Source: Pseudothermotoga sp. (GTDB lineage: Bacteria; Thermotogota; Thermotogae; Thermotogales; DSM-5069). Taken from it: a stretch of 64,000 nucleotides of DNA. The notes beneath the pieces were generated by a model. It did no database searches, was not told the origin of the DNA, and worked only from the letters and a program-made list of their open reading frames with translations. The stretch covers positions 1-64,000 of the forward strand of contig JANXCS010000002.1 in NCBI GenBank assembly GCA_025060105.1, written 5' to 3'. Within the stretch, counting starts at the first letter, position 1, and every line of letters starts with the position of its first letter. Below, piece after piece: positions 1 through 64,000 of this stretch. The position numbers and the translations under genes are program-made.

Positions 1-1499
1 GTCTCTACATCAAAAGCATCCTCATCTTCAAAATTGTCTATGTTGAATAAAATCACGGTTTTTCCTTCGACTTCAACTATGAAGTTCAAACTGCATTTCA
101 CTTCATCGAGCTTTCCTACTTTTCTGAGCGTATCGATACTTTCTTCGTCTAAATGCCTTTCGTACGAAATCACATCGTTTTTCTTCCTTATGGAAGCTTT
201 CCCTCCAACCCAGGATGTGACATCTTCCACAGGAAAACTCACTTTGGAAAGTTTCTTCAGATCATACCCAACCGCAGCTACAAAGATATAACTATCGTTC
301 TTTCTCAATAGAACACTTCCACCTTGAGCTTTTGGAATCGCTTCGATCGCTTTTTCAAGTAAAAATTGATACATCTGCTCGATCTTCGCACCTTGAAGGT
401 ATTTCTCCGTGATGTCGAGTAATGCTTGCTGAGCTTTCTTCAAATGTAATTCTTTGTTGTAACTTATCTGAAGTTCTTCGAACTGTAAATTCGTGGTTCT
501 AATCATTTCAGAAAACCGCTCAACCACCAATCTGAGCTCATCGACCTCGGTTTCGATTTTTCCAAAGGTGGGATTTTTCCCAATTTGGTGTTCCTTCAAC
601 ATCATAGCTACGTTCTGAAGCGGTTCAACCACGTTCTCTTTCATCTTCTTTTGAACTTTCTTTAGAGCAAGCACGTTTGTTGCGAACAATGAGCCGAAAA
701 TACTCAAAGATATCGTTAGAGAAACTATGATCTGTCGAATCGCGCTGTATTCAAGAACTATATACGTTCTACCCACTGAAGCGATCGCAACATAACCTAC
801 CCAACCGTCCAGATGAGATAAAATCCTTTTTTCTGTTCCCAGCTGTGGCTTGAAGGTGCCTTTAATGGTTCCCCTCTTAGCCACGATCTGTCCAGACTCA
901 TCCATTATGTAACTGTTTTCAACGAGCAATCCTTCGGCCAGTCGACTCGCAACAAGATCGAGGCCAATTACCCCGATCACTTCACCATTCTCGTCCAATA
1001 CTGCTTTTGCAATCGCTATCGCTGGTTCGTTCAATATGGCATGCACGAACGGATCCACAACCACATAATGCTTGGGGTTCTCGATTGCTGCTCTGTACCA
1101 AGGTCTTTCCCTCGGATCATAAGCAGGACCATAGTCGTACGGTGGATAAGAAAACATTTTTCCATCCGCACGACCAAAAGCTGGATAAGCCACGAGAGGT
1201 GAAAGATTTTCATAGATCTGCTGGAGCAAACTCAAAGTTTCTTCTCGATCTTGAAAGGAATTCGTTTGGGTGGACACGACGTTCAAAAGTTTTCCAAAAT
1301 ACTCTACCGTGTTCGACCAGTTTCTTTCGAGTTTCGTTGCGAGTGCAAGCACTTCTTGCTGGGAAATTTTTAAAAGATAGAGGAACAAGATTGGAAAAAT
1401 CAAAGCGCAAAAGATGACACTGATCAAGATCGTTCCGCGAAAAGCTTGCTTTTGAATGAAATCTGTGAGCCTTATCTTTCCTTTTTTCTTGCTCACCAA
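1..1499 (-). CDS. Membrane sensor protein, Cache-like sensor plus GAF domain (3' end outside window)
   Basis: Reading the minus strand gives about 499 codons without a stop that run off the left edge. A transmembrane segment at about residues 19-40 is followed by an extracytoplasmic region of about 210 residues with Cache-like features (YDPRERPWY, then GVIGLDL). A second membrane helix lies at about 256-280, then a coiled-coil stretch, then a GAF-like domain from about 370 (GGSVLLRKNDSYIF). I chose the TTG at 1497-1499 because AGGGAGG lies 7 bases upstream and the frame upstream has no ATG, GTG or TTG. The output domain is lost; a GGDEF, HD-GYP or kinase module is possible but unseen. The gene follows prfB with a gap of about 130 bases, in which I found no clear terminator or promoter. 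Confidence 0.75.
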   Translation of the reverse strand, partial: MVSKKKGKIRLTDFIQKQAFRGTILISVIFCALIFPILFLYLLKISQQEVLALATKLERNWSNTVEYFGKLLNVVSTQTNSFQDREETLSLLQQIYENLSPLVAYPAFGRADGKMFSYPPYDYGPAYDPRERPWYRAAIENPKHYVVVDPFVHAILNEPAIAIAKAVLDENGEVIGVIGLDLVASRLAEGLLVENSYIMDESGQIVAKRGTIKGTFKPQLGTEKRILSHLDGWVGYVAIASVGRTYIVLEYSAIRQIIVSLTISLSIFGSLFATNVLALKKVQKKMKENVVEPLQNVAMMLKEHQIGKNPTFGKIETEVDELRLVVERFSEMIRTTNLQFEELQISYNKELHLKKAQQALLDITEKYLQGAKIEQMYQFLLEKAIEAIPKAQGGSVLLRKNDSYIFVAAVGYDLKKLSKVSFPVEDVTSWVGGKASIRKKNDVISYERHLDEESIDTLRKVGKLDEVKCSLNFIVEVEGKTVILFNIDNFEDEDAFDVE

Positions 1500-1628
1500 A
1501 TTGAATGCCTCCCTGTACAGGCTCAGCTTGGTCGTGAGTTCTTGAGCAAGTTCATTTATCTTAGTCTTATTTGTGTTGAAAAATGTGATTTTTAATAACG
1601 AATGGACGGTGATGAGAATGTGGGAAAG

Positions 1629-2726
1629 TCATCTCTTCGCAAAATACAGTAGTTCTGCTTCTATGAACGGGTCAAGATCACCATCCAGGACGGCATCCGC
1701 GTTGCTCATTTCGATGTCGGTTCTGTGGTCCTTAACCATCTTGTATGGATGGAGCACATAAGATCTTATCTGATTTCCCCAGGCGATGTCTTTCAGTTCT
1801 CCCTGTATTTCCTCGAGTTGTTCACGCCTCTTGGCGAGCTCGAGTTGGTAAAGTCTCGCCTTGAGCATCTTCAGTGCCATCGCCTTGTTCTGATGTTGTG
1901 ATCTTTCACTTTGGCAGCTCACAACGATACCTGTAGGAAGATGCGTTATCCTCACCGCGGAGTCGGTTTTGTTCACGTATTGACCACCGTGCCCCGAAGC
2001 TCTGAAAGTTTCGATCTTCAAATCCTCAGGTCTTACTTCTATCTCTATGTCATCTTCTATTTCTGGTATCACGTTCACTGAGGCAAAAGAAGTGTGACGT
2101 CTGTGAGAAGCATCGAACGGAGAAATTCTCACAAGCCTGTGAACACCTCGTTCATGTTTCAACAAGCCGTAGGCATATTCACCCTTGATGAGCACGGTTG
2201 CACTCTTCACACCGGCTTCTTCACCAGGCTGAAAGTCCAGCAATTCTACACTGAAGCCTCTCTTTTCAGCCCACCTCATGTACATCCTCAGGAGCATTTG
2301 AGCCCAATCGTGAGATTCTGTACCGCCCGCACCTGGATGCACAGACAAATAGGCATTGTTTATGTCCAGAGGATCATTCAGCACAAGTTCCAATTCCAAA
2401 CGTTTGATGTTTTTCTCCAAATCTGAAACGATTTCTTCCACATGTTGTGCTATTTCACGGTCCTCTTCCGCTAATTCCAGGCCAACTTCAACGTCCTCAA
2501 ATTGTTTCTTGATCTTTTCGAAATCAAAGAGAAGATCCTTGGCGTGTCTGATCTTCTTAGAGATCTCGGCAGCTTTCTTTGGATCCTTCCATACATCGTT
2601 GCTAGAAAGTTGTCCTTCGAGTTCTTCGAGTTCAACCCGCAATTTCTCAGGCTCTATGAGTTTCGACAAACCTTCAAACTTATCCTTCAGTTCTTCTATC
2701 TTAACTTTCGTTTCGTAGGCAATCAT
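1629..2726 (-). CDS. prfB: Peptide chain release factor 2
   Basis: Release factor 2 terminates translation at UGA and UAA by triggering peptidyl-tRNA hydrolysis in the ribosome. The protein has the RF2 specificity tripeptide SPF (in [19 protein letters not shown]) and the catalytic GGQ (in [14 protein letters not shown]). Length, about 365 residues, is normal. The ATG at 2726 is preferred over the GTG at 2735, because AGAGGTG lies 6 bases upstream of the ATG and itself contains the secA stop. The frame is continuous: the in-frame UGA frameshift used for autoregulation in many bacteria is not present. It follows secA directly and is probably co-transcribed with it. Confidence 0.95.
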
Positions 2727-2731
2727 GTTTT

Positions 2732-5323
2732 TCACCTCTTTATCCTGAACCGTTTTATCTTCTCGCCTTTCTGCAACTTTCTTCGCTCAGCCCTGTTAAC
2801 AATGTTGAACTCTTCGTGAACAAGTTTGAGGTTCGACAGGTCTTTTTTTGCCTCACGCTGTGCCTTTTCCTCATCAACTTTCACGACTCTGAACATGAGA
2901 CCGAGTATCGTATCGATGACACGGGTCATCATCTCATCGAACATAGCGTAAGTTTCTTTTTTGAATTCGATGATCGGATCTCTTTGACCATAGGCTCTCA
3001 GATTCACAGCTTCTTTCACATGATCGACTTCTTCTAGATATTGTCTCCAGTTATCATCGACCACACGCAACACCAGGAATCTGAGAAATTTGTCGTACTC
3101 TTCTCCTATTTCTTCCCTCTTTGCTAGGTACGCTTTCTTCAACTGTTCTATCAGATAGCTCTTCAGTTTCTCGGAAGTGTCGAATCTGGTCCCGTCGAGA
3201 TTGATTATACCCTTTGGAAGAATGAATAATGAATTCTTCAAGCCATCCAGATCCCATTCCTTGCCGTTGCAAAAACTTTCTATCCTCTTGTTCACGAATT
3301 CCTCTATGAATTTGTACAAATGTTCCTCTATGCTTTTTCCTTCTAAAATCCAATCCCTTAGGGAGTAAACATAATTTCTCTGCGCGTCGAGCACTGTGTC
3401 CATTTCCATGAGATGTTTTCTGATGGAAAAGTTGACCCCTTCAACTTTCTTTTGAACTGTTTCAATGAGCTTGGTGAGCAAGGGATGTTCTATGGGCTCA
3501 TTAGGTTTTATTTTGAGCAAGTTCATAACCTTTTCGAGTTGCTCGGCACCAAAAATCCTTAAAAGATCGTCCTCCAAAGATAGATAGAACCTTGACTCAC
3601 CGGGGTCACCCTGCCTGCCAGACCTACCTCTGAGCTGATTATCGATGCGCCTGCTTTCGTGCCTTTCGGTACCAATGACATACAAACCGCCGAGCTCTGC
3701 CACTCCTTCTGCCAGTTTTATGTCTGTACCACGTCCAGCCATGTTCGTTGCTATGGTGATAGCTCCTTTTTCACCAGCTTTAGCAATGATCTCTGCTTCT
3801 TTTTCGTGATACTTGGCATTCAACACCTGATGTGGTATCCCAAGTTTTTTGAGCATGCCACTCAAAAGTTCACTCTTTTCGATGGACGTGGTACCAACTA
3901 AGACTGGCTGGCCTTTCTTATAGCGTTCGACGATGTCTTTGACTATCGCCGCATACTTCTCTGCCTGGGTCCTATAGATCACATCGTCATGATCAACCCT
4001 TATCATTGGTTTATGGGTGGGTATAACCACGACCTCCATACCGTAAATCTGCTTGAATTCGTCTTCCTCCGTTTTGGCAGTTCCTGTCATGCCTGCCAAC
4101 TTTTCATACATTCTGAAATAGTTCTGGAACGTGATAGTCGCGTAAGTGATCGATTCCTCTTTTATAGGCACACCTTCCTTGGCTTCGATCGCTTGATGTA
4201 AGCCTCCGCTGTAACGCCTTCCAAAGAGTAGTCTGCCAGTGAATTCGTCGACTATGATCACCTCACCGTTCATGACCACGTAGTCAACATCTTTCTTGTA
4301 CAGATGAAGTGCTTTCAGCGCGTTCAAAAGATAGTACAATTGGTTAACGTTGGTCGGATTGTAAAGATTCTCAACACCTATGAGTTTCTCCGCTTTTGAA
4401 ATGCCTTGCTCGGTTAAGACAACCGTTCTGGCTTTCTCGTCGATTGTGAAATCTTCGTCTTTAACGAATCTTTTCGCCAAGGAAGCGAATTGTTTGTAAA
4501 CAGAAGCACCGATTTTGGAGGGACCGGATATGATCAGAGGCGTTCTAGCTTCGTCTATCAATATGCTGTCAACCTCATCTACGATGGCGTAGTAGTGACC
4601 TTTTTGTACCTTATCGTTCAGATCGTACACGAGATTGTCCCTCAAGTAATCGAAACCGAACTCGTTGTTCGTACCATAAGTGATATCGCACTCGTAAGCC
4701 TGCTTCCTCGTGATCTCAATCAGTTGAACCTCAAAGGCTTGTACGGCATGAGGATTTTTCATCGAATCTTTTAAAAATTCACCATCGTAACCCTCAGGCC
4801 AAACGGACAGATTGTGATCGATCGCATATCCAAACATATCTTGATTTTTCCACACAACCTCGTAAGATTTTCCAAGCTGATTTATCACACCGACCCTTAA
4901 ACCAAGGGAAAGGTACATTGGACCCATCCAGAGCGCATCTCGTCGAGCCAGATAATCGTTGACCGTGACCAAATGAACGTTTTTTCCGCTGAGTGCATTG
5001 AAATAGAGGGGCATCGTAGCAACAAGTGTCTTCCCTTCTCCAGTTTTCATCTCTGCAACCTTTCCCTCATGGAGTACAAAAGCGCCAACTATCTGCTCAT
5101 CGAACGGATATAAACCCAAGACCCTTTTAGAAATGACCCTCGCGAGCGCAAAAGCATCGTATATATAAGATTCATCATAACCGCTTTTCTTCATCTGAAT
5201 AGCTAGTTCGTAGAGCTCCTTGTTCGTCGCTCTGTGCAGAGGTTTTTCTTTCTGCTTCACTTTCTCTGTCATTTTGAAATAGCGTTTGAGCAACATTTTG
5301 TTCCTATCGATGAAGGGAAACAT
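2732..5323 (-). CDS. secA: Preprotein translocase ATPase SecA
   Basis: SecA is the motor that drives unfolded preproteins through SecYEG. Visible motifs are Walker A (MKTGEGKTL), the DEAD-type box [16 protein letters not shown], and the helicase-type motif [10 protein letters not shown] followed by [17 protein letters not shown]. The length of about 863 residues is normal. The C-terminus ends in a basic tail ([12 protein letters not shown]) and lacks the cysteine-rich zinc-binding/SecB-binding motif. Start: ATG 5323 gives the usual N-terminus ([17 protein letters not shown]) but sits 10 bases from GGAGG; the GTG at 5329, 4 bases from GGAGG, is an alternative that overlaps the upstream stop (GTGA). 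Translationally coupled to the exported-protein gene upstream. Confidence 0.96.
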
Positions 5324-5325
5324 CT

Positions 5326-6720
5326 TCACATAACCTCCATTCTGTAGATCAAGCACTGACCGTCAAACTGTTGGGTCAGAAAGAACTTACCGGTTGCGTT
5401 CACTCCTAGCAAGAGTTTTAACAGTGAGCCAACGTCGATGTAAAGTCTGAGTATGTCTTGATTCGAATAATTGCGTGCGATGTATTGATATGCTACATCG
5501 TCTCTCAAACGCTTCCTGTTTGCGAGACGTTCGTATTCGTCTTTGGTCAAGTTTGTCATGATGAAGCGCTTTTCCGACGGAAAGAAACTTATGAAACCGT
5601 TGAGTATGGGTAATCTCATTTCATTTCCAAATGATCTTGCGCCATACTTGATCAAAAATCCGGGATCAATCTCTTTCGAAAGCTCAAAAACTGCAGCCAA
5701 GCGAATTTGCTCACCGAACAGATCACCCGTCATGTACACACGTCCTGTGCTGAATTTCAAGATATATGAGACAATATCATAAATCTTTTTCAATTCATCC
5801 TGCGCACCCTGAAACCACTGTGAAAGTGATTCAGCAAGATCCATCGGTCCTGCCGCGGTCGCAGAGAAAGCAAAGTTACCGATGAAGGGCATACCAAGCA
5901 TGACCGTACTCGATGAAACGTACCTTTCCATACCTTTACTCGAGCTGAGTTGTTGGCGAACTTCTATTTTCAGAGATTCACCGACGGGAATGCCGATGAC
6001 AGTGACATAATCTGTTTCTGCATTGTTACTCGACACGAATGGCCCTTTTATACGGAACGAATCTTTCCTGAAAAAACCGTAGAGCCACGCAGATTGATTC
6101 AACAATTCCCTTACGGCTATCTCTTCACTTTTCAACTGCATTGGGGCAAGATCGTAAGCATCCACGGCCTTCATCAAAGCAGTTCTACTCCCAGAAATTA
6201 CTAAATAACCCTCGTGCACCGCAGCAAAAATTGCAACATCTGTATCGTGTAACGTCCAAACTCTATCGCTCTTCGTCAACTTCAAATCCATCAGCCTAGC
6301 CATGAGACGGAGTAATTGCTCTGGTTTCGACGATTTGAGAACTACAATGGAATTGCTACCGATGTTCCTGAGCACCTGAAAGTAGTAGTTCAAATCCAGC
6401 GAAAAGAACTGATCAAGGGTGAACTCGGTACCCTTCGATGCGAAAAGTATGTCACCTTCTAAAGCCTCGTAAACTGTGTTCATCGAGATACCCATGCTGT
6501 TACACGTGTTCTCAAGGAGCGATATGAAGACATTTTCAAGGGCTATTTTGTCTCCTTTCAGGATGAATCGAAACAGAGGCACATTGCTCAGCCTGTTGTA
6601 ATAAAGGGAATTTCCTTTCAAAAGTACAAAAAAGTCGTAATCTTTTGGGACGAAAGATGTCACATCCGCAAGCAAAGCAACACACAAAAGAGCGAACAAA
6701 ATCAATGAAAATCGTTTCAT
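5326..6720 (-). CDS. Exported protein of unknown function
   Basis: A 464-residue protein with a clear signal peptide ([20 protein letters not shown]) and no further obvious membrane helix, so probably secreted or periplasmic. The rest is mixed alpha/beta with sentences of the type [18 protein letters not shown], loosely reminiscent of the exported DUF3352-type proteins, but I cannot assign a family with confidence. Its ATG overlaps the tlyA stop (ATGA) and its own stop overlaps a possible secA start, so it sits inside a tlyA-secA translation-coupled chain. The secA neighbourhood does not by itself show a role in secretion. Confidence 0.8.
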
Positions 6721-7523
6721 GTTTTACCCCTGCCCCGAAATCTGTTCCAAAAAGCTTCCACAATTTTTGAGACTGCCTCCATGCTGAATTCGTTCGCGCC
6801 TTTTCTTTTCAGATGGATAAAATATTCAAGTTGGCCGTCTCTCCCTGGCACATCACATCCGATCAAACTTACAGGGTACAAACGGTTTTCCTGCGCACAT
6901 TTGAAGACCTCCATCAAGGTTTGAACATGAGCGGATACAGATTGTTTCAAACTTCTTCCAAGTTCGTACTGTGGTTTGAATAAAACTATAGCTTCACCAT
7001 CTTCCTTGAGGATTCTATCTATGGCTGGGAGTATCAATTTCAGCGAGATGAAAGAAACATCACACAGAACGATATCAACCTTTTCACCAAGCACTTCCGG
7101 TGTCAGATACCTTGCGTTGAACTTCTCAATCGAAAATACTCTCGGATCTCTTTTCAAAGATTCATCGAGCTGGTTCTCGCCCACGTCTACCGCAAAAACC
7201 TTCGAAGCACCTTTCAGCAGAGCGAAGTGTGTGAACCCACCAGTGGATGCACCTATATCACACACAACTTTTCCAGAAAAGTCAACTCCGAGGGTCTGCC
7301 AAGCACTTTCAAGCTTTTCTCCACCCCTACTGACGTACACTCGCTCGTGCAAAATTGAGATTTGGACATTCTCCTCAACGAGTTTACCTGGTTTGGTACA
7401 GATCGAACCATTGACCAGAATGCGACCGAGTTTTATGAGATCGGCCGCTTGGGATCTACTCTTCACAAAGCCCTTTCTGAGCAGAAGCACATCTAGCCTC
7501 AACGTCTTTCTACCACCCAGCAT
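6717..7523 (-). CDS. tlyA: TlyA family rRNA methyltransferase
   Basis: TlyA-family proteins 2'-O-methylate ribosomal RNA; the family was first described as a hemolysin. An N-terminal S4 RNA-binding domain (LDVLLLRKGFVKSRSQA, about residues 9-60) is followed by an FtsJ/RrmJ-like SAM-dependent methyltransferase fold with CDIGASTGGFTHFAL as the SAM motif, VFAVDVGENQLD, and CDVSFISLKLILPA. Length of 268 residues matches the family. The ATG at 7523 overlaps the upstream gene by 25 bases; the TTG at 7502, overlapping the upstream stop as TTGA, is an alternative that would remove seven residues before the S4 domain. Confidence 0.92.
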   Translation of the reverse strand: MLGGRKTLRLDVLLLRKGFVKSRSQAADLIKLGRILVNGSICTKPGKLVEENVQISILHERVYVSRGGEKLESAWQTLGVDFSGKVVCDIGASTGGFTHFALLKGASKVFAVDVGENQLDESLKRDPRVFSIEKFNARYLTPEVLGEKVDIVLCDVSFISLKLILPAIDRILKEDGEAIVLFKPQYELGRSLKQSVSAHVQTLMEVFKCAQENRLYPVSLIGCDVPGRDGQLEYFIHLKRKGANEFSMEAVSKIVEAFWNRFRGRGKT

Positions 7524-8806
7524 CCAGATTCTCCGACTAAAACGACGCCCCAGTCAAAAAAGCGAACGACACTGATACCATCGAATCGGAAAATTTGGTC
7601 TGCATACACCGTGGCTTTTGAACCCTCAAGCAAAACACTCATGTCTGCACTTCTTATGAATCTTCCTTTTTTCTCTATCAATGCAATTATACCCTCCTGA
7701 GAGACACCGAAGTCTTGACAATACCTCTCTTGTATTGGTTCTCCCTTTTCATTGAGTTGAAGTAACTTCTCACCGGAGGCAACGTAAACCTCACCTTTAT
7801 GTACGGCCAATCCCCATGCACCCGGTACAAGCTTTTCCCAAATCAAACGTCTACTTTTCAGATCGAACGATCTCACATAACCAGCTATGTCTAGCACGTA
7901 CAATCTCTGCTCAATACATACCCATTCGATTATTGGACCACTCACACGCATGAACCAGGAAAGATCCAAAGGTGCGATCATGCCACAAGAAAGCACCAAG
8001 AGATCTTTGCTGCGACCCACAACAGTCGTTTGAAAGCTAGAACCTTCTGATTTAACCATCACGCGCCAAGGTATGATCCTATCATCCACCACGTCGAACG
8101 GTTCTTGAGCCACTATGCTCTTGCCATCTGGAAAGGTGAGCGATCCATCTCTGTAGATGACATAACCTTTAGAGGTTTTGTACACCATCTTGGCACCTTC
8201 GAAGAACGATGTTTTTGCCAGAGTGGTATCTTCATCTATGTAGATCACCTTACCGAAGAGATTGTAGAAACCTTCTGAAAGCAATTTTCGTTCACCATTC
8301 ACGGTGAGTGAAACGATCTTTTCAGGCACCTTGATCTCAACAGGTTTGGTCTGTCCGATTCGCTTCTCAAAGATGATACGGTCCGCCACGAGCACACTGT
8401 AACCTGCTTCTGGGAACTCAATGAAACTGAACAGCTCTCTGAGCTTCTCGACAAGTTTCGCTGAGAAATCTTCTTCTTTCCACAGTTCGTCAGAATTATC
8501 CCACTGCCAATCCCGATAAATCAATTTCGTATAGATCAGACCAGATTGCTTTCTAACTTTTGTATAAAGAACATCAGCTATACCTACGAGTACGCCCACA
8601 CTGTTTAAACAAGATTCAACAACGCCTTTCAGTTCGCTCGGCCCATCGTATGCGAGCGTGACCAGTGGAAGCTGCATCCACTTTTTAATCAAGAGAATAT
8701 CATCAGAAGCAGGTTCAGTTTCACCAATGTAATAGAGCACGCCATTTTGCTGAACGATGTTCAGTTTCCTACCAAACAAGTCTAATTTTCCAACCTCGAA
8801 GGCCAT
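7499..8806 (-). CDS. Beta-propeller-like protein of unknown function
   Basis: About 435 residues starting at ATG 8806, which overlaps the truA stop by one base (TGATG) and has GGAG just upstream. The longer open frame to 8911 only duplicates truA sequence. No signal peptide is visible ([16 protein letters not shown]). The C-terminal half has PQQ/WD-like repeat phrases (RLYVLDIAGYVRSFDL, GEVYVASGEKLLQLNEKG, VVLVGESGCWVVERR) that suggest a beta-propeller. The N-terminal half is less regular. No enzyme motif recognised. It lies in a truA-tlyA-secA gene chain. Confidence 0.78.
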   Translation of the reverse strand: MAFEVGKLDLFGRKLNIVQQNGVLYYIGETEPASDDILLIKKWMQLPLVTLAYDGPSELKGVVESCLNSVGVLVGIADVLYTKVRKQSGLIYTKLIYRDWQWDNSDELWKEEDFSAKLVEKLRELFSFIEFPEAGYSVLVADRIIFEKRIGQTKPVEIKVPEKIVSLTVNGERKLLSEGFYNLFGKVIYIDEDTTLAKTSFFEGAKMVYKTSKGYVIYRDGSLTFPDGKSIVAQEPFDVVDDRIIPWRVMVKSEGSSFQTTVVGRSKDLLVLSCGMIAPLDLSWFMRVSGPIIEWVCIEQRLYVLDIAGYVRSFDLKSRRLIWEKLVPGAWGLAVHKGEVYVASGEKLLQLNEKGEPIQERYCQDFGVSQEGIIALIEKKGRFIRSADMSVLLEGSKATVYADQIFRFDGISVVRFFDWGVVLVGESGCWVVERR

Positions 8807-9540
8807 CAAAACTCCACAGAGTAGAAGTATAACCCATGTGCAGGTGCCGTAGCTGGAGCTACCGATCTGCTCTTCGCCTCGAGTATCTCTTTTATTTTCT
8901 CTGGTTCCCATTGCCCAGTCCCCACTTTCACGAGTGCTCCAACGATATTTCTGACCATCCTACGCGCGAAAGATCTACCTTCAATGCGTATCAAGATCAG
9001 TCTTTTCCTCAATCGTAAAATCCGGATTCGGTAAATGGTCCTCACCGTGCTCTCATCGTCTTCAACTTTTATAAAGCTTTTGAAATCATGCTCTCCTTCC
9101 AAATAGCTTGCGGCTGCACGCATCTTTTGCACATCAAGATTGTAAGGGAACCACCACGCATAATGCCTGATGAACAGATTCGGTTCTGGAGCGTTGTAGA
9201 TGAAGTAATGATAGACTCGTCTTTTGGCCTCGAAACGTGGATGAAAGTTCCTATCGACTTCGATTACCTTTCTGACGTACACATCGTCTGGCAAATTGGC
9301 GTTCAATGCGTTTTTCATACTGATTTCGTCTATATCTATGGGACTGTCAAAAACCACAACTTGACCAAGTGCATGCACACCCGTATCGGTTCTGCCAGAA
9401 ACCAGTACGTTCACTTTGGTTTTGAATATCCTCTCGAGCGCGTTCTCAATGACCCCTTGAACGGTTCTCACACTCGGTTGAGTTTGAAAGCCAAAAAAGT
9501 TTGTACCGTCGTACGCTATCACAGCCATGAATCTCTTCAT
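8806..9540 (-). CDS. truA: tRNA pseudouridine synthase A
   Basis: TruA converts uridines 38-40 in the tRNA anticodon arm to pseudouridine. The catalytic aspartate is in [14 protein letters not shown]; other family motifs are [13 protein letters not shown] at the N-terminus, [16 protein letters not shown], and [14 protein letters not shown]. The ATG at 9540 is chosen because GAAGGAGG lies 9 bases upstream; an in-frame codon at 9567 would precede this ribosome binding site. Length of 244 residues is typical. The gene begins 28 bases after the 3' end of the RNase P RNA on the same strand. Confidence 0.95.
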
Positions 9541-9567
9541 GGACGCTTTCCTCCTTCTAAAACTCAC

Positions 9568-9895
9568 GGAGAGGGACTGTAAGCCGGATTCTGTCGAGGG
9601 TGGTCATCTATCTAGGGGGAGCATTTCTGCCCCCCTCAAGCGGCCTACCCGGGGTTATGGGCGGGCCACCCACCCCTGCTTGGCCTTGCTCCAGGTGGGG
9701 GTTACCGAACCACTGGGTCACCCCAGTGTTGGTGAGCTCTTACCTCACCTTTTCACCCTTGCCCTGCTCGGGCGGTTTGAAGTTTCTGTGGCCCTTTCCG
9801 AGGATCGCTCCTCCTGGGTGTTACCCAGCACCCTGCCCTACGGAGTCCGGACTTTCCTCAAGCCTCAAAAGGCTCGCGACCACCCGTCCCTCTCC
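9568..9895 (-). ncRNA. rnpB: RNase P RNA (type A)
   Basis: The catalytic RNA of RNase P, which removes 5' leaders from tRNA precursors. Read on the minus strand, it starts GGAGAGGGACGGGTGGTCGC, contains the conserved GAGGAAAGTCCGGACT (P4/CR-I region) and ends with CAGAATCCGGCTTAC followed by a segment complementary to the 5' end (CCCTCTCC), forming the P1 helix that defines the boundaries. Length about 328 nucleotides, GC-rich as expected in a thermophile. The 5' end lies only about 4 bases beyond the fmt stop codon, so the RNA is either processed from an fmt transcript or made from a promoter inside fmt. Open frames over this segment are spurious. Confidence 0.97.
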
Positions 9896-9899
9896 GCGA

Positions 9900-10802
9900 T
9901 CAGAGATGAAATCTATCGTTGATTTTTAGCAGTCTCCCATTGAAAGCTTCGCTGAACTTCATCTTCCTCTTGCCTGGAAATTGAATGTGAGAAACCAGCA
10001 CAAGACCAGAAGAAGTCGTTACGAGAGCCCCATCATGATTGATATGAGCGATGACGCCTGGCTCGTCAGTTTCACATCGTTCAATCGACTTTGCCCCGAA
10101 AATTTTAACATACACTCCGTTGAGTACCGCCCTGGCACCAGGCTTCGAATCGTACGCTCTTATTTTATCCTTCACTTTTTCAACCGGCCGTGAAAAATCA
10201 ACGAGCAAGTCTTTCTCCTCGATCTTAGGCGCGTAGCTGGCCCGTGATTCATCTTGGGGAGTTAACGGGTGAGAAAAAGGGTCTTTGAGAAAATCGATCA
10301 ACATTTTGCAACCTAGTTCAACGAGCTTGGCCTCAACTTCATCGAAAGTTTCAAACTCTCCTATTTTTAAACTTTCTTGCATCGCTATTGGGCCAGCGTC
10401 GAGCTGTTCGGTGAGTTTGAAAATAGTCACACCAGTGATCTTCTCACCATTTTCGATGGCACGTTGAATCGGTGCAGCTCCTCTGTATTCAGGAAGCAAT
10501 GATGGATGAACATTGTAAAAAGGTAACATATCGAGATAATGCTTCGATATGATACGACCATAGGCCACGACAATACAAATGTCCGGTTTCAACATCTCAA
10601 ATGGCACGAGTTTGAGCTGTTCGTAGACTGGTATGGCTGCTTTTTTTGCAAGTAATTTAACGGGGCTCGGCGTGGGTTTCAAGCCCCTACCTGCTGGTTT
10701 ATCTGGCTGTGTGACCACCGCAACAACATTCACATAATTTTCTAGCAACGCTTTCAGATGCTCCGCCGCAAAGTTTGGTGTTCCAAGGAAAAGTACTTTC
10801 AT
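9900..10802 (-). CDS. fmt: Methionyl-tRNA formyltransferase
   Basis: Transfers a formyl group from 10-formyltetrahydrofolate to initiator Met-tRNA. Visible are the N-terminal VLFLGTPNFAAEHL, the active-site region NVHPSLLPEYRGAAPIQ, and GVTIFKLTEQLDAGP. Length of about 300 residues is normal, with the C-terminal tRNA-binding domain present. Start at ATG 10802: AGGTG (containing the def stop) lies 6 bases upstream, the same arrangement as at prfB. It forms a translation-coupled pair with def, which later removes the formyl group. Confidence 0.96.
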   Translation of the reverse strand: MKVLFLGTPNFAAEHLKALLENYVNVVAVVTQPDKPAGRGLKPTPSPVKLLAKKAAIPVYEQLKLVPFEMLKPDICIVVAYGRIISKHYLDMLPFYNVHPSLLPEYRGAAPIQRAIENGEKITGVTIFKLTEQLDAGPIAMQESLKIGEFETFDEVEAKLVELGCKMLIDFLKDPFSHPLTPQDESRASYAPKIEEKDLLVDFSRPVEKVKDKIRAYDSKPGARAVLNGVYVKIFGAKSIERCETDEPGVIAHINHDGALVTTSSGLVLVSHIQFPGKRKMKFSEAFNGRLLKINDRFHL

Positions 10803-10807
10803 CTTTT

Positions 10808-11305
10808 TCACCTTTGGTGAACTGAGCGTTTCACTATGTCTAGCAGCTTTTCACGTATAGCTGCTCTTCTCTCTGCTGGTATCAAATCAACGAAGAGTAT
10901 CCCATCCAGATGGTCATACTCATGTTGAACGATTCGTGCACTGTAGTCGACAAATTTTTCTTCTCGCTCGACGTTATTTTCGTCCCTATATTTGACGATC
11001 ACTTCTTTGCTGCGTTCAACGTTCTCAAAAATCTCGGGAACACTCAGACATCCTTCTTCACCAACGATCTTTTCCTCACTTTTGTAGACAATCTGCGGAT
11101 TTATCATAACCCTTGGTTTACCATCGTCCATCACGATTATTCTCAGAGATACTCCGAGCTGAGGAGCTGCTAAACCGATACCATCGTTCGCGTACATGAC
11201 TTCAAACATCTCCTTGACAAGGTTCAAAACGTATTCATCTATTTGAGAGACCTCTTTAGCCTTCTTCCTGAGCACAGGATCTCCGAGCAATCTTATCTTC
11301 CTCAC
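10808..11305 (-). CDS. def: Peptide deformylase
   Basis: Removes the N-formyl group from nascent proteins. All three signature motifs are present: [20 protein letters not shown] (metal-ligand Cys) and [10 protein letters not shown] (HExxH metal ligands and catalytic Glu). 165 residues, typical. The start is GTG at 11305 with GGGAGG about 9 bases upstream. This places the first 50 bases of def inside the 3' end of surE in another frame, a fairly long overlap. Confidence 0.96.
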
Positions 11306-12050
11306 GTTTGGCTGCCTCCCTCAATCTGTTCAACAATCGTTCGTTTGTCATAAAGACAGTTATGGGTGTGACTGAAACATAACCTTGTTTGACAACGATG
11401 TAATCACAATCGCTCCTTTCATCGTCCTCAATCACATCACCATACATCCAGTAGTACGTGTTTCCCAACGGATCTACACGAGCCTCAAACCTGTCGGCAT
11501 ATCTTCTCGCACTTTGACGCGTTACTTTCCAACCTTTGATCTGTCCAGGCGGGAAGTTCAAATTCAAAGCTGTGAACTTTTCAATTAAAGAAAGATCGAA
11601 TTCCTCGATGAACCTTAAAGAAAATTCAGCCGCGGTTTTATAGTCAAAATCCTCATTTGCAGGTGCCGACAAAGCGAGGGAAGGTATACCGAGCAAAGCA
11701 CCTTCTATGGCTCCAGAGACTGTTCCGGAGTAAACTATGTCCGTGCCAAGGTTATAGCCAAAGTTGATTCCACTCACCACAAGATCTATGTTCTTCTCAC
11801 CGATTACCTCAACACCTAACTTCACACAGTCTGCCGGAGTTCCGGTTGTGGCATAGACTGGTATGTGCTCAAAGACTTTCACTCGCTTTACCCAAATGGG
11901 CATTCTCACGGTGATAGCATGACCCGTGGCACTCTGTTCCGATTCAGGTGCTACAACTAAAACATCGTGTCTTTTGGAAAAAATTTCTGCCAATGTCAGC
12001 AATCCCACGGACGTGACACCATCATCGTTTGTAATCAGAATACGCAACAT
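11256..12050 (-). CDS. surE: 5'-nucleotidase SurE
   Basis: SurE proteins are metal-dependent nucleoside 5'-monophosphate phosphatases. The N-terminus has the metal-binding ITNDDG motif, followed by [20 protein letters not shown], which provides further active-site residues. Length of about 264 residues is usual. The run GTG-ATG-ATG-TTG offers several starts; ATG 12050 is 5 bases from GAGG and preferred. It heads the surE-def-fmt-rnpB string and is divergent from mnmG across about 110 bases. Confidence 0.94.
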
Positions 12051-12163
12051 CATCACCTCTCGCCGCAGGTTGATTTTATCACAAAGTCTCTCATTACCTC
12101 TTTCTGGGATCTTCGCTCAATACGTGTTACAATTTATTGTTGAACAGTCTTGAGGTGGGAACG

Positions 12164-14062
12164 ATGAAGGAATTTTACGACGTGGTCGTTGTCGGTGCGG
12201 GCCATGCTGGTGTAGAGGCTGCGCTGGCGACAGCGAGATGTGGTTTCAAAACCCTCCTGATGACCTCCAATTTGGATAGAGTTGCATGGGCTTCATGCAA
12301 TCCAGCCATTGGGGGACCAGCGAAAGGAATCGTCGTGCGTGAATTAGACGCACTTGGCGGTCAAATGGCTAAAACAACTGACCGAACAATGATCAACGTG
12401 AGAATGTTGAACACCAGCAAAGGGGCTTCTGTGAGAGCATTGCGTGCTCAGATAGATAAAGTCGCGTATAGCCAGATGATGAAAAGTGTTTTGGAAGAAA
12501 CGAATGGTTTGTTCCTAAGGCAAGCTGAAGCAAGTGATATCGTTGTTGAAAATGGGTGCGTCAAAGCTATTGTTGACAAACTGGGTGTGATTTACGAAAC
12601 GCGCGTGGTCATACTGACCACTGGAACGTTTTTGAACGGAAAGATCTTCATAGGCCGGCAAACTTTTGAAGCAGGAAGGTTGGGAGATTTCCCAGCAAAA
12701 GGTCTTTCAGAAGCGTTGGTGAAACTCGGCTTCAAAATGGGCAGATTCAAGACAGGAACACCCGCTCGAATACTGGGTAAAACCATAGACTTCGAGAAAA
12801 TGAAGCGTCAAGACACAGCGGACGAACCTCTGTGTTTTTCTCACTATAGCGATCCGGTGGTCTTACCGAAGGACTATCCCTGCTGGCTCACTTACACGAA
12901 CGAAAGAACGAAAAAGATCATAGAGGAAAATTTGATCTATTCACCCCTATACGGTGAAGTGAAGCTTATCACTGGAAAAGGTCCAAGGTATTGTCCCTCC
13001 ATAGAGGACAAGATCGTGAAGTTTCCAGAGAAACTCTCTCACCAGATCTTCGTTGAACCAGAAGGGAAAAACACGGACGAATATTATTTGAACGGCTTGA
13101 GTACGAGCTTACCCTACGAAGTACAGGTAGAATTGATCAGGACCATCCCTGGGCTTGAGAAAGCACACATCGTTAGGCCAGCATACGCGATAGAGTACGA
13201 TTACATTGATCCTAGGCAACTGTATCATACGCTCGAGAGTAAACTCGTCGAAGGATTGTTTTTCGCTGGTCAGATCAACGGCACAAGTGGTTATGAAGAA
13301 GCTGCTGGACAAGGTATAGTGGCTGGTATAAATGTGGTGCAAAAACTCAGAGGTGAAGAACCTATACACATAGACAGATCAGAGGCGTACATCGGTGTGA
13401 TGATAGATGATCTAGTTTCGAAGGGCGTAGATGAACCATACAGACTTCTAACCTCACGCGCAGAATACAGGCTCATACTCAGACACGACAATGCCCATCT
13501 AAGGTTGGTGGAAAAAGGTTATCGCGTTGGGTTGGTTCCGAAATGGTTCTATGAAAAAGTGATTAAGCTGAAACAAAGAATTGAAGAAGAAGTCAAAAGA
13601 CTGAAAGAGACTGTGGTGAGACCAACAAACCAAGTGAACGATTTGCTAGTGCAAATCGGCACGCAACCACTCCGACAACCAACATCCCTTTTCACCCTCA
13701 TGAAGAGGCCGGATGTTTCTTATAACAAGATCAAGATACTAGATCCTTCGCCCATAGAAGATCCCGAAGTAATTGATCAAATCGAACTCTCCGCTAAGTA
13801 TGAAGATTACATAGAAAAGATGATAGAAGAAGTGCGGATGCTTAAAAACCTTGACGAGATAAAGATTCCACTCGATATCGATTATAAGAGAGTGGTCAAT
13901 TTATCTCGAGAAGCACAGGAGAAATTATCTCGTGAAAGACCGAAGACCGTCCTTCAAGCGTGCCGAATACCTGGAGTAACGCCATCTGACATAGCCGCTT
14001 TGATAACGTTTTTAAAAAGCGGTGAAAAAGGTTCAGAATGGAGAGTCGAAGAGGATGGCTGA
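12164..14062 (+). CDS. mnmG: tRNA U34 carboxymethylaminomethyl synthesis enzyme MnmG
   Basis: MnmG (GidA), with MnmE, modifies the wobble uridine of several tRNAs using FAD. The N-terminal dinucleotide-binding motif [15 protein letters not shown] is followed by [22 protein letters not shown], characteristic of the family; the C-terminal region has [17 protein letters not shown]. Length of 632 residues is normal. ATG 12164 is chosen because TGAGGTGG lies about 5 bases upstream; the frame opens earlier at 12137 without a better site. It overlaps rel by 8 bases. Confidence 0.96.
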
Positions 14063-16196
14063 TCCTTTAGAAATCGCTTCTCAGATACTGAGACTTTCGA
14101 CGAGAAATTTCAGTGAAGAAGACAAAGAAAAGCTCGCAAGAGCCTATAGGCTGGCTGTTTACGCTCATGAAGGTATGTACCGAGAGTCTGGTGAACCATT
14201 TGTGAATCATCCTGTCGAAGTGTGTAAGATCCTGGCGAAAATGAACGTAGACATCGACACACTGATAGCTGCCATGCTGCACGATGCCGTGGAAGATAGC
14301 CAGGGAAAAGTGAAACTCGAAGATTTAGAAAAGGAGTTCGGCAAAGAAATCGCACGGATAGTCGATGGCGTAACGAAGGTGAGCAGGATTAATGCGCCTG
14401 TTGACTCAGCCGATTCTCTCCTCAAACTTGAAACCATTCAAAAAATGCTTTTTGCTATGGCTGAGGATATAAGAGTCATAGTGGTAAAACTAGCCGACAG
14501 GTTGCACAACATGAGAACGATCGATTTTGTAAAGGATGAGCAGAAAAAAATCTACAAAGCAAAAGAAACGCTCGAAATTTACGCTCCCATAGCCCACAAG
14601 TTGGGTATCTACACGATCAAGTGGGAATTGGAAGACCTTTCTTTCAAAACTCTCAACAGAAACGAGTACAACAAAATCAAGATGCTCGTAGCTGAAAAGA
14701 GGAGAGAAAGAGAACAAAGGATAAACGAGTACGTTCAGCTGCTCAAGAATGCACTGCACCAGAATGGTATAGAAGCTCATGTTGAGGGACGATTCAAACA
14801 TTACTACAGTATCTGGCAGAAGTTGAATCAAAAAGGAAAAGATTTCGACGAGATTTACGATCTTTTTGGAATAAGAGCAATCGTGAATGATGTTACCACT
14901 TGTTACAACGTTTTAGGTATCGTACACAGCATTTGGAAACCTTTGCCAGGGAGAGTTAAGGATTACATAGCTGCACCGAAATCGAATGGTTACAGATCGC
15001 TCCACACAACAGTCATAACAGGATACGGCGAACCATTAGAAGTGCAGATCAGAGACTGGGAGATGCACGCAGAGGCGGAGTATGGATTAATAGCTCATTG
15101 GATATACAAAGAAGGTATCAACGTGAGAACTATGCAAAAATGGGTCTCACAGCTCCTTGAATGGAGAAAAGAGTTAACGAAAAATCTGACAGGTTTAGAT
15201 GAACTCAAGAAAGAGCTCCAAATGGATGAAGTCTTCGTCTTCACACCGAAAGGTGAAGTGAAACATTTACCTATTGGTGCGACTCCCATAGACTTTGCCT
15301 ACGCTGTGCACACAGAGATCGGCCATCACTTTGCAGGTGCGAGAGTGAACGGTCGACTCGTTCCTATAGACTACGAATTGAAGAATGGTGACATAGTCGA
15401 AATCATTGTCAACAAGTCTGGTAGACCGAGTTTGGATTGGTTGAAGTACGCTAGATCACCGCGCACTAAAGCAAAGATAAGGAAGTTCTTCAGAGAACAG
15501 CTTCAAACTGAACTGATAGAAAGAGGTAAAGACGTTCTCAGGCGTGTGAGTAAACAGTTTGCAAAACCTATCGAGGAGATCATGAAATCAACAGAAATGA
15601 GGAAATACCTTCAAAACCAAGGAATCGATGAAAACGAGTTTTTCAGCAGGATCGGTGAAGGTACAATAGGTCCGAAAGAACTGGTGAGGTTACTCAGTCC
15701 TTTGAGGGAGACAGACGATCAGAAGACCCTTAAGCGCTCCAGGAGTCGATCAAAAAGCAGGCTGGAAGTCGAAATAGATGGTTTGAAGAACATAGAAATA
15801 CACCTAGCGAAGTGTTGTGGACCTATACCTGGAGACAGCATAGTGGGTGTTGTGAGTCGAAGAGGTATCACCGTGCACACTGTCGATTGCAAGAATGCTA
15901 AGGACGTCGATCCAGAAAAGATTTTCAACGCACGTTGGAATGGACAATCACAAGGGCGCTATCAAACAACTTTGAAAGTGGAATTCAGGGACAAGTCCGA
16001 GATAGGAAAACTCGTTCAATCACTGGAAAATAAGGGAGCTAACGTGGTGAGAGCTGAGCTCGTTTCCACGAAGTGGAGTTACTCTATAGCTTCACTGACT
16101 GTGCTGGTCAGCGACACAAGCCAACTCAGCGAGGCAGTGAAAGTGCTTGAAAGTAATCCTGCAGTCATAAGGGTCGAGAGGGGGCGAAACGTCTGA
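14055..16196 (+). CDS. rel: Bifunctional (p)ppGpp synthetase/hydrolase Rel
   Basis: Makes and degrades the alarmone (p)ppGpp of the stringent response. Domains in order: HD hydrolase ([11 protein letters not shown], about residues 40-190), synthetase ([30 protein letters not shown], about 230-350), TGS ([18 protein letters not shown], about 390-455), and a C-terminal ACT domain. An intact HD motif plus an R-x-K-D synthetase motif suggests both activities. Start ATG 14055 with GGAGAG upstream, overlapping the end of mnmG; about 713 residues. Its stop overlaps the CTG start of dtd. Confidence 0.95.
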
Positions 16197-16642
16197 GAGC
16201 GGTCGTACAAAGGGTGCACAACGCATCCGTGTCAGTTGATGGAAAACTCGTAGGTCAAATCAACGCAGGGTTGCTAGTCTACCTCGGTGTGGGGAAGAAT
16301 GATACAGAGAAGGACGTGGAATGGATGTGTGACAAGATAGCAAACTTGAGAATTTTTGAAGATTCCAATGGAAAGATGAACCTGAGTTTGCTACAAGTAA
16401 ATGGTGAATTGTTAGTGATTTCTCAATTCACCCTTTATGGAGATTGCAGACGCGGTAGAAGGCCTTCCTTCGACGAAGCTGCTCCACCTGAGATCGGTGA
16501 GAAATTGTACGAAATGTTCATCGAGAAAATGAAGCAACAGGTCAAAAGGGTCGAAAAGGGAATCTTCGGAGCCCACATGGAAGTCGAATCGATGAACGAT
16601 GGCCCAGTCACTATTCTGCTCGATAGTGAGAGGAGATTTTGA
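16193..16642 (+). CDS. dtd: D-aminoacyl-tRNA deacylase, apparent CTG start
   Basis: DTD hydrolyses D-aminoacyl-tRNAs and glycyl-tRNA(Ala), preventing mis-incorporation. Motifs include [33 protein letters not shown] (family SQFTL motif) and [12 protein letters not shown] (family NxGPVT motif). No ATG, GTG or TTG can give the nearly invariant family N-terminus MRAVVQRV: the first such codon (GTG 16214) would cut it off. The frame reads CTG-AGA-GCG-GTC-GTA-CAA at 16193, with GAGGGGG 8 bases upstream and a CTGA overlap with the rel stop, so CTG initiation is the simplest reading. 149 residues. Confidence 0.9.
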
Positions 16643-17205
16643 TGTTGCTTCATGTGTGCTGTGCGCCGGATGCGACAATAGCTGTAGAAAAGTTGAGATC
16701 AATTGGGATAGAACCAACATTGTTTTTCTATAATCCCAACATTGAACCAAAAGAAGAACTTGAAAAACGTATGCATGAGACTGTTAAATTATCGAGGCTC
16801 TGGAACGTAAAACTCATCGTCGTCGAGGGCGGAGAGAAAGATTGGTACAAATCCGTGAGTAACTTCTTGCACCTCACAGAAGGATCAAAACGCTGTGAAG
16901 AGTGTGTAAAGCATCGTTTGTTGATAACTGCTCAGTTTGCTCGAGAAAGAGGTTACAAGGTCTTCACCACCACGTTGACCGCCAGTCCGAAAAAGAACGC
17001 TAAATTGATAAACACTATTGGACTCGAGTTTGCAAAGCGGTTGAACATTTCTTATTTTCAGAGTGATTTCAAAAAGCAGAATGGTTTTTTGAGAAGTGTA
17101 CAATTGAGCAAAGAACTTGGATTGTACCGCCAAAATTATTGTGGATGCTTGAAATCTCTAAAAGAGAGGAATGAAAGGAATGCGTTGCATAATCTTCAAC
17201 AATGA
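16642..17205 (+). CDS. queH: Epoxyqueuosine reductase QueH
   Basis: QueH (former DUF208) carries out the last step of queuosine synthesis on tRNA, reducing epoxyqueuosine, and replaces the cobalamin-dependent QueG. Conserved cysteines are visible: LLHVCCAPD at the N-terminus, RCEECVKHR in the middle and NYCGCLKS near the C-terminus, consistent with a Fe-S centre plus disulfide chemistry. Start ATG 16642, overlapping the dtd stop as TGATG with AGGAG 6 bases upstream. 187 residues. The queuosine gene queA also lies in this window (39327). Confidence 0.92.
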   Translation: MLLHVCCAPDATIAVEKLRSIGIEPTLFFYNPNIEPKEELEKRMHETVKLSRLWNVKLIVVEGGEKDWYKSVSNFLHLTEGSKRCEECVKHRLLITAQFARERGYKVFTTTLTASPKKNAKLINTIGLEFAKRLNISYFQSDFKKQNGFLRSVQLSKELGLYRQNYCGCLKSLKERNERNALHNLQQ

Positions 17206-17980
17206 AGAGATAATCAGGGACGATTTGGGTGTGGCGAAGGAACTTTTCAGTTATGCTCGTCTTGTTTTACAGTCTGGCACGGTTGTATCGGTGAGATCAA
17301 CTGGCCTTGACATAATACTCATGCCGATCGACACGATAGCGGGAAAGTTGGTTCTGGGACTCCTCAAGGATGAACCTTTGTTCGAAGCTATGCGTTATTA
17401 CGTCGATCATCTTCTTTTGAATGCAAAAAGATGGCCTACAGTTGTTGAGAAGCTCGCAAAGTATTTGGATCCATGGCAAGGTAAAAGGTATGTCGGACTT
17501 CTGTCCTCCGCGGAGATTGAGAAAAGATTTCTAGCTCGAGAAAAGTTAGCTTCAATCGCACTGAGGATCATAAATGTGGGAGAGTACGATTTGTACGTGT
17601 TTTCAACAGAGCTATTATCACCAATAATCAGTTCCAAGCTGTGTGTATCGAGTTTCTGTGACGATCCGAAAGAAGCTATAAGACAAGCTTTGATCGTTGA
17701 AAAATACGTTCGGGGTCAAGGCGTTTTCTTTTACGAAAAGTTACACGAATACGATCTGCTCGTTCAAGTTGATCCCTCGGACGTGAGGATTGTTCGATAC
17801 AGGCTCCTTTCATCGAGCCTTGAAGATTTCGCAAAAAAGATGAATTCAACGGTGAAAGAAGCTTTTCAACTGCAATGTGAACTCGAAGAGAAATATCTGT
17901 TGAGTTTCAACGTTGGTATGGAATGTTGTCTCTATGCTCGAGGATTGACTACGAAAGATCCGGGAGGACACCAAACATGA
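17171..17980 (+). CDS. Conserved-looking protein of unknown function
   Basis: 269 residues, no signal peptide and no membrane helix; I do not recognise the family. The sequence is mixed alpha/beta (CIIFNNEEIIRDDLGVAKEL; LIVEKYVRGQGVFFYEKLHEY). It overlaps the queH tail by 35 bases and the following RsbW-like gene starts just before its stop, so it is translation-coupled on both sides. ATG 17180 is an alternative start. Position directly before an anti-sigma-type kinase gene could hint at a regulatory role, but nothing in the sequence shows it. Confidence 0.72.
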   Translation: MKGMRCIIFNNEEIIRDDLGVAKELFSYARLVLQSGTVVSVRSTGLDIILMPIDTIAGKLVLGLLKDEPLFEAMRYYVDHLLLNAKRWPTVVEKLAKYLDPWQGKRYVGLLSSAEIEKRFLAREKLASIALRIINVGEYDLYVFSTELLSPIISSKLCVSSFCDDPKEAIRQALIVEKYVRGQGVFFYEKLHEYDLLVQVDPSDVRIVRYRLLSSSLEDFAKKMNSTVKEAFQLQCELEEKYLLSFNVGMECCLYARGLTTKDPGGHQT

Positions 17981-18393
17981 AAGAATTGTTCTGCTTTTCT
18001 TTCAACGCCAATCCTCTGAACGTGAGGGTGACTCGCGCTGCGGTGAGAAGTTTTTTGTTGCAACGGAACATACCAGAAGAGTTAGTCTGGGACATAGAGA
18101 TCGCAGTCAACGAGGCTCTCACAAACGTAATTAAACACACCTACAAGTATGATCAAACAAAAATCATAAAAATGTCCATCTCATTGGACGAAAAATCCGT
18201 AGAAATTTTCATCAGAGATTTCGGCGATCACGTCGATCCAAAATCTTTGCAACCGAGGATCCCTGACCCAGAGCGTGAAGGTGGTTTTGGTCTTTTCATA
18301 ATACACAGAGTGTTCGATTTAGTAGAATTCGTTAACGTTCATCGAGGAAACCTCTTGAGACTGGGTAAATCACTGAGAGGTCGAGATGTTTGA
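17977..18393 (+). CDS. RsbW-like anti-sigma factor/serine kinase (HATPase)
   Basis: 138 residues with the GHKL ATPase boxes of the RsbW/SpoIIAB class: N-box NEALTNVIKHTY (about residues 50-61), G1 box FIRDFGDHVDP (about 82-92) and G2 box EGGFGLFII. In characterised systems such kinases bind a sigma factor and phosphorylate an STAS anti-antagonist. No STAS protein or sigma-B-type factor is encoded in this window, so the partner is unknown. ATG 17977 is chosen for the GGGAGG upstream; an open frame extends back to 17923 inside the previous gene. Confidence 0.88.
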   Translation: MKELFCFSFNANPLNVRVTRAAVRSFLLQRNIPEELVWDIEIAVNEALTNVIKHTYKYDQTKIIKMSISLDEKSVEIFIRDFGDHVDPKSLQPRIPDPEREGGFGLFIIHRVFDLVEFVNVHRGNLLRLGKSLRGRDV

Positions 18394-19679
18394 AAGTCCA
18401 CATCGTTGGTGCGGGGTTAGCTGGTTCGGAAGTTGCCTACCAACTCGCCATTCGTGGTGTTGATGTTATCCTCCACGAAATGCGACCCATTAAGATGACC
18501 CCTGTGCACAGAACTGGTCTCTTCGCGGAGCTTGTTTGCAGCAATTCCTTTAAATCAGATGAACTGTTGAATGCTTCAGGCTTGTTGAAGTGTGAAATGG
18601 AACTCTTCGGTTCACTCATAGTGAGGATCGCTAGGGAATGTCGAGTACCAGCTGGTAAGGCTTTAGCAGTAGATCGGGAAAAATTCTCAACCAGGGTGAC
18701 GGAGGAGGTCTTGAAAGCTGGTGTTGAGTTGATCACCGAAGAAGTCACCAAAATCGAGGAAGACGAAGATCTATGGGTAATCGCCACGGGACCAGCCACC
18801 AGTGAAAACTTGTCACGTTGGTTGATGGAAAAACTTGAAAATGCTCTGTACTTCTTCGACGCAGTGGCTCCAATCGTTGCAGCTGACAGTATCGACTTTT
18901 CGAAGGTTTTTTTCGGTGATCGCTATGGTGTGGGAACAAAAGACTACATAAATTGTCCAATGGATGAAAAGCAGTACGAAGAATTCTACGAAGCTCTCGT
19001 CGACGCGGAAGTGATACCAATGGAAGACTTTGACAGTTCATTGCTCTTTGAACGGTGCAAACCCGTTGAAGAAATAGCAAGGTCCGGTAAACTGGCTCTG
19101 CTGTATGGTCCTTTGAAACCTGTAGGCTTGATCGACCCCAGAACGGGTAAACAACCATATGCAGTTGTACAGCTGAGAAAGGAAAATATCGAGGGAACGA
19201 TGTACAATATAGTGGGCTTTCAAACACGTCTCAAATGGCCAGAACAAAAAAGGGTCATCAGATTGATTCCTGGTCTGGAAAATGTAGAGATACTCAGATA
19301 TGGGGTTATGCACCGAAATTTTTACATCAATTCTAGAAAAGTACTCGATAGATATTTCAGACTCAAAGGATCAGAAAGGATTTTCTTCGCGGGTCAGATA
19401 ACGGGTGTGGAAGGTTATCTAGAATCTGCAGCCAGTGGAATCTATGTAGCCTTCAACGTATACAGACAGTTGAAAGGGAAAAATCTACTGTGTCTTCCCA
19501 CGTCGACCTTGATGGGAGCACTCTTTGATTACGTTTGCAATGGTCTAACAGAGCAGTTGCAGCCTATGTACGCAAACTATGGATTACTGCGAGACGGTAA
19601 AAACAGATTGAAATTGGCCGAGAGATCATTAAGAGACCTTGAAAAGTTTTTGGTGGAGTCAGGGTGGAGAGAGGGATAG
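18390..19679 (+). CDS. trmFO: Folate/FAD-dependent tRNA m5U54 methyltransferase TrmFO
   Basis: TrmFO methylates U54 in the T-loop of tRNA using methylenetetrahydrofolate and FADH2. FAD-binding motif HIVGAGLAGSEVAYQL at the N-terminus; family signatures are LHEMRPIKMTPVHRT, AELVCSNSFKSD and YCS-type core ENIEGTMYNIVGFQTRL; the C-terminal second nucleotide motif is FFAGQITGVEGYLESAASG. 429 residues, as expected. Starts with TTG 18390 overlapping the stop of the kinase gene (TTGA), with GAGAGGTC upstream. Confidence 0.95.
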   Translation: MKVHIVGAGLAGSEVAYQLAIRGVDVILHEMRPIKMTPVHRTGLFAELVCSNSFKSDELLNASGLLKCEMELFGSLIVRIARECRVPAGKALAVDREKFSTRVTEEVLKAGVELITEEVTKIEEDEDLWVIATGPATSENLSRWLMEKLENALYFFDAVAPIVAADSIDFSKVFFGDRYGVGTKDYINCPMDEKQYEEFYEALVDAEVIPMEDFDSSLLFERCKPVEEIARSGKLALLYGPLKPVGLIDPRTGKQPYAVVQLRKENIEGTMYNIVGFQTRLKWPEQKRVIRLIPGLENVEILRYGVMHRNFYINSRKVLDRYFRLKGSERIFFAGQITGVEGYLESAASGIYVAFNVYRQLKGKNLLCLPTSTLMGALFDYVCNGLTEQLQPMYANYGLLRDGKNRLKLAERSLRDLEKFLVESGWREG

Positions 19680-19684
19680 GGACG

Positions 19685-21085
19685 ATGAAGGTTCAAATCA
19701 AGGTTTCCCAAGATGGTATGGAAGCTCACATGATTGTGTCGGCGGAACCAACGGAAGAAATCTCCAAAGAGGAATTACTTTCACAATTGAAAGCGCATGG
19801 AATCGTTTACGGGATCATGGAAGACGCCGTTGAAAGTATCGCAAAATCCAGAATATTGGATAGACCCATTCTCGTCGCTGTCGGGAAGAAGCCTGTAGAT
19901 GGAAAAGATGGACAAGTCGTCATCCTGAAACCAGAACAAACTGAAGAAGAACCAACAGCAGCTGACAGAGGAAGAATAGATCTGAGAGAACTACCAAAGC
20001 GCATGAGAACGATAGTCAGATCGGGTCAACCAATCGCAGAGATCGTTCCACCCACCGAAGGGGAAGAAGGGCGAAACGTGTTAGGTAGAATCTTGAAGCC
20101 TAAACCAGGTAAACCTGCTCAATTCAAGCTTGGTAGGAACGTAAAGATCTTCGAAGAAGGCAAAAAGATAATTGCGGCAGTCGATGGCATTTTAATCGCG
20201 ACACCTGATGGTACCATCGATGTGAATGAAATTTTGAATATACCTGGTGACGTCGACTACTCTACAGGCAACGTCGAATTTCCAGGTGATGTGCATATCA
20301 AAGGTGACGTCAAACCTGGTTTCAGTGTGAAAGCAAAAGGGGATGTCTCGGTTGGAGGTGTGATAGAAGCGGCCACTGTGGTTTCTTTCGAGGGAAGCGT
20401 TTCAAGTCTAGGTATAAAAGGTAGGGAGAAAGGTATCATCAAAGCGAAGGAAGAAGTTCAAGCAAAGTTCATTGAGAACGCCATCGTCGAAGCAGGAAAA
20501 AGAGTTATCGTCCATGGACCAATAACAAACTCACAGATCAAAGCTGGAGAAGAAGTGATCGCGAAAGGGAACAAAGGTGTTATAGTTGGTGGAACAGTTT
20601 CGGCAGGTCGTTACGTGGAAGCAGAGGAGATCGGTTCTGAACTTGCTGTGAGAACGCACGTGGAAGTTGGGATGGAACCAGAAGAAAGAGAAAGAATGAA
20701 ATTGCTCAAAGCACAGCTCGAACTTGATAGGGAGAATCTGAACAAGCTGATCAATGTTTACAAAACGCTGAAGGAGATCATGGACAAGAGTCAGGGTAAA
20801 CTTCCTCCAGACAAGATCGAATTGTTCAGGAAAGTAGGGCAGAGCTTAATAAATCTGAGAAACAACGTGGAGGTAATGGAAAAAGAACTTGAAGAAATTC
20901 AAAAAAATGTGAGGCAGAAATACACAACCGCAAAGGTAGTGGCACGCAAAGTTATGCACCCTGGCGTCGAGGTGAACATCTTCGACAAGAGGTATTACAA
21001 TGAACGTGCCATTCAAAAAGTTGTGGTCCTCATCGAAAACGATGAAATAAGAGTCGGAGGTTACTCCGGTGGTTCTGAAAGTTAA
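19685..21085 (+). CDS. FapA family protein (DUF342)
   Basis: About 466 residues. The middle (about residues 180-330) is a run of beta-helix-like repeats rich in V, G and D (NVEFPGDVHIKGDVKPGFSV; KGDVSVGGVIEAATVVSFEG), the hallmark of FapA/DUF342, related to the bactofilin/MinC-type right-handed beta-helix. It is followed by a coiled coil (about 340-410) and a short beta C-terminus. FapA-like proteins bind other proteins at the membrane or pole in some bacteria; the role here is unknown. ATG 19685 is chosen because AGGGATAGGG lies just upstream. It overlaps trmFO only if an earlier start is used. Confidence 0.85.
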   Translation: MKVQIKVSQDGMEAHMIVSAEPTEEISKEELLSQLKAHGIVYGIMEDAVESIAKSRILDRPILVAVGKKPVDGKDGQVVILKPEQTEEEPTAADRGRIDLRELPKRMRTIVRSGQPIAEIVPPTEGEEGRNVLGRILKPKPGKPAQFKLGRNVKIFEEGKKIIAAVDGILIATPDGTIDVNEILNIPGDVDYSTGNVEFPGDVHIKGDVKPGFSVKAKGDVSVGGVIEAATVVSFEGSVSSLGIKGREKGIIKAKEEVQAKFIENAIVEAGKRVIVHGPITNSQIKAGEEVIAKGNKGVIVGGTVSAGRYVEAEEIGSELAVRTHVEVGMEPEERERMKLLKAQLELDRENLNKLINVYKTLKEIMDKSQGKLPPDKIELFRKVGQSLINLRNNVEVMEKELEEIQKNVRQKYTTAKVVARKVMHPGVEVNIFDKRYYNERAIQKVVVLIENDEIRVGGYSGGSES

Positions 21086-21884
21086 ACCACGCTTCAGACC
21101 CATCGTTTGGGGTAACCCGAAACTGAACAGATCCTTCAACATCGAAGCTGATCCACCGATCGGTGAGGTTTGGTTACTTTCTGAAGTTGAACCTCTCATT
21201 ACAAGCATCGATGGTGTACAGAATCTAAAGCTGAAAGATTTGCTCGACAAATTCGATTTGAGATTTCCGAGATTTCCGGTGCTGATAAAGATAGTTTCAC
21301 CTGCACAGTGGCTCTCCATCCAAGTTCATCCAGACGACGAGCTAGCTAGAATCTTGGAAAACGAGCCTTGGGGTAAAACCGAGTGTTGGTATTTCGTTGA
21401 ACCTGGCGAAGTGGCATTGATCCCGAGGGGCACAGAGCTGAAGTATCTGTCAGATCTCGATCAAGTACGATCAAAACTTGTATTCCTCAACATGAAACCT
21501 GGAGAACTTCTCTTCATCCCCGCCGGCCTCGTGCACACGCTAGGACCAAACAGCTTGGTCATTGAAATTCAGCAAGCTTCTGATTTAACATACAGAATCT
21601 ATGATTGGAACAGAGGCAGAGAATTACACTTGGAAAAAGCAATGAAAGCCTTAAAAGATTTCGATCTTGAAAAATTGATACACAAAAATTTTGAGAGACT
21701 ACACTGTGAACTTTTCAGTGTTTATCGTGTGATAGGTCGAACACACTTACCTGGCTTTTCGATAGTGATCTTTTTGAACGAAGGTGTGATAGCCAAGTAC
21801 CGTGCAAAGCCGTTCGAAACTTTCATCTCAATGAATGAAACTTTGGAAGGCGACGCAATCGTAGTCAAGATAAGAAAGAAGTGA
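21069..21884 (+). CDS. manA: Mannose-6-phosphate isomerase, type I
   Basis: Interconverts fructose-6-phosphate and mannose-6-phosphate. Zinc-ligand motif SIQVHPDDELA, then GKTECWYF, and IPAGLVHTLG with a further histidine. The active-site arginine region is DLTYRIYDWNR. 271 residues, in the range of short bacterial class I enzymes. GTG 21069 lies 8 bases after GGAGG and overlaps the FapA-like gene by 17 bases. Last gene of the plus-strand group that began with mnmG; it faces acpP across a shared hairpin. Confidence 0.92.
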   Translation: MVLKVKPRFRPIVWGNPKLNRSFNIEADPPIGEVWLLSEVEPLITSIDGVQNLKLKDLLDKFDLRFPRFPVLIKIVSPAQWLSIQVHPDDELARILENEPWGKTECWYFVEPGEVALIPRGTELKYLSDLDQVRSKLVFLNMKPGELLFIPAGLVHTLGPNSLVIEIQQASDLTYRIYDWNRGRELHLEKAMKALKDFDLEKLIHKNFERLHCELFSVYRVIGRTHLPGFSIVIFLNEGVIAKYRAKPFETFISMNETLEGDAIVVKIRKK

Positions 21885-21885
21885 A

Positions 21886-21916
21886 AAATGACGTCGCTGG
21901 ACACGCCCAGCGACGT
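21886..21916 (-). terminator. Intrinsic terminator between manA and acpP
   Basis: Perfect 10-bp stem (ACGTCGCTGG at 21891-21900 with CCAGCGACGT at 21907-21916) around a 6-base loop. In the minus direction the stem is followed by CATTTTTC, so it ends acpP transcription, starting immediately after the acpP stop. On the plus strand the T-tract is weak, though the hairpin may also help stop manA transcription. Confidence 0.82.
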
Positions 21917-22177
21917 TCATTCCTCCTCATCGGCTTCCTCTTCTTCCTCAGCCGACTTGATTTTTTCGTATAGCTCTTTGAAGATATCTCTCACCGTACG
22001 AATCTTTTCAAGTTCCTCGTCAGCTATCGTGACACCGAACTCATCCTCGATCGCCATAGCCAAATCCACGAGGTCCAGCGAGTCCGCGTCGAGGTCATCG
22101 ATGAGATCAGCATCATCCGTAACCTCATCGATATCAACACCAAGTTTGTCAGCGATGATCTCTTTGATCCTTTCCAT
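21917..22177 (-). CDS. acpP: Acyl carrier protein
   Basis: Carries acyl chains during fatty acid synthesis on a phosphopantetheine arm attached to the serine of DADSLDLVDL (about residues 35-40). Strongly acidic, with an unusually long acidic tail (SAEEEEEADEEE). ATG 22177 is chosen because AAGGAGG lies 5 bases upstream; an in-frame GTG at 22195 would lie upstream of that site. 86 residues. Apparently monocistronic: it has its own promoter upstream and a terminator immediately after the stop. Confidence 0.95.
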   Translation of the reverse strand: MERIKEIIADKLGVDIDEVTDDADLIDDLDADSLDLVDLAMAIEDEFGVTIADEELEKIRTVRDIFKELYEKIKSAEEEEEADEEE

Positions 22178-22229
22178 GAGTTCCTCCTTGTTCACTACTG
22201 CCTCCCTCCCATCGATCCCGAGTCACGAT

Positions 22230-22260
22230 ATTATAAAGCATCACTCACGTAAAATGTCAA
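22230..22260 (-). promoter_or_regulatory. Sigma-A-type promoter of acpP
   Basis: On the minus strand TTGACA (22260-22255) and TATAAT (22235-22230) are perfect consensus hexamers, but the spacer is 19 bases rather than 17. Located about 55 bases upstream of the acpP start and after the stop of the ADP-ribosylglycohydrolase homologue. Confidence 0.7.
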
Positions 22261-22276
22261 GAGTTAACCACGAAGT

Positions 22277-23650
22277 TCACGGGGAAAATCTTCTGAAGAG
22301 TTCTAAAGTATTCTTGGCAAGTCGTTCTATTGAAAGTTTTTCGAAACCTTTCAAATAGGTTTTGACTGTTCCACGCAACGGTTTTAACCAACAGGTTGGT
22401 ATCGATTCCACCCCGAGCAAAACTCCCAACACAGTTCCAACTTCTCCAGCATTGCAATCAACGTCAAAACCCATCTTTAAGACTATCTCCATACTCGCAT
22501 CGAAATTCGCTTCACCGAACCAAAGTGCTGTCACCACACAACAAAGATTGGGATACACATGGATCCAATTGTAATTTTTGAACTCTTCTTCAATTTTTTC
22601 CCTCACCTGCCTCCAACAACTTGTGTTTTCACACCAATTGATTGCTCTTCTTAAAACGTTTGCGAACTCACTGTGTTTTGGAACGTACTCCAGGGATTTC
22701 AAGATTATTTGTCTAGGATCTTTGAATGCAAAGGCGAGTGACGTGAGCACCGCACTGTGCATTCCACCATAGACACCATTGCCGGCATGTGAAACGATCG
22801 AATCCATGTGAGCAAACCGAGCAGCCTCGTAAGGGCGTGCAGGATGCATTAGTCCGTACAGCATACACCTCATCTGAGCGCCGATCCATTCTTGAAACGG
22901 GTTTCTGAAAGCACCAGATTTTGGAGGGAAAATACCTCTTTTGAGATTTTCCAGAGCCACGTACTCGGCACTCCAACCAAACGGGACAAATTTTAACCAA
23001 TACGAAGCGATTTGCCTGGAAGAAGGTTTTACCGAGTTGTAGAGAGCTTCCATGGCTACGACTTCGTAAACAATATCATCATTGTATCCGCCTTCTTCCT
23101 CAACAAAATTCGGCAGATCTTTTCTCTCAAAAGATTCAAATTGTTCACCAAAAAACCCTTCGAATTTTGTGCCCATACTCGCTGCACTGATCTGACCGAA
23201 CCATCCACCAAGCACTGAACTGTACAACCTTTCGTAATTGAATCGAAAGCTTTCATGAGATATTTGATTGGATATCGCTTTCCAACTTGAAGGTTTTTCG
23301 AACGAATGGTATGGATGATCCCTCACGATGGGAGCTTTTTCAAGCTCATTGAATATTGATGCAGTCACAACTTTCAGCTCTTCAAAATTTTTTTCCTCCA
23401 AAAATTTGAGACCATCCTCGAACAACTTTTCAGCTCTCGAGACATCTCGACCCATGTTTTCAACTGACTGTATTGCTCCCGCCATGAGACACTCTGGTGC
23501 ACCGGAACCTGGAACGCGGCTCGACCAGAACAACGAAACTAGGTCGTTCGAAAAAACTGAAAGCTGTGTCATATCTCCCCACTCAGACTTCCAGGTTGGA
23601 TCGAATTTTGCTTCTCTCCTCATTGTATGCTCATATTGCCAAGCCTTCAT
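22277..23650 (-). CDS. ADP-ribosylglycohydrolase family protein
   Basis: 457 residues with the all-helical DraG/ARH fold signatures in the C-terminal 300 residues: EGGYNDDIVYEVVAME (metal-binding D-D pair), SHAGNGVYGGMHSAVL, and FDVDCNAGEVGTVLGVLLG (D-x-D metal ligands). The N-terminal 130 residues are less typical. The family removes ADP-ribose from proteins, or acts on ADP-ribose derivatives and other N-glycosides. Its ATG overlaps the stop of an upstream nucleoside-type ABC permease (ATGA), so it is probably the last gene of that operon. This favours a role in nucleoside or ribosyl compound use rather than protein de-ADP-ribosylation, but that is inference. Confidence 0.85.
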   Translation of the reverse strand: MKAWQYEHTMRREAKFDPTWKSEWGDMTQLSVFSNDLVSLFWSSRVPGSGAPECLMAGAIQSVENMGRDVSRAEKLFEDGLKFLEEKNFEELKVVTASIFNELEKAPIVRDHPYHSFEKPSSWKAISNQISHESFRFNYERLYSSVLGGWFGQISAASMGTKFEGFFGEQFESFERKDLPNFVEEEGGYNDDIVYEVVAMEALYNSVKPSSRQIASYWLKFVPFGWSAEYVALENLKRGIFPPKSGAFRNPFQEWIGAQMRCMLYGLMHPARPYEAARFAHMDSIVSHAGNGVYGGMHSAVLTSLAFAFKDPRQIILKSLEYVPKHSEFANVLRRAINWCENTSCWRQVREKIEEEFKNYNWIHVYPNLCCVVTALWFGEANFDASMEIVLKMGFDVDCNAGEVGTVLGVLLGVESIPTCWLKPLRGTVKTYLKGFEKLSIERLAKNTLELFRRFSP

Positions 23651-24537
23651 GAAGTTCTCGCCCTCCTAGCATAACTGTAAAGGACAAAGAGCGTGGCAAC
23701 GTAAGGTAGCATCGCTGTGAACTGTGGCGGAATTGCGTACCTTTGGAACAACAAACCGAGATTCTCAAGAAGTCCAAAAATCAGAGACATGAACATGATC
23801 GGTCCAGGCTTGCCACGAACCAAGATGATGATCGCAAGGGATATCCATCCACGACCGTTCGACATGTTTTCGGCAAACAAAGTCACGTATCCGAGCGAGA
23901 GGTAGACGCCAGCCATTGATGAAAGCAATCCACACAATATAACGCTCCAAAGCTTGAGTGTGCTTGAACTCAACCCAACCGAAGCCACTGCGGACGGCTC
24001 CTCACCTGAAGCCCTAAGTCTCAGACCAAAGCGCGTTCGATAGAGGGCCACGTGACAAACGAAAGCTGAGATTATTGACACAAAGACGAGAAACGGATGG
24101 GAGGAAAATATTTCTTTCATTATGGGAACCTTTTCAACAAATGGCACGCTCACTCTGGGAATCGATGGTATGGCTTGCGATATGAAAGCACCTTTAACAT
24201 GGAAAGTGGCTCTCAAAGAGTAAGTTGTCCAACCGAGTGCGAGCATGTTTATGCCTATACCCGTTATGAATTCATCCACCTTGAGTACGATGACAAAGAT
24301 CGAGAAAATCAATGCGAGTACTATCCCACTGATTAGTGCGAAAAGTACGCCGTAAAACCAATGGCCAAACGTGTAGGCTCCATAAACAGCGTAGTATGCC
24401 CCCATCAGCATCATGCCTTCCATCGCTATATTGAAAACGTTGGCGTGGAAGCTGAACATGCCCCCAAGTGCTGCCAAATTGATCGGTGTGGCGCTGCTGA
24501 GCGCAGCGTGCAAAAGTTGAACAACAATCGAGTACAT
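23647..24537 (-). CDS. BMP-type (nucleoside) ABC transporter permease 2
   Basis: 296 residues with about eight hydrophobic segments; belongs to the branched-chain/ribose-type permease superfamily, subgroup found with BMP binding proteins (ATPINLAALGGMFSFHANVF; NIAMEGMMLMGAYYAV; VASVGLSSSTLKLWSVILCG). In characterised relatives such as the RnsABCD and NupABC systems this is the second permease of a nucleoside importer. It starts a few bases after the first permease and ends overlapping the ADP-ribosylglycohydrolase homologue. Confidence 0.9.
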   Translation of the reverse strand: MYSIVVQLLHAALSSATPINLAALGGMFSFHANVFNIAMEGMMLMGAYYAVYGAYTFGHWFYGVLFALISGIVLALIFSIFVIVLKVDEFITGIGINMLALGWTTYSLRATFHVKGAFISQAIPSIPRVSVPFVEKVPIMKEIFSSHPFLVFVSIISAFVCHVALYRTRFGLRLRASGEEPSAVASVGLSSSTLKLWSVILCGLLSSMAGVYLSLGYVTLFAENMSNGRGWISLAIIILVRGKPGPIMFMSLIFGLLENLGLLFQRYAIPPQFTAMLPYVATLFVLYSYARRARTS

Positions 24538-24540
24538 GGT

Positions 24541-25584
24541 TCATCTCACCAACTTGCGTAATTCCTTCTTCGCTTTCAACCAATCCATTAAATTGACCAA
24601 ACCGGAACGCGTCCCAACGAGCGTGAGCACGATCACAGCTTGGAGAAAAAGTACGAACTCGGACGGTACTGATGTTTCAAACTCCATACCAACAGCTCCA
24701 TTTTTCAGAAAACCCATGAACAGAGCGTAAAACAACGTTTGGAAGATTTGGTTGTTCGCCATTATGGCTATCATGACCCCATCCCAGCCAAAGTTGGCAC
24801 CTATACCCTTCATGAACCTGTGCTGGGTACCTCCGAGTATGATCAAGGCTCCCGCAAGGCCGGAGAGAAAACCACTTATCAACAAGATCGATGTAGTGTT
24901 TACTTCTACATCACACCCTCCCACAGTGGCGAAAAGCTTATTGTATCCCATCATGCGCGACTCATAACCACGCCAGGTTTTCCAAACGAAAAACCAACAC
25001 AAAAACACCATGAATAAAGCCACAAAGAAAGCTAAGTTTACATCGAAAACGCTCGTCATGAAATATTCACGTCTGATTAACTTCGTTGAAGGTACATATG
25101 CTTTCGGATCCAAAAACGGATAAGTGGCTAGGTACAACGTCGAATACTCAGCTAGAAAATTGAGCATCAACGTCGAAATGAACTCGTCCATGCGATATCT
25201 CTTTCTGAAGAATGCGGCCAGTCCTGCCCATGTAGCACCTGCGATTCCCCCTAGCAACGCCAAGAATGTCACACCGAACCATCCTGGGAGCTTTAGATAA
25301 ATTCCACACACTGCACACACCAGAGCTCCCCAAAGAAATTGCCCATGTTGGCCGAGGTTCACAACACCGCACATGAAGGCAACTGAAGCGGAAAGGCCTG
25401 TGAGTATCAATGGGAAAGATGCGTTCAAGGTGTTCGACAGAGAAAACCAAGATCCAAGTCCATAGTCGTAAAGAGCTTTGTAAACTTGCATTGGCGAGCT
25501 GTGGTGTAAAAGTATGAAAACTCCACCGACAGAAAAAGCAAAAATTACAGCAAGGATCGTTTGAAACAGTACTGCAAGTTTCAA
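24541..25584 (-). CDS. BMP-type (nucleoside) ABC transporter permease 1
   Basis: 347 residues, about nine membrane segments, larger of the two permeases (LTGLSASVAFMCGVVNLGQHG; MDEFISTLMLNFLAEY; GIGANFGWDGVMIAIMANN). The start is a TTG at 25584 overlapping the ATPase stop (TTGA) with GGGGG 7 bases upstream. Partner of the downstream permease and upstream ATPase in importing probably nucleosides. Confidence 0.9.
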   Translation of the reverse strand: MKLAVLFQTILAVIFAFSVGGVFILLHHSSPMQVYKALYDYGLGSWFSLSNTLNASFPLILTGLSASVAFMCGVVNLGQHGQFLWGALVCAVCGIYLKLPGWFGVTFLALLGGIAGATWAGLAAFFRKRYRMDEFISTLMLNFLAEYSTLYLATYPFLDPKAYVPSTKLIRREYFMTSVFDVNLAFFVALFMVFLCWFFVWKTWRGYESRMMGYNKLFATVGGCDVEVNTTSILLISGFLSGLAGALIILGGTQHRFMKGIGANFGWDGVMIAIMANNQIFQTLFYALFMGFLKNGAVGMEFETSVPSEFVLFLQAVIVLTLVGTRSGLVNLMDWLKAKKELRKLVR

Positions 25585-27092
25585 ACTTTAACCCCCAACA
25601 TGTGGTAACCCACCACGACTTTGTCGATTTTTCGAGGATCCAATTCAGCCACGATGCGGCCAGCACGCATCACGTAGATCCTATCCGAAAGATTCATGAG
25701 TTCATCAAGGTCTGCACTTATGAGCAGCACAGCTTTGCCACGACTTTTCAGAGAAATTATCTGACTTCTCATGTACTGAGTCGATGCAACATCCAACCCT
25801 CTGGTGGGTTGATCGAGCACGATCAGATCCCTGTTCAGAGCTATCTCTCTTGCAGTGACTACCTTTTGCTGATTGCCACCAGAAAGGGTTTGCACCTTTT
25901 CAAACGGTCCTCTGCAGACGATTTCAAAGTCTCCAATCAACCGCATGGCAAATTCGTTCGCTGTTACATCGTCGAGCATAAACCCTTTTCTCAAAGGAGG
26001 ATTCATGTGATGGGTCATGATCAAATTTTCCTTTATCGTTGCTTTGAGTGCGAGCCCGACCTGTTTTCTATCCTGTGGTACGTAGGCCATCAAAGATCTT
26101 CTTTTCCTGATAGAAAAGTTCGTCACATCTTTTCCAAAGACCTCTATCATTCCAGAGCTTAGTTTCCTCAAACCTATTAAAACTTCGACCAATTCTTTCT
26201 GCCCATTTCCTTCTATTCCTGCTATACCGACGATTTCACCCTCACGCACAACGAGACTGACTGTATCGAGCAACCTCTTACCACTCAATCGATCCACGAG
26301 GGTGACGTCTCTAAGGGTCAATACAGGTTGGCCTATGGTTGTAGAAGATTTTACAGAAACAAGATGAACAGACCGACCGACCATCATTTCCGCTAGTTCA
26401 TTGATGTTCAAATGCCCATCGTTGCTCAGCGTGGCGATCTTCTCGCCCTTCCTCAGAACGGTGATTCTGTCAGAGATCTTCAATACTTCCTCCAACTTGT
26501 GACTCACGAAGATGATCGTTTTACCTTGATTTTTGAGCTTGATCATCTCATCGAACAGTTCTTCGCTCTCTTGAGGTGTGAGCGCGGCAGTTGGTTCATC
26601 TAGGATGAGGATGTTCACTCTCCTGTAAAGTTGTTTTAGTATCTCCACCTTCTGTCTACCGGCGATGGACAATTCCTGAGTGATCGCATCGATTTCAAGC
26701 TTCAGACCAAATTCCTCCGCGAGTTTTCTCACTGTTTGTAACGACCTTTCTCTTTGAAGAAAACCGAATCGAGTTGGTTCAGAACCCAGGACGATATTTT
26801 CGTAGACTTTCAATGAACCCACGAGTGCTAGTTCTTGATGCACCATTCCTATACCAAGCTTTGTAGCAACCACAGGACTAGTTATGTGCACTTTTTCACC
26901 GTTCACACGTATTTCTCCAGAGGAGGGCTTGACCATTCCAAAAAGGATTTTCATCAACGTTGACTTCCCCGCACCATTCTCTCCAACCAGTGCATGTATC
27001 TCACCTTTCTCCACAGAGAAATCAACATGTTTAAGTGCAACCACGTTCGGTGGGTAGACTTTACATATATCCACCATTTCTATGAGGGGCAA
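25581..27092 (-). CDS. BMP-type (nucleoside) ABC transporter ATPase, two ABC domains
   Basis: 503 residues with duplicated ABC domains. First: Walker A GENGAGKST (about residue 38), signature in ELSIAGRQKVEIL, Walker B LILDEPTAALT. Second: GIEGNGQKE (degenerate Walker A, as usual in this subfamily), signature LSGGNQQKV, Walker B IVLDQPTRGLD. Starts with TTG 27092, 8 bases after GAGGTG, and just follows the binding-protein gene. Powers the permease pair downstream. Confidence 0.93.
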   Translation of the reverse strand: MPLIEMVDICKVYPPNVVALKHVDFSVEKGEIHALVGENGAGKSTLMKILFGMVKPSSGEIRVNGEKVHITSPVVATKLGIGMVHQELALVGSLKVYENIVLGSEPTRFGFLQRERSLQTVRKLAEEFGLKLEIDAITQELSIAGRQKVEILKQLYRRVNILILDEPTAALTPQESEELFDEMIKLKNQGKTIIFVSHKLEEVLKISDRITVLRKGEKIATLSNDGHLNINELAEMMVGRSVHLVSVKSSTTIGQPVLTLRDVTLVDRLSGKRLLDTVSLVVREGEIVGIAGIEGNGQKELVEVLIGLRKLSSGMIEVFGKDVTNFSIRKRRSLMAYVPQDRKQVGLALKATIKENLIMTHHMNPPLRKGFMLDDVTANEFAMRLIGDFEIVCRGPFEKVQTLSGGNQQKVVTAREIALNRDLIVLDQPTRGLDVASTQYMRSQIISLKSRGKAVLLISADLDELMNLSDRIYVMRAGRIVAELDPRKIDKVVVGYHMLGVKV

Positions 27093-27104
27093 GGTTGTAT
27101 CACC

Positions 27105-28097
27105 TCACGGTTTGTATGGCTTCACTTTTATCTCACCGTTGGCCACTTTGTTCTGTATTTCGATGATCTTCCTAACAACCTCCGCCGGGAGAATCGCCCT
27201 CGTGTATTCATCTATAGCCAAGCCGACCATGCCTTCTTTCACACCGAAACTGTACACTTTACCACGCTCGAACGTACCATCGAGGATCATTTTGAAAATG
27301 GTGTATATCGATTTACCAACTTCTTTCAAATCACTCGTTATCACGTGGCCAGGTACCAATGGATTTTGGTTACTGTCGACACCTATGGCATACTTACCGA
27401 CTTCCTTGGCTGCCTGTAACACTCCAAAACCCGTGAGTGCGGCTATCTGGAAAACCACATCGGCTCCCTCCGCGTAGAGTTGGAGCGCTGCTTGTTTACC
27501 CTTCGCAGGATCATCCCAAGTTCCAACGTAGATCACCTTCACTTGAACCTCTGGATCAACGTACTTGGCTCCTTGTTCATATCCATAAACGAACGATCTT
27601 ATCACGATGTCATCGTCTCCTCCTACGGCACCTATGATTTTTTGAGGGTTGATACCAGGCAAATTCACCATTGTCGTGACCATGGCTGCAACGACCCCAG
27701 CCAGAAACGCGCCTTCTTCTTCACGATAGTCTATGCTCGATATGATACCTTTCTCGTCCTGCACTACCGTGTCTATGTTCACCCAAATCTTGTTTGGAAA
27801 TCTCATAGCAACTTGTTTGAGTTCCTCCTCAAAGCCGTAAGATATGACGAATATGACGTCTGCCCACTGTGCCGCCGTGATCAAACTCGGATAATACAGC
27901 GAAGGGTCAAAGTTACATTCGATGACTCTGGTTTGAACTTTGAAGTCTTCCTCGAGTTTTTTGATACCGGCATATCCAGAATCGTAGAACGATTGATCAC
28001 CTAAAGAACCGTTTATTACGTATGCCACACGCTTTGGGACAGCAAAGAGTATCAGAGTCAAAACGGTGCAGATGACTATCGACAGAAACTTCCTCAT
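27105..28097 (-). CDS. BMP family substrate-binding protein
   Basis: 330 residues with an N-terminal signal sequence (MRKFLSIVICTVLTLILFAV); no lipobox cysteine is visible, so it may be anchored by an uncleaved signal or be free. Bmp/PnrA family motifs: VAYVINGSLGDQSFYDSGYAG, AQWADVIFVISYGF, GVDSNQNPLVPGHVITS. Characterised relatives bind purine nucleosides. ATG 28097 lies 6 bases after AGGAGGTG, a strong site in line with high expression of a binding protein. Confidence 0.92.
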   Translation of the reverse strand: MRKFLSIVICTVLTLILFAVPKRVAYVINGSLGDQSFYDSGYAGIKKLEEDFKVQTRVIECNFDPSLYYPSLITAAQWADVIFVISYGFEEELKQVAMRFPNKIWVNIDTVVQDEKGIISSIDYREEEGAFLAGVVAAMVTTMVNLPGINPQKIIGAVGGDDDIVIRSFVYGYEQGAKYVDPEVQVKVIYVGTWDDPAKGKQAALQLYAEGADVVFQIAALTGFGVLQAAKEVGKYAIGVDSNQNPLVPGHVITSDLKEVGKSIYTIFKMILDGTFERGKVYSFGVKEGMVGLAIDEYTRAILPAEVVRKIIEIQNKVANGEIKVKPYKP

Positions 28098-28124
28098 GAT
28101 CAACACCTCCTGAATTTAATTCTA

Positions 28125-28877
28125 TCATCCTGAAAATCTGACCAACAGCAAAAAAGCAATCATTAATACAACAAAGGAATCTGACCAGGAGAGCTTAAGG
28201 GGTTTGTAAAGTGTTGGTCGGGAAAAAACGCCGTATTTTCTCATCTCGAGAGAAATCGAAATAGATTCCGCACGCTTGAGCGTGAAAAAGAACAGAGGTA
28301 CCAAGATTGATTCGAGAGATCTCAAAGCTTGAACGAGGTTCTTGCTGTTCCATCTTTGACCACGCACTGTTTGAGCAATTTTAATCCTCTCGAGTTGGTT
28401 GAAGAGGATCGGTATTTGAATGAGAGAAAGTGTTAACAAAAGTGATATTTGGCGCGCCAACTTTTTCATGCCAAAAAATCTCAGGATCACTTCGAATCCT
28501 CTGGCGAACATCACGTTGGAAGTCGTTCTGAAGATCACAGACGTTGCCAAAACACTCATAGCCACTATGTAAACAGAACTCAGAGCACGAGAGAAAAGAA
28601 TCGAAAGATCCATTCTCGCCCCGAAAGGTATCAGTTCAAGCAGAAAAATTGTTACCAGAAACCACTTAACTTTGACAAGATCTGAAACGAACAGTTTGGC
28701 ACCGATTTTGGAAAGAAGTATCAGAGTGAACAGTGTCATAAAAGTTGTGATATAATTCAATGGCGATTGAAAAGTGAATAGAGAAAACAATAGTGTGATC
28801 AAGTAAATGATCTTTAGAGCGGGATTCATTCTGTGAACAGGAGAATTTTTATGAACGTATTTTCCGAAGCTGTTCAA
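28125..28877 (-). CDS. EcfT-like energy-coupling membrane protein
   Basis: 250 residues, five or so membrane helices and a long cytoplasmic segment with motifs typical of ECF transporter T components (AQTVRGQRW and RAESISISLEMRKYG, matching the family's two ARG-like coupling motifs). T components normally bridge two ATPases and a substrate-specific S component. No ECF ATPase or S gene is next to it. It begins with TTG 28877 (no strong ribosome binding site; ATG codons lie further in) and ends 28 bases before the BMP binding protein. Confidence 0.85.
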   Translation of the reverse strand: MNSFGKYVHKNSPVHRMNPALKIIYLITLLFSLFTFQSPLNYITTFMTLFTLILLSKIGAKLFVSDLVKVKWFLVTIFLLELIPFGARMDLSILFSRALSSVYIVAMSVLATSVIFRTTSNVMFARGFEVILRFFGMKKLARQISLLLTLSLIQIPILFNQLERIKIAQTVRGQRWNSKNLVQALRSLESILVPLFFFTLKRAESISISLEMRKYGVFSRPTLYKPLKLSWSDSFVVLMIAFLLLVRFSG

Positions 28878-28900
28878 GCAATCACCACACTCGATTTAAT

Positions 28901-28927
28901 TAAAATTTTCTTTCACCCGGACGATTA
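28901..28927 (+). promoter_or_regulatory. Sigma-28 (FliA) type promoter for flgM
   Basis: TAAAATTT at 28901-28908, an 11-base spacer, then GACGATTA at 28920-28927, compared with the flagellar sigma-28 consensus TAAAGTTT-N11-GCCGATAA (seven of eight bases, exact spacing, six of eight). Located 22 bases upstream of flgM, at the head of the late flagellar genes. Confidence 0.72.
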
Positions 28928-28954
28928 TACAAGAGAGGGAGGAGGCTTATGCAA
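28924..28954 (-). promoter_or_regulatory. Possible promoter for the ecfT-BMP transporter genes
   Basis: On the minus strand TTGCAT (28954-28949) and TATAAT (28929-28924) are separated by 19 bases, as at acpP. The -10 hexamer overlaps the flgM sigma-28 -10 element on the other strand. About 45 bases upstream of the EcfT-like gene. Confidence 0.35.
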
Positions 28955-29209
28955 GAGATCAATGGTGTGGGGAAACCTTATCAAATCCAGCAACCTACTC
29001 CCCTCAACAGAACTGAGAAAAAACCACGTAGCGAGTCTGAATCTTTGCAGATTGGGGAAAAGCTGAACATACCAGAGCTTTTGAGAGAAGCCAAACAATC
29101 TCCCGAAGTACGCGAAAAACTCGTAGAGCAACTCAGAGCAGCGATAGAACAAGGTGTTTACACCATCGATCCAGAGAGGATCGCAAGGCACATAATGAGG
29201 GAACTGTAA
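28949..29209 (+). CDS. flgM: Anti-sigma-28 factor FlgM
   Basis: 86-residue FlgM-type protein: a disordered, polar N-terminus and the sigma-28-binding C-terminal helices with VREKLVEQLRAAIEQGVYTI, DPERIARHIM. FlgM holds FliA inactive until the hook is complete and it is exported. ATG 28949 has GGAGGAGG 3 bases upstream. A sigma-28-like promoter directly upstream fits autoregulation. First gene of the flagellar group. Confidence 0.92.
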   Translation: MQEINGVGKPYQIQQPTPLNRTEKKPRSESESLQIGEKLNIPELLREAKQSPEVREKLVEQLRAAIEQGVYTIDPERIARHIMREL

Positions 29210-29214
29210 GCTCG

Positions 29215-29673
29215 ATGGATGAACTCTTTTCGATCCTCGATGAAGAGGAAAGTTTTTTGTTGCAGATAGATCAACAGTTACAGCGCTGTGAATTGTCCCT
29301 CAGCAGTAAGAACACATCCCATCTTGAGGAAACTCTCTTCCAATTGGAAAACCTTCTGACTGAATTCTCTCAGTTGGATGAGAAACGTAGGGATGTTTTT
29401 GAAGAAGTCAAAAGAAAATTTGGATTGAGTGATACCATCAATTTTTTCGATTTTTGCAAGCAACATCCTCTTTTGATGGAGAGATTGTTCAAAATCGTCG
29501 ATCTTCTCAAAAACCTCTCTCACAAAGTGGAAAGGTTGCGAAGTCTGAGTGAATTTCACCAAGCGTATTTTGATTTCATAGTGAAGCTTTTGAACCCTCC
29601 AAGTTTTTCTATCTACAACGCGAAGGCCCGCCTAGAAACAAATCCACGAAGAGGTTTCAAAGCTGAAGGCTGA
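29215..29673 (+). CDS. flgN: FlgN-like flagellar export chaperone
   Basis: 152-residue, almost entirely helical, acidic protein followed by the typical short tail (IYNAKARLETNPRRGFKAEG). Length, helical pattern and position between flgM and flgK support FlgN, the export chaperone for the hook-filament junction proteins FlgK and FlgL. The sequence alone is weakly conserved, so the assignment leans on context. Confidence 0.8.
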   Translation: MDELFSILDEEESFLLQIDQQLQRCELSLSSKNTSHLEETLFQLENLLTEFSQLDEKRRDVFEEVKRKFGLSDTINFFDFCKQHPLLMERLFKIVDLLKNLSHKVERLRSLSEFHQAYFDFIVKLLNPPSFSIYNAKARLETNPRRGFKAEG

Positions 29674-29697
29674 ATTGACAGATTTTCCTGCCGATAA
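29671..29697 (+). promoter_or_regulatory. Possible sigma-28 promoter for flgK
   Basis: GCCGATAA at 29690-29697 is a perfect sigma-28 -10 element. The -35 position, 11 bases upstream (TGAATTGA, 29671-29678), matches the consensus at only about four of eight bases. It lies about 50 bases before flgK, in the largest gap of the flagellar group. Confidence 0.5.
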
Positions 29698-29749
29698 ATA
29701 ACTTAGGAGATGCGTCAACAATGAAAGAAGAATCTAGGTAGGTGATGTC

Positions 29750-32359
29750 ATGGCTAACCTCAGCCTCTTTGGTACTTTGAACACCGCACTGCTCGGTGTC
29801 TATACACATAAGCTTGCTATGAATGTCGTTGGTCACAACATAGCCAACGCCAACACGGAAGGTTATTCACGCCAACGTCCCGTGATCGAACCTACACCTC
29901 CAATACCCCTGACAACTTTAACACAACCATCTATACCCCTCATGTTGGGAACTGGTTCTCAGGTGAAAGACATTCAACGCGTGAGGGATCTGTTTTTGGA
30001 CATTCAGTTCCGTCAAGTTTCGAACAGGTACAATTATTGGAACACGATTTTTTCAAACCTTCATTTCTTTGAACAGTTATTGGCTGAGCCAGGTAGAAAT
30101 GGGTTGAGGAATCTGTACGATGCGTTTGCCCTCTCCTTTGAAGAAGTGATGAGTGATCCGTCGAACTCTGCAGCAAAAAGACAAATCGTTTCACGTGCTG
30201 AAGAACTGGTGAACGCGGTTAAGGATTTATACTCGAGGCTTGAACAGCTTCGCGAAGATATAAATAAAGAAATAAAACTTTTATCTGACAAGATAAACCA
30301 GCTCGTTTCGAGACTCAAGGAGATAAACGAGCAGGTACGGATCGCTATAGCTTTGAAGACCACTCCGAACGATCTGCTTGATGAGAGAGACAGGATCTTG
30401 GATGAACTGGCGAGTTATGGGAACATAACTTACAGAGAAACGGAAGACGGTCAAACAATTCTAACGTTTGGCGATCAGGTGGTGTTGTCTGGATCTGTGC
30501 AAAATTACGTGAAAGCTTTAGAAAGACCTTACGGTAAAGGTTTCTACGAGTTGTTCGTTGGTATAACGAAGTTGAGCATTTTGGATGGGAAATTGAAGGC
30601 CCTCATAGATTTGCGGGATGCGATTTTGGTCAGGTACATGATCTATTTAGACGAGTTCGCGCTCAATCTGACGGATAAACTGAATCTCATACACAGAGCA
30701 GGTTTCGATGCCTCTGGGAAAACGACGAATCTGAACTTTTTCAATCTGAACCCTGCCGTTGAAACACCGGAACCCGCTGTTTTCAGGATCGTTGGAAGTA
30801 GAAGAATGATGTCAGGTCCCATCAAAACGGCTACAGGTTTGCATGGCTACACGGAATCAGACATCAGAAGCACAACGTTAACACAAGCAGGGAGACTGAT
30901 TTTTTTCGATGGCATCAGCTCAGAACAACGAGATATACTAGCAGGAACAACCGTGAATGACCTAGTCGGCCCGACAGGCGAAGTTGACTTAACAAGCTGG
31001 TTAAAACTCCGAACAGTTCAACATGAACCTGCCCCATCCCGATCAGCATTCAGATTGATCTTAGACACTTCTGAAAGTGGTGTGAACCTCAACGATGTCT
31101 TGATAATTGATGAAGCTTCGAACGTTCTGAAAACACTCGGTTTCGAAACGCAGCAAAAAACGTTCATCACTTTCAACGATCTTTCTAACCTGTCTCCAGG
31201 AACATACACACTCGTTTTTGAAGAGACGTTTCCCAGTGGAGCGAAACATTCTGAGACATTGAACCTATCGATCGATGAGTCGACGACGATCGAATCAATT
31301 AAAGACCAAGTGAATGGACAGCTCACAAATATAAAAGCCATCGTTGTGAACGGATCAATTGTACTTCTTCCCTCCAAAGATCTCGATTTCGATTGGAGCA
31401 GAGTCCAGATAAAAGACGAACTAGGGTTTCTCACCCAAGTGCGCGCTAAGAATAAAACTTTTGATGTGTTGAAACCAACGGCAACTCTTGAGAATATCTT
31501 TCGCGGTTCGACGAATTTCGATGGTTCAACGGGTTATCGACTCTACATCGGTAACACACCCATACACATAGATCCAGCCATCGACACTTTGGAGAGTTTG
31601 GTCAAAAAGATCAACGAGGCAAATACGGGTGTTCTTGCGGATTTGACACCTCATCGTGCACTTGTGTTGAGAGCAGGAAGAAGTTTCGAGTTCGATTTGA
31701 GAAACTTCAACATTGTGGGACCCAAGGGTTTGTTCGAAGCTTTAGGCTTGATAGACACGAACGCCGATCCAAACGACTTTAATGCGGATTGGGATGAGGA
31801 GTTCACGCTCATCTCGAAGAGTGATGATTTCAACAGCTTGCGCAGTAGATTGAATGTGAGCGAGCTGTTCATCATTAACAGGCGAGAGAGGACTGAACCT
31901 TTCTATTTCGTCATGAGTTGGGATGTTTCGAGCGTCTTGAAGACCAACTCTGAGGCGCTCGCAATCGATGCAGGAAAAGCTCTCTTCAACAACGCTTGGA
32001 ACGCATCCTCGATTTTACCCGTCGGTTTGAGCAACGTGGACATAATTAGATACATGCGTGATGCCAAGTATGAAAGATTGCTCGCAGACGGAAAGGAAAG
32101 CTTTTTCGAATATTTCGGAGGTATCATCGCAGAACTCGGTGTTGAGTCAGAAACGGCGCAGAAAATGAGGGAAAACAACGAGGCTTTGAGGTTGGAAATA
32201 GATCAAGAAAGGGAACGCGTCAAAGGTGTTTCTCTCGATGAAGAGATGGCGAACATGATCAAATATCAGCATGCATTCGCTGCTGCGGCGCGTGTCATAA
32301 CTGCCGTCGACGAAATGATCGGCAGAGTGATCGACAAGCTTGGTGTAGTGGGAAGGTGA
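29750..32359 (+). CDS. flgK: Flagellar hook-associated protein 1 FlgK (long form)
   Basis: FlgK forms the first hook-filament junction ring. N-terminal rod-type motif (TALLGVYTHKLAMNVVGHNI, ANANTEGYSRQRPV) and C-terminal heptad-rich D0 region (SLDEEMANMIKYQHAFAAAA, RVITAVDEMIGRVIDKL) are both present. At 869 residues it is much longer than the usual 450-650, the extra length lying in the surface-exposed centre (about residues 330-720). ATG 29750 follows GGTGATGTC. Co-directional with its likely chaperone gene upstream and flgL downstream. Confidence 0.95.
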   Translation: MANLSLFGTLNTALLGVYTHKLAMNVVGHNIANANTEGYSRQRPVIEPTPPIPLTTLTQPSIPLMLGTGSQVKDIQRVRDLFLDIQFRQVSNRYNYWNTIFSNLHFFEQLLAEPGRNGLRNLYDAFALSFEEVMSDPSNSAAKRQIVSRAEELVNAVKDLYSRLEQLREDINKEIKLLSDKINQLVSRLKEINEQVRIAIALKTTPNDLLDERDRILDELASYGNITYRETEDGQTILTFGDQVVLSGSVQNYVKALERPYGKGFYELFVGITKLSILDGKLKALIDLRDAILVRYMIYLDEFALNLTDKLNLIHRAGFDASGKTTNLNFFNLNPAVETPEPAVFRIVGSRRMMSGPIKTATGLHGYTESDIRSTTLTQAGRLIFFDGISSEQRDILAGTTVNDLVGPTGEVDLTSWLKLRTVQHEPAPSRSAFRLILDTSESGVNLNDVLIIDEASNVLKTLGFETQQKTFITFNDLSNLSPGTYTLVFEETFPSGAKHSETLNLSIDESTTIESIKDQVNGQLTNIKAIVVNGSIVLLPSKDLDFDWSRVQIKDELGFLTQVRAKNKTFDVLKPTATLENIFRGSTNFDGSTGYRLYIGNTPIHIDPAIDTLESLVKKINEANTGVLADLTPHRALVLRAGRSFEFDLRNFNIVGPKGLFEALGLIDTNADPNDFNADWDEEFTLISKSDDFNSLRSRLNVSELFIINRRERTEPFYFVMSWDVSSVLKTNSEALAIDAGKALFNNAWNASSILPVGLSNVDIIRYMRDAKYERLLADGKESFFEYFGGIIAELGVESETAQKMRENNEALRLEIDQERERVKGVSLDEEMANMIKYQHAFAAAARVITAVDEMIGRVIDKLGVVGR

Positions 32360-32363
32360 TAAT

Positions 32364-33254
32364 ATGAGAGTCACAGACAGAATGACCAGTGACAGAGTCC
32401 TATACAACATTCAGAAGGTAATCAATCAGATCTCAAAGTTGCACGATCAAATCTCTTCTGGAACTAAGGTGAGATATCCAAGCGATGATGCCGTTCTAGC
32501 AACGAGATCTTCGAACCTTGACAGCAGACTGCGCGAGTTGGAGCAGTACGAACGCAACACGAATTATGTGCAGAACATCGTTAAGGGTTACGACACAGCC
32601 GTTCAACAGGTGAGCGAGCTCTATCAAAGGTTGAGGGAATTGTTGGTTCAAGCATCGAATGGGACACTCACAGCTGATCAAAGACTTGCGATAGCACAGG
32701 AGATTGCTCAAATCAAACGGCAGTTGATTCAAATCGCCAACACTCAGGTTGGTTCAGACTACATCTTCGCTGGTTTGGAGGGTAACAAGCCCCCCGTGAG
32801 CGAAGATGGTGAGATCCAAGTAAAACCCGAAGCGCTGTCGAGTAGATCCACCGTCGTGCTTGGATATCCACTCGAGTATGGTATCAACGTGAAAGATCTA
32901 TTCGTGACGGACGCCAATCAGAGTGTTTTCAATCTTTTGGACATGACGCTGAAAGCCTTAGAGAGGAACGATCAAAGATTTCTCAGTGAGGTGGCACTCG
33001 CCAGTGTGAACTATCTTGAGAAGTCCGTATCAGAAAATCTCGCAAAAATTGGTGCTATGCAGAGGGTTGTGGAAGCAGCTTTAAACAGGCTAGACGAGCT
33101 GAACACTTTCATGACTGAATATCTATCTCGGGAACGCGACGTGGATATAACGGAAGCGGTGACCAATCTTTCCATGAAACAAGCCGTTTTGAACGCAGCG
33201 CTGAGATCAGCTGCGAACCTTTTGAGGAACACTCTGGTGGATTTCATTTCTTAG
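32364..33254 (+). CDS. flgL: Flagellar hook-associated protein 3 FlgL
   Basis: FlgL is the second junction protein, flagellin-like. N-terminus MRVTDRMTSDRVLYNIQ with the flagellin-type ISSGTKVRYPSDDAV and the C-terminal coiled domain (RDVDITEAVTNLSMKQAVLN, AALRSAANLLRNTLVDFIS). 296 residues, normal. Begins 4 bases after flgK. Confidence 0.95.
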   Translation: MRVTDRMTSDRVLYNIQKVINQISKLHDQISSGTKVRYPSDDAVLATRSSNLDSRLRELEQYERNTNYVQNIVKGYDTAVQQVSELYQRLRELLVQASNGTLTADQRLAIAQEIAQIKRQLIQIANTQVGSDYIFAGLEGNKPPVSEDGEIQVKPEALSSRSTVVLGYPLEYGINVKDLFVTDANQSVFNLLDMTLKALERNDQRFLSEVALASVNYLEKSVSENLAKIGAMQRVVEAALNRLDELNTFMTEYLSRERDVDITEAVTNLSMKQAVLNAALRSAANLLRNTLVDFIS

Positions 33255-33266
33255 GGGTGAGATAAC

Positions 33267-33734
33267 TTGTTGTGCGAAACTAAACTCGGAGAGATAGAAG
33301 TTAACGAAGGCAAGATCTTACTGTTTGAGAAAGGTATACCAGGTTTTGAACATCTTCGGAAGTTCACCATAGTCGAGCTGGAGCAGACAAAGCCTTTCTG
33401 TTGGCTTACCTCGCTTGAAGATCCAACGGTAGCGTTTCCCGTTGTGAATCCTTGGATTTTGAGAGTGGATTATTCCTTCGAATTGAGCGAAGCCGATAAA
33501 ATGGATCTCGAACTGGAAAGCATCGAAGACGTCGAAGTGTGGGTGATCGTCACCATACCTCAAAAAGCTCCAAACGAGGCAACGGTTAACCTCTTCGCAC
33601 CAATAGTGATCAATGTAAGGAAGAATTTGGCAAAACAGGTGCTGCTGGAAGGAAGCGAATACAAACTCAAACATAGAATAGATGAAGAACTTCAGAGGAG
33701 CAACGAGATATTGAAAAAAATGCGCAAGGAGTGA
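33267..33734 (+). CDS. fliW: Flagellar assembly factor FliW
   Basis: 155 residues; family motifs [15 protein letters not shown] near residue 25, and [18 protein letters not shown] near 115. FliW binds CsrA and flagellin alternately, coupling flagellin level to translation control. Starts with TTG 33267 after GGGGTGAG. The next gene is csrA, whose start lies inside the end of fliW, the classical arrangement. Confidence 0.94.
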
Positions 33735-33739
33735 CCGAT

Positions 33740-33991
33740 GTGCTCGTGCTGGCAAGAAAGATAGGTGAAAGTTTCATAATTGCCGATGAGATAGAGGTGA
33801 CGGTGCTAAAAATAGAGGGCTCTGAAGTGAAGATAGGTATTTCAGCGCCACCGCATGTTAAAATATATAGGACAGAAATATACAGAAGGATCGTCGAGGA
33901 AAATTTGAAAGCTTCCAATGCGAGTATCGAGATTTTGAAGGAGGTAAGGGTGATTGATAAAGATAGACGAGATTTTGGTAAAACATCTTGA
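33740..33991 (+). CDS. csrA: Carbon storage/translation regulator CsrA
   Basis: RNA-binding dimer that blocks translation of target mRNAs, typically flagellin. N-terminus [20 protein letters not shown] is the canonical MLVLTRK-type start. GTG 33740 is preferred because AAGGAG lies 8 bases upstream and the family N-terminus begins there; a GTG at 33731 would add three residues. 83 residues; the last 12 codons overlap gatC. Confidence 0.94.
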
Positions 33992-34244
33992 AAGTTTGGC
34001 AAGACTTCAATTGAGTGAAGAGCAGAGAAAATCCATAGAAAAGGATATGCGAGAGATACTCGACTATATGGAATTACTGAATGAGGTGGATGTCAGCGGG
34101 GTTGAACCTATGTATACTCCAATCGAATCAAACGCTGAACTGAGAGAAGACACAGTCAGACCATTCGAGGATGTGGAAGCTATCAGGTTAAACTTTCCAA
34201 AACGCAAGGATGGGCACATCGTTGTGCCCGGAATACATGCTTGA
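33954..34244 (+). CDS. gatC: Glutamyl-tRNA(Gln)/aspartyl-tRNA(Asn) amidotransferase subunit C
   Basis: Small subunit of the GatCAB complex that amidates Glu-tRNA(Gln) or Asp-tRNA(Asn). 96 residues with the family pattern [36 protein letters not shown] and [18 protein letters not shown] 33954, 9 bases after AAGGAGG, inside csrA. gatA and gatB are not in this window. Confidence 0.93.
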
Positions 34245-34564
34245 ATTGGAAGGAAGCTGAGGAAGTCGCGGCGAAGTTTTTGAGAAAAAAGGGATACAAG
34301 ATAATCGAGCGTAACTTTAGAACACGCTTTGGAGAAATAGATATTGTGACGAGGTACGGAGAGTACCTCGTTTTTGTTGAAGTTAAAAGTGGAAAGAGCG
34401 AGTTTTCACCACGAACAAGGGTTGATCGTTCGAAAGTCAAAAGAATAGAGCTTGCGGTTGGAGAATACTTGATCAAGCGAAAGCCCAAATACGAGGCTTT
34501 GCGCATCGATGTTGTTGAAGTTAGTGAAAATGGTATCGAACACATAGAGGGTTTTGAACTTTGA
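34241..34564 (+). CDS. yraN: YraN/UPF0102 family endonuclease-like protein
   Basis: 107 residues with the restriction-endonuclease-like core: KIIERNFRTRFGEIDIV (E-x-D metal ligands) and LVFVEVKSGKSEF (E-x-K). The molecular function of the family is not firmly known. Begins with TTG 34241 overlapping the gatC stop (TTGA). Lies directly before smpB. Confidence 0.9.
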   Translation: MNWKEAEEVAAKFLRKKGYKIIERNFRTRFGEIDIVTRYGEYLVFVEVKSGKSEFSPRTRVDRSKVKRIELAVGEYLIKRKPKYEALRIDVVEVSENGIEHIEGFEL

Positions 34565-34576
34565 GGAGGATTCTGT

Positions 34577-35026
34577 GTGGAATTGATAGCGGTGAACAAA
34601 AAAGCGAGAGATTACGAGATTTTAGAAGTTTATGAAGCTGGAATAGAACTGAAAGGTACAGAAGTGAAATCCTTGAGGGATAAGAATGTCTCGTTCAAAG
34701 ATTCCTTCTGCCGGATAAAGGATGGTGAAGTATACCTTTTGAATCTCCATATCAGTCCTTACAAGCATGCTAGTCATTTCAATCACGATCCTGAAAGACC
34801 GAGAAGACTGCTCTTGCACAAACGTGAAATAAAACGGCTGACGGGTAAGCTGAGCAGCGGTGGTTTAACACTGATACCCACGAAGATTTATTTCAACAAT
34901 AAGGGTATCGTCAAGATCGAGATAGCTCTCGCCAAAGGGAAAAAGAAGTACGACAAGCGTGAAGAAATAAAGGAAAAGGAATTGCAGAGAAAGATCAAAG
35001 AATACATGAAATATGGAGGGCGATGA
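34577..35026 (+). CDS. smpB: SsrA-binding protein SmpB
   Basis: Binds tmRNA and brings it to stalled ribosomes. 149 residues with [40 protein letters not shown] and the basic C-terminal tail ([20 protein letters not shown]) that mimics an mRNA track. GTG 34577 lies 7 bases after GAGGAGG. The tmRNA gene itself was not seen in the window. Confidence 0.95.
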
Positions 35027-35903
35027 GCCCTTGGAATACACAGTCAACAGTGAGAACCTCTATTCGAGACTGGACAAATTCCTCAGAAAACAACTCAGCG
35101 ACGTTCCACTGTCGGAGATATACAAGCTTTTGCGAACTGGGAAGATCTGCGTGAATGGCAGACCCACGAAAAATCCTTCTTATGAACTTGAGCCCGGCGA
35201 TAAGGTGCAGATCAACGAGGATCTATCTAAGTATTCTCGTCAAACATCGTTGGTTAGGCCAATTCCAATCAAACTCGATATCTTGTACGAAGATGAAGAT
35301 CTGATAGTTTTGAATAAAAGAGCAGGTATAGCTTTACACCCGGGAGACAAAACGATTGGGACCACTCTCATACACGGTTTGATGTTCTACGGTAAACAAA
35401 AGGGATTCACACCGCACCTTGTGCACAGGCTTGACAGAGACACCTCCGGTGTCTTGCTAGTAGCGAAGAACAACAAGAGTGCGAGAACTTTGAGTCACAT
35501 GTTCAGAGAGAGACTCGTAGAAAAAGAATATCTCGCGCTCGTTGCTGGTCGGTTGCAAGGGAACGGAAAGATAGATCTAACGCTCGATGGACTCGAAGCT
35601 GTCACTGAATATATTGTCTTAGAAAGCTTTGATCGTGCAACACTTGTTCGAGTTTTTCTGCATACAGGAAGAACGCATCAAATCAGGAGACATTTTGCTG
35701 CTGTTGGTAATCCTGTGATTGGTGACACGATGTATGGAGACAAGAACGTGAATCGTTATTTTCATCAGGAGTTTGGACTGAGAAGACAATTTCTGCATTG
35801 TCTCAGGATGAGTTTCATGCATCCGAGCCGCCCGGACAGAATCAATGTGAAAGCTCCCATGCCTGAAGAATTGAAACAAGTTCTCGAGAGGCTGAGAAGA
35901 TGA
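35013..35903 (+). CDS. RluA/RluD family 23S rRNA pseudouridine synthase
   Basis: 296 residues. S4-like N-terminal domain ([20 protein letters not shown], about residues 20-80) and the catalytic [16 protein letters not shown] containing the essential aspartate, followed by [13 protein letters not shown] and [15 protein letters not shown]. Which uridines it modifies cannot be read from sequence. The ATG at 35013 overlaps smpB by 14 bases; TTG 35031, 10 bases after GGAGGG, is an equally good start. Confidence 0.92.
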
Positions 35904-37141
35904 AACATACACTTGTGTTGTTAATCATTTCAGGTTACCTTTTTGCAGCACAACTGTTGATCAATACCTTCGACATGACAGGCTATTTGTTTGAAGGTGG
36001 GGCGCATTCAAAGTTCAAAGTTCATTGTCCATCAGACTTGAGTCTAACTGACAAGCTTACAGACTTTTATGAACCAGTGAGATTGACCGTCGGTTATATC
36101 CCCATGCCAGATGTCCCGCTACTGATAAGTGAAAAAGGCTTCACTGTTTCTGCGAAGATAGGAAGCATCGTTGTTCCCGAAGAGATATTCACAAAACTTT
36201 TTCAAATAGTGAAATCAGGTCAAACAGTGGATTTGATCATTGATAGATATCCCGTCGAAATATACGCAAATAGAATAAAAGTTCTCGAACCGGTCAAGCC
36301 AGAGAAAATAGAATTCTTTTTGAATCGTTTCATTGAAAAATTTCCGAAGATCACAGGTCCTGGAGAATACAGTTTCGAAGTAAAACCAGTTTCCTACCAA
36401 CTTTTGATCTGTTGCTTTCCTGGTCTCGGAGGAACGATCATGGCGATTTTCGAAGGAGAACCGCGTGAACTAACCTTCGCAACAAGTGACATCAAAACCA
36501 AAGGATTTTCCATGAACTTGCCACCTGGTAACCATACTGTGCGAATCTCCATGCTCGGCGAAGCAACCGAGATAACACTGAACTTTCCAGATCGGTTTGT
36601 GAGACTCCAAACCAGTCAAATCGAACTCGGTGCAAACTGTGAAAAACAGTTGTATTTCATATCTGGGATTCAGAGATCGAACTGTTTTTCATACCCGGGA
36701 AGATTCCTTGGCTTAGAGTTTTCTAACGATTTGATCGTTCATGAACTGCTGGTTCGAGATACGACTCCCCCAAAACTCACCATGAATCTGAAACGGTTGG
36801 ATTCGATGTGTTTCGTCCAGCTGCAAGCAGAGGATGTTTCTCCATTTGAAACATTCCTATACGTTGACGGAGAAAAATTCTATTTTGATAGAGGTGTCTT
36901 GACTCTGTCTTCACTCAAACACACTCTGATTGGTATGGCGCAGGATACTTTCCAAAACACCTCGTACATCGTTCAAGTTCTAGAAAAACTAGAAGATACA
37001 CTGGTGTTTCCAGAAGAAAAGGTCATAGACATCGGTGGCTTCAAGTTTTTCTCACCATACTTGAGATGGCAAAGCTTTGGTGCAGTGAAAATAGAGGTGA
37101 AGATCAATGAAAAAATCGTTCGGCTTGAAAAGGATCGCTGA
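35900..37141 (+). CDS. Exported protein of unknown function
   Basis: 413 residues with a signal peptide ([18 protein letters not shown]) and otherwise beta-rich sequence, no membrane helices. A segment at about 180-240 (GGTIMAIFEGEPRELTFATS, MNLPPGNHTVRISMLG) looks like a PEGA-type or other Ig-like surface domain. ATG overlaps the pseudouridine synthase stop (ATGA) and its 3' end overlaps the next membrane protein gene by 35 bases, which suggests the two are made together. Function unknown. Confidence 0.78.
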   Translation: MKHTLVLLIISGYLFAAQLLINTFDMTGYLFEGGAHSKFKVHCPSDLSLTDKLTDFYEPVRLTVGYIPMPDVPLLISEKGFTVSAKIGSIVVPEEIFTKLFQIVKSGQTVDLIIDRYPVEIYANRIKVLEPVKPEKIEFFLNRFIEKFPKITGPGEYSFEVKPVSYQLLICCFPGLGGTIMAIFEGEPRELTFATSDIKTKGFSMNLPPGNHTVRISMLGEATEITLNFPDRFVRLQTSQIELGANCEKQLYFISGIQRSNCFSYPGRFLGLEFSNDLIVHELLVRDTTPPKLTMNLKRLDSMCFVQLQAEDVSPFETFLYVDGEKFYFDRGVLTLSSLKHTLIGMAQDTFQNTSYIVQVLEKLEDTLVFPEEKVIDIGGFKFFSPYLRWQSFGAVKIEVKINEKIVRLEKDR

Positions 37142-38411
37142 ACTATCCTTTTTCATACTAACTTTCATTTGTCTTGCTATTTTCTTTCCAAGTCGGTTTG
37201 TGACAGATGCTACAGATTTCGCTTACACAGTGGGTATATCTATCGATGATGACAGGATACAACTTCCTTCAGGGAGAATAGTCTGGGTGATAGATCCAGG
37301 CGAACAAATAGAACCTGGCATGGAATACGTCACATTCAGAGGTGACTTCGAAGGATACGATGCGAAAATTTATGCCCAGCAAGCAGACTCTTATGGAACA
37401 TGGATCGGCATGCTTGAGTTCAACGACAGTACAGATTTTGTCAAAAAGATCGTGATGCTCAGAAGGGACCACAAAAAATTCTTTAGAATCCACACGATAA
37501 GACAAGAAGAAGTGGAGAAGATGAAACTGACAAATTCAATGATCTATTACAGATTCAGAAGAGCCATCCTCGAACGCAGTATCGATATGATTTGGATCCA
37601 ACCACTAGAAAATGTGGACATAAAGTGGGTGCTTGAAAAAATAGAGCATCAGTTTGGTAAACCCAAGGATACACCACAACCTAACGATACTTCCTTTCAC
37701 TTCCAATGGCTCGCTTTCATCGCGATGGTTTTGCTACTCTTTTCACAAAAACCCTTACTGGGAATCTTGGCGGCACCACTGTGGTTCTTGAATCGTTCTT
37801 TAGCTGTTTCAGTTGTTTCCATTCTGGCAACTGTTTTCATTTATTCGTACAGAAAGAAAGAGATCTTACCCATTTTGTACTTGATTCTTGGATTGTTGAC
37901 AAACGCTGCTTTGTGGGACTTCTGGCATGTGAACGATCTGAACGTTTACAGAGGAGTTAAACTCTCCATCTCACTGTTGCCACTGTTCGTTCTCGCAAAA
38001 ACTGTGATGAAAGAATGGAACTGGCTGAGAAGGTACTGGCCGCTGGGTTTCGCTGTACTTGCTGGTGCTGGTTTCTATTACCTTTCACGCTCTGGGAATA
38101 CAGCTTTCGTCACCAATCTTGAAAGACAATTGCGAGACACCATCGAGGGTTTTTTGTGGGTGAGACCAAGGTTCAAAGAAATCATAGGTTATCCGGCATT
38201 TTCTCTCTGGCTGAGTTTTGGAAACTTCAAATGGGCTTTTCTGTTCGAGTTGCTAGGTAGCATAGCTTTGGTCTCTACTTTCAACACGTTCTGCCACATC
38301 AAGACACCTTTGATGGTGTCATTGTACAGATCTGTTTTCTCTATTCTGATCGGTTACTTAACGTTGATGATACTGCGAAGGGTGAAGAATAATGTTACTC
38401 AACGTGTATGA
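37107..38411 (+). CDS. DUF5693-like polytopic membrane protein
   Basis: 434 residues: one N-terminal membrane helix (about 11-30), an extracytoplasmic domain to about residue 195, then about eight hydrophobic segments. The C-terminal motif GFLWVRPRFKEIIGYPAFSLWLS resembles the RPR-K-E-GYPAL motif of DUF5693 proteins, which in other bacteria lie beside cell-surface polysaccharide pyruvyltransferase genes. Here it is shorter than that family. Begins inside the preceding exported-protein gene. Confidence 0.72.
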   Translation: MKKSFGLKRIAELSFFILTFICLAIFFPSRFVTDATDFAYTVGISIDDDRIQLPSGRIVWVIDPGEQIEPGMEYVTFRGDFEGYDAKIYAQQADSYGTWIGMLEFNDSTDFVKKIVMLRRDHKKFFRIHTIRQEEVEKMKLTNSMIYYRFRRAILERSIDMIWIQPLENVDIKWVLEKIEHQFGKPKDTPQPNDTSFHFQWLAFIAMVLLLFSQKPLLGILAAPLWFLNRSLAVSVVSILATVFIYSYRKKEILPILYLILGLLTNAALWDFWHVNDLNVYRGVKLSISLLPLFVLAKTVMKEWNWLRRYWPLGFAVLAGAGFYYLSRSGNTAFVTNLERQLRDTIEGFLWVRPRFKEIIGYPAFSLWLSFGNFKWAFLFELLGSIALVSTFNTFCHIKTPLMVSLYRSVFSILIGYLTLMILRRVKNNVTQRV

Positions 38412-39330
38412 TCCGGGTTATTTAACAAGATTGAGGATGCTTCAAGTTAAAAGAAAGCATCAAATTGATTCTCTACGCAGGTTCAAAATCAATAATCAAG
38501 CCGTGATCTCCTTCATTAAAGATGCGCTGGGCCCCATCAAATCTGTGGAGGTATCGGAGAGATTGATCAATTCGTTTCGGGATCTCGTGTACGGTTCGGG
38601 TACCATCGTCGAAAGATTGAAAAAGTTCGCTGAGATCAATAGTTTACCTGAACCGAGTGGGTTGGAGCCATTCTTTTGGCTGAAACCGAAATCTTATCCC
38701 CCACCTTCAAGTGAAATGAGGGAACTGATAGAAAATGACGATGTTTTGCATTTCGTTAGAAAAGCCAGGTATTTACTCGAAAAATCAAATTTAGAAGACT
38801 TTTTGGAATTTCAAGCTGCTATCATGAAAAGTAACACAGAGGAGATCGATTGGCTCGCTCAGCAAGTGAATTCAGTTAAGTTAACATGTGTAAGTGAAGC
38901 TGAGGTGATCGTTGAACTTTTCAAAGAACTGGACGAGATTTCGAAAGTCGAGTTGCTGTCAAAACTCAAATGCCATCCTTACGTGAAGGCCATGTTTGTG
39001 AGAAAACCAAGCCGACCTGTCGTTTTAGATGGGAGTAATATAGCAAGGCTGAGGGGTAAATTGTCGGACATAGATTTCATTCTGGAAAGACTCGCAACGT
39101 TCAACGAATTTCTTTATCCATATTACTTGGTTTTCGACAAAAACATCAGACACATTTTTCAGGTTGAAAGTGAATGGTTCCATGCGGAAAGAACATACTT
39201 TCACTCACCCGCGGACGAGCTCATAATATCGATAGCGCTTGAAAAAAACGCAGTGGTCGTGAGTGGCGATCGATTCGAAGAATGGAATCAAAAAATCGAC
39301 AGAATAGATGTGAGGAGGTTTTTCGAGTGA
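38392..39330 (+). CDS. NYN (Zc3h12a-like) domain putative ribonuclease with unknown N-terminal region
   Basis: 312 residues. The last 110 match the NYN/PIN-like nuclease fold of the Zc3h12a (Regnase) group: PVVLDGSNIARLRG (first acidic residue), YYLVFDKNIRH, HSPADELIISIALEKNA (second acidic pair) and VVVSGDRFEEW. The first 200 residues are helical and unfamiliar (DALGPIKSVEVSERLINSFR; FFWLKPKSYPPPSSEMRE), possibly RNA- or protein-binding. Starts at ATG 38392 in the end of the membrane protein gene and overlaps queA (GTGA). Nuclease activity on RNA is inferred from the fold. Confidence 0.8.
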   Translation: MLLNVYDPGYLTRLRMLQVKRKHQIDSLRRFKINNQAVISFIKDALGPIKSVEVSERLINSFRDLVYGSGTIVERLKKFAEINSLPEPSGLEPFFWLKPKSYPPPSSEMRELIENDDVLHFVRKARYLLEKSNLEDFLEFQAAIMKSNTEEIDWLAQQVNSVKLTCVSEAEVIVELFKELDEISKVELLSKLKCHPYVKAMFVRKPSRPVVLDGSNIARLRGKLSDIDFILERLATFNEFLYPYYLVFDKNIRHIFQVESEWFHAERTYFHSPADELIISIALEKNAVVVSGDRFEEWNQKIDRIDVRRFFE

Positions 39331-40319
39331 AGCTTTCTGACTTCGATTACCACCTTCCTGAAGAATTGATAGCACAGACTCCTGTGGAACCGCGAGACAG
39401 TTCCAGATTGATGGTTGTTCACAGAAAATCCGGTGAAATAGAACACAAAATCTTCCGTGAAATCGTCGAATATCTCTCGCCTGGCGATGCGTTGGTATTG
39501 AACAACACTAAAGTGATTCCTGCAAGATTGTTCGGTCAACTTGAGGATAAACAGATCGAAATATTACTCATAGAAAAAGTTGGAGAGAGGCTATGGAAGT
39601 GTCTAGCCAAACCAGCTAAGAAGATGAAACCAGGTGTGGTAGTACACCTGAATGCCGAAATCATAGCAAAGTGCATCGAAAGGCTCCATGAAGGACTGAG
39701 ATTGATCGAGTTCAACGTGGACGATGAGTCTATTTTGAAACTCGGTGAGGCACCAATACCTCCGTACGTTCGAGCGAAGATACCACTTGAAAGGTACCAA
39801 ACAGTCTATGCCAAGGTTGCTGGTTCCGTCGCTGCGCCCACGGCAGGTTTTCACTTCACTGAGGCTTTGCTGGAGAAAATACGTTCAATGGGTGTGAGAG
39901 TTCTCGAAGTCACTTTACATGTGAGTATCGGCACTTTTAGACCTGTCAAAACAGAGAGAATAGAGCAGCATAAGATGCACAGCGAACGTTACTTTATTCC
40001 CTTAGATGTTGTCGAAAACATAAAACATGCAAAGTCTGAAGGGAGGAAAGTCATAGCCGTGGGTACAACTGTTGTACGAACGCTCGAAACTTTCGCCAGA
40101 ACGAACATTACAGAAGGTGAGACAGACTTGTTCATATACCCACCATTCGAGTTCAAACTGGTCGATGCGTTGATCACAAACTTTCACTTACCTAGATCCA
40201 CCCTTCTGATGCTTGTGGCTGCCTTCGCAGGTTACGATTTGACAATGAACGCCTACAGAGAAGCCGTGGAGAAGAAATACAGATTCTATTCCTTTGGGGA
40301 TGCCATGTTGATCCTTTGA
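39327..40319 (+). CDS. queA: S-adenosylmethionine:tRNA ribosyltransferase-isomerase
   Basis: QueA transfers the ribosyl group of SAM to preQ1-modified tRNA, giving epoxyqueuosine, the substrate of QueH (gene at 16642). Motifs: FDYHLPEELIAQTPVEPRD, LSPGDALVLNNTKVIPARL, GSVAAPTAGFHFTEAL, THL-type LHVSIGTFRPV, and NFHLPRSTLLMLVAAFAG. 330 residues. GTG 39327 overlaps the stop of the NYN gene (GTGA) with GAGGAGG upstream. Confidence 0.96.
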   Translation: MKLSDFDYHLPEELIAQTPVEPRDSSRLMVVHRKSGEIEHKIFREIVEYLSPGDALVLNNTKVIPARLFGQLEDKQIEILLIEKVGERLWKCLAKPAKKMKPGVVVHLNAEIIAKCIERLHEGLRLIEFNVDDESILKLGEAPIPPYVRAKIPLERYQTVYAKVAGSVAAPTAGFHFTEALLEKIRSMGVRVLEVTLHVSIGTFRPVKTERIEQHKMHSERYFIPLDVVENIKHAKSEGRKVIAVGTTVVRTLETFARTNITEGETDLFIYPPFEFKLVDALITNFHLPRSTLLMLVAAFAGYDLTMNAYREAVEKKYRFYSFGDAMLIL

Positions 40320-40353
40320 AGTATAGTAATGATTGGGAGTGAAAACTTCCACG

Positions 40354-41286
40354 ATGCGGATCAGTCTCGATCTGAGAAGAGAATTTTCTAACAGGGAACT
40401 TTTTTTCAAACTCATTGAGCTCCCCACTAGGGATTTGATAGAGTTTTTAAAGAATAGCTTTCCGTATGTGAGCCTAGACGTTGAAGACGAAGAAACGGGT
40501 TTGTCACGACTCGATCGCTTGGCCAACCATGAGAGATCACTCCAAGAAGAGCTCATGGAGTCCATCGCACTGTTACGTTTAGATGAGGAAAACGAACGCA
40601 TAGTTGAATATATCGTTTACAACCTTGACGAATCCGGACGACTCTTGGTAGACAAAGCAGAAATCTGTCAAAAGTTTTGCGTTACAGAAGAAGTAGTCGA
40701 AAAGCTCATGGAATCCATTAAAGCCGTGGGACCAGATGGGCTATTCGAAGGTAAAGTTGTTGGCTTTGGAGGAAGAGCGGCGTACATACAACCAGATCTG
40801 ATCATTCAAGCAGATCTATCAATACAAGTTAAAGAATTCACCGTCTCGTTGGAAAGATCGAACAAAAAGGCTGAAAAATTTTTGGTCTATCTCAACGGAC
40901 TACTGCAACGGAGAAAAGAAATACTCATCTTTTTGGGTAACATGATTGTCAGAAAGAACGTCGATTTTCTACTCGGCAGAGTCTCGTATCCCAGCAAGAT
41001 CAAAATCGTAGACGCTGCGGAAGATCTGCAGTTACACACCTCAACAGTTTGTCGAGCAGTGTCCACTAAATACGTCAAAACACCTGTAGGAACTTTCCCT
41101 ATGCGTGCTTTTTTTGGTAGAAACGTGGAACAGCGATTCTTCTTACCTTTGCTCTGTAAGTTGCTGAAAGAGAATCCTGACAGCACCGATGAACAACTGA
41201 GGAAAATGCTCAAAAATCACGGTGTTGAGGTCAGTAGACGGACTGTGAACAAGTATAGAAACCTCATTGGAGGTTTTTCCGCGTGA
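40354..41286 (+). CDS. rpoN: Compact RNA polymerase sigma-54 factor
   Basis: About 310 residues against 430-500 in most bacteria. The C-terminal DNA-binding parts are clear: helix-turn-helix region DAAEDLQLHTSTVCRAVSTK, YVKTPVGTFPMRAFFG, and the RpoN box SRRTVNKYRN. The core-binding part is only half present (LQEELMESIALLRLDEENE; NLDESGRLLVDKAEI), then jumps to YIQPDLII. The N-terminal region I lacks the usual glutamine-rich pattern. Start uncertain: ATG 40354, GTG 40339 or TTG 40333. No enhancer-binding activator is encoded in the window. Confidence 0.87.
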   Translation: MRISLDLRREFSNRELFFKLIELPTRDLIEFLKNSFPYVSLDVEDEETGLSRLDRLANHERSLQEELMESIALLRLDEENERIVEYIVYNLDESGRLLVDKAEICQKFCVTEEVVEKLMESIKAVGPDGLFEGKVVGFGGRAAYIQPDLIIQADLSIQVKEFTVSLERSNKKAEKFLVYLNGLLQRRKEILIFLGNMIVRKNVDFLLGRVSYPSKIKIVDAAEDLQLHTSTVCRAVSTKYVKTPVGTFPMRAFFGRNVEQRFFLPLLCKLLKENPDSTDEQLRKMLKNHGVEVSRRTVNKYRNLIGGFSA

Positions 41287-41912
41287 GAGTAGCCATTTTT
41301 CTCAACGGCGAGTGTGAAGATCTCGCCTCAATTCCGCTCGATCAATACGATTTGCTCATCGCCGTCGATGGAGGCGCAAAACATTTCTTGAGAAAACATC
41401 TGATACCGCACCTGTTCATTGGAGACGGTGATTCTGTGGACGAATCTGATTTGGATGAACTGAAGGTATTGGGCTGTGAGATGTTCATTTTTCCCAAGGA
41501 GAAAGATGAGATCGATGCAGAGCTCGCGTTGAGAAAAGCGATTGAGAAGGGGGCAAGCGAAGTGGATATCTTTTGTTGGAATGGGGAAAGGTTAGATATG
41601 CTACTCGCCTTGATGTATCTGATGGCGGCTTTCAATGTCAAGATCACCGCAAAGAGTGACAAACTATTCATGGGCATCGTTTCAGGTGAGATAGAACTGG
41701 ATGCCAAACCAGGGGAAAAGTGGTCTATACTTCCCATCGCTGGAGATGCGTACGGCGTGACACTGAAAGGTTTCAAGTATGAAATCAGTCGAAAAGATAT
41801 GTTGTGGAACAGTCCTTACGGCGTGAGTAACGTATCTGTCTCGCAGAAAGTCAAGGTGACTGTCGAGCGCGGAAAGGTGGCGTATTTCAGGTGGTTGAAA
41901 GAACCATCTTGA
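41283..41912 (+). CDS. thiN: Thiamine pyrophosphokinase
   Basis: Converts thiamine to thiamine diphosphate using ATP. Motifs LLIAVDGGAKHFLR, HLFIGDGDSVDESD, FPKEKDEIDAELALRKAIEKG and WNGERLDMLLALMYL match the TPK fold; the usual T-D of the third motif is I-D. 209 residues, normal for the bacterial type. GTG 41283 overlaps the sigma-54 stop (GTGA). Confidence 0.92.
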   Translation: MRVAIFLNGECEDLASIPLDQYDLLIAVDGGAKHFLRKHLIPHLFIGDGDSVDESDLDELKVLGCEMFIFPKEKDEIDAELALRKAIEKGASEVDIFCWNGERLDMLLALMYLMAAFNVKITAKSDKLFMGIVSGEIELDAKPGEKWSILPIAGDAYGVTLKGFKYEISRKDMLWNSPYGVSNVSVSQKVKVTVERGKVAYFRWLKEPS

Positions 41913-42970
41913 TAGTTGGAATGACAGGTTCGATAGGTTTACAGGCTCTCGAGGTGATCAAAAAGCTCGGTTCTTTTCGCATACTCGCGGGTACTTATCA
42001 TACCAACCACAATCTAGCTCAAAAATTGGCGAGAGAATTTGAGATAGCGAAAATTCTCTGCACAAAGGATGACTACGATGAACTTTTTTGGTTGATGGAA
42101 CATCATCGGCCCGATGTGACGCTCGTATGTGTCCCAGGCTTTGCAAGCCTTTCAGTAACACTGAAAGCCCTTCAAACCTCAAGAAGGGTACTTTTGGCGA
42201 GCAAGGAAGCTTTGGTTTGTGGTGGTTGGCTTGTCAAAGAAGCCAAAGAGAAAAATCACTGTGAGCTGATCCCAGTCGATAGCGAACACAGTGCTTTGAT
42301 GCAAATTTACGAACCAGAAGTTGAGAAAGTACTCCTAACATCGTCTGGAGGAGCATTGAGGGACTGGGAAATCCAGGAACTGAACAGAGCAAAACCCGAA
42401 GATGTCTTGAAACACCCGGTTTGGAAAATGGGTAAAAGAATCACTGTAGATTCAGCTACCATGGTGAACAAGGGTTTTGAAGTTTTAGAAGCGTGTGAGC
42501 TGTTCCAGTTAGAAGCAAAACAAGTGGAAGTGCTCATCCATAGAGAAGGGCTCGTACACGCTATGGTGTTCCTAAAAGATGGTACTGTCAAGATGCATTT
42601 GGGATTTCCCGATATGAAAATTCCCATTGCTTATGGTCTCACGTACCCAAAAAGAAGCTTTGAAAACAAAAGCTGGCCAAACTTGATCGAAACCACTTTG
42701 AAATTTGAGTATGTAGACAGAGAGAAATATCCTGCATTTTATCTTGCGTATGAAATCGAAAAGGATTACGCCAAGAGGACTGCTTACAATGCAGCAGATG
42801 AGGTTTGTGTTGAAGCATTCCTTCAGAATCGCATTAAATTCACCCAGATAGCGAAAGTCATAGAAAAAGTCGTTGAAAGGATCGAAGCCAATCCAAGAGA
42901 TCTTGAGGATCTTAAATCCATCGATGCAGAAAGTAGAAGAATAGCGGAAGAGGTGATCGAATGTCTGTAA
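41891..42970 (+). CDS. dxr: 1-deoxy-D-xylulose 5-phosphate reductoisomerase
   Basis: First committed step of the MEP isoprenoid pathway. NADPH-binding GMTGSIGLQALEVIKK at the N-terminus, LLASKEALVCGG, metal-binding PVDSEHSALMQIYE, and LTSSGGALRDW. 359 residues, slightly short. GTG 41891 gives the expected few residues before the GxTGSIG motif; TTG 41909 (TTGA overlap with thiN) is an alternative. The order dxr-rseP-ispG places two MEP-pathway genes around a membrane protease. Confidence 0.95.
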   Translation: MVERTILIVGMTGSIGLQALEVIKKLGSFRILAGTYHTNHNLAQKLAREFEIAKILCTKDDYDELFWLMEHHRPDVTLVCVPGFASLSVTLKALQTSRRVLLASKEALVCGGWLVKEAKEKNHCELIPVDSEHSALMQIYEPEVEKVLLTSSGGALRDWEIQELNRAKPEDVLKHPVWKMGKRITVDSATMVNKGFEVLEACELFQLEAKQVEVLIHREGLVHAMVFLKDGTVKMHLGFPDMKIPIAYGLTYPKRSFENKSWPNLIETTLKFEYVDREKYPAFYLAYEIEKDYAKRTAYNAADEVCVEAFLQNRIKFTQIAKVIEKVVERIEANPRDLEDLKSIDAESRRIAEEVIECL

Positions 42971-44454
42971 TCTATTTCATCATCATATTCATGGTCGTAG
43001 TTGTTGTACATGAACTGGGTCATTTCACATTTGCCAAACTTTTCAAGGTGGATGTGCAAGAATTCGCAATTGGCTTCGGTCCAAAAATGTACCAAAAAAG
43101 GTTTAGGACCTTCAACTTCAGAATAAACGTTTTCCCCATTGGTGGATACGTGAGGTTGGCTGGTGAAGACCCATATGAAGAATCGTCGGTGGGTGCGAGG
43201 GGGTTGTATTCAAAGCCCGCCTGGCAGAGATTACTCATATTCCTCGCTGGCCCGGTTTTTTCAATACTCGCAGGTTATATGTTGTTCGTTGTGATAGTTT
43301 CTTTGTGGGGCGTGCCAGCGATCTCTGTGGCTTACGTCGAACCGAACAAGCCAGCTTATGAAGCCGGATTGAGGGAAGGAGACATCATATTGAAAATCAA
43401 TGGAAAAAGAGTGTACGATAACTACACGGTGAGCCAAACTATCAGGAAAGGATTGCCCGTCGAACTGACGGTGTTGAGGAAAGAAGGAAAGGTTGCAATA
43501 AGGGCTATTCCAAAATTGTTCGAAGAATCGCATTTTCTCTTGTTGACGGATATCACAGGAGAGGTTCAAAAGGGCTCGAGAATACAAACCATCGCCGGAA
43601 AACCAATCAGTTCAACCAATCTTTCGAGTTTGGTCGAACACTACGTATCGATCGAAACAGATGCCGGCATAATGAAAGGTTTGCTCAAGCAGTATCAGTA
43701 TGATCCTCCCAAGTATGCGCTTGGGTTCTATTTTGCAACCGTTTCGAACATTTTCAGAAAGGACTTTGGTGTGTTCAAAAAAGGCGATGCATTGCTCCGT
43801 GTAGAAGATATACAGGTGAACAACAATGTTGATCTATCGAGAATCTATCAACTTGTACTCGCTGGAAAAGATGGCATATATATGGAAGTGCAAGGTGATC
43901 GTATTGCATGGTTGAGAAATGGTTTTGAAGGTGAAGTCGAAATATCTCTGATGAGAAATGGCGAACAAATCGATATGAAAATACCTTCTTCACTGATCAA
44001 AACCGCGTTGGAAACGACCGGTTTGTTTGAACCGAAAGTGAGTAATTTGAAGTTGACGAACACTTTTGAAACGGTGACAACAGCTGTTGATCGTTGCAAC
44101 AATGCGTTGATAACGATGTACAGATCTCTCTTCGGCTTGTTCCGTGGGACTGAAAATACTGGTGTTGTTGGTCCCGTCGGCCTAGTTGCCTTCATCGGTG
44201 AAACAGCGAAGGCCGGTTTGGAACCCGTACTCACCTTAGTCGCTCTGATCACGATGAGCCTTGGTATATTCAACATGCTCCCGTTGCCAGCTTTGGACGG
44301 TGGAAGGATCGTGTTCTCCTTGATCGAAATGCTGAGTGGCAGAAGGGTGAATCCCAAATTGGAAAACTTGGTACATTTCATAGGTTTTTTGCTTCTCATA
44401 GTGCTGATGATGTTCGTCACGTTCAGTGATATAGGCAGGCTGATGGGAAGATGA
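42961..44454 (+). CDS. rseP: RseP-type site-2 membrane zinc metalloprotease
   Basis: Cleaves transmembrane helices, typically of anti-sigma factors or leftover signal peptides. Active-site [15 protein letters not shown] at about residues 15-29, C-terminal metal ligand motif [16 protein letters not shown] at about 437-452, and PDZ-type segments between ([20 protein letters not shown]). The length of 497 residues and a second PDZ-like region (about 250-340) make it longer than the common 350-450. Starts 10 bases inside the end of dxr. Confidence 0.94.
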
Positions 44455-45491
44455 GTAAAGTGGTGAAGGTTGGTAAGATATTCATAGGTCAAGGTCATCC
44501 AATCTCGATTCAATCGATGACCAACACGAAAACTAGCGATGTCAACGCCACAGTTCATCAAATAAGGGAGCTCGCAGCGATTGGTTGCGAAATTGTCAGA
44601 GTGGCTGTACCAGATATTGAAAGTGCGAGAGCGATAAGAAAAATCAAGGAAATGCTGGATATCGATGTGCCCATCGTGGCGGATATTCACTACGATCATA
44701 AACTCGCCATAGAAGCGATCAAAAATGGGGCAGACAAAGTACGCATAAATCCAGGTAACATAGGACAAGATTGGAAGGTAAAAGAACTCGTAGAAGTGGC
44801 AAAGCAATACTCTGTTCCAATTCGAGTGGGTGCGAACAGCGGTTCTTTGAGAAAAGAATTCGAGGAAAAATACGATCGTACAACAGCACTCGCAGAATCT
44901 GCTCTGTATGAAGTAAAACTGTTAGAAAGATTCGAATTTCACGACATCGTGATTTCAGCAAAGAGCAGCGATGTTTTAGAAACGATACGAGCCAACGAAT
45001 ACATCGCTTCTAAAGTGGATTATCCACTCCACATAGGATTGACTGAAGCTGGAGTGGGAGAAACCGCGATTGTGAAATCTTCTATCGCGATAGGATATTT
45101 ACTACTGAAGGGTATAGGTAACACAATAAGGGTTTCGATCTCAGGCGATCCTTCGAGGGAAGTGATCGTTGCAAAAAAAATATTATCCTCAATCGGTTTG
45201 AGAAAATTCGGCCAGGTTATAGCCTGTCCTACGTGCGGCAGATGCGAGATAGACGTGGAAAAAATTGCAAAAACGATAGAACCAATTGTGGAAAGTACTG
45301 AATTGATCGTCGCGGTCATGGGATGTGTCGTGAACGGTATAGGTGAAGGAAGACATGCAGACGTCGGTGTGGCTGGGACCAAAGACAGTGCAGTGATATT
45401 CGAGTCTGGAAAGATCGTCAAAACCGTGTCCCACGAGTCCGTGGTTGAAGAACTATTGAACATCATCAGAAAGAAAGCAAAATCTCGATAA
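44451..45491 (+). CDS. ispG: 4-hydroxy-3-methylbut-2-en-1-yl diphosphate synthase
   Basis: IspG (GcpE) makes HMBPP from MEcPP in the MEP pathway, using a [4Fe-4S] cluster. N-terminal [22 protein letters not shown]-barrel [13 protein letters not shown] and [10 protein letters not shown], and cluster ligands in [18 protein letters not shown] plus [16 protein letters not shown]. 346 residues. ATG overlaps the rseP stop (ATGA). Last gene of the plus-strand array that began with flgM. Confidence 0.96.
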
Positions 45492-45529
45492 AACTTTCAT
45501 CGAATCTTTATTCTGCAAATTTACACGGG

Positions 45530-46585
45530 TCACCATTTGAGCCTGATCACACCTGTTTGACGGTCATTTTCGTTGTACCCGACCACACCGATGAAGTTGT
45601 ACCTGTTGACCACAATGAGACCCGGTGTGTAGTGCTTCAACGAAAAAGTTTGTTCGCGCGGTGCAAAGCCAGGTTGACCCCAACCACCAACTTCCCATTG
45701 CCACGATGTGTTATCAAAAGCGAAATGAGTGATCTCAACGGGCCAACTCTGAGATATGGCTGTCACAGTCAGATTCGTACCTAGTGCCGCACACCTGCAG
45801 AATCCTTGAATTTCGATCGGATTTGCCCAGCTTTGAGATACTGTAAACTGTAAAACGCCTAATCTTCCATCGTTTTCCTTCCCAATTATGAGTGCCAGCT
45901 TATCGTACCGACCGATCATCATCATGAACATCTCATAATGCGGTATGGAATAACGTTTACTCCTGGCTGCGTAAGCTGGAGCTGCCCATCCGCCAACCTC
46001 ATCGTGGCTGTATCTGCCTTCGACCCACATGCCCACTTCGACTGGTTGACTCAGCGAAGTGATGACGAATTCGTTGTTGAACTTTTCTACTCTTGCCACA
46101 CCAGGTATTTCAAAGTTCTGAAAAGTTCCACCCTTGAAAACAACATGACTGATTTGTCCATCGTTTTCACGTACGAACACCAGATAAATGTTCTCGTACC
46201 TCGCCAGCAACAACAGACACGTTCTATAATGTGGCAAAGGTAAAAACTTTGGATTTTGTACGAACTCCGGTTGGCCCCAACCACCAACTTCTGTTTTGAA
46301 AAAGCAGGTGCCATCCCACGGTGGATCGAGATTAGATCCTTTGGTTACAAATACACCAGACGGTTGATGTGGCGTGCCGGTGTTATCGATCATGAGGTAG
46401 GAAACTTCCACAGGGATGCTTCGCAAAGCACGAACTTCCAGAACAAAGTCGGTTTGCACAGAATACTGACGCGATCTGTTGTCAACCACGGTGAGCTTAA
46501 CCCAGCCATCGTTGATGAGTACCAAATTGGTACAAAGACTCATCAAACTGCACAACAAAGCTCCAAGAAATAAGCACTTCTTCAC
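45530..46585 (-). CDS. Secreted protein with three tandem internal repeats, unknown function
   Basis: 351 residues with a signal peptide (MKKCLFLGALLCSLMSLC). GTG 46585 is chosen: GGGGGG lies 9 bases upstream and it gives a standard signal peptide; an ATG at 46594 has no spacer. After an N-terminal beta domain, a unit of about 100 residues occurs three times, beginning at about residues 100, 197 and 299, each with VGGWGQP (or GGWAAP), then HY, then RY, then ENDG or ENDR. The third copy stops at the protein end. The repeats suggest a small propeller or a lectin-like trefoil. No family recognised. Convergent with ispG, divergent from the oxidoreductase cluster. Confidence 0.78.
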   Translation of the reverse strand: MKKCLFLGALLCSLMSLCTNLVLINDGWVKLTVVDNRSRQYSVQTDFVLEVRALRSIPVEVSYLMIDNTGTPHQPSGVFVTKGSNLDPPWDGTCFFKTEVGGWGQPEFVQNPKFLPLPHYRTCLLLLARYENIYLVFVRENDGQISHVVFKGGTFQNFEIPGVARVEKFNNEFVITSLSQPVEVGMWVEGRYSHDEVGGWAAPAYAARSKRYSIPHYEMFMMMIGRYDKLALIIGKENDGRLGVLQFTVSQSWANPIEIQGFCRCAALGTNLTVTAISQSWPVEITHFAFDNTSWQWEVGGWGQPGFAPREQTFSLKHYTPGLIVVNRYNFIGVVGYNENDRQTGVIRLKW

Positions 46586-46625
46586 AGTAACCATCCCCCC
46601 AGCTTTAACTAACGTATCAAAGAGA

Positions 46626-46645
46626 GATTAGAAGACGATTAGAAG
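46626..46645. repeat. Two direct repeats of GATTAGAAG
   Basis: GATTAGAAG occurs at 46626-46634 and 46637-46645, an 11-base period (one helical turn), in the region between the divergent genes. Possibly an operator for a regulator binding one face of the helix; no regulator gene is adjacent. Confidence 0.45.
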
Positions 46646-46673
46646 TGATTGTTTAGAACCATGAATATTGAAT

Positions 46674-46688
46674 TCAAGACGGTCTTGA
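46674..46688. promoter_or_regulatory. Perfect dyad, candidate operator
   Basis: TCAAGACGGTCTTGA is a perfect 7-1-7 inverted repeat. It overlaps a second palindrome, TTGAATTCAA (46668-46677), and is followed by an imperfect one, ATAATTTTC at 46688-46696 with GAAATTAT at 46708-46715. It lies about 47 bases upstream of the -35 of the plus-strand promoter, a position usual for activator or repressor sites. Confidence 0.5.
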
Positions 46689-46734
46689 TAATTTTCACTT
46701 CGGCTTGGAAATTATGTTGAAATTCTTGCGACAC

Positions 46735-46764
46735 TTGACTTCACTTGCAACACGGTGTTAGAAT
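46735..46764 (+). promoter_or_regulatory. Sigma-A-type promoter of the oxidoreductase/TRAP cluster
   Basis: TTGACT at 46735-46740 and TAGAAT at 46759-46764 with an 18-base spacer; each hexamer matches consensus at five of six positions. The predicted transcript starts near 46771, giving a leader of about 50 bases that contains the 10-base palindrome CCTTGCAAGG (46799-46808). Confidence 0.7.
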
Positions 46765-46819
46765 AAGAAAAACCATCTCTTCCAAATTTTGAAAATCCCC
46801 TTGCAAGGTAGGAGAAAGT

Positions 46820-48007
46820 GTGCACGGTTATGACGTGATAGTTGTAGGGGCTGGAATAATAGGGCTTTCAATTGCTTATCAATTGGTTAAACGAAAAAAG
46901 AAAGTCCTTGTGTTGGAACAAGGTGATATCGCTTCTGGTACCTCTGGTGCGTGCGATCATATGATATTGCTTCAGTCAAAATTACCTGGATTACCGCTGC
47001 AAATGGCTCTGGTGAGCCTTGAGATGTATAAGGCTTGGCAAGAAGAACTTGACGAGAACTTGTGGTTTGAAACGCGTGGAGGGATGATTCTCATAGACAA
47101 AGAAGAACACTTACCCCTCATGGAAGAGTTTGTGGAAAGGCAGAGAGCGATAGGTTTGAACGTATCCATACTCGACAAGAAACAGATCAAGAAAAAACAA
47201 CCGTTCGTGAGCGATCTCGTCATAGCATCAACTTTTTGCCCAGACGATTCGCAAGTAGATCCCTTCTCAGTGCTGAAAGCTCTGTTGAAAGCTGGCATGA
47301 ACTTAGGGCTAGAAGTTAGAAAATTTTCAAAAGTTATTGAAATAAAAAGAAAATCTGATTGTTGGGAAGTACGTACTCAAGACGGTGGCGAGTACTTCTC
47401 TGAGGTTTTGGTATGTGCTGCTGGAGTTTGGTCACGGGAGATCTGTGAACTAATCGGACTCAGTATACCTATCAAACCAAAACGTGGCCAAATTTTGGTC
47501 ACTGAACCAACTCATCCGATCGGAGAAACGGATGTGTGGGATTCAGACTATATAATCGCCAAACATGTGGCTCATCTTCAAAAAGACGAAACAGCCAAGA
47601 AATTGGGGTTCGGCTTTGCTATGTCGAAAACACACACCAATAACTACCTGATCGGTAGCACACGAGAATACGTTGGTTTTGATAGATCGACAAGCTTAGA
47701 AGCACTCGTTGTGATCTCGAAAAGGTTGGTTGAGCTTTTTCCTGTTTTTAAAAACATAAGAATCATAAGAAGTTTTGCTGGTTTGCGACCCGCTTCGGAA
47801 GACGGAAAGTACATCATAGGTGAAGATCCAAAGAATCCTGGTTTCTTTGTTGCAACCGGCCACGAGGGTGATGGTATCGCGCTGGCTCCAATAACTGGAA
47901 TGCTCATCACCCAGCTAGTGTGTGGTGAGGAAACCATTCTTCCCATAGAAGAGCTCAGTCCGTCGAGGTTTAGAGAAGTTAAAGCCGAGAAGCAATCAAC
48001 CTTCTAA
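46820..48007 (+). CDS. FAD-dependent DAO-family amine/amino acid oxidoreductase (beta-type subunit)
   Basis: 395 residues: N-terminal FAD motif VIVVGAGIIGLSIAYQL, VLEQGDIASGTSGA, and C-terminal SFAGLRPASEDGKYIIGE with the flavin-contacting FVATGHEGDGIALAP. This is the D-amino acid oxidase/glycine oxidase/sarcosine oxidase beta superfamily. With the 2Fe-2S/FAD protein at 51680 and the BFD-like protein at 53658 it resembles multi-subunit dehydrogenases such as HcnABC, octopine/nopaline dehydrogenase and dye-linked proline dehydrogenase, where this type of subunit oxidises a secondary amine or amino acid. Start GTG 46820 after GGTAGGAG. The substrate is not known. Confidence 0.88.
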   Translation: MHGYDVIVVGAGIIGLSIAYQLVKRKKKVLVLEQGDIASGTSGACDHMILLQSKLPGLPLQMALVSLEMYKAWQEELDENLWFETRGGMILIDKEEHLPLMEEFVERQRAIGLNVSILDKKQIKKKQPFVSDLVIASTFCPDDSQVDPFSVLKALLKAGMNLGLEVRKFSKVIEIKRKSDCWEVRTQDGGEYFSEVLVCAAGVWSREICELIGLSIPIKPKRGQILVTEPTHPIGETDVWDSDYIIAKHVAHLQKDETAKKLGFGFAMSKTHTNNYLIGSTREYVGFDRSTSLEALVVISKRLVELFPVFKNIRIIRSFAGLRPASEDGKYIIGEDPKNPGFFVATGHEGDGIALAPITGMLITQLVCGEETILPIEELSPSRFREVKAEKQSTF

Positions 48008-48023
48008 AGAGGGGGGATTTTTG

Positions 48024-49028
48024 ATGAATTTGGTGAAAACCTTCATTGTGCTCGTGTTAGCTTCCGCATTCATCATGGCATCAGCACAAGAGCTGAAACC
48101 AGTCACGTTGACGTGGATCGCAGGTGGTGTTGGAGGAGGTTGGTACGCACAAGCTGGAGCAGTTGCCGCATTGATCAATCAGAAGGAACCGAAGATTGTC
48201 ATCAAGGTGATACCAGGAGGAGGCGTCGTCAATCCAGTCAGAGTTTCATCGGGAGAAGCGGACCTTGGCTGGGGAATCACATTTGTGGACAAGATGGCGT
48301 ACGAAGGCGCAGCACCACTTTATGAGAAACCCAACCCAAAGGTCAGAGCTATCGGCGGTTACTTTGGTTACTATCATATCCACTTTGTCGCGGATGCAGC
48401 CAGAGGAATGAGCACAGTGCAGGAATTGGTCGATCTAGTTAAAGCAGGTAAACCTGTGAGGATCGCGATCCCAATGAAAGGAACGTCGGACCTCCCCATA
48501 GTTGAAGAGATATTACGCTTCTATGGTATCACGCTGGACGATATCAAAAAGAGTGGTGGAGAATACTTCCATGCTGTGTACGCTGACATGGTGAGCCTCT
48601 ATAAAGATCGTCATGTTGATTTCGTAGTGACTCATCTCTCCATTCCAGCTGCAGCTGTAACCGAAATGTTCTCGTCAAGGAAATCTGTGCTTTTAGCTGT
48701 CTCGAATGAGTGCATCGATCATATGAAAGCGAAGTTAGGAACAGTTGGTAGGGAAACAGGCTTGTGTGTCATACCAGCGAATACATATCCTGGTTTCACT
48801 CAAGACGTGCAGGCAGTCACCACAGCCGGTGAACTTTTGGTGAGCGCAGATGTTCCGGAAATCGTGGTCTACACAATCACTAAGATTCTGTGTGAGAATC
48901 TCGAGGAATTGTACCGAGCACATCCTGCCAACAGAACGTTTGTACCGGCAACGGGATGGAAATACATAGCGGTACCCTTACATCCCGGCGCCGAAAAGTA
49001 CTACAGGGAAAAAGGTTTCATGAAGTGA
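48024..49028 (+). CDS. TAXI-type TRAP transporter substrate-binding protein
   Basis: 335 residues with a signal peptide (MNLVKTFIVLVLASAFIMAS). TAXI family pattern: TWIAGGVGGGWYAQAGAVAA, VIPGGGVVNPVRVSSGEADL, and ATGWKYIAVPLHPGAEKYYRE near the end. Binding proteins of this type deliver substrates, for example glutamate in one studied case, to a sodium- or proton-driven TRAP permease. ATG 48024 follows GAGGGGGG. It lies 16 bases after the DAO-family gene and 13 before the permease. Confidence 0.92.
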   Translation: MNLVKTFIVLVLASAFIMASAQELKPVTLTWIAGGVGGGWYAQAGAVAALINQKEPKIVIKVIPGGGVVNPVRVSSGEADLGWGITFVDKMAYEGAAPLYEKPNPKVRAIGGYFGYYHIHFVADAARGMSTVQELVDLVKAGKPVRIAIPMKGTSDLPIVEEILRFYGITLDDIKKSGGEYFHAVYADMVSLYKDRHVDFVVTHLSIPAAAVTEMFSSRKSVLLAVSNECIDHMKAKLGTVGRETGLCVIPANTYPGFTQDVQAVTTAGELLVSADVPEIVVYTITKILCENLEELYRAHPANRTFVPATGWKYIAVPLHPGAEKYYREKGFMK

Positions 49029-49041
49029 GGAGCGAGTAAGA

Positions 49042-50940
49042 ATGAGGCAACTGACTGGGTGGCAGAGATGGATAGTGGGTGGCTGGCTCGTGGCAGCCAC
49101 CCTCTTTCATTTGTACACAGCAACGGTGGGAATTCTCCAACCGAGGTTACAGAGAGGAATCCACCTTTTATTCTTACTTCCAATCGCTTTCTTGTTGTTC
49201 CCAGCCACGAAGAAATCTCCCAGAGATAGATTCACGATATTTGATACTCTCTTGGCCATATTGTCTATAGTACCATCCGCTTATCTGGTACTCAACAACA
49301 ATGCTCTCAACATGCGTCTTGAATTTATAGATCCAGTGAGTACTTTACAACTAGTGCTGGGTTTGATCAACATCGTTCTACTCTTGGAAGCAATAAGGCG
49401 AGCGGTAGCACCAGTCATGTCTCTTCTCATACTTGCGGCAATTGGTTATTTATATGTGGCCCCTTTTTTGCCCGGTGTTTTTTACAACAAGCCTATCCGT
49501 TTACACAGGCTGGTGGAAATGTTTTATCTGTTGACCGATTCGGGCATTTACGGTAGTATAACTGGAATTTCTGCCACTGTCGTTGCACTCTTCGTGATTT
49601 TTGGCGCTTTCTTTGAGCAAACTAAAGTTGGGGATTATTTGGTCAGGATTGCCACGAAGTTCACAGGTGCTACACCAGGAGGGCCAGCAAAGATAGCAGT
49701 CGTTGGTAGTGGGTTATTCGGAAGTATAAGTGGTACAGCTGCGAGTAACGTTTATGCCACTGGTTCTTTCACTATTCCGATGATGAAAAGACTTGGGTAT
49801 AGACCAGAATTTGCAGGTGCCGTAGAAGCTGTTGCTTCAACGGGTGGAATATTCACTCCTCCAGTGATGGGTGCTGCTGCTTTCGTGATGTCGGAAATCA
49901 CAAATGTGCCTTATGCGGAGATTTGTTTGAGGGCTATCCTCGGGGCTGTTTTCTATTACGTTGCACTGGGTCTAACGGTTCACATGGTTGCTCTCCGGGA
50001 TAATCTGAGAGGTTTGCCACGTGAAGAAATACCAAAATGGCGTGATATCCTCTATGATGCTTACTTGCTACTTCCCGCATTCGTTTTAGTCTACATGTTA
50101 ATGAAAGGATTCTCGCCCTTTTCTGCAGCTTATTATGCCATTTGGGCTGCTCTAGCTTTGAGTTTTTTCAAGAGGGATACGATGATGACACCAAAAAGGC
50201 TTTTTCTAACTCTGCAAAAGGGTGGAGAAAATATGATCATAGTTGCCCTCGCATGTGCAGGAGCAGGAATAGTTGTGAGTGTTTTCACAAACACCGGCTT
50301 GGGTTTGGGTATCGCTTCCGTGATCACGAGTTTATCGAGTGGAAGGCTCCTTGCAGCTCTTATTTTGTTGATGGGTGTATGTCTGATACTGGGTATGGGT
50401 CTGCCAACCACACCTGCATACGTCATAGCGGCGACGATAGCGGCACCAGCATTGATCAGAATGAGAGTAGATGTACTCGCTGCACACATGTTCGTTCTAT
50501 ACTTTGCCAAGTTGTCTGAAGTGACGCCACCCGTATGCATAGCTTCTTATTGTGCTGCTTCCATCGCGAACACGAATCCAATGAAAGTTGGATTTGAAAG
50601 TTGGAAACTCTCCTTGACTGGCTACATCATAGGATATCTTTACATTTACAACAGCGCCATGATGCTGAAAGGTCAAATTCTCGATATCATCTCCCTCTGC
50701 GTTCTTATGACTGGTATTTGTTATTTACAAGCGATCGCTATAGCTGGTTACTTTCGAAGCCCAATGAAATTTCCTGGAAAACTCATCACGATCTTAGCTA
50801 TAACCTTCCTTACCGTCGTGGCAGCGTGGGCTAAAATGCCAAGACATTTGATAGCGGTTTCTACTCTATTTGTTCTGATTTATTTATCAATCGTATCCAG
50901 AAGAGCGGTGAGAATTTTGGGGGAGCGTAAACAAAGATGA
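49042..50940 (+). CDS. Fused TRAP transporter permease (DctQM-type)
   Basis: 632 residues and about 16-17 hydrophobic segments: the small 4-helix and large 12-helix TRAP subunits joined, as is usual for TAXI systems. Family motifs GGPAKIAVVGSGLFGSISGT, AASNVYATGSFTIPMMKRLG, ASTGGIFTPPVMGAAAFVM, and MGLPTTPAYVIAATIAAPA. Transport is secondary, ion-coupled. Its 5' coding region contains a strong hairpin (separate entry). The stop overlaps the racemase-family gene start (ATGA). Confidence 0.94.
   Translation: MRQLTGWQRWIVGGWLVAATLFHLYTATVGILQPRLQRGIHLLFLLPIAFLLFPATKKSPRDRFTIFDTLLAILSIVPSAYLVLNNNALNMRLEFIDPVSTLQLVLGLINIVLLLEAIRRAVAPVMSLLILAAIGYLYVAPFLPGVFYNKPIRLHRLVEMFYLLTDSGIYGSITGISATVVALFVIFGAFFEQTKVGDYLVRIATKFTGATPGGPAKIAVVGSGLFGSISGTAASNVYATGSFTIPMMKRLGYRPEFAGAVEAVASTGGIFTPPVMGAAAFVMSEITNVPYAEICLRAILGAVFYYVALGLTVHMVALRDNLRGLPREEIPKWRDILYDAYLLLPAFVLVYMLMKGFSPFSAAYYAIWAALALSFFKRDTMMTPKRLFLTLQKGGENMIIVALACAGAGIVVSVFTNTGLGLGIASVITSLSSGRLLAALILLMGVCLILGMGLPTTPAYVIAATIAAPALIRMRVDVLAAHMFVLYFAKLSEVTPPVCIASYCAASIANTNPMKVGFESWKLSLTGYIIGYLYIYNSAMMLKGQILDIISLCVLMTGICYLQAIAIAGYFRSPMKFPGKLITILAITFLTVVAAWAKMPRHLIAVSTLFVLIYLSIVSRRAVRILGERKQR
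49077..49102 (+). other. Stem-loop in the 5' coding region of the TRAP permease
   Basis: GGGTGGCTG (49077-49085) and CAGCCACCC (49094-49102) form a perfect 9-bp stem around an 8-base loop, 36 bases into the permease gene and about 50 bases after the binding-protein stop. No U-tract follows, so it is not a classical terminator. It may protect the binding-protein message or slow permease translation. Confidence 0.55.
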
Positions 50941-51692
50941 TTCTTCACGGAGGACGAAGCTTCTATGGTTTCACTCTTGGTGTCATAATATTGGACACTC
51001 ATTTTCCTAGAATTTTGGGCGATGTTGGAAATGCTAAAACATGGAAATTTCCAGTGATTTACAAAGTAGTCGAGGGAGTAAATGCACAAGCAGTGATCAG
51101 AAAACAACAAGATTGCGTTGAAAAAATTCTGATCTGTACTAAGGAACTCGAAATGGCAGGTGCAAGGGTGATAACTACGAGCTGCGGTTTTCTCTCCCTG
51201 TTACAAGAAACACTTGCTCGTTCTGTTAAAGTTCCCGTGATCACATCGGCCTTGTTGTTGATACCGTTAGTTTATAGAATTTGTGGTATGAAACCAGTTG
51301 GAATAATAACAGCTGACGCAAAGGCTCTCACCAATGAACACTTGTTGAGTGCTGGTGCAGCGGGAATACCGGTGAGAATAGCAGGACTTGAAGATACTCA
51401 TTTCGGAACAGCACTGTTGATGGACAAGCTCTGTATAGACTACAATGAAGCTCGAAATGAAGTCGTCCATGTTGCTAAGACGTTAGTACAGAAACATCCA
51501 GAAATTGGTTGCATCGTACTCGAATGTGCAAACCTGCCACCATTCGCTGTCGAGATAGAAAATGAGACTGGTTTAGTTGTTTTTGATTTGGTGGATCTCG
51601 TCAACATGGTTTGCTATGCATCTGAGAAAGCTACCGACTTTTCACAAGCTGGGCCATCGAAACTTCAAGGAGTGAAGCCATGCACGTTATAA
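50937..51692 (+). CDS. Asp/Glu/hydantoin racemase superfamily protein
   Basis: 251 residues. Two cysteines sit where the cofactor-independent racemases of this superfamily have their catalytic pair: GARVITTSCGFLSLL (about residue 82) and CIVLECANLPPFA (about residue 199). The superfamily contains aspartate, glutamate and hydantoin racemases, maleate isomerase and arylmalonate decarboxylase. Flanked by a transporter and a flavin dehydrogenase, a role as amino acid racemase preparing the right enantiomer is likely, but the substrate is unknown. ATG overlaps the permease stop (ATGA). Confidence 0.85.
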   Translation: MILHGGRSFYGFTLGVIILDTHFPRILGDVGNAKTWKFPVIYKVVEGVNAQAVIRKQQDCVEKILICTKELEMAGARVITTSCGFLSLLQETLARSVKVPVITSALLLIPLVYRICGMKPVGIITADAKALTNEHLLSAGAAGIPVRIAGLEDTHFGTALLMDKLCIDYNEARNEVVHVAKTLVQKHPEIGCIVLECANLPPFAVEIENETGLVVFDLVDLVNMVCYASEKATDFSQAGPSKLQGVKPCTL

Positions 51693-53665
51693 ATGATCAT
51701 CCAATATTGAAATTTGAAAGAGGTAGGAAAGTCCAATTTTATCACGATGGTAAGCTTATGGAATGGTATGAGAACGATCCTATAGCTGTTGCTTTACAAG
51801 CCAACGGTGTGAAGATACTGAGTTACTCAAAGAGATTCCACCGACCAAGAGGATTTTTTTGTGCTATAGGTAAGTGCTCATCGTGTTTCATGAGAGTCGA
51901 TGGTCTACCAAACGTTAGAACCTGTATTACACCTTTGAGAGAAGGAATGAGGATAGAAACTCAGCACGGCATAGGAGAATTCTTAGAGGATACGCCCTCC
52001 GATGTAATTGATCAGTTAGGACAACCTTTGATCGTAGAGACGGAAGTTTTGGTCATAGGTGCTGGACCAGCTGGGCTTTCAACCTGCCTCGAAGCAGCTG
52101 ATCTGGGATGCCAGGTCACATTAGTCGATGAATCTTTAGAATTAGGAGGACAGCTAATAAAACAAACCCATAAATTCTTTGGTTCTTCGGAAGATTTTGC
52201 AGGCATTAGAGGTGTGAAAATAGCTGAAATCCTGCGAGAAAAATTGATCCCATACACTGTTTCAGGAAAGTTGACAATATTTTCTAACACTTCTGCTATT
52301 GGTTATTACGCCAAAGAAGACGTCGTGCTGTGCACACAAGGTGAGAAGAGAATCATACTCATTAAACCAAAAGCTGTCGTCGTTTCTTCGGGTGCGATGG
52401 AGAAACTCATTCCATTTTCTGGAAACGATTTGCCTGGAGTTTATGGAGCCGGCGCAGTTCAGACCCTCATGAACGTTTATGGTGTTCTTCCAGGGAAGAA
52501 AGTTCTGATGGTTGGCGCTGGTAACATCGGTTTGATCGTTTCTTATCAATTGCTCCAGGCTGGAGTGAAAGTTGCTGCGATCGTCGAATTGGCACCCAGA
52601 GTGGGGGGGTACTGGGTTCACGCTTCTAAAGTTCAACGTCTCGGTGTTCCTATACTTCTTCAACATACTGTGAAAGGGGCCGTAGGGGAGAAACAAGTGG
52701 AAGGTGCATGGATACAGCAAGTGGATGAAGAGGGTAGGTTCGTAGGCGCAGAGAAGTTCGTCGATTGCGATACCATTTGCCTTGCCGTAGGTTTGACTCC
52801 CACCGTCGATTTGCTCTGGCAAGCCGGTTGTGAAATGGTCTACGTGGCGGATCTCGGTGGTTACGTACCGAAGAGGGATTGGACACTACGGACCAGCAAT
52901 CCGAAATTCTGGATCGCTGGTGATGCCTCAGCCATAGGGGAAGCTACAACAGCAATGCTCGAGGGAAGAATTGCGGGCTTGTCTGTCAGTAAAGCTCTCG
53001 GCAAGGTGAGCGAGTCTTTTTTCAAAAATAAATGTGAGGAGTATTGGACTCGCTTAAACGAACTCAGAATGGCTGAAACGTGCGAGAGGCTGAGAAAAGG
53101 TTTACAGTTCGCTCTATCTGGAAATTTTCCCATTACAGTTCAATCAAGCGAAGAAAAAAGCCAGATTTTTAACGAGGAAACATACGCAGATGCTTTCGAC
53201 AAGCGCACAGTACAATCAATAATTCCACCGATGGATCTGTGGAAAAAACGTAAAGGTGGATTGGTGATCATTGAGTGTCCACAGAGAATACCGTGTGATC
53301 CGTGTCACGTCAGTTGTCCCACCGGTGCGATCTTGCCGTTTCAAAACATCAACGATCTACCGAGTGTGGATTATTCAAAGTGTACAGGGTGTGCTATGTG
53401 TGTGGCAGCTTGTCCGGGACTGGCGTGTTTTGTAGCAGACATGACTGGTGAGCAGGCGATATTGAAACTGCCTTACGAAATGTCGCCAATACCAAAGGAG
53501 GGAAACGTGGTCGCTTGCTTAGACCGCAGTGGTAGGGAACTCGCTCGATCTAAAGTGAGGAAAGTTCAGGAGCCACGACGTGATAGAACGTTCGTGGTAC
53601 ACGTGCAAGTGCCAAAAGAGTTAGTGATGCTCGTCAGGGCACTGAAGGTGATCGAAGATGAATGA
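51680..53665 (+). CDS. 2Fe-2S/FAD/NAD(P)-type/2x[4Fe-4S] oxidoreductase subunit (alpha-type)
   Basis: 661 residues. Domains: plant-type 2Fe-2S ferredoxin-like region (CAIGKCSSCFMRVDG then C at TCITPLREG, about residues 60-95); FAD-binding VLVIGAGPAGLSTCLEAADLG (about 124) and a second Rossmann motif VLMVGAGNIGLIVSYQL (about 275) of the pyridine-nucleotide-disulfide type; then a ferredoxin segment with two 4Fe-4S motifs (CPQRIPCDPCHVSCPTGA and CTGCAMCVAACPG, about 535-600). The first parts match HcnA/HcnB or sarcosine oxidase alpha types; the added dicluster ferredoxin suggests electron output to ferredoxin-level carriers. Overlaps the racemase gene by 13 bases. Confidence 0.9.
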   Translation: MHVINDHPILKFERGRKVQFYHDGKLMEWYENDPIAVALQANGVKILSYSKRFHRPRGFFCAIGKCSSCFMRVDGLPNVRTCITPLREGMRIETQHGIGEFLEDTPSDVIDQLGQPLIVETEVLVIGAGPAGLSTCLEAADLGCQVTLVDESLELGGQLIKQTHKFFGSSEDFAGIRGVKIAEILREKLIPYTVSGKLTIFSNTSAIGYYAKEDVVLCTQGEKRIILIKPKAVVVSSGAMEKLIPFSGNDLPGVYGAGAVQTLMNVYGVLPGKKVLMVGAGNIGLIVSYQLLQAGVKVAAIVELAPRVGGYWVHASKVQRLGVPILLQHTVKGAVGEKQVEGAWIQQVDEEGRFVGAEKFVDCDTICLAVGLTPTVDLLWQAGCEMVYVADLGGYVPKRDWTLRTSNPKFWIAGDASAIGEATTAMLEGRIAGLSVSKALGKVSESFFKNKCEEYWTRLNELRMAETCERLRKGLQFALSGNFPITVQSSEEKSQIFNEETYADAFDKRTVQSIIPPMDLWKKRKGGLVIIECPQRIPCDPCHVSCPTGAILPFQNINDLPSVDYSKCTGCAMCVAACPGLACFVADMTGEQAILKLPYEMSPIPKEGNVVACLDRSGRELARSKVRKVQEPRRDRTFVVHVQVPKELVMLVRALKVIEDE

Positions 53666-53963
53666 CAAAATTTTTGTCTGTAGATGTGAAGAAATAACCA
53701 TTGAAGAATTGAGGATGTGCATCAAAATGGGTTTCACAAGTTTCAACGAACTAAGGAAAATTCTCAGAGTGGGTATGGGACCATGCCAAGGTCGTGGATG
53801 CAGAGAATTAGTCTTGAAGGAGATCTCAAAGGCCACAGGTGTCCCTGTACATTTTTTGAGCGTTGGAACGTTTAGACCACCATCAAAACCGATTTCCTTT
53901 GGTCAAATTGCCAAGATGAACGTCTGCGATGTTCGCATTTTCGAGTCTCAGAAGAATGTGTGA
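53658..53963 (+). CDS. BFD-like [2Fe-2S] protein
   Basis: 101 residues, with the bacterioferritin-associated-ferredoxin-type ligand set KIFVCRCEEITIEEL and GMGPCQGRGCRELV. Such small subunits belong to the HcnABC/proline dehydrogenase-like complexes and pass electrons between flavins. Starts inside the end of the alpha-type subunit gene (8-base overlap), so the two are probably made as a pair. Last gene of the cluster. Confidence 0.9.
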   Translation: MNDKIFVCRCEEITIEELRMCIKMGFTSFNELRKILRVGMGPCQGRGCRELVLKEISKATGVPVHFLSVGTFRPPSKPISFGQIAKMNVCDVRIFESQKNV

Positions 53964-54047
53964 GCCTACAGCAGATCAGAAGGAGTTCAGATACGGAAGC
54001 AAATGACGTAAGGTATCGATGGTTGGCCTTTCTTTATTTTTAACCAG

Positions 54048-54076
54048 TTGACAGGAATAAACGTCAATGGTAAACT
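54048..54076 (+). promoter_or_regulatory. Sigma-A-type promoter of the uracil/xanthine permease
   Basis: TTGACA at 54048-54053, a 17-base spacer, and TAAACT at 54071-54076. The transcript would begin near 54083, leaving a leader of about 47 bases. Confidence 0.72.
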
Positions 54077-54088
54077 TGCACAAGAGAT

Positions 54089-54122
54089 CCTTTAATTTGC
54101 CCCAGTGAGGGCAAAAAGGAGG
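54089..54122 (+). promoter_or_regulatory. Leader hairpin overlapping the ribosome binding site of the permease gene
   Basis: TTTGCCC (54096-54102) pairs with GGGCAAA (54109-54115); after a 3-base bulge, CCTT (54089-54092) can pair with AAGG (54116-54119), the first half of the AAGGAGG ribosome binding site. The structure would hide the site unless opened, which would allow control of translation by a protein, a ligand or temperature. No known riboswitch class was recognised. Confidence 0.5.
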
Positions 54123-54129
54123 TAAAAAC

Positions 54130-55341
54130 ATGGTTGAAACCCCTCTCACTTTGGCCCACCAGCAAGTGCGTGGTTGGAGATTCTTCCTTCTGTCCCTTCA
54201 ACATTTCGTAGCGATGTTTGGTGCAACCGTGCTCGTTCCACTCCTCACAGGATTAGATCCTCTCGTTGCACTGTTCACGGCAGGAGCAGGTACATTGCTC
54301 TTTCATACCATCACAGGTGGTATCGTGCCTGTTTTCCTCGGATCCAGCTTTGCATTCATAGCACCCATCATCATGGCGAAACAACAACTGAACGATCTAG
54401 CTTACGCCACAGGAGGTATAGTTATCGCCGGTTTAGTTTATCTACTCTTCGCTCTCTTGGTCTGGCTTGCTGGTACAGAAAAAGTCAAAAAACTTTTCCC
54501 ACCTATCGTCACCGGCCCGATGATCGTGATCATAGGCCTCACTCTGAGTCCTGTTGCAGTCCAAATGGCGAGTCAAAACTGGTTGGTTGCCTCAGTGGTA
54601 GTAGTGACAGTCATTCTGACTTCCGTACTCCTCAAAGGTTTTTGGAGTATGATACCCGTGCTGTTCGGTGTACTGGCGGGCTACGCTGTTTCGTTGCCTC
54701 TTGGCTTGGTGGACACATCCGTTTTACAACAGAGCAGTTGGTTCAGTGTTCCACATTTCATGCTCCCGAAATTCAATTGGACAGCGATTGCAATGATAGC
54801 GCCTGTTTCGATAGCAACTGTCATGGAACATATAGGTGATATAACAACGAATGGAGCTGTGGTGGGTAGAAACTTCTTTGAGAAACCCGGGTTGCATAGA
54901 ACGTTGATAGGTGATGGACTCGCAACTTCCCTCGCTGGACTGTTTGGGGGACCTGCGAACACAACTTACAGTGAAAACACCGGTGTGCTTGCCTTGACGA
55001 GAGTCTATGATCCAAAAGTTTTGAGGGGAGCAGCATTTCTGGCAATGTTGATAGCGTTCCTTGCAAAATTTGGTGCCGTACTTCGCACGATCCCAACACC
55101 CGTGATAGGTGGCATAAGCCTGATATTGTTTGGAATGATCGCCTCTGTTGGAATAAGAACGTTGGTGAACGCACAGATAGATTTCTCCAAACCGAAGAAC
55201 TTGCTCGTCGCCTCCTTGATTCTGACGGTCGGCATAGGTGGTGCATCACTGAAGATTGGTCATATTGAATTCAAAGGACTCAGCTTGGCAGCGCTCGTTG
55301 GAATCGTTGCTAATTGGTTGATCCCGGAGAAAAAGGACTGA
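54130..55341 (+). CDS. Uracil/xanthine permease (NCS2 family)
   Basis: 403 residues, about 12-14 membrane segments, nucleobase:cation symporter 2 family: FLLSLQHFVAMFGATVLVP at the N-terminus, IAPVSIATVMEHIGDITTNG, and GGPANTTYSENTGVLALTRV as the family signature around the substrate site. The uracil-type subgroup (UraA/PyrP) fits best, but xanthine cannot be excluded. It has its own promoter and terminator, so it is a separate transcription unit downstream of the oxidoreductase cluster. Confidence 0.92.
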   Translation: MVETPLTLAHQQVRGWRFFLLSLQHFVAMFGATVLVPLLTGLDPLVALFTAGAGTLLFHTITGGIVPVFLGSSFAFIAPIIMAKQQLNDLAYATGGIVIAGLVYLLFALLVWLAGTEKVKKLFPPIVTGPMIVIIGLTLSPVAVQMASQNWLVASVVVVTVILTSVLLKGFWSMIPVLFGVLAGYAVSLPLGLVDTSVLQQSSWFSVPHFMLPKFNWTAIAMIAPVSIATVMEHIGDITTNGAVVGRNFFEKPGLHRTLIGDGLATSLAGLFGGPANTTYSENTGVLALTRVYDPKVLRGAAFLAMLIAFLAKFGAVLRTIPTPVIGGISLILFGMIASVGIRTLVNAQIDFSKPKNLLVASLILTVGIGGASLKIGHIEFKGLSLAALVGIVANWLIPEKKD

Positions 55342-55358
55342 GAGATCATATCCGTGAA

Positions 55359-55383
55359 GGGCGGGGAAAACCCCGCCTTTTTT
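55359..55383 (+). terminator. Strong intrinsic terminator
   Basis: GGCGGGG (55360-55366), loop AAAA, CCCCGCC (55371-55377), then TTTTTT. A textbook rho-independent terminator 17 bases after the permease stop. It also marks that the reading frame of the next gene must begin later than 55383. Confidence 0.95.
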
Positions 55384-55425
55384 GTTATAAAATCCATCTT
55401 AGAACTCGATGGGGGCGATGACACA

Positions 55426-56034
55426 GTGAACATCAAGAAAGCTTTGATAAGTGTTTGGGATAAAACGAACGTCTCACAGTTTTCAAAAGCTTTGATCGAA
55501 CGTGGCGTGAAAGTCGTGGCAACTTCAGACACAGCATGCTACTTACGCTCGCAAGGTGTAGAAGTGGCGCAAATCGATGAGGTCTTGAAATTTTCTGAAT
55601 CGTTTCAAAACAACGTTAAATCAATTCACCCAGAAAACCTTGCCACCATCCCCATGAACTCACTGAGCGAATTTCACTTTCAGATTCTTAAAGATCTCAG
55701 CATTGAATCTTTCGACCTGGTTGTGGTCAATCTTCGGCCATTTCGACTGAACGACGCCTTGAATGAGGAGGAGGTACTTCAAAATATAGACATCGCTCGT
55801 ATGACACTTTTGAGGATCGCGGCAAAGAACTACAGAAACATCATACCTGTGTGCGACCCGAGAGATTACGGCATGATTGTTGAATCCATAGACAGATGTG
55901 GCGACGTGGAACTTCAAAAGCGTAGAGTTCTGTGTGCAAAGGCTTTTCTTTTTTGTTATAGATATGACGAAAAAGTGTTCAAAACTTTGTGCGATCTTTT
56001 TGCACTCGACGAATCTGAACTGAGGAAGAGTTAA
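55426..56034 (+). CDS. Degenerate PurH N-terminal (IMP cyclohydrolase/MGS-like) domain protein
   Basis: About 202 residues, aligned by eye with the IMP cyclohydrolase half of PurH: KKALISVWDKTNVSQFSKAL, FDLVVVNLRPF, QNIDIARMTLLRIAAKNYRN, PVCDPRDYG. There is no AICAR transformylase domain. Key family positions differ: the phosphate-loop STGGTA is ATSDTA, the LYPF tyrosine is Arg, and IDIGGP is IDIARM. The enzyme is therefore probably not a working cyclohydrolase; a sensor or structural role is possible. GTG 55426 follows GGGGGC; the frame opens earlier only through the terminator. Confidence 0.75.
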   Translation: MNIKKALISVWDKTNVSQFSKALIERGVKVVATSDTACYLRSQGVEVAQIDEVLKFSESFQNNVKSIHPENLATIPMNSLSEFHFQILKDLSIESFDLVVVNLRPFRLNDALNEEEVLQNIDIARMTLLRIAAKNYRNIIPVCDPRDYGMIVESIDRCGDVELQKRRVLCAKAFLFCYRYDEKVFKTLCDLFALDESELRKS

Positions 56035-56036
56035 GA

Positions 56037-56663
56037 ATGAAAATCCATCCAATGCAGATAATTGAAACTATTTTTCCAAACAGCTGTGTAATTTGTGGTG
56101 AACTCATCTCACCGCTGAAAGTTCTATGTGAAAACTGTGAAGCAAAGTTGATGCAGGGACCAATTCCATTGGTAGAAAGAACGAAATGGTGTGAGGTGTA
56201 TTTCTACGGCAGGTACGAATCTGTTCTCAAGGATCTCATACTAGCCTACAAAAATGGAGGACATTGGAGACTCCATAGAATTCTCGCCAAAGTTTTGATC
56301 GAAACGATGAGAAGATACAGCACCCCATTCTCGGCTCTAACCTGGGTTCCCTCCAGTTTCAAAGCTCTTGAGGAGAGAGGATTCGATACGATGAAAATGA
56401 TTGCGAGGGCCGTTTCAAAAACAATCAATGTTAGATACGTTTCCCTCATCGAATCGACGTCTTCCACCACTAAGAGAGGTATGAAGAAAAAAGAGAGAAT
56501 AGAAAGCGTTCGAGGAGCTTTCAAAACCAAGAACAAACCTGAAGGGACCATAGCTTTGATAGATGATGTGTACACCACAGGCTCAACGATCCGTGAATGT
56601 TCCAAATTGTTGCTGCAAGCTGGTGCAGAAAAAATCATCGCCTACTGTATAGCGAAAGCTTGA
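56037..56663 (+). CDS. comF: ComF family phosphoribosyltransferase-like protein
   Basis: 208 residues: N-terminal zinc ribbon (FPNSCVICGELISP and VLCENCEAKL) and a C-terminal PRTase-type PRPP loop GTIALIDDVYTTGSTIREC. ComFC homologues are needed for DNA uptake in competent bacteria, and related proteins are found in many bacteria without known competence. No other competence gene is in the window. Starts 2 bases after the PurH-like gene. Confidence 0.9.
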   Translation: MKIHPMQIIETIFPNSCVICGELISPLKVLCENCEAKLMQGPIPLVERTKWCEVYFYGRYESVLKDLILAYKNGGHWRLHRILAKVLIETMRRYSTPFSALTWVPSSFKALEERGFDTMKMIARAVSKTINVRYVSLIESTSSTTKRGMKKKERIESVRGAFKTKNKPEGTIALIDDVYTTGSTIRECSKLLLQAGAEKIIAYCIAKA

Positions 56664-56675
56664 GGAGGTGAACGA

Positions 56676-58646
56676 ATGTCCTTGAAATTGAAGATAGCTT
56701 TGCTCGTCGTGATATTCCTCATCTTGGGCATATTCACAGTCACTGTTACTAACCTTTTAGTTGTGAGGGGAAAGATACTCGTATACGCCGAAGGAGAAAT
56801 GTTACAGAAGGTAGAGAAAGAAGCTCTCAAGCTAGATAACTGGTTCAAAGAAAGGTTGATCACCCTACAGAGCATAGCTTCGAATCTGGAAAGTTTGTTC
56901 ATCTTTTTCGATACAAACATGATAGACATGAGCCTTCGTTCTTATGCAGAAGATCTCAAAAAACTTGGTTTCACTGGACAGATCCTCATGAGCTCTGATG
57001 GAAAAACGTTCGCCCTTGACACCAAGTTGGAAAAAGATCTGTCGAAGGAAAAATTCTTTCACGAAACGTTGAATGGTAAGAACTTCGTGCAAGACAATGT
57101 CGTGTTTAAAGAAACTAAAGGTTTACTCTTCGCCGTTCCTGTGATGAGTTATTCTCAAGAAGTCGTCGGTGTTTATGCTGTTTTCCTTCCTCAACAACAA
57201 ATAGATCAACTAATACAGAAAGTGAAACATGGGGAGAAAGGATACGCATTCTTGGCCAACGCGGAAGCCATCTTGGTGTCACATCCAGATTCGAACCTTT
57301 TGGGGAAAAAACTCAGTCATGTGGATGAGAATCTGAAAACTATTGAAGAAAAAATATTGAAGCGTGAAACAGGGGTGTTGGATTACACTTTCCAAGGAGA
57401 AAGGAAATTGGCTACAATCACGAACATACCGAGCGTGGGTTGGTCAATCGCTTTGACCATTCCAAGAAAGGAGATAGAAGCGACTCTTCAGAGTACGATA
57501 ATTATGAACATCAGTGTTGCTATCATAGTCTCAGTTGTTGCAATTTTCGCTGCGATTCTTTTTGGTAGATCCATCACAAAGCCCATCGTAGATTTATCGC
57601 TCGTAGCTAAGAAAATCGCAGAAGGTGATCTCACACAGCTTGTTGAATTGAAAAGCACCAGCGGAGAGATAGCACAGCTTTCGAACGCTTTTTCAGCCTT
57701 GACGAACAGTCTGAGAAACAGTATAATGAACATCAAAAAGATGGAAGAAAATCTGAAGGCTTTGAGAGAACAAATAGAGATCGACTCATCATCCGCAAAA
57801 TCAGCTTCTAACGAGGCAAAGGCACTTTCTGAAAGTGTGAACAGATCTATCAGTACCATAACACAGATGATAAACCAGGTGAACGTTGGGGCGCGAGAGA
57901 TATCGTCTGGAGCGGAACAGACATCGAAGGATGCTTTGCTACTCTCTGAAAGTTCTGAGTCTTTGAAGAAATCTTCGATCGTTGTGGAAAAAGCTGTAAA
58001 AAAGTTGATCAACATGATTGAGGATCTGAGCAAACAGCAAGATTCGATCAACGAATTGATTCAACAACTCGCTGAACTCACTGGAAGGATCGAAGAAGTC
58101 ACTGGGACGATCTACTCGATAGCTGAACAGACGAACTTGTTGGCACTGAACGCTGCCATCGAAGCAGCGAGGGCTGGGGAGGCAGGCAGGGGCTTTGCAG
58201 TTGTGGCTGAAGAAATAAGAAAACTCGCCGAGCAGAGTAGAATATCAACAAAGCAGATAGGCGATTTCCTTGTGAGTATAAAAAATCACGTACAGAACAT
58301 ACTGGAGCAAGAAGAACGAATCGTGAGGCAGACGATCGAAAGTGCCCAGACAGTCAGTGAAAGCAGTCAAACACTCTCCGAGATGATGAAAGACATAGAA
58401 AAAGTTGCAACGATGTCTGGAGAACTCGCAACAATAAGTGAAGAGCAGAGCGGAGCCGTCGAGGAAATTAATGCTGCGATAGAAAAGATCTCCAAAGATA
58501 TTGGTCAGGTTTCAAACACAGTTGAAGAGCTTTCAGAAAGCGTCTCGAAACAATCTGAACGGATCGAAGGCTTATCCAAAATTCTCGAAAAGTTATCGAG
58601 TGTTTTCGAAGAGATTGAACTTGCGATCGCTAAATATAGAATATAA
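56676..58646 (+). CDS. Methyl-accepting chemotaxis protein
   Basis: 656 residues. Membrane helix at 7-29, an extracytoplasmic dCache-like sensor (about 40-270), second helix at 274-297, HAMP domain (about 298-350), and a signalling coiled coil with the conserved tip ATIYSIAEQ-type [40 protein letters not shown] (about 478-518). It signals ligand binding to CheA and CheW. Sensor ligand unknown. ATG 56676 with GGAGG upstream. Follows comF closely; no clear sigma-28 promoter was seen. Confidence 0.95.
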
Positions 58647-58658
58647 CGGTGCGTAACA

Positions 58659-59216
58659 ATGAAACGCAGCATTTTTTCGATAGTTTTGTTGACTTTTCTT
58701 GTTTTATCGTTGGTCTTATTTCGCACTTCAAAGCAAAGATTGAAGGTTTTCTGTGATGATTCTTTAAAGCCACAAGTTGTGAGTGCATTACAAGAGCAAG
58801 GTATAAGATATGAATTTGATGAACAAGCTAAAGCTGATCTTGTAGTGAAGAAAACAGAGATTGTTTACAAGAAAAACATTTACAAACTCATCTGGAAGGA
58901 AAACCTGAGCAAAAGAATAGAGGAATTCTTGAGATCCTATTTTGATGGAGCACGAATTGAAAGATTGTCCAAAGGGTTTTTGAATGAACGCTACAAGGTG
59001 AATCTTGAAGGTACAGTATACATCGTCGATGTGAAAGCAGTGGGAGAGAAGATCTTGCAAGACATGATAAAATCTATTTTGACTAATCCAGGTGATTTCT
59101 TCGAGAATGGATTCGCCGTTGCGCGAATGGAAGCTGTTTTAAATGGAGAAAAAAGGATATTTTTCTATGATCCCAAGACTGACCAATTTTTCATTGAAGA
59201 TGCGGGAGGGAGTTGA
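58659..59216 (+). CDS. N-terminally anchored protein of unknown function
   Basis: 185 residues: one hydrophobic segment (about 4-22, signal anchor or signal peptide) and a mixed alpha/beta remainder (KVFCDDSLKPQVVSALQEQG; RYKVNLEGTVYIVDVKAVG). The start resembles a periplasmic-binding-type strand, but the protein is too short for a binding protein. It sits between the chemoreceptor and the peptide ABC transporter; the transporter gene starts at the next base. Family not recognised. Confidence 0.75.
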   Translation: MKRSIFSIVLLTFLVLSLVLFRTSKQRLKVFCDDSLKPQVVSALQEQGIRYEFDEQAKADLVVKKTEIVYKKNIYKLIWKENLSKRIEEFLRSYFDGARIERLSKGFLNERYKVNLEGTVYIVDVKAVGEKILQDMIKSILTNPGDFFENGFAVARMEAVLNGEKRIFFYDPKTDQFFIEDAGGS

Positions 59217-60185
59217 GTGGAAAGCATCTTGACCGTGAAGAACCTATCGACTTACTTTTATATGGAAGAAGGTGTCGTTGCTGCTGTCGACGATGTTAGC
59301 TTTGAGTTAAAACCTCAAGAGGTTCTGGGTATAGTCGGTGAAACTGGATCTGGGAAGAGCGTCACGGTCAAATCGATCATGCGTCTCATCAAGCCTCCAG
59401 GAAAGATCGTGAGTGGAGAGATCATCTACAAGGGTCAGGATATACTCAAGCTCGATGAAAAGGAGATGTACAACATACGCGGTAAAGAAATCAGTATGGT
59501 GTTCCAAGATCCTATGACTTCTTTAAATCCGTTGTTCACGATAGGTAACCAGTTGATGGAAACCATCATGCAACACCAGAAAGTTTCTAAGGAAGAGGCT
59601 TATAAACGAGCGATCGAGATGTTAAAGCTGGTCCAAATACCTGAACCAGAGAAACGCATGAAAGCTTATCCATTTGAGTTCAGTGGGGGTATGAGGCAGC
59701 GTGTGGTCATAGCTATAGCGCTCAGTTGCAATCCAAGCATACTCATAGCCGACGAACCCACAACGGCACTGGATGTCACGATACAGGCTCAGATACTCGA
59801 ACTGATGAAGCAACTTCAAGAAACTTTGAAGATGGCCATGATCTTCATCACACACGATCTGGGCGTGATCGCTTCGATGGCACACAGGATCATAGTTATG
59901 TATGGTGGGAAACAAATGGAAGAAGGTTCTGCGGAGGATATCTTTTACAATCCGATACACCCCTACACGAACATGCTTTTGAAAAGCATACCGAGAGTGG
60001 ATAGAAAGATCGATCGGCTTGAACCAATACCTGGTCAACCTCCAAGAATGATCGACATACCAAAAGTTTGTCCTTTCCTACCGAGATGTCCCAGAGCCAT
60101 CGAGGAATGTTCGAAAGGTATAGCAGATATGGTAGAAGTATCCCCTGGACATCGTGTGAGATGTTTCAACCCAATTTGGAGGTGA
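59217..60185 (+). CDS. Oligopeptide/dipeptide ABC transporter ATPase 1 (OppD-type)
   Basis: 322 residues with Walker A VGETGSGKSVTVKSIM (about residue 43), signature FSGGMRQRVVIAIAL, Walker B ILIADEPTTALDVT, switch FITHDLG, and the C-terminal Cys-rich OppD/F tail PKVCPFLPRCPRAIEEC, which may bind Fe-S or zinc. GTG 59217, 6 bases after GGGAGGG. Works with the next ATPase and the permeases at the right edge. In Thermotogota such Opp-type systems often carry oligosaccharides rather than peptides. Confidence 0.94.
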   Translation: MESILTVKNLSTYFYMEEGVVAAVDDVSFELKPQEVLGIVGETGSGKSVTVKSIMRLIKPPGKIVSGEIIYKGQDILKLDEKEMYNIRGKEISMVFQDPMTSLNPLFTIGNQLMETIMQHQKVSKEEAYKRAIEMLKLVQIPEPEKRMKAYPFEFSGGMRQRVVIAIALSCNPSILIADEPTTALDVTIQAQILELMKQLQETLKMAMIFITHDLGVIASMAHRIIVMYGGKQMEEGSAEDIFYNPIHPYTNMLLKSIPRVDRKIDRLEPIPGQPPRMIDIPKVCPFLPRCPRAIEECSKGIADMVEVSPGHRVRCFNPIWR

Positions 60186-60193
60186 AGTGTGAC

Positions 60194-61180
60194 GTGGCTG
60201 ACAACGAAGTGATTGTGAGAGTCGTTGGGCTGAAAAAACACTTCCCTATAAAGCAGGGATTCTTCATAAAACGGACGGTAGCGCACGTTAAAGCTGTAGA
60301 TGGAGTGGATTTTGAGATTAAGAGAGGAGAAACTTTCGCACTCGTGGGGGAATCAGGTTGCGGTAAAACCACCGTAGGCAGAACGATCCTCAGGCTCATC
60401 GATCCAACGGAAGGCCAGATTTTCTTCGATGGCACCGACATATCGAAACTGAAGTACAAACAATTGCTTCCTTTCAGAAGGCGAATGCAGATCGTTTTCC
60501 AAGATCCAATGAGCTCGTTGAACCCGAGAATGACCGTTGGACAGATCATAACAGAGCCAATGCTTTTCCACAATGTGGTCAAAACCAAAGCTGAAGCTTA
60601 CGAACGAGCAAAGGAACTTTTAGAAATGGTCGGTTTGAAAACATTCCATTTGGACAGATATCCACACCAGTTCAGCGGTGGTCAACGCCAAAGAGTAGCT
60701 ATAGCACGAGCCATAGCGATACAGCCTGAGTTCCTCGTCCTAGATGAACCAACATCTTCTTTGGATGTGTCTGTTCAAGCGCAGATCATCAACATGTTTC
60801 TAGATTTTCAGAAGAAGTTCAAGTTCAGCTATTTGTTCATATCCCACAACCTTGGCTTGGTCAGATTCATAAGCCATACAGTTGCTATAATGTATCTTGG
60901 TAGGATCGTGGAAATGGGGGAGTCAGAGGAGATATTCTCCAAACCTTTGCATCCATACAGTCAAGCTTTGCTTTCGGCTACTCCCGTGCCAGATCCAAAG
61001 GTGGAAAAATCTAGAAAAAGGATCATACTCACGGGGGGTGTCCCTAGTCCCATCAATAGACCCAGTGGTTGCTTCTTCAATCCACGTTGTCCTTTCAAAA
61101 TTGAAATTTGTGAAAAAGAATATCCTCAGTTAATTCAAATCTCAAACAACCACCAGGTGGCGTGCCACCTGGTGAAATGA
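60194..61180 (+). CDS. Oligopeptide/dipeptide ABC transporter ATPase 2 (OppF-type)
   Basis: About 328 residues: Walker A VGESGCGKTTVGRTIL, Q-loop FQDPMSSLNPRM, signature FSGGQRQRVAIARAI, Walker B LVLDEPTSSLDVS, and the tail GCFFNPRCPFKIEIC. GTG 60194 gives a normal N-terminus; GTG 60182 overlaps the first ATPase's stop (GTGA) but sits on the ribosome binding site itself. The longer frame to 60068 duplicates ATPase 1. The stop codon region forms a strong hairpin. Confidence 0.93.
   Translation: MADNEVIVRVVGLKKHFPIKQGFFIKRTVAHVKAVDGVDFEIKRGETFALVGESGCGKTTVGRTILRLIDPTEGQIFFDGTDISKLKYKQLLPFRRRMQIVFQDPMSSLNPRMTVGQIITEPMLFHNVVKTKAEAYERAKELLEMVGLKTFHLDRYPHQFSGGQRQRVAIARAIAIQPEFLVLDEPTSSLDVSVQAQIINMFLDFQKKFKFSYLFISHNLGLVRFISHTVAIMYLGRIVEMGESEEIFSKPLHPYSQALLSATPVPDPKVEKSRKRIILTGGVPSPINRPSGCFFNPRCPFKIEICEKEYPQLIQISNNHQVACHLVK
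61151..61174 (+). other. Stem-loop at the end of ATPase 2, before the binding-protein gene
   Basis: CACCAGGTGG (61151-61160) and CCACCTGGTG (61165-61174) form a perfect 10-bp stem with a 4-base loop CGTG. It lies within the last codons of the ATPase gene and 19 bases before the binding-protein start. No U-tract follows, so it does not look like a terminator; 5' stabilisation or RNA processing is possible. Confidence 0.6.
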
Positions 61181-61192
61181 GGGGGTGTTGGT

Positions 61193-62959
61193 GTGAAAAA
61201 GTTTTTACTCACTGTGGCACTGTTGCTCTTCGTCATGATAGTCTTCGCGGCAGAGAAGTACGTTTGGTTCGATGAAAAAACGCCATACCTCGGTGCCGAC
61301 GCCAAGGGAAAGTACGGTGGAAGGCTCGTGGTCGGTACCCTGAGCGGTCCTAGGACGATGAACTACGTCGTCGCAAAGGAAACTAGCTCCACAGATGTCA
61401 TAGCTTTGTTCATGGGTTACGGTGGAACATTGGTGGAACTCGACAACTACGCAAGACTTTATCCATGCATGGCCAAACGTTGTGAAGTGGAGCTAACAGA
61501 TGAAGGTAAGATGATCGTCACCTTCTGGTTGAGAGAAGGCATCAAATGGTCAGATGGAAAACCTTTCACGGCCGATGATTTCGTTTTCACCGTTAATGAT
61601 GTTTACAGCAATCCAGCCATTCCAAGTAGCACTCAAGATGTCATCAAAGATTCCAAAGGAAGACTTCCAAAAGCTGAAAAGGTCAACAACTACACTGTGA
61701 GAGTGATCTACGAAGAACCGTTCAGGCTAGCGGTCAGGTACATTGGAGGACTTTACATCTGGCCGAAACACATAGCTGAAGAATGGGTCAAAAACGGCAC
61801 ATTCACACAGAAATGGACGGTTGAAGCGATCAACAACAAAGAACTCGTAGGACTTGGACCGTTCATACCTGTTGAGTACGTGCCAGATCAATACATCAGA
61901 GCAGTGAGGAATCCGAACTTCTGGAAGAAAGACGCCAACGGTAATCAACTTCCATACCTCGACGAGTATGTGATCAAGATCATACCAGATCAAAACGCAC
62001 AAAAACTTGCCTTTGAAAAAGGTGAAATCGATCTTTGGGGTGTTCCAGCACAGTTCTATCCAGAGATCAAGGCTAAAGCTAAGGAAAAGAACTGGGTCGT
62101 TGGAACTGGCGGACCAACTTACGGAACAACGTTCATCACTTTCAACTGGAACCACGACGATCCTGTCAAGAGATCTTGGTTCAGAAACGAATTTTTCAGA
62201 AAAGCTGTGGCGTACGCCATGGATAAAGATGCGATGATCGACACACTCCTAGCAGGTCTTGGCGTGGCACAGTGGGGGCCAGTCTCAGTGCTGTCACCGT
62301 TCTACAACGATGACGCTTTAAGGAAATATCCATACGATCTAGAATATGCTCGCGTGATGTTACAGATGGGTGGTTTCAGTTGGGATAAAGATGGTAATTT
62401 GATCGATGCCAAAGGTAACAAAGTTGAGTTTGTACTTTCTACGAACGCTGGTAATAGGATACGCGAAGGTATGTGCAACATCATAAGAGATGAACTTGCA
62501 AAGCTTGGAATCAAAGTTACATTCGTTCCACAAGATTTCAACCTGCTCGTCAACAAGATGCTCAACACCACGGACTGGGAAGCGATTGTGATAGGTTTGA
62601 CGGGTTCCGACGAGCCACAGGGTGGTAGAAACGTTTGGGCTCTGAAGGGAACATTACACTTCTGGAACTTCCATCCAGAGGCTGCACCTGGAAAACAGAT
62701 CAAGCCAGAAATCTACGAAGCACCTGATTGGGAAATTGAGATAGATAAAATCTTCGCAGAAAACATCAAAGTACTCGATCAGAAGAAGGTCTATCAAATG
62801 TTCTCAAGATATCAAGAGCTCGTATCGGAACATCTACCACTCATCTACACGGTACAGCAGCTCTATCTGTACGCACACAAAGCTGATTTGAACATCATCG
62901 AGCCAACGGCCTTCGGTGGTATGCTCTGGACGTTACCTTGGATCTACTGGAAGAAATGA
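61193..62959 (+). CDS. Extracellular solute-binding protein, family 5 (peptide/oligosaccharide type)
   Basis: 588 residues with a signal peptide (KKFLLTVALLLFVMIVFAAE). Family 5 patterns: LREGIKWSDGKPFTADDFVF (about 120), GLGPFIPVEYVPDQYIRAVR, NPNFWKKDANGNQLPYLDEY, and RKAVAYAMDKDAMIDTLLAG. GTG 61193 after GGGGGTG. In Thermotogota, proteins of this family commonly bind oligosaccharides; the ligand here is unknown. Bracketed by two stable hairpins, which fits the higher expression needed for a binding protein. Confidence 0.94.
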   Translation: MKKFLLTVALLLFVMIVFAAEKYVWFDEKTPYLGADAKGKYGGRLVVGTLSGPRTMNYVVAKETSSTDVIALFMGYGGTLVELDNYARLYPCMAKRCEVELTDEGKMIVTFWLREGIKWSDGKPFTADDFVFTVNDVYSNPAIPSSTQDVIKDSKGRLPKAEKVNNYTVRVIYEEPFRLAVRYIGGLYIWPKHIAEEWVKNGTFTQKWTVEAINNKELVGLGPFIPVEYVPDQYIRAVRNPNFWKKDANGNQLPYLDEYVIKIIPDQNAQKLAFEKGEIDLWGVPAQFYPEIKAKAKEKNWVVGTGGPTYGTTFITFNWNHDDPVKRSWFRNEFFRKAVAYAMDKDAMIDTLLAGLGVAQWGPVSVLSPFYNDDALRKYPYDLEYARVMLQMGGFSWDKDGNLIDAKGNKVEFVLSTNAGNRIREGMCNIIRDELAKLGIKVTFVPQDFNLLVNKMLNTTDWEAIVIGLTGSDEPQGGRNVWALKGTLHFWNFHPEAAPGKQIKPEIYEAPDWEIEIDKIFAENIKVLDQKKVYQMFSRYQELVSEHLPLIYTVQQLYLYAHKADLNIIEPTAFGGMLWTLPWIYWKK

Positions 62960-62964
62960 ACCTT

Positions 62965-62982
62965 GGGGGGCTCTTGCCCCCC
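62965..62982 (+). other. Stem-loop between binding protein and permease genes
   Basis: GGGGGG (62965-62970) and CCCCCC (62977-62982) form a 6-bp GC stem with loop CTCTTG, 5 bases after the binding-protein stop. It is followed by TTGACTT, not a U-run, so it is more likely an attenuator or mRNA-stabilising hairpin than a full terminator; the permease gene starts 22 bases later. Confidence 0.6.
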
Positions 62983-63004
62983 TTGACTTAAGAGGTGATG
63001 TTCT

Positions 63005-63970
63005 GTGCTCAAGTACATCGCAAGAAGATTGGTTATAGCTATACCTGAGTTGATCATCATATCGTTCTTGGTTTTCATGATCATGGAGGCAGCTCCTGGA
63101 GATTTTCTGGATCAATACAAGCTGGATCCATCGATGTCTAAAGAAACATTGGAGGCCATGAAAAAGGAACTTGGACTGGATCAACATCCCATGGTCAGAT
63201 ACTTGAAATGGCTTTCAGGTGCCGTTAGAGGTAAATTCGGATACTCATTTTACTACAGAAGACCCGTTTCTACTTTGATATGGGAACGAGTGGCAGCCAC
63301 ACTGAGTCTTTCGTTGGTGTCTCTCGCCGGTTCTTGGATCTTGGGCATTGCTCTGGGTACGTTTTCTGCTTTGAAGAAATATTCTTTAGCAGACAAAATA
63401 CTCACAGTTTTTGCCTTCAGTTTCATAGCGATCCCATCTTTCTTTCTTGGCTTGTTGTTCCTTTACTTTGCGGCGCGAACAGGTTGGTTCCCCATAGGTG
63501 GCATGATCTCGATCGATTACAACAACATGACCGCTTGGCAGAAGTTTAAAGATCTGTTGTGGCACATGACGTTGCCAGCAACGGCTTTGACACTCGGTTC
63601 TATGGCCAGCCTGATGAGGTACATGAGAGGTTCCTTGCTGGACGTTTTGAACGAGGACTATGTGACGTTCGCACGTGCGAAGGGTATGCCTGAAAGAATC
63701 GTTGTATATAAACACGCAATGAGGAATGCCATCAATCCCATGATCACTTTCCTTGGTTTCAGCATTTCGGGTATTCTGGGTGGTTCACTTTTCATTGAAA
63801 ACATATTCGCCTGGCCTGGAATGGGTAGGCTCATATACCAAGCTCTCATCCAGAAAGATCTCTATTTAGTCATCACGAGCGGTTTGATCAGCGCCGTCCT
63901 GTTGGTAGTGGGAAACTTGGTGGCAGACATTCTTTTGGCGCTCGTCGATCCAAGAGTTCGATTGACCTGA
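63005..63970 (+). CDS. Peptide-type ABC transporter permease (OppB/DppB-type)
   Basis: 321 residues, six membrane helices, BPD-type permease: N-terminal KYIARRLVIAIPELIIISFL and the EAA loop-like region RAKGMPERIVVYKHAMRNAI, NPMITFLGFSISGILGGSLF. GTG 63005 with GAGGTGATG upstream. Partner of the permease that begins at 63984. Confidence 0.94.
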   Translation: MLKYIARRLVIAIPELIIISFLVFMIMEAAPGDFLDQYKLDPSMSKETLEAMKKELGLDQHPMVRYLKWLSGAVRGKFGYSFYYRRPVSTLIWERVAATLSLSLVSLAGSWILGIALGTFSALKKYSLADKILTVFAFSFIAIPSFFLGLLFLYFAARTGWFPIGGMISIDYNNMTAWQKFKDLLWHMTLPATALTLGSMASLMRYMRGSLLDVLNEDYVTFARAKGMPERIVVYKHAMRNAINPMITFLGFSISGILGGSLFIENIFAWPGMGRLIYQALIQKDLYLVITSGLISAVLLVVGNLVADILLALVDPRVRLT

Positions 63971-63983
63971 GGAGGTTCGAGCC

Positions 63984-64000
63984 GTGGCGAAGAACAATGT
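63984..64000 (+). CDS. Start of a gene, probably the second peptide-type permease (OppC/DppC), cut by the window end
   Basis: Only GTG and four more full codons (V-A-K-N-N) are visible, 7 bases after GAGGAGG and 13 after the previous stop. The product is inferred purely from the operon order; the visible residues do not identify it. Confidence 0.5.

Follow-up and report, generated by a model that had tools for sequence, protein, structure and literature searches.

Thermotogota genomes keep, in 97 of the 103 searched, a mostly single-copy gene in which an NYN nuclease domain follows an all-helical N-terminal domain. The copy described here lies in a window of 64,000 nt, the whole stretch of Pseudothermotoga DNA that was analyzed. 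Its product is very probably an active NYN endoribonuclease. The reading that we favor, which has about an even chance of being right, is that of a Thermotogota housekeeping enzyme that would act on RNA of the translation apparatus, the helical domain positioning the substrate. Thermotoga maritima has long been used as a model of a deep-branching hyperthermophile, and the RNA-cutting repertoire of Thermotogota seems poorly charted. The candidate RNase, so widely retained and unchanged at its active site, is probably important. It would also give an example of how a blade of the Regnase type, known chiefly from animal immunity, serves bacteria as a housekeeping enzyme.

The open reading frame, which a preliminary description had proposed from the sequence alone, is real and begins with ATG (Table 1). 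As that description had stated, the motifs VVLDGSNIA, SPADELIISIAL, and VVVSGDRF all fall within the final ∼110 residues of the 312-residue protein. The tight coupling that it saw with a membrane protein gene and with queA is borne out by overlaps on both sides: 20 nt with the upstream DUF5693 gene and, provided that queA starts at the GTG at 39327, 4 nt (GTGA) between the NYN stop codon and queA. Also upstream of the NYN gene, and in the same direction, are gatC, a YraN family gene, smpB, an RluA family pseudouridine synthase gene, and an uncharacterized gene; a sigma-54-like gene and a thiamine diphosphokinase gene lie 3′ of queA. The ORF beside the DUF5693 gene (positions 35900 to 37141; 413 aa) had no Pfam match at an E value of ≤10.

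Table 1. Features of the NYN gene region in the window (nucleotide positions) and related genes on other contigs (contig:positions)
Feature	Position	Strand	Basis
NYN endoribonuclease gene (predicted), 312 aa	38392..39330	+	ORF; PF11977; orthologues in 97/103 Thermotogota genomes
N-terminal domain, all-helical, residues 1-204	38392..39003	+	AlphaFold2 models; no Pfam match
Subregion, residues 21-114, with motif L-YG-G-I--R---F ... P--YP-P; probable kin of a nuclease-associated helical domain	38452..38733	+	HMMER, hhalign
HPY motif, residues 195-197, directly before the nuclease domain; Y197 invariant	38974..38982	+	Alignments
NYN/PIN-like nuclease domain, residues 205-312, with D213, N216, D249, D275, and D293	39004..39327	+	Pfam, PDB profile, structure model
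DUF5693 (PF18949) predicted membrane protein gene, upstream	37107..38411	+	Pfam; neighbor only
queA, downstream partner conserved in four families	39327..40319	+	ORF, Pfam
L9-NYN fusions	L057:1034-1798, L058:6039-6803, L059:5973-6737, L060:5608-6408		
Carriers of the helical domain of PLD-type and PD-(D/E)XK-like proteins	L158:889-2037, L159:592-1791, L161:2869-3948, L162:184-1302, L163:326-1387		

Residues 205 to 312 can be assigned, with good support, to a nuclease domain of the Zc3h12a NYN type (PIN-like). PF11977 (RNase_Zc3h12a) was the sole Pfam match of the window protein at an E value of ≤10 and passed its curated cutoff (28.8 bits against 23; E = 1.2e-6). The same model matched each of the 33 sequences in an alignment that spans the phylum at an E value of ≤1, and three other orthologues scored one by one stayed under the cutoff (18.2, 20.9, and 18.8 bits). 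A profile of the 33 sequences matched ZC3H12A (E = 3.7e-7), ZC3H12B, ZC3H12C, and KHNYN in the PDB, and no model in NCBIfam or PADLOC matched the window protein (0 PADLOC families at an E value of ≤1). In a six-frame genome search, PF11977 missed the window gene in its own genome, though the translated protein matches. Surveys with that model will therefore undercount the family, and we sought orthologues with the protein and the alignment instead.

An AlphaFold2 model of the whole protein, built from 16 sequences (mean pLDDT, 90.6; pTM, 0.76), shows a PIN-like NYN fold preceded by a helical part. Foldseek returned no PDB match to this model at an E value of ≤0.001, and the relation to ZC3H12 and KHNYN structures comes from re-alignment of the Foldseek candidates, not from Foldseek E values. 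Among the matches listed after re-alignment, eleven ZC3H12, KHNYN, or Regnase entries lead (Z of 10.0 to 10.8; root mean square deviation of 2.6 to 3.0 over 105 to 116 residues), including ZC3H12C (Z, 10.8; 2.7 Å; 106 aligned), KHNYN with RNA (8wzc; Z, 10.7; 2.6 Å; 108 aligned), and MCPIP1 (Z, 10.4). PRORP2 (Z, 8.3) and a FEN1 entry (Z, 7.5) matched the NYN domain with lower scores. The earlier call of an NYN nuclease is thus upheld by Pfam, by the PDB profile, by a confident model, and by catalytic residues found in 96 or 97 of the 97 genomes that carry the gene.

These residues are D275 and D293, present in every gene-bearing genome, and D213, N216, and D249, present in 96, the remaining copy being cut by a contig end. 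Y197 and N251 are nearly as constant (96/97 and 95/97, respectively). Loss of acidic residues in orthologues, which the preliminary description had named as evidence that would speak against a nuclease, was looked for in all 97 genomes and did not occur. In the alignment with ZC3H12A, D213 and N216 fall on DGSN, and D275 and D293 fall on the Asp of DRFI and that of SND; we take their Regnase-1 counterparts to be D141, N144, D226, and D244. That all acidic motifs of the Zc3h12a/Regnase nucleases are present, as had been claimed, holds for these four positions and fails for the paired Asp-Asp of Regnase-1 (presumably D225/D226), which is Ala-Asp here, with A274, at the place of D225, in 97/97 genomes. 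The Thermotogota proteins carry an extra, nearly invariant motif, F248-D249-x-N251, that closes the second strand, and D249 could stand in for the missing Regnase-type carboxylate.

The N-terminal 204 residues are modeled as 13 helices (mean pLDDT, 85.3 for this part alone). This part had been said to match nothing known, and no convincing relative emerged from Pfam (no match for the window protein) or from the PDB (best sequence E value, 0.079; no Foldseek match at ≤0.001); BFVD likewise gave no match at an E value of ≤0.001. Structure re-alignment reached at best a Z of 5.4 over 56 residues, in rows mostly spanning residues 146 to 204, and gave no fold assignment. The statement needs amending for residues ∼21 to 114, which are probable kin of a domain found in PLD-type and PD-(D/E)XK-like proteins. 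Two genomes of the 287 searched outside the phylum gave HMMER matches to the N-terminal domain (one-genome E values of about 3e-6 each), both in proteins where a PLD nuclease domain is followed by a region with L-YG-G-I--R---F ... P--YP or a variant of it. This region has plasmid relatives whose C-terminal part is PD-(D/E)XK-like, as judged by eye. When the Thermotogota N-terminal profile was aligned by hhalign with six such sequences, the probability was 88.6 and the score 43.7 over 94 columns, against 21.2 for the best of 150 column shuffles and 14.1 for the reversed alignment. With only the four sequences that the profile had not found, the score was 25.4 and the probability 10.1 (best of 100 shuffles, 15.4). 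The relation covers the first half of the domain.

A helix-hairpin-helix origin of the N-terminal domain is only a suspicion; the OGG model PF21790 matched one relative at an E value of 0.044. The net charge of the domain has a median of +5 and ranges from −9 to +17 among 93 proteins (4/97 were omitted, their DG(S/N)N motif being missing or placed before residue 150), and with such variability, charge is not a strong argument for RNA binding. As a separate observation, a helical domain of approximately the form (L)YGxGxIxxRxxxF...GLGxaxxSEiLxxxxPxxYPxxN recurs in bacteria and archaea, both in nucleases of the PLD type and in plasmid proteins that are PD-(D/E)XK-like, and in the proteins tested no Pfam model scored above its cutoff for this domain. 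A T. maritima-type match to the N-terminal part (L061) proved to be an IF-2B family protein and was rejected. A 483-aa ORF (L148) matched at an E value of 5e-5.

The nuclease part was found in none of the 287 genomes outside Thermotogota, which were searched together with the same 103 (390 in total); the two outside matches concern the N-terminal domain alone. A GTDB scan with a single pattern returned 15 relatives, all from Thermotogota save one record labeled 'bacterium isolate FK4.bin83'; because it recovered only a fraction of Thermotogota, it carries little weight for absence elsewhere, for which the 287-genome search is the better guide. Plasmids and viral contigs held no relatives of the window protein. 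Fourteen close pairs were compared for selection, among them one identical, one nearly so, and one in which the N-terminal part had saturated dS; for the remaining pairs, omega was about 0.03 to 0.20 in both domains, indicating strong purifying selection. The literature searched, which omits most subscription papers, contained no description of the Thermotogota NYN family. The 2017 PIN classification or the 2006 NYN paper may well include the Thermotoga domain.

The NYN gene is missing from 6 of the 103 genomes and queA from 5, both being missing from 4 (G044, G048, G082, and G083). We dropped this co-loss as evidence: all are drafts, G044 is 60% complete, and G082 and G083 belong to one genus in a family where the two genes adjoin. 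The tgt gene is kept in G048, G082, and G083. In G075, which lacks the NYN gene, queA reaches the contig end, and the absence may be an assembly gap. Separately, the NYN frame is broken in the N-terminal part in draft genome G026 (L109) and in several places in draft genome G089 (L108), which decay or assembly error could explain.

The coupling to queA extends beyond the window. queA lies directly downstream of the NYN gene in 41 of the 97 genomes, spread over families f1, f8, f9, and f11, and is not adjacent in 56. These four families have 49 genomes with the NYN gene, and the 41 are among them; in the other 48 genomes, coordinates compared by eye gave no adjacency. Gene context was taken from 62 loci, 57 of which had a usable NYN ORF. 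The gene immediately upstream on the same strand differs between families: DUF5693 in f1 (the window's own family), TsaE or YchF in f9 (the YchF score of 267 is just under the cutoff of 279), FtsY in f5, MnmG in f4 (1-nt overlap), and GatA in f8 (4-nt overlap). Other loci have a metallo-beta-lactamase (f3), SAM hydroxide adenosyltransferase and DUF1667 (f2), an auxin-efflux-like protein (f4), or one of several uncharacterized genes in this place. QueA, MnmG, TsaE, and GatA are tRNA enzymes, in part of the wobble position. By a hand count compiled afterwards, with no background frequency, 5 of roughly 14 upstream neighbors serve tRNA or translation. Neighbors with no link to translation include the metallo-beta-lactamase, Maf, SAM hydroxide adenosyltransferase, DUF1667, a flagellar-rod-like protein, and PepT. 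At one locus (G021; L087:7114-8721), a 535-aa protein whose gene adjoins the NYN gene on the other strand gave beta-lactamase-fold and RMMBL (RNA specificity) matches, both weak and below the cutoff.

A second form of the nuclease occurs in three f4 genomes, where four extra genes (255 to 267 aa) encode the N-terminal domain of ribosomal protein L9 followed by an NYN domain. PF01281 (L9 N-terminal domain) scored 32.5 and 23.7 bits in the two fusions tested (cutoff, 20.7), and the NYN motifs of these paralogues are DGSN, FD, DYAD, and S-D-F. Stand-alone L9-like ORFs (157 to 163 aa) are present in two of the three genomes, and searches of plasmids and viral contigs gave no relatives of the L9-NYN proteins. 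An NYN blade joined to a ribosomal RNA-binding module would lean the whole family toward ribosomal or translation RNA.

Taken in this direction, the C-terminal NYN domain would cleave RNA with the help of divalent metal, using D213, N216, D249, D275, and D293, and the helical domain would bind and position the RNA or ribonucleoprotein. RNA cutting is suggested by the KHNYN structure solved with RNA (8wzc) and by the Bacteroides fragilis NYN protein, a Mn-dependent RNase (PMC11346440). Given activity, the neighbors and the L9 fusion point to a substrate in the translation apparatus with a likelihood no better than even, and perhaps a shade below; tRNA or its precursors, rRNA, or ribosome-held RNA would be the most likely targets, and the cut would be one of processing or quality control, not of bulk membrane-associated decay. 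Against this reading stand the Ala-Asp pair, the sub-cutoff orthologue scores, the failure of PF11977 to recover the gene in the six-frame search, the Foldseek null, the nonadjacency of queA in more than half of the genomes, the neighbors without a translation link, and the DNA nuclease-like partners of the N-terminal domain's kin. An unlikely elaboration, which we offer as speculation, is that of a surveillance endonuclease for tRNA or ribosomes peculiar to Thermotogota, an NYN blade joined to a helical domain that gives specificity, retained beside QueA, MnmG, TsaE, and GatA and checking or trimming tRNA or ribosome-bound RNA, with the second blade of one family delivered to the large subunit by the L9 RNA-binding domain.

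Of the other explanations, the one to be taken most seriously, possible if rather doubtful, is an endonuclease of mRNA decay, either general or ribosome dependent. It would be a functional counterpart of Bacillus Rae1/YacP and would cut mRNA, perhaps in the A site of the ribosome, its association with tRNA genes being incidental. The Rae1/YacP family itself (PF05991, NYN_YacP) is missing from all 61 Thermotogota genomes searched for it, and smpB and the RluA family gene lie 3 to 4 kb upstream in the window in the same direction. However, RNase E/G is found in 61/61 genomes, so that an endonuclease that initiates mRNA decay is already there, and the smpB link was seen in the window's family only. 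Rae1 was not among the matches listed in the structure comparison, an absence that is no evidence of difference. The preliminary description had raised the possibility of tRNA or mRNA decay at the membrane. Its tRNA half gains support from queA and the other tRNA and translation neighbors, but membrane-coupled decay with the DUF5693 protein as an anchor, for which the 20-nt overlap speaks, is the least probable reading considered, since a DUF5693 gene adjoins the NYN gene in just 3 of the 57 loci with context, all from f1.

The N-terminal relation bears on the substrate in another way: kin that sit beside DNA nuclease-like domains (PLD and PD-(D/E)XK-like) on plasmids and genomes could point to DNA, as could the FEN1 match, and the protein might then be a defense or DNA-directed nuclease. 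We regard this as improbable, given the phylum-wide, mostly single-copy retention under purifying selection, the lack of a PADLOC match and of plasmid or viral-contig relatives of the window protein, and leading fold matches that are RNases. Less probable still, the invariant alanine at one Regnase-type Asp might mark a catalytically dead NYN fold that serves as an RNA-binding factor, but in every genome with sequence at these positions, five polar or acidic residues of the active site are kept unchanged, a constancy for which a dead domain would have no need.

Set beside known systems, the housekeeping enzyme proposed here resembles Rae1/YacP as a bacterial NYN endoribonuclease, and the FD and AD(D/E) motifs of that family may resemble those of the Thermotogota protein. 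PF05991 did not match the window protein at an E value of ≤10 and matched 2 of 33 relatives weakly (best E, 0.12), and to our knowledge Rae1 has no N-terminal domain of this type. PRORP likewise combines a helical N-terminal part with a C-terminal NYN domain; the window protein differs in having no PPR family match and no zinc-binding cysteine set, and its Z score to PRORP2 is lower than that to the ZC3H12 entries. Thermotoga RNase P is of the ribozyme type. The B. fragilis protein, another bacterial NYN nuclease, differs in being CRISPR associated; it is described as a Mn-dependent single-stranded RNA endonuclease that is MARF1/VPA0982-like by DALI search (PMC11346440). Closest are ZC3H12A/Regnase-1 (MCPIP1), ZC3H12C, and KHNYN, which the window protein resembles in profile, in predicted fold, in the positions of D213, N216, D275, and D293, and in the SxD(R/T)(F/Y) motif. 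Unlike these, the protein is bacterial and was found here only in Thermotogota, and it differs from Regnase in its helical N-terminal domain, in the Ala for one paired Asp, and in the FDxN motif. It lacks the CCCH zinc finger that follows the NYN domain in animal ZC3H12 proteins: the NYN domain runs to the last residue, 312, and the two cysteines of the protein both lie in the N-terminal domain.
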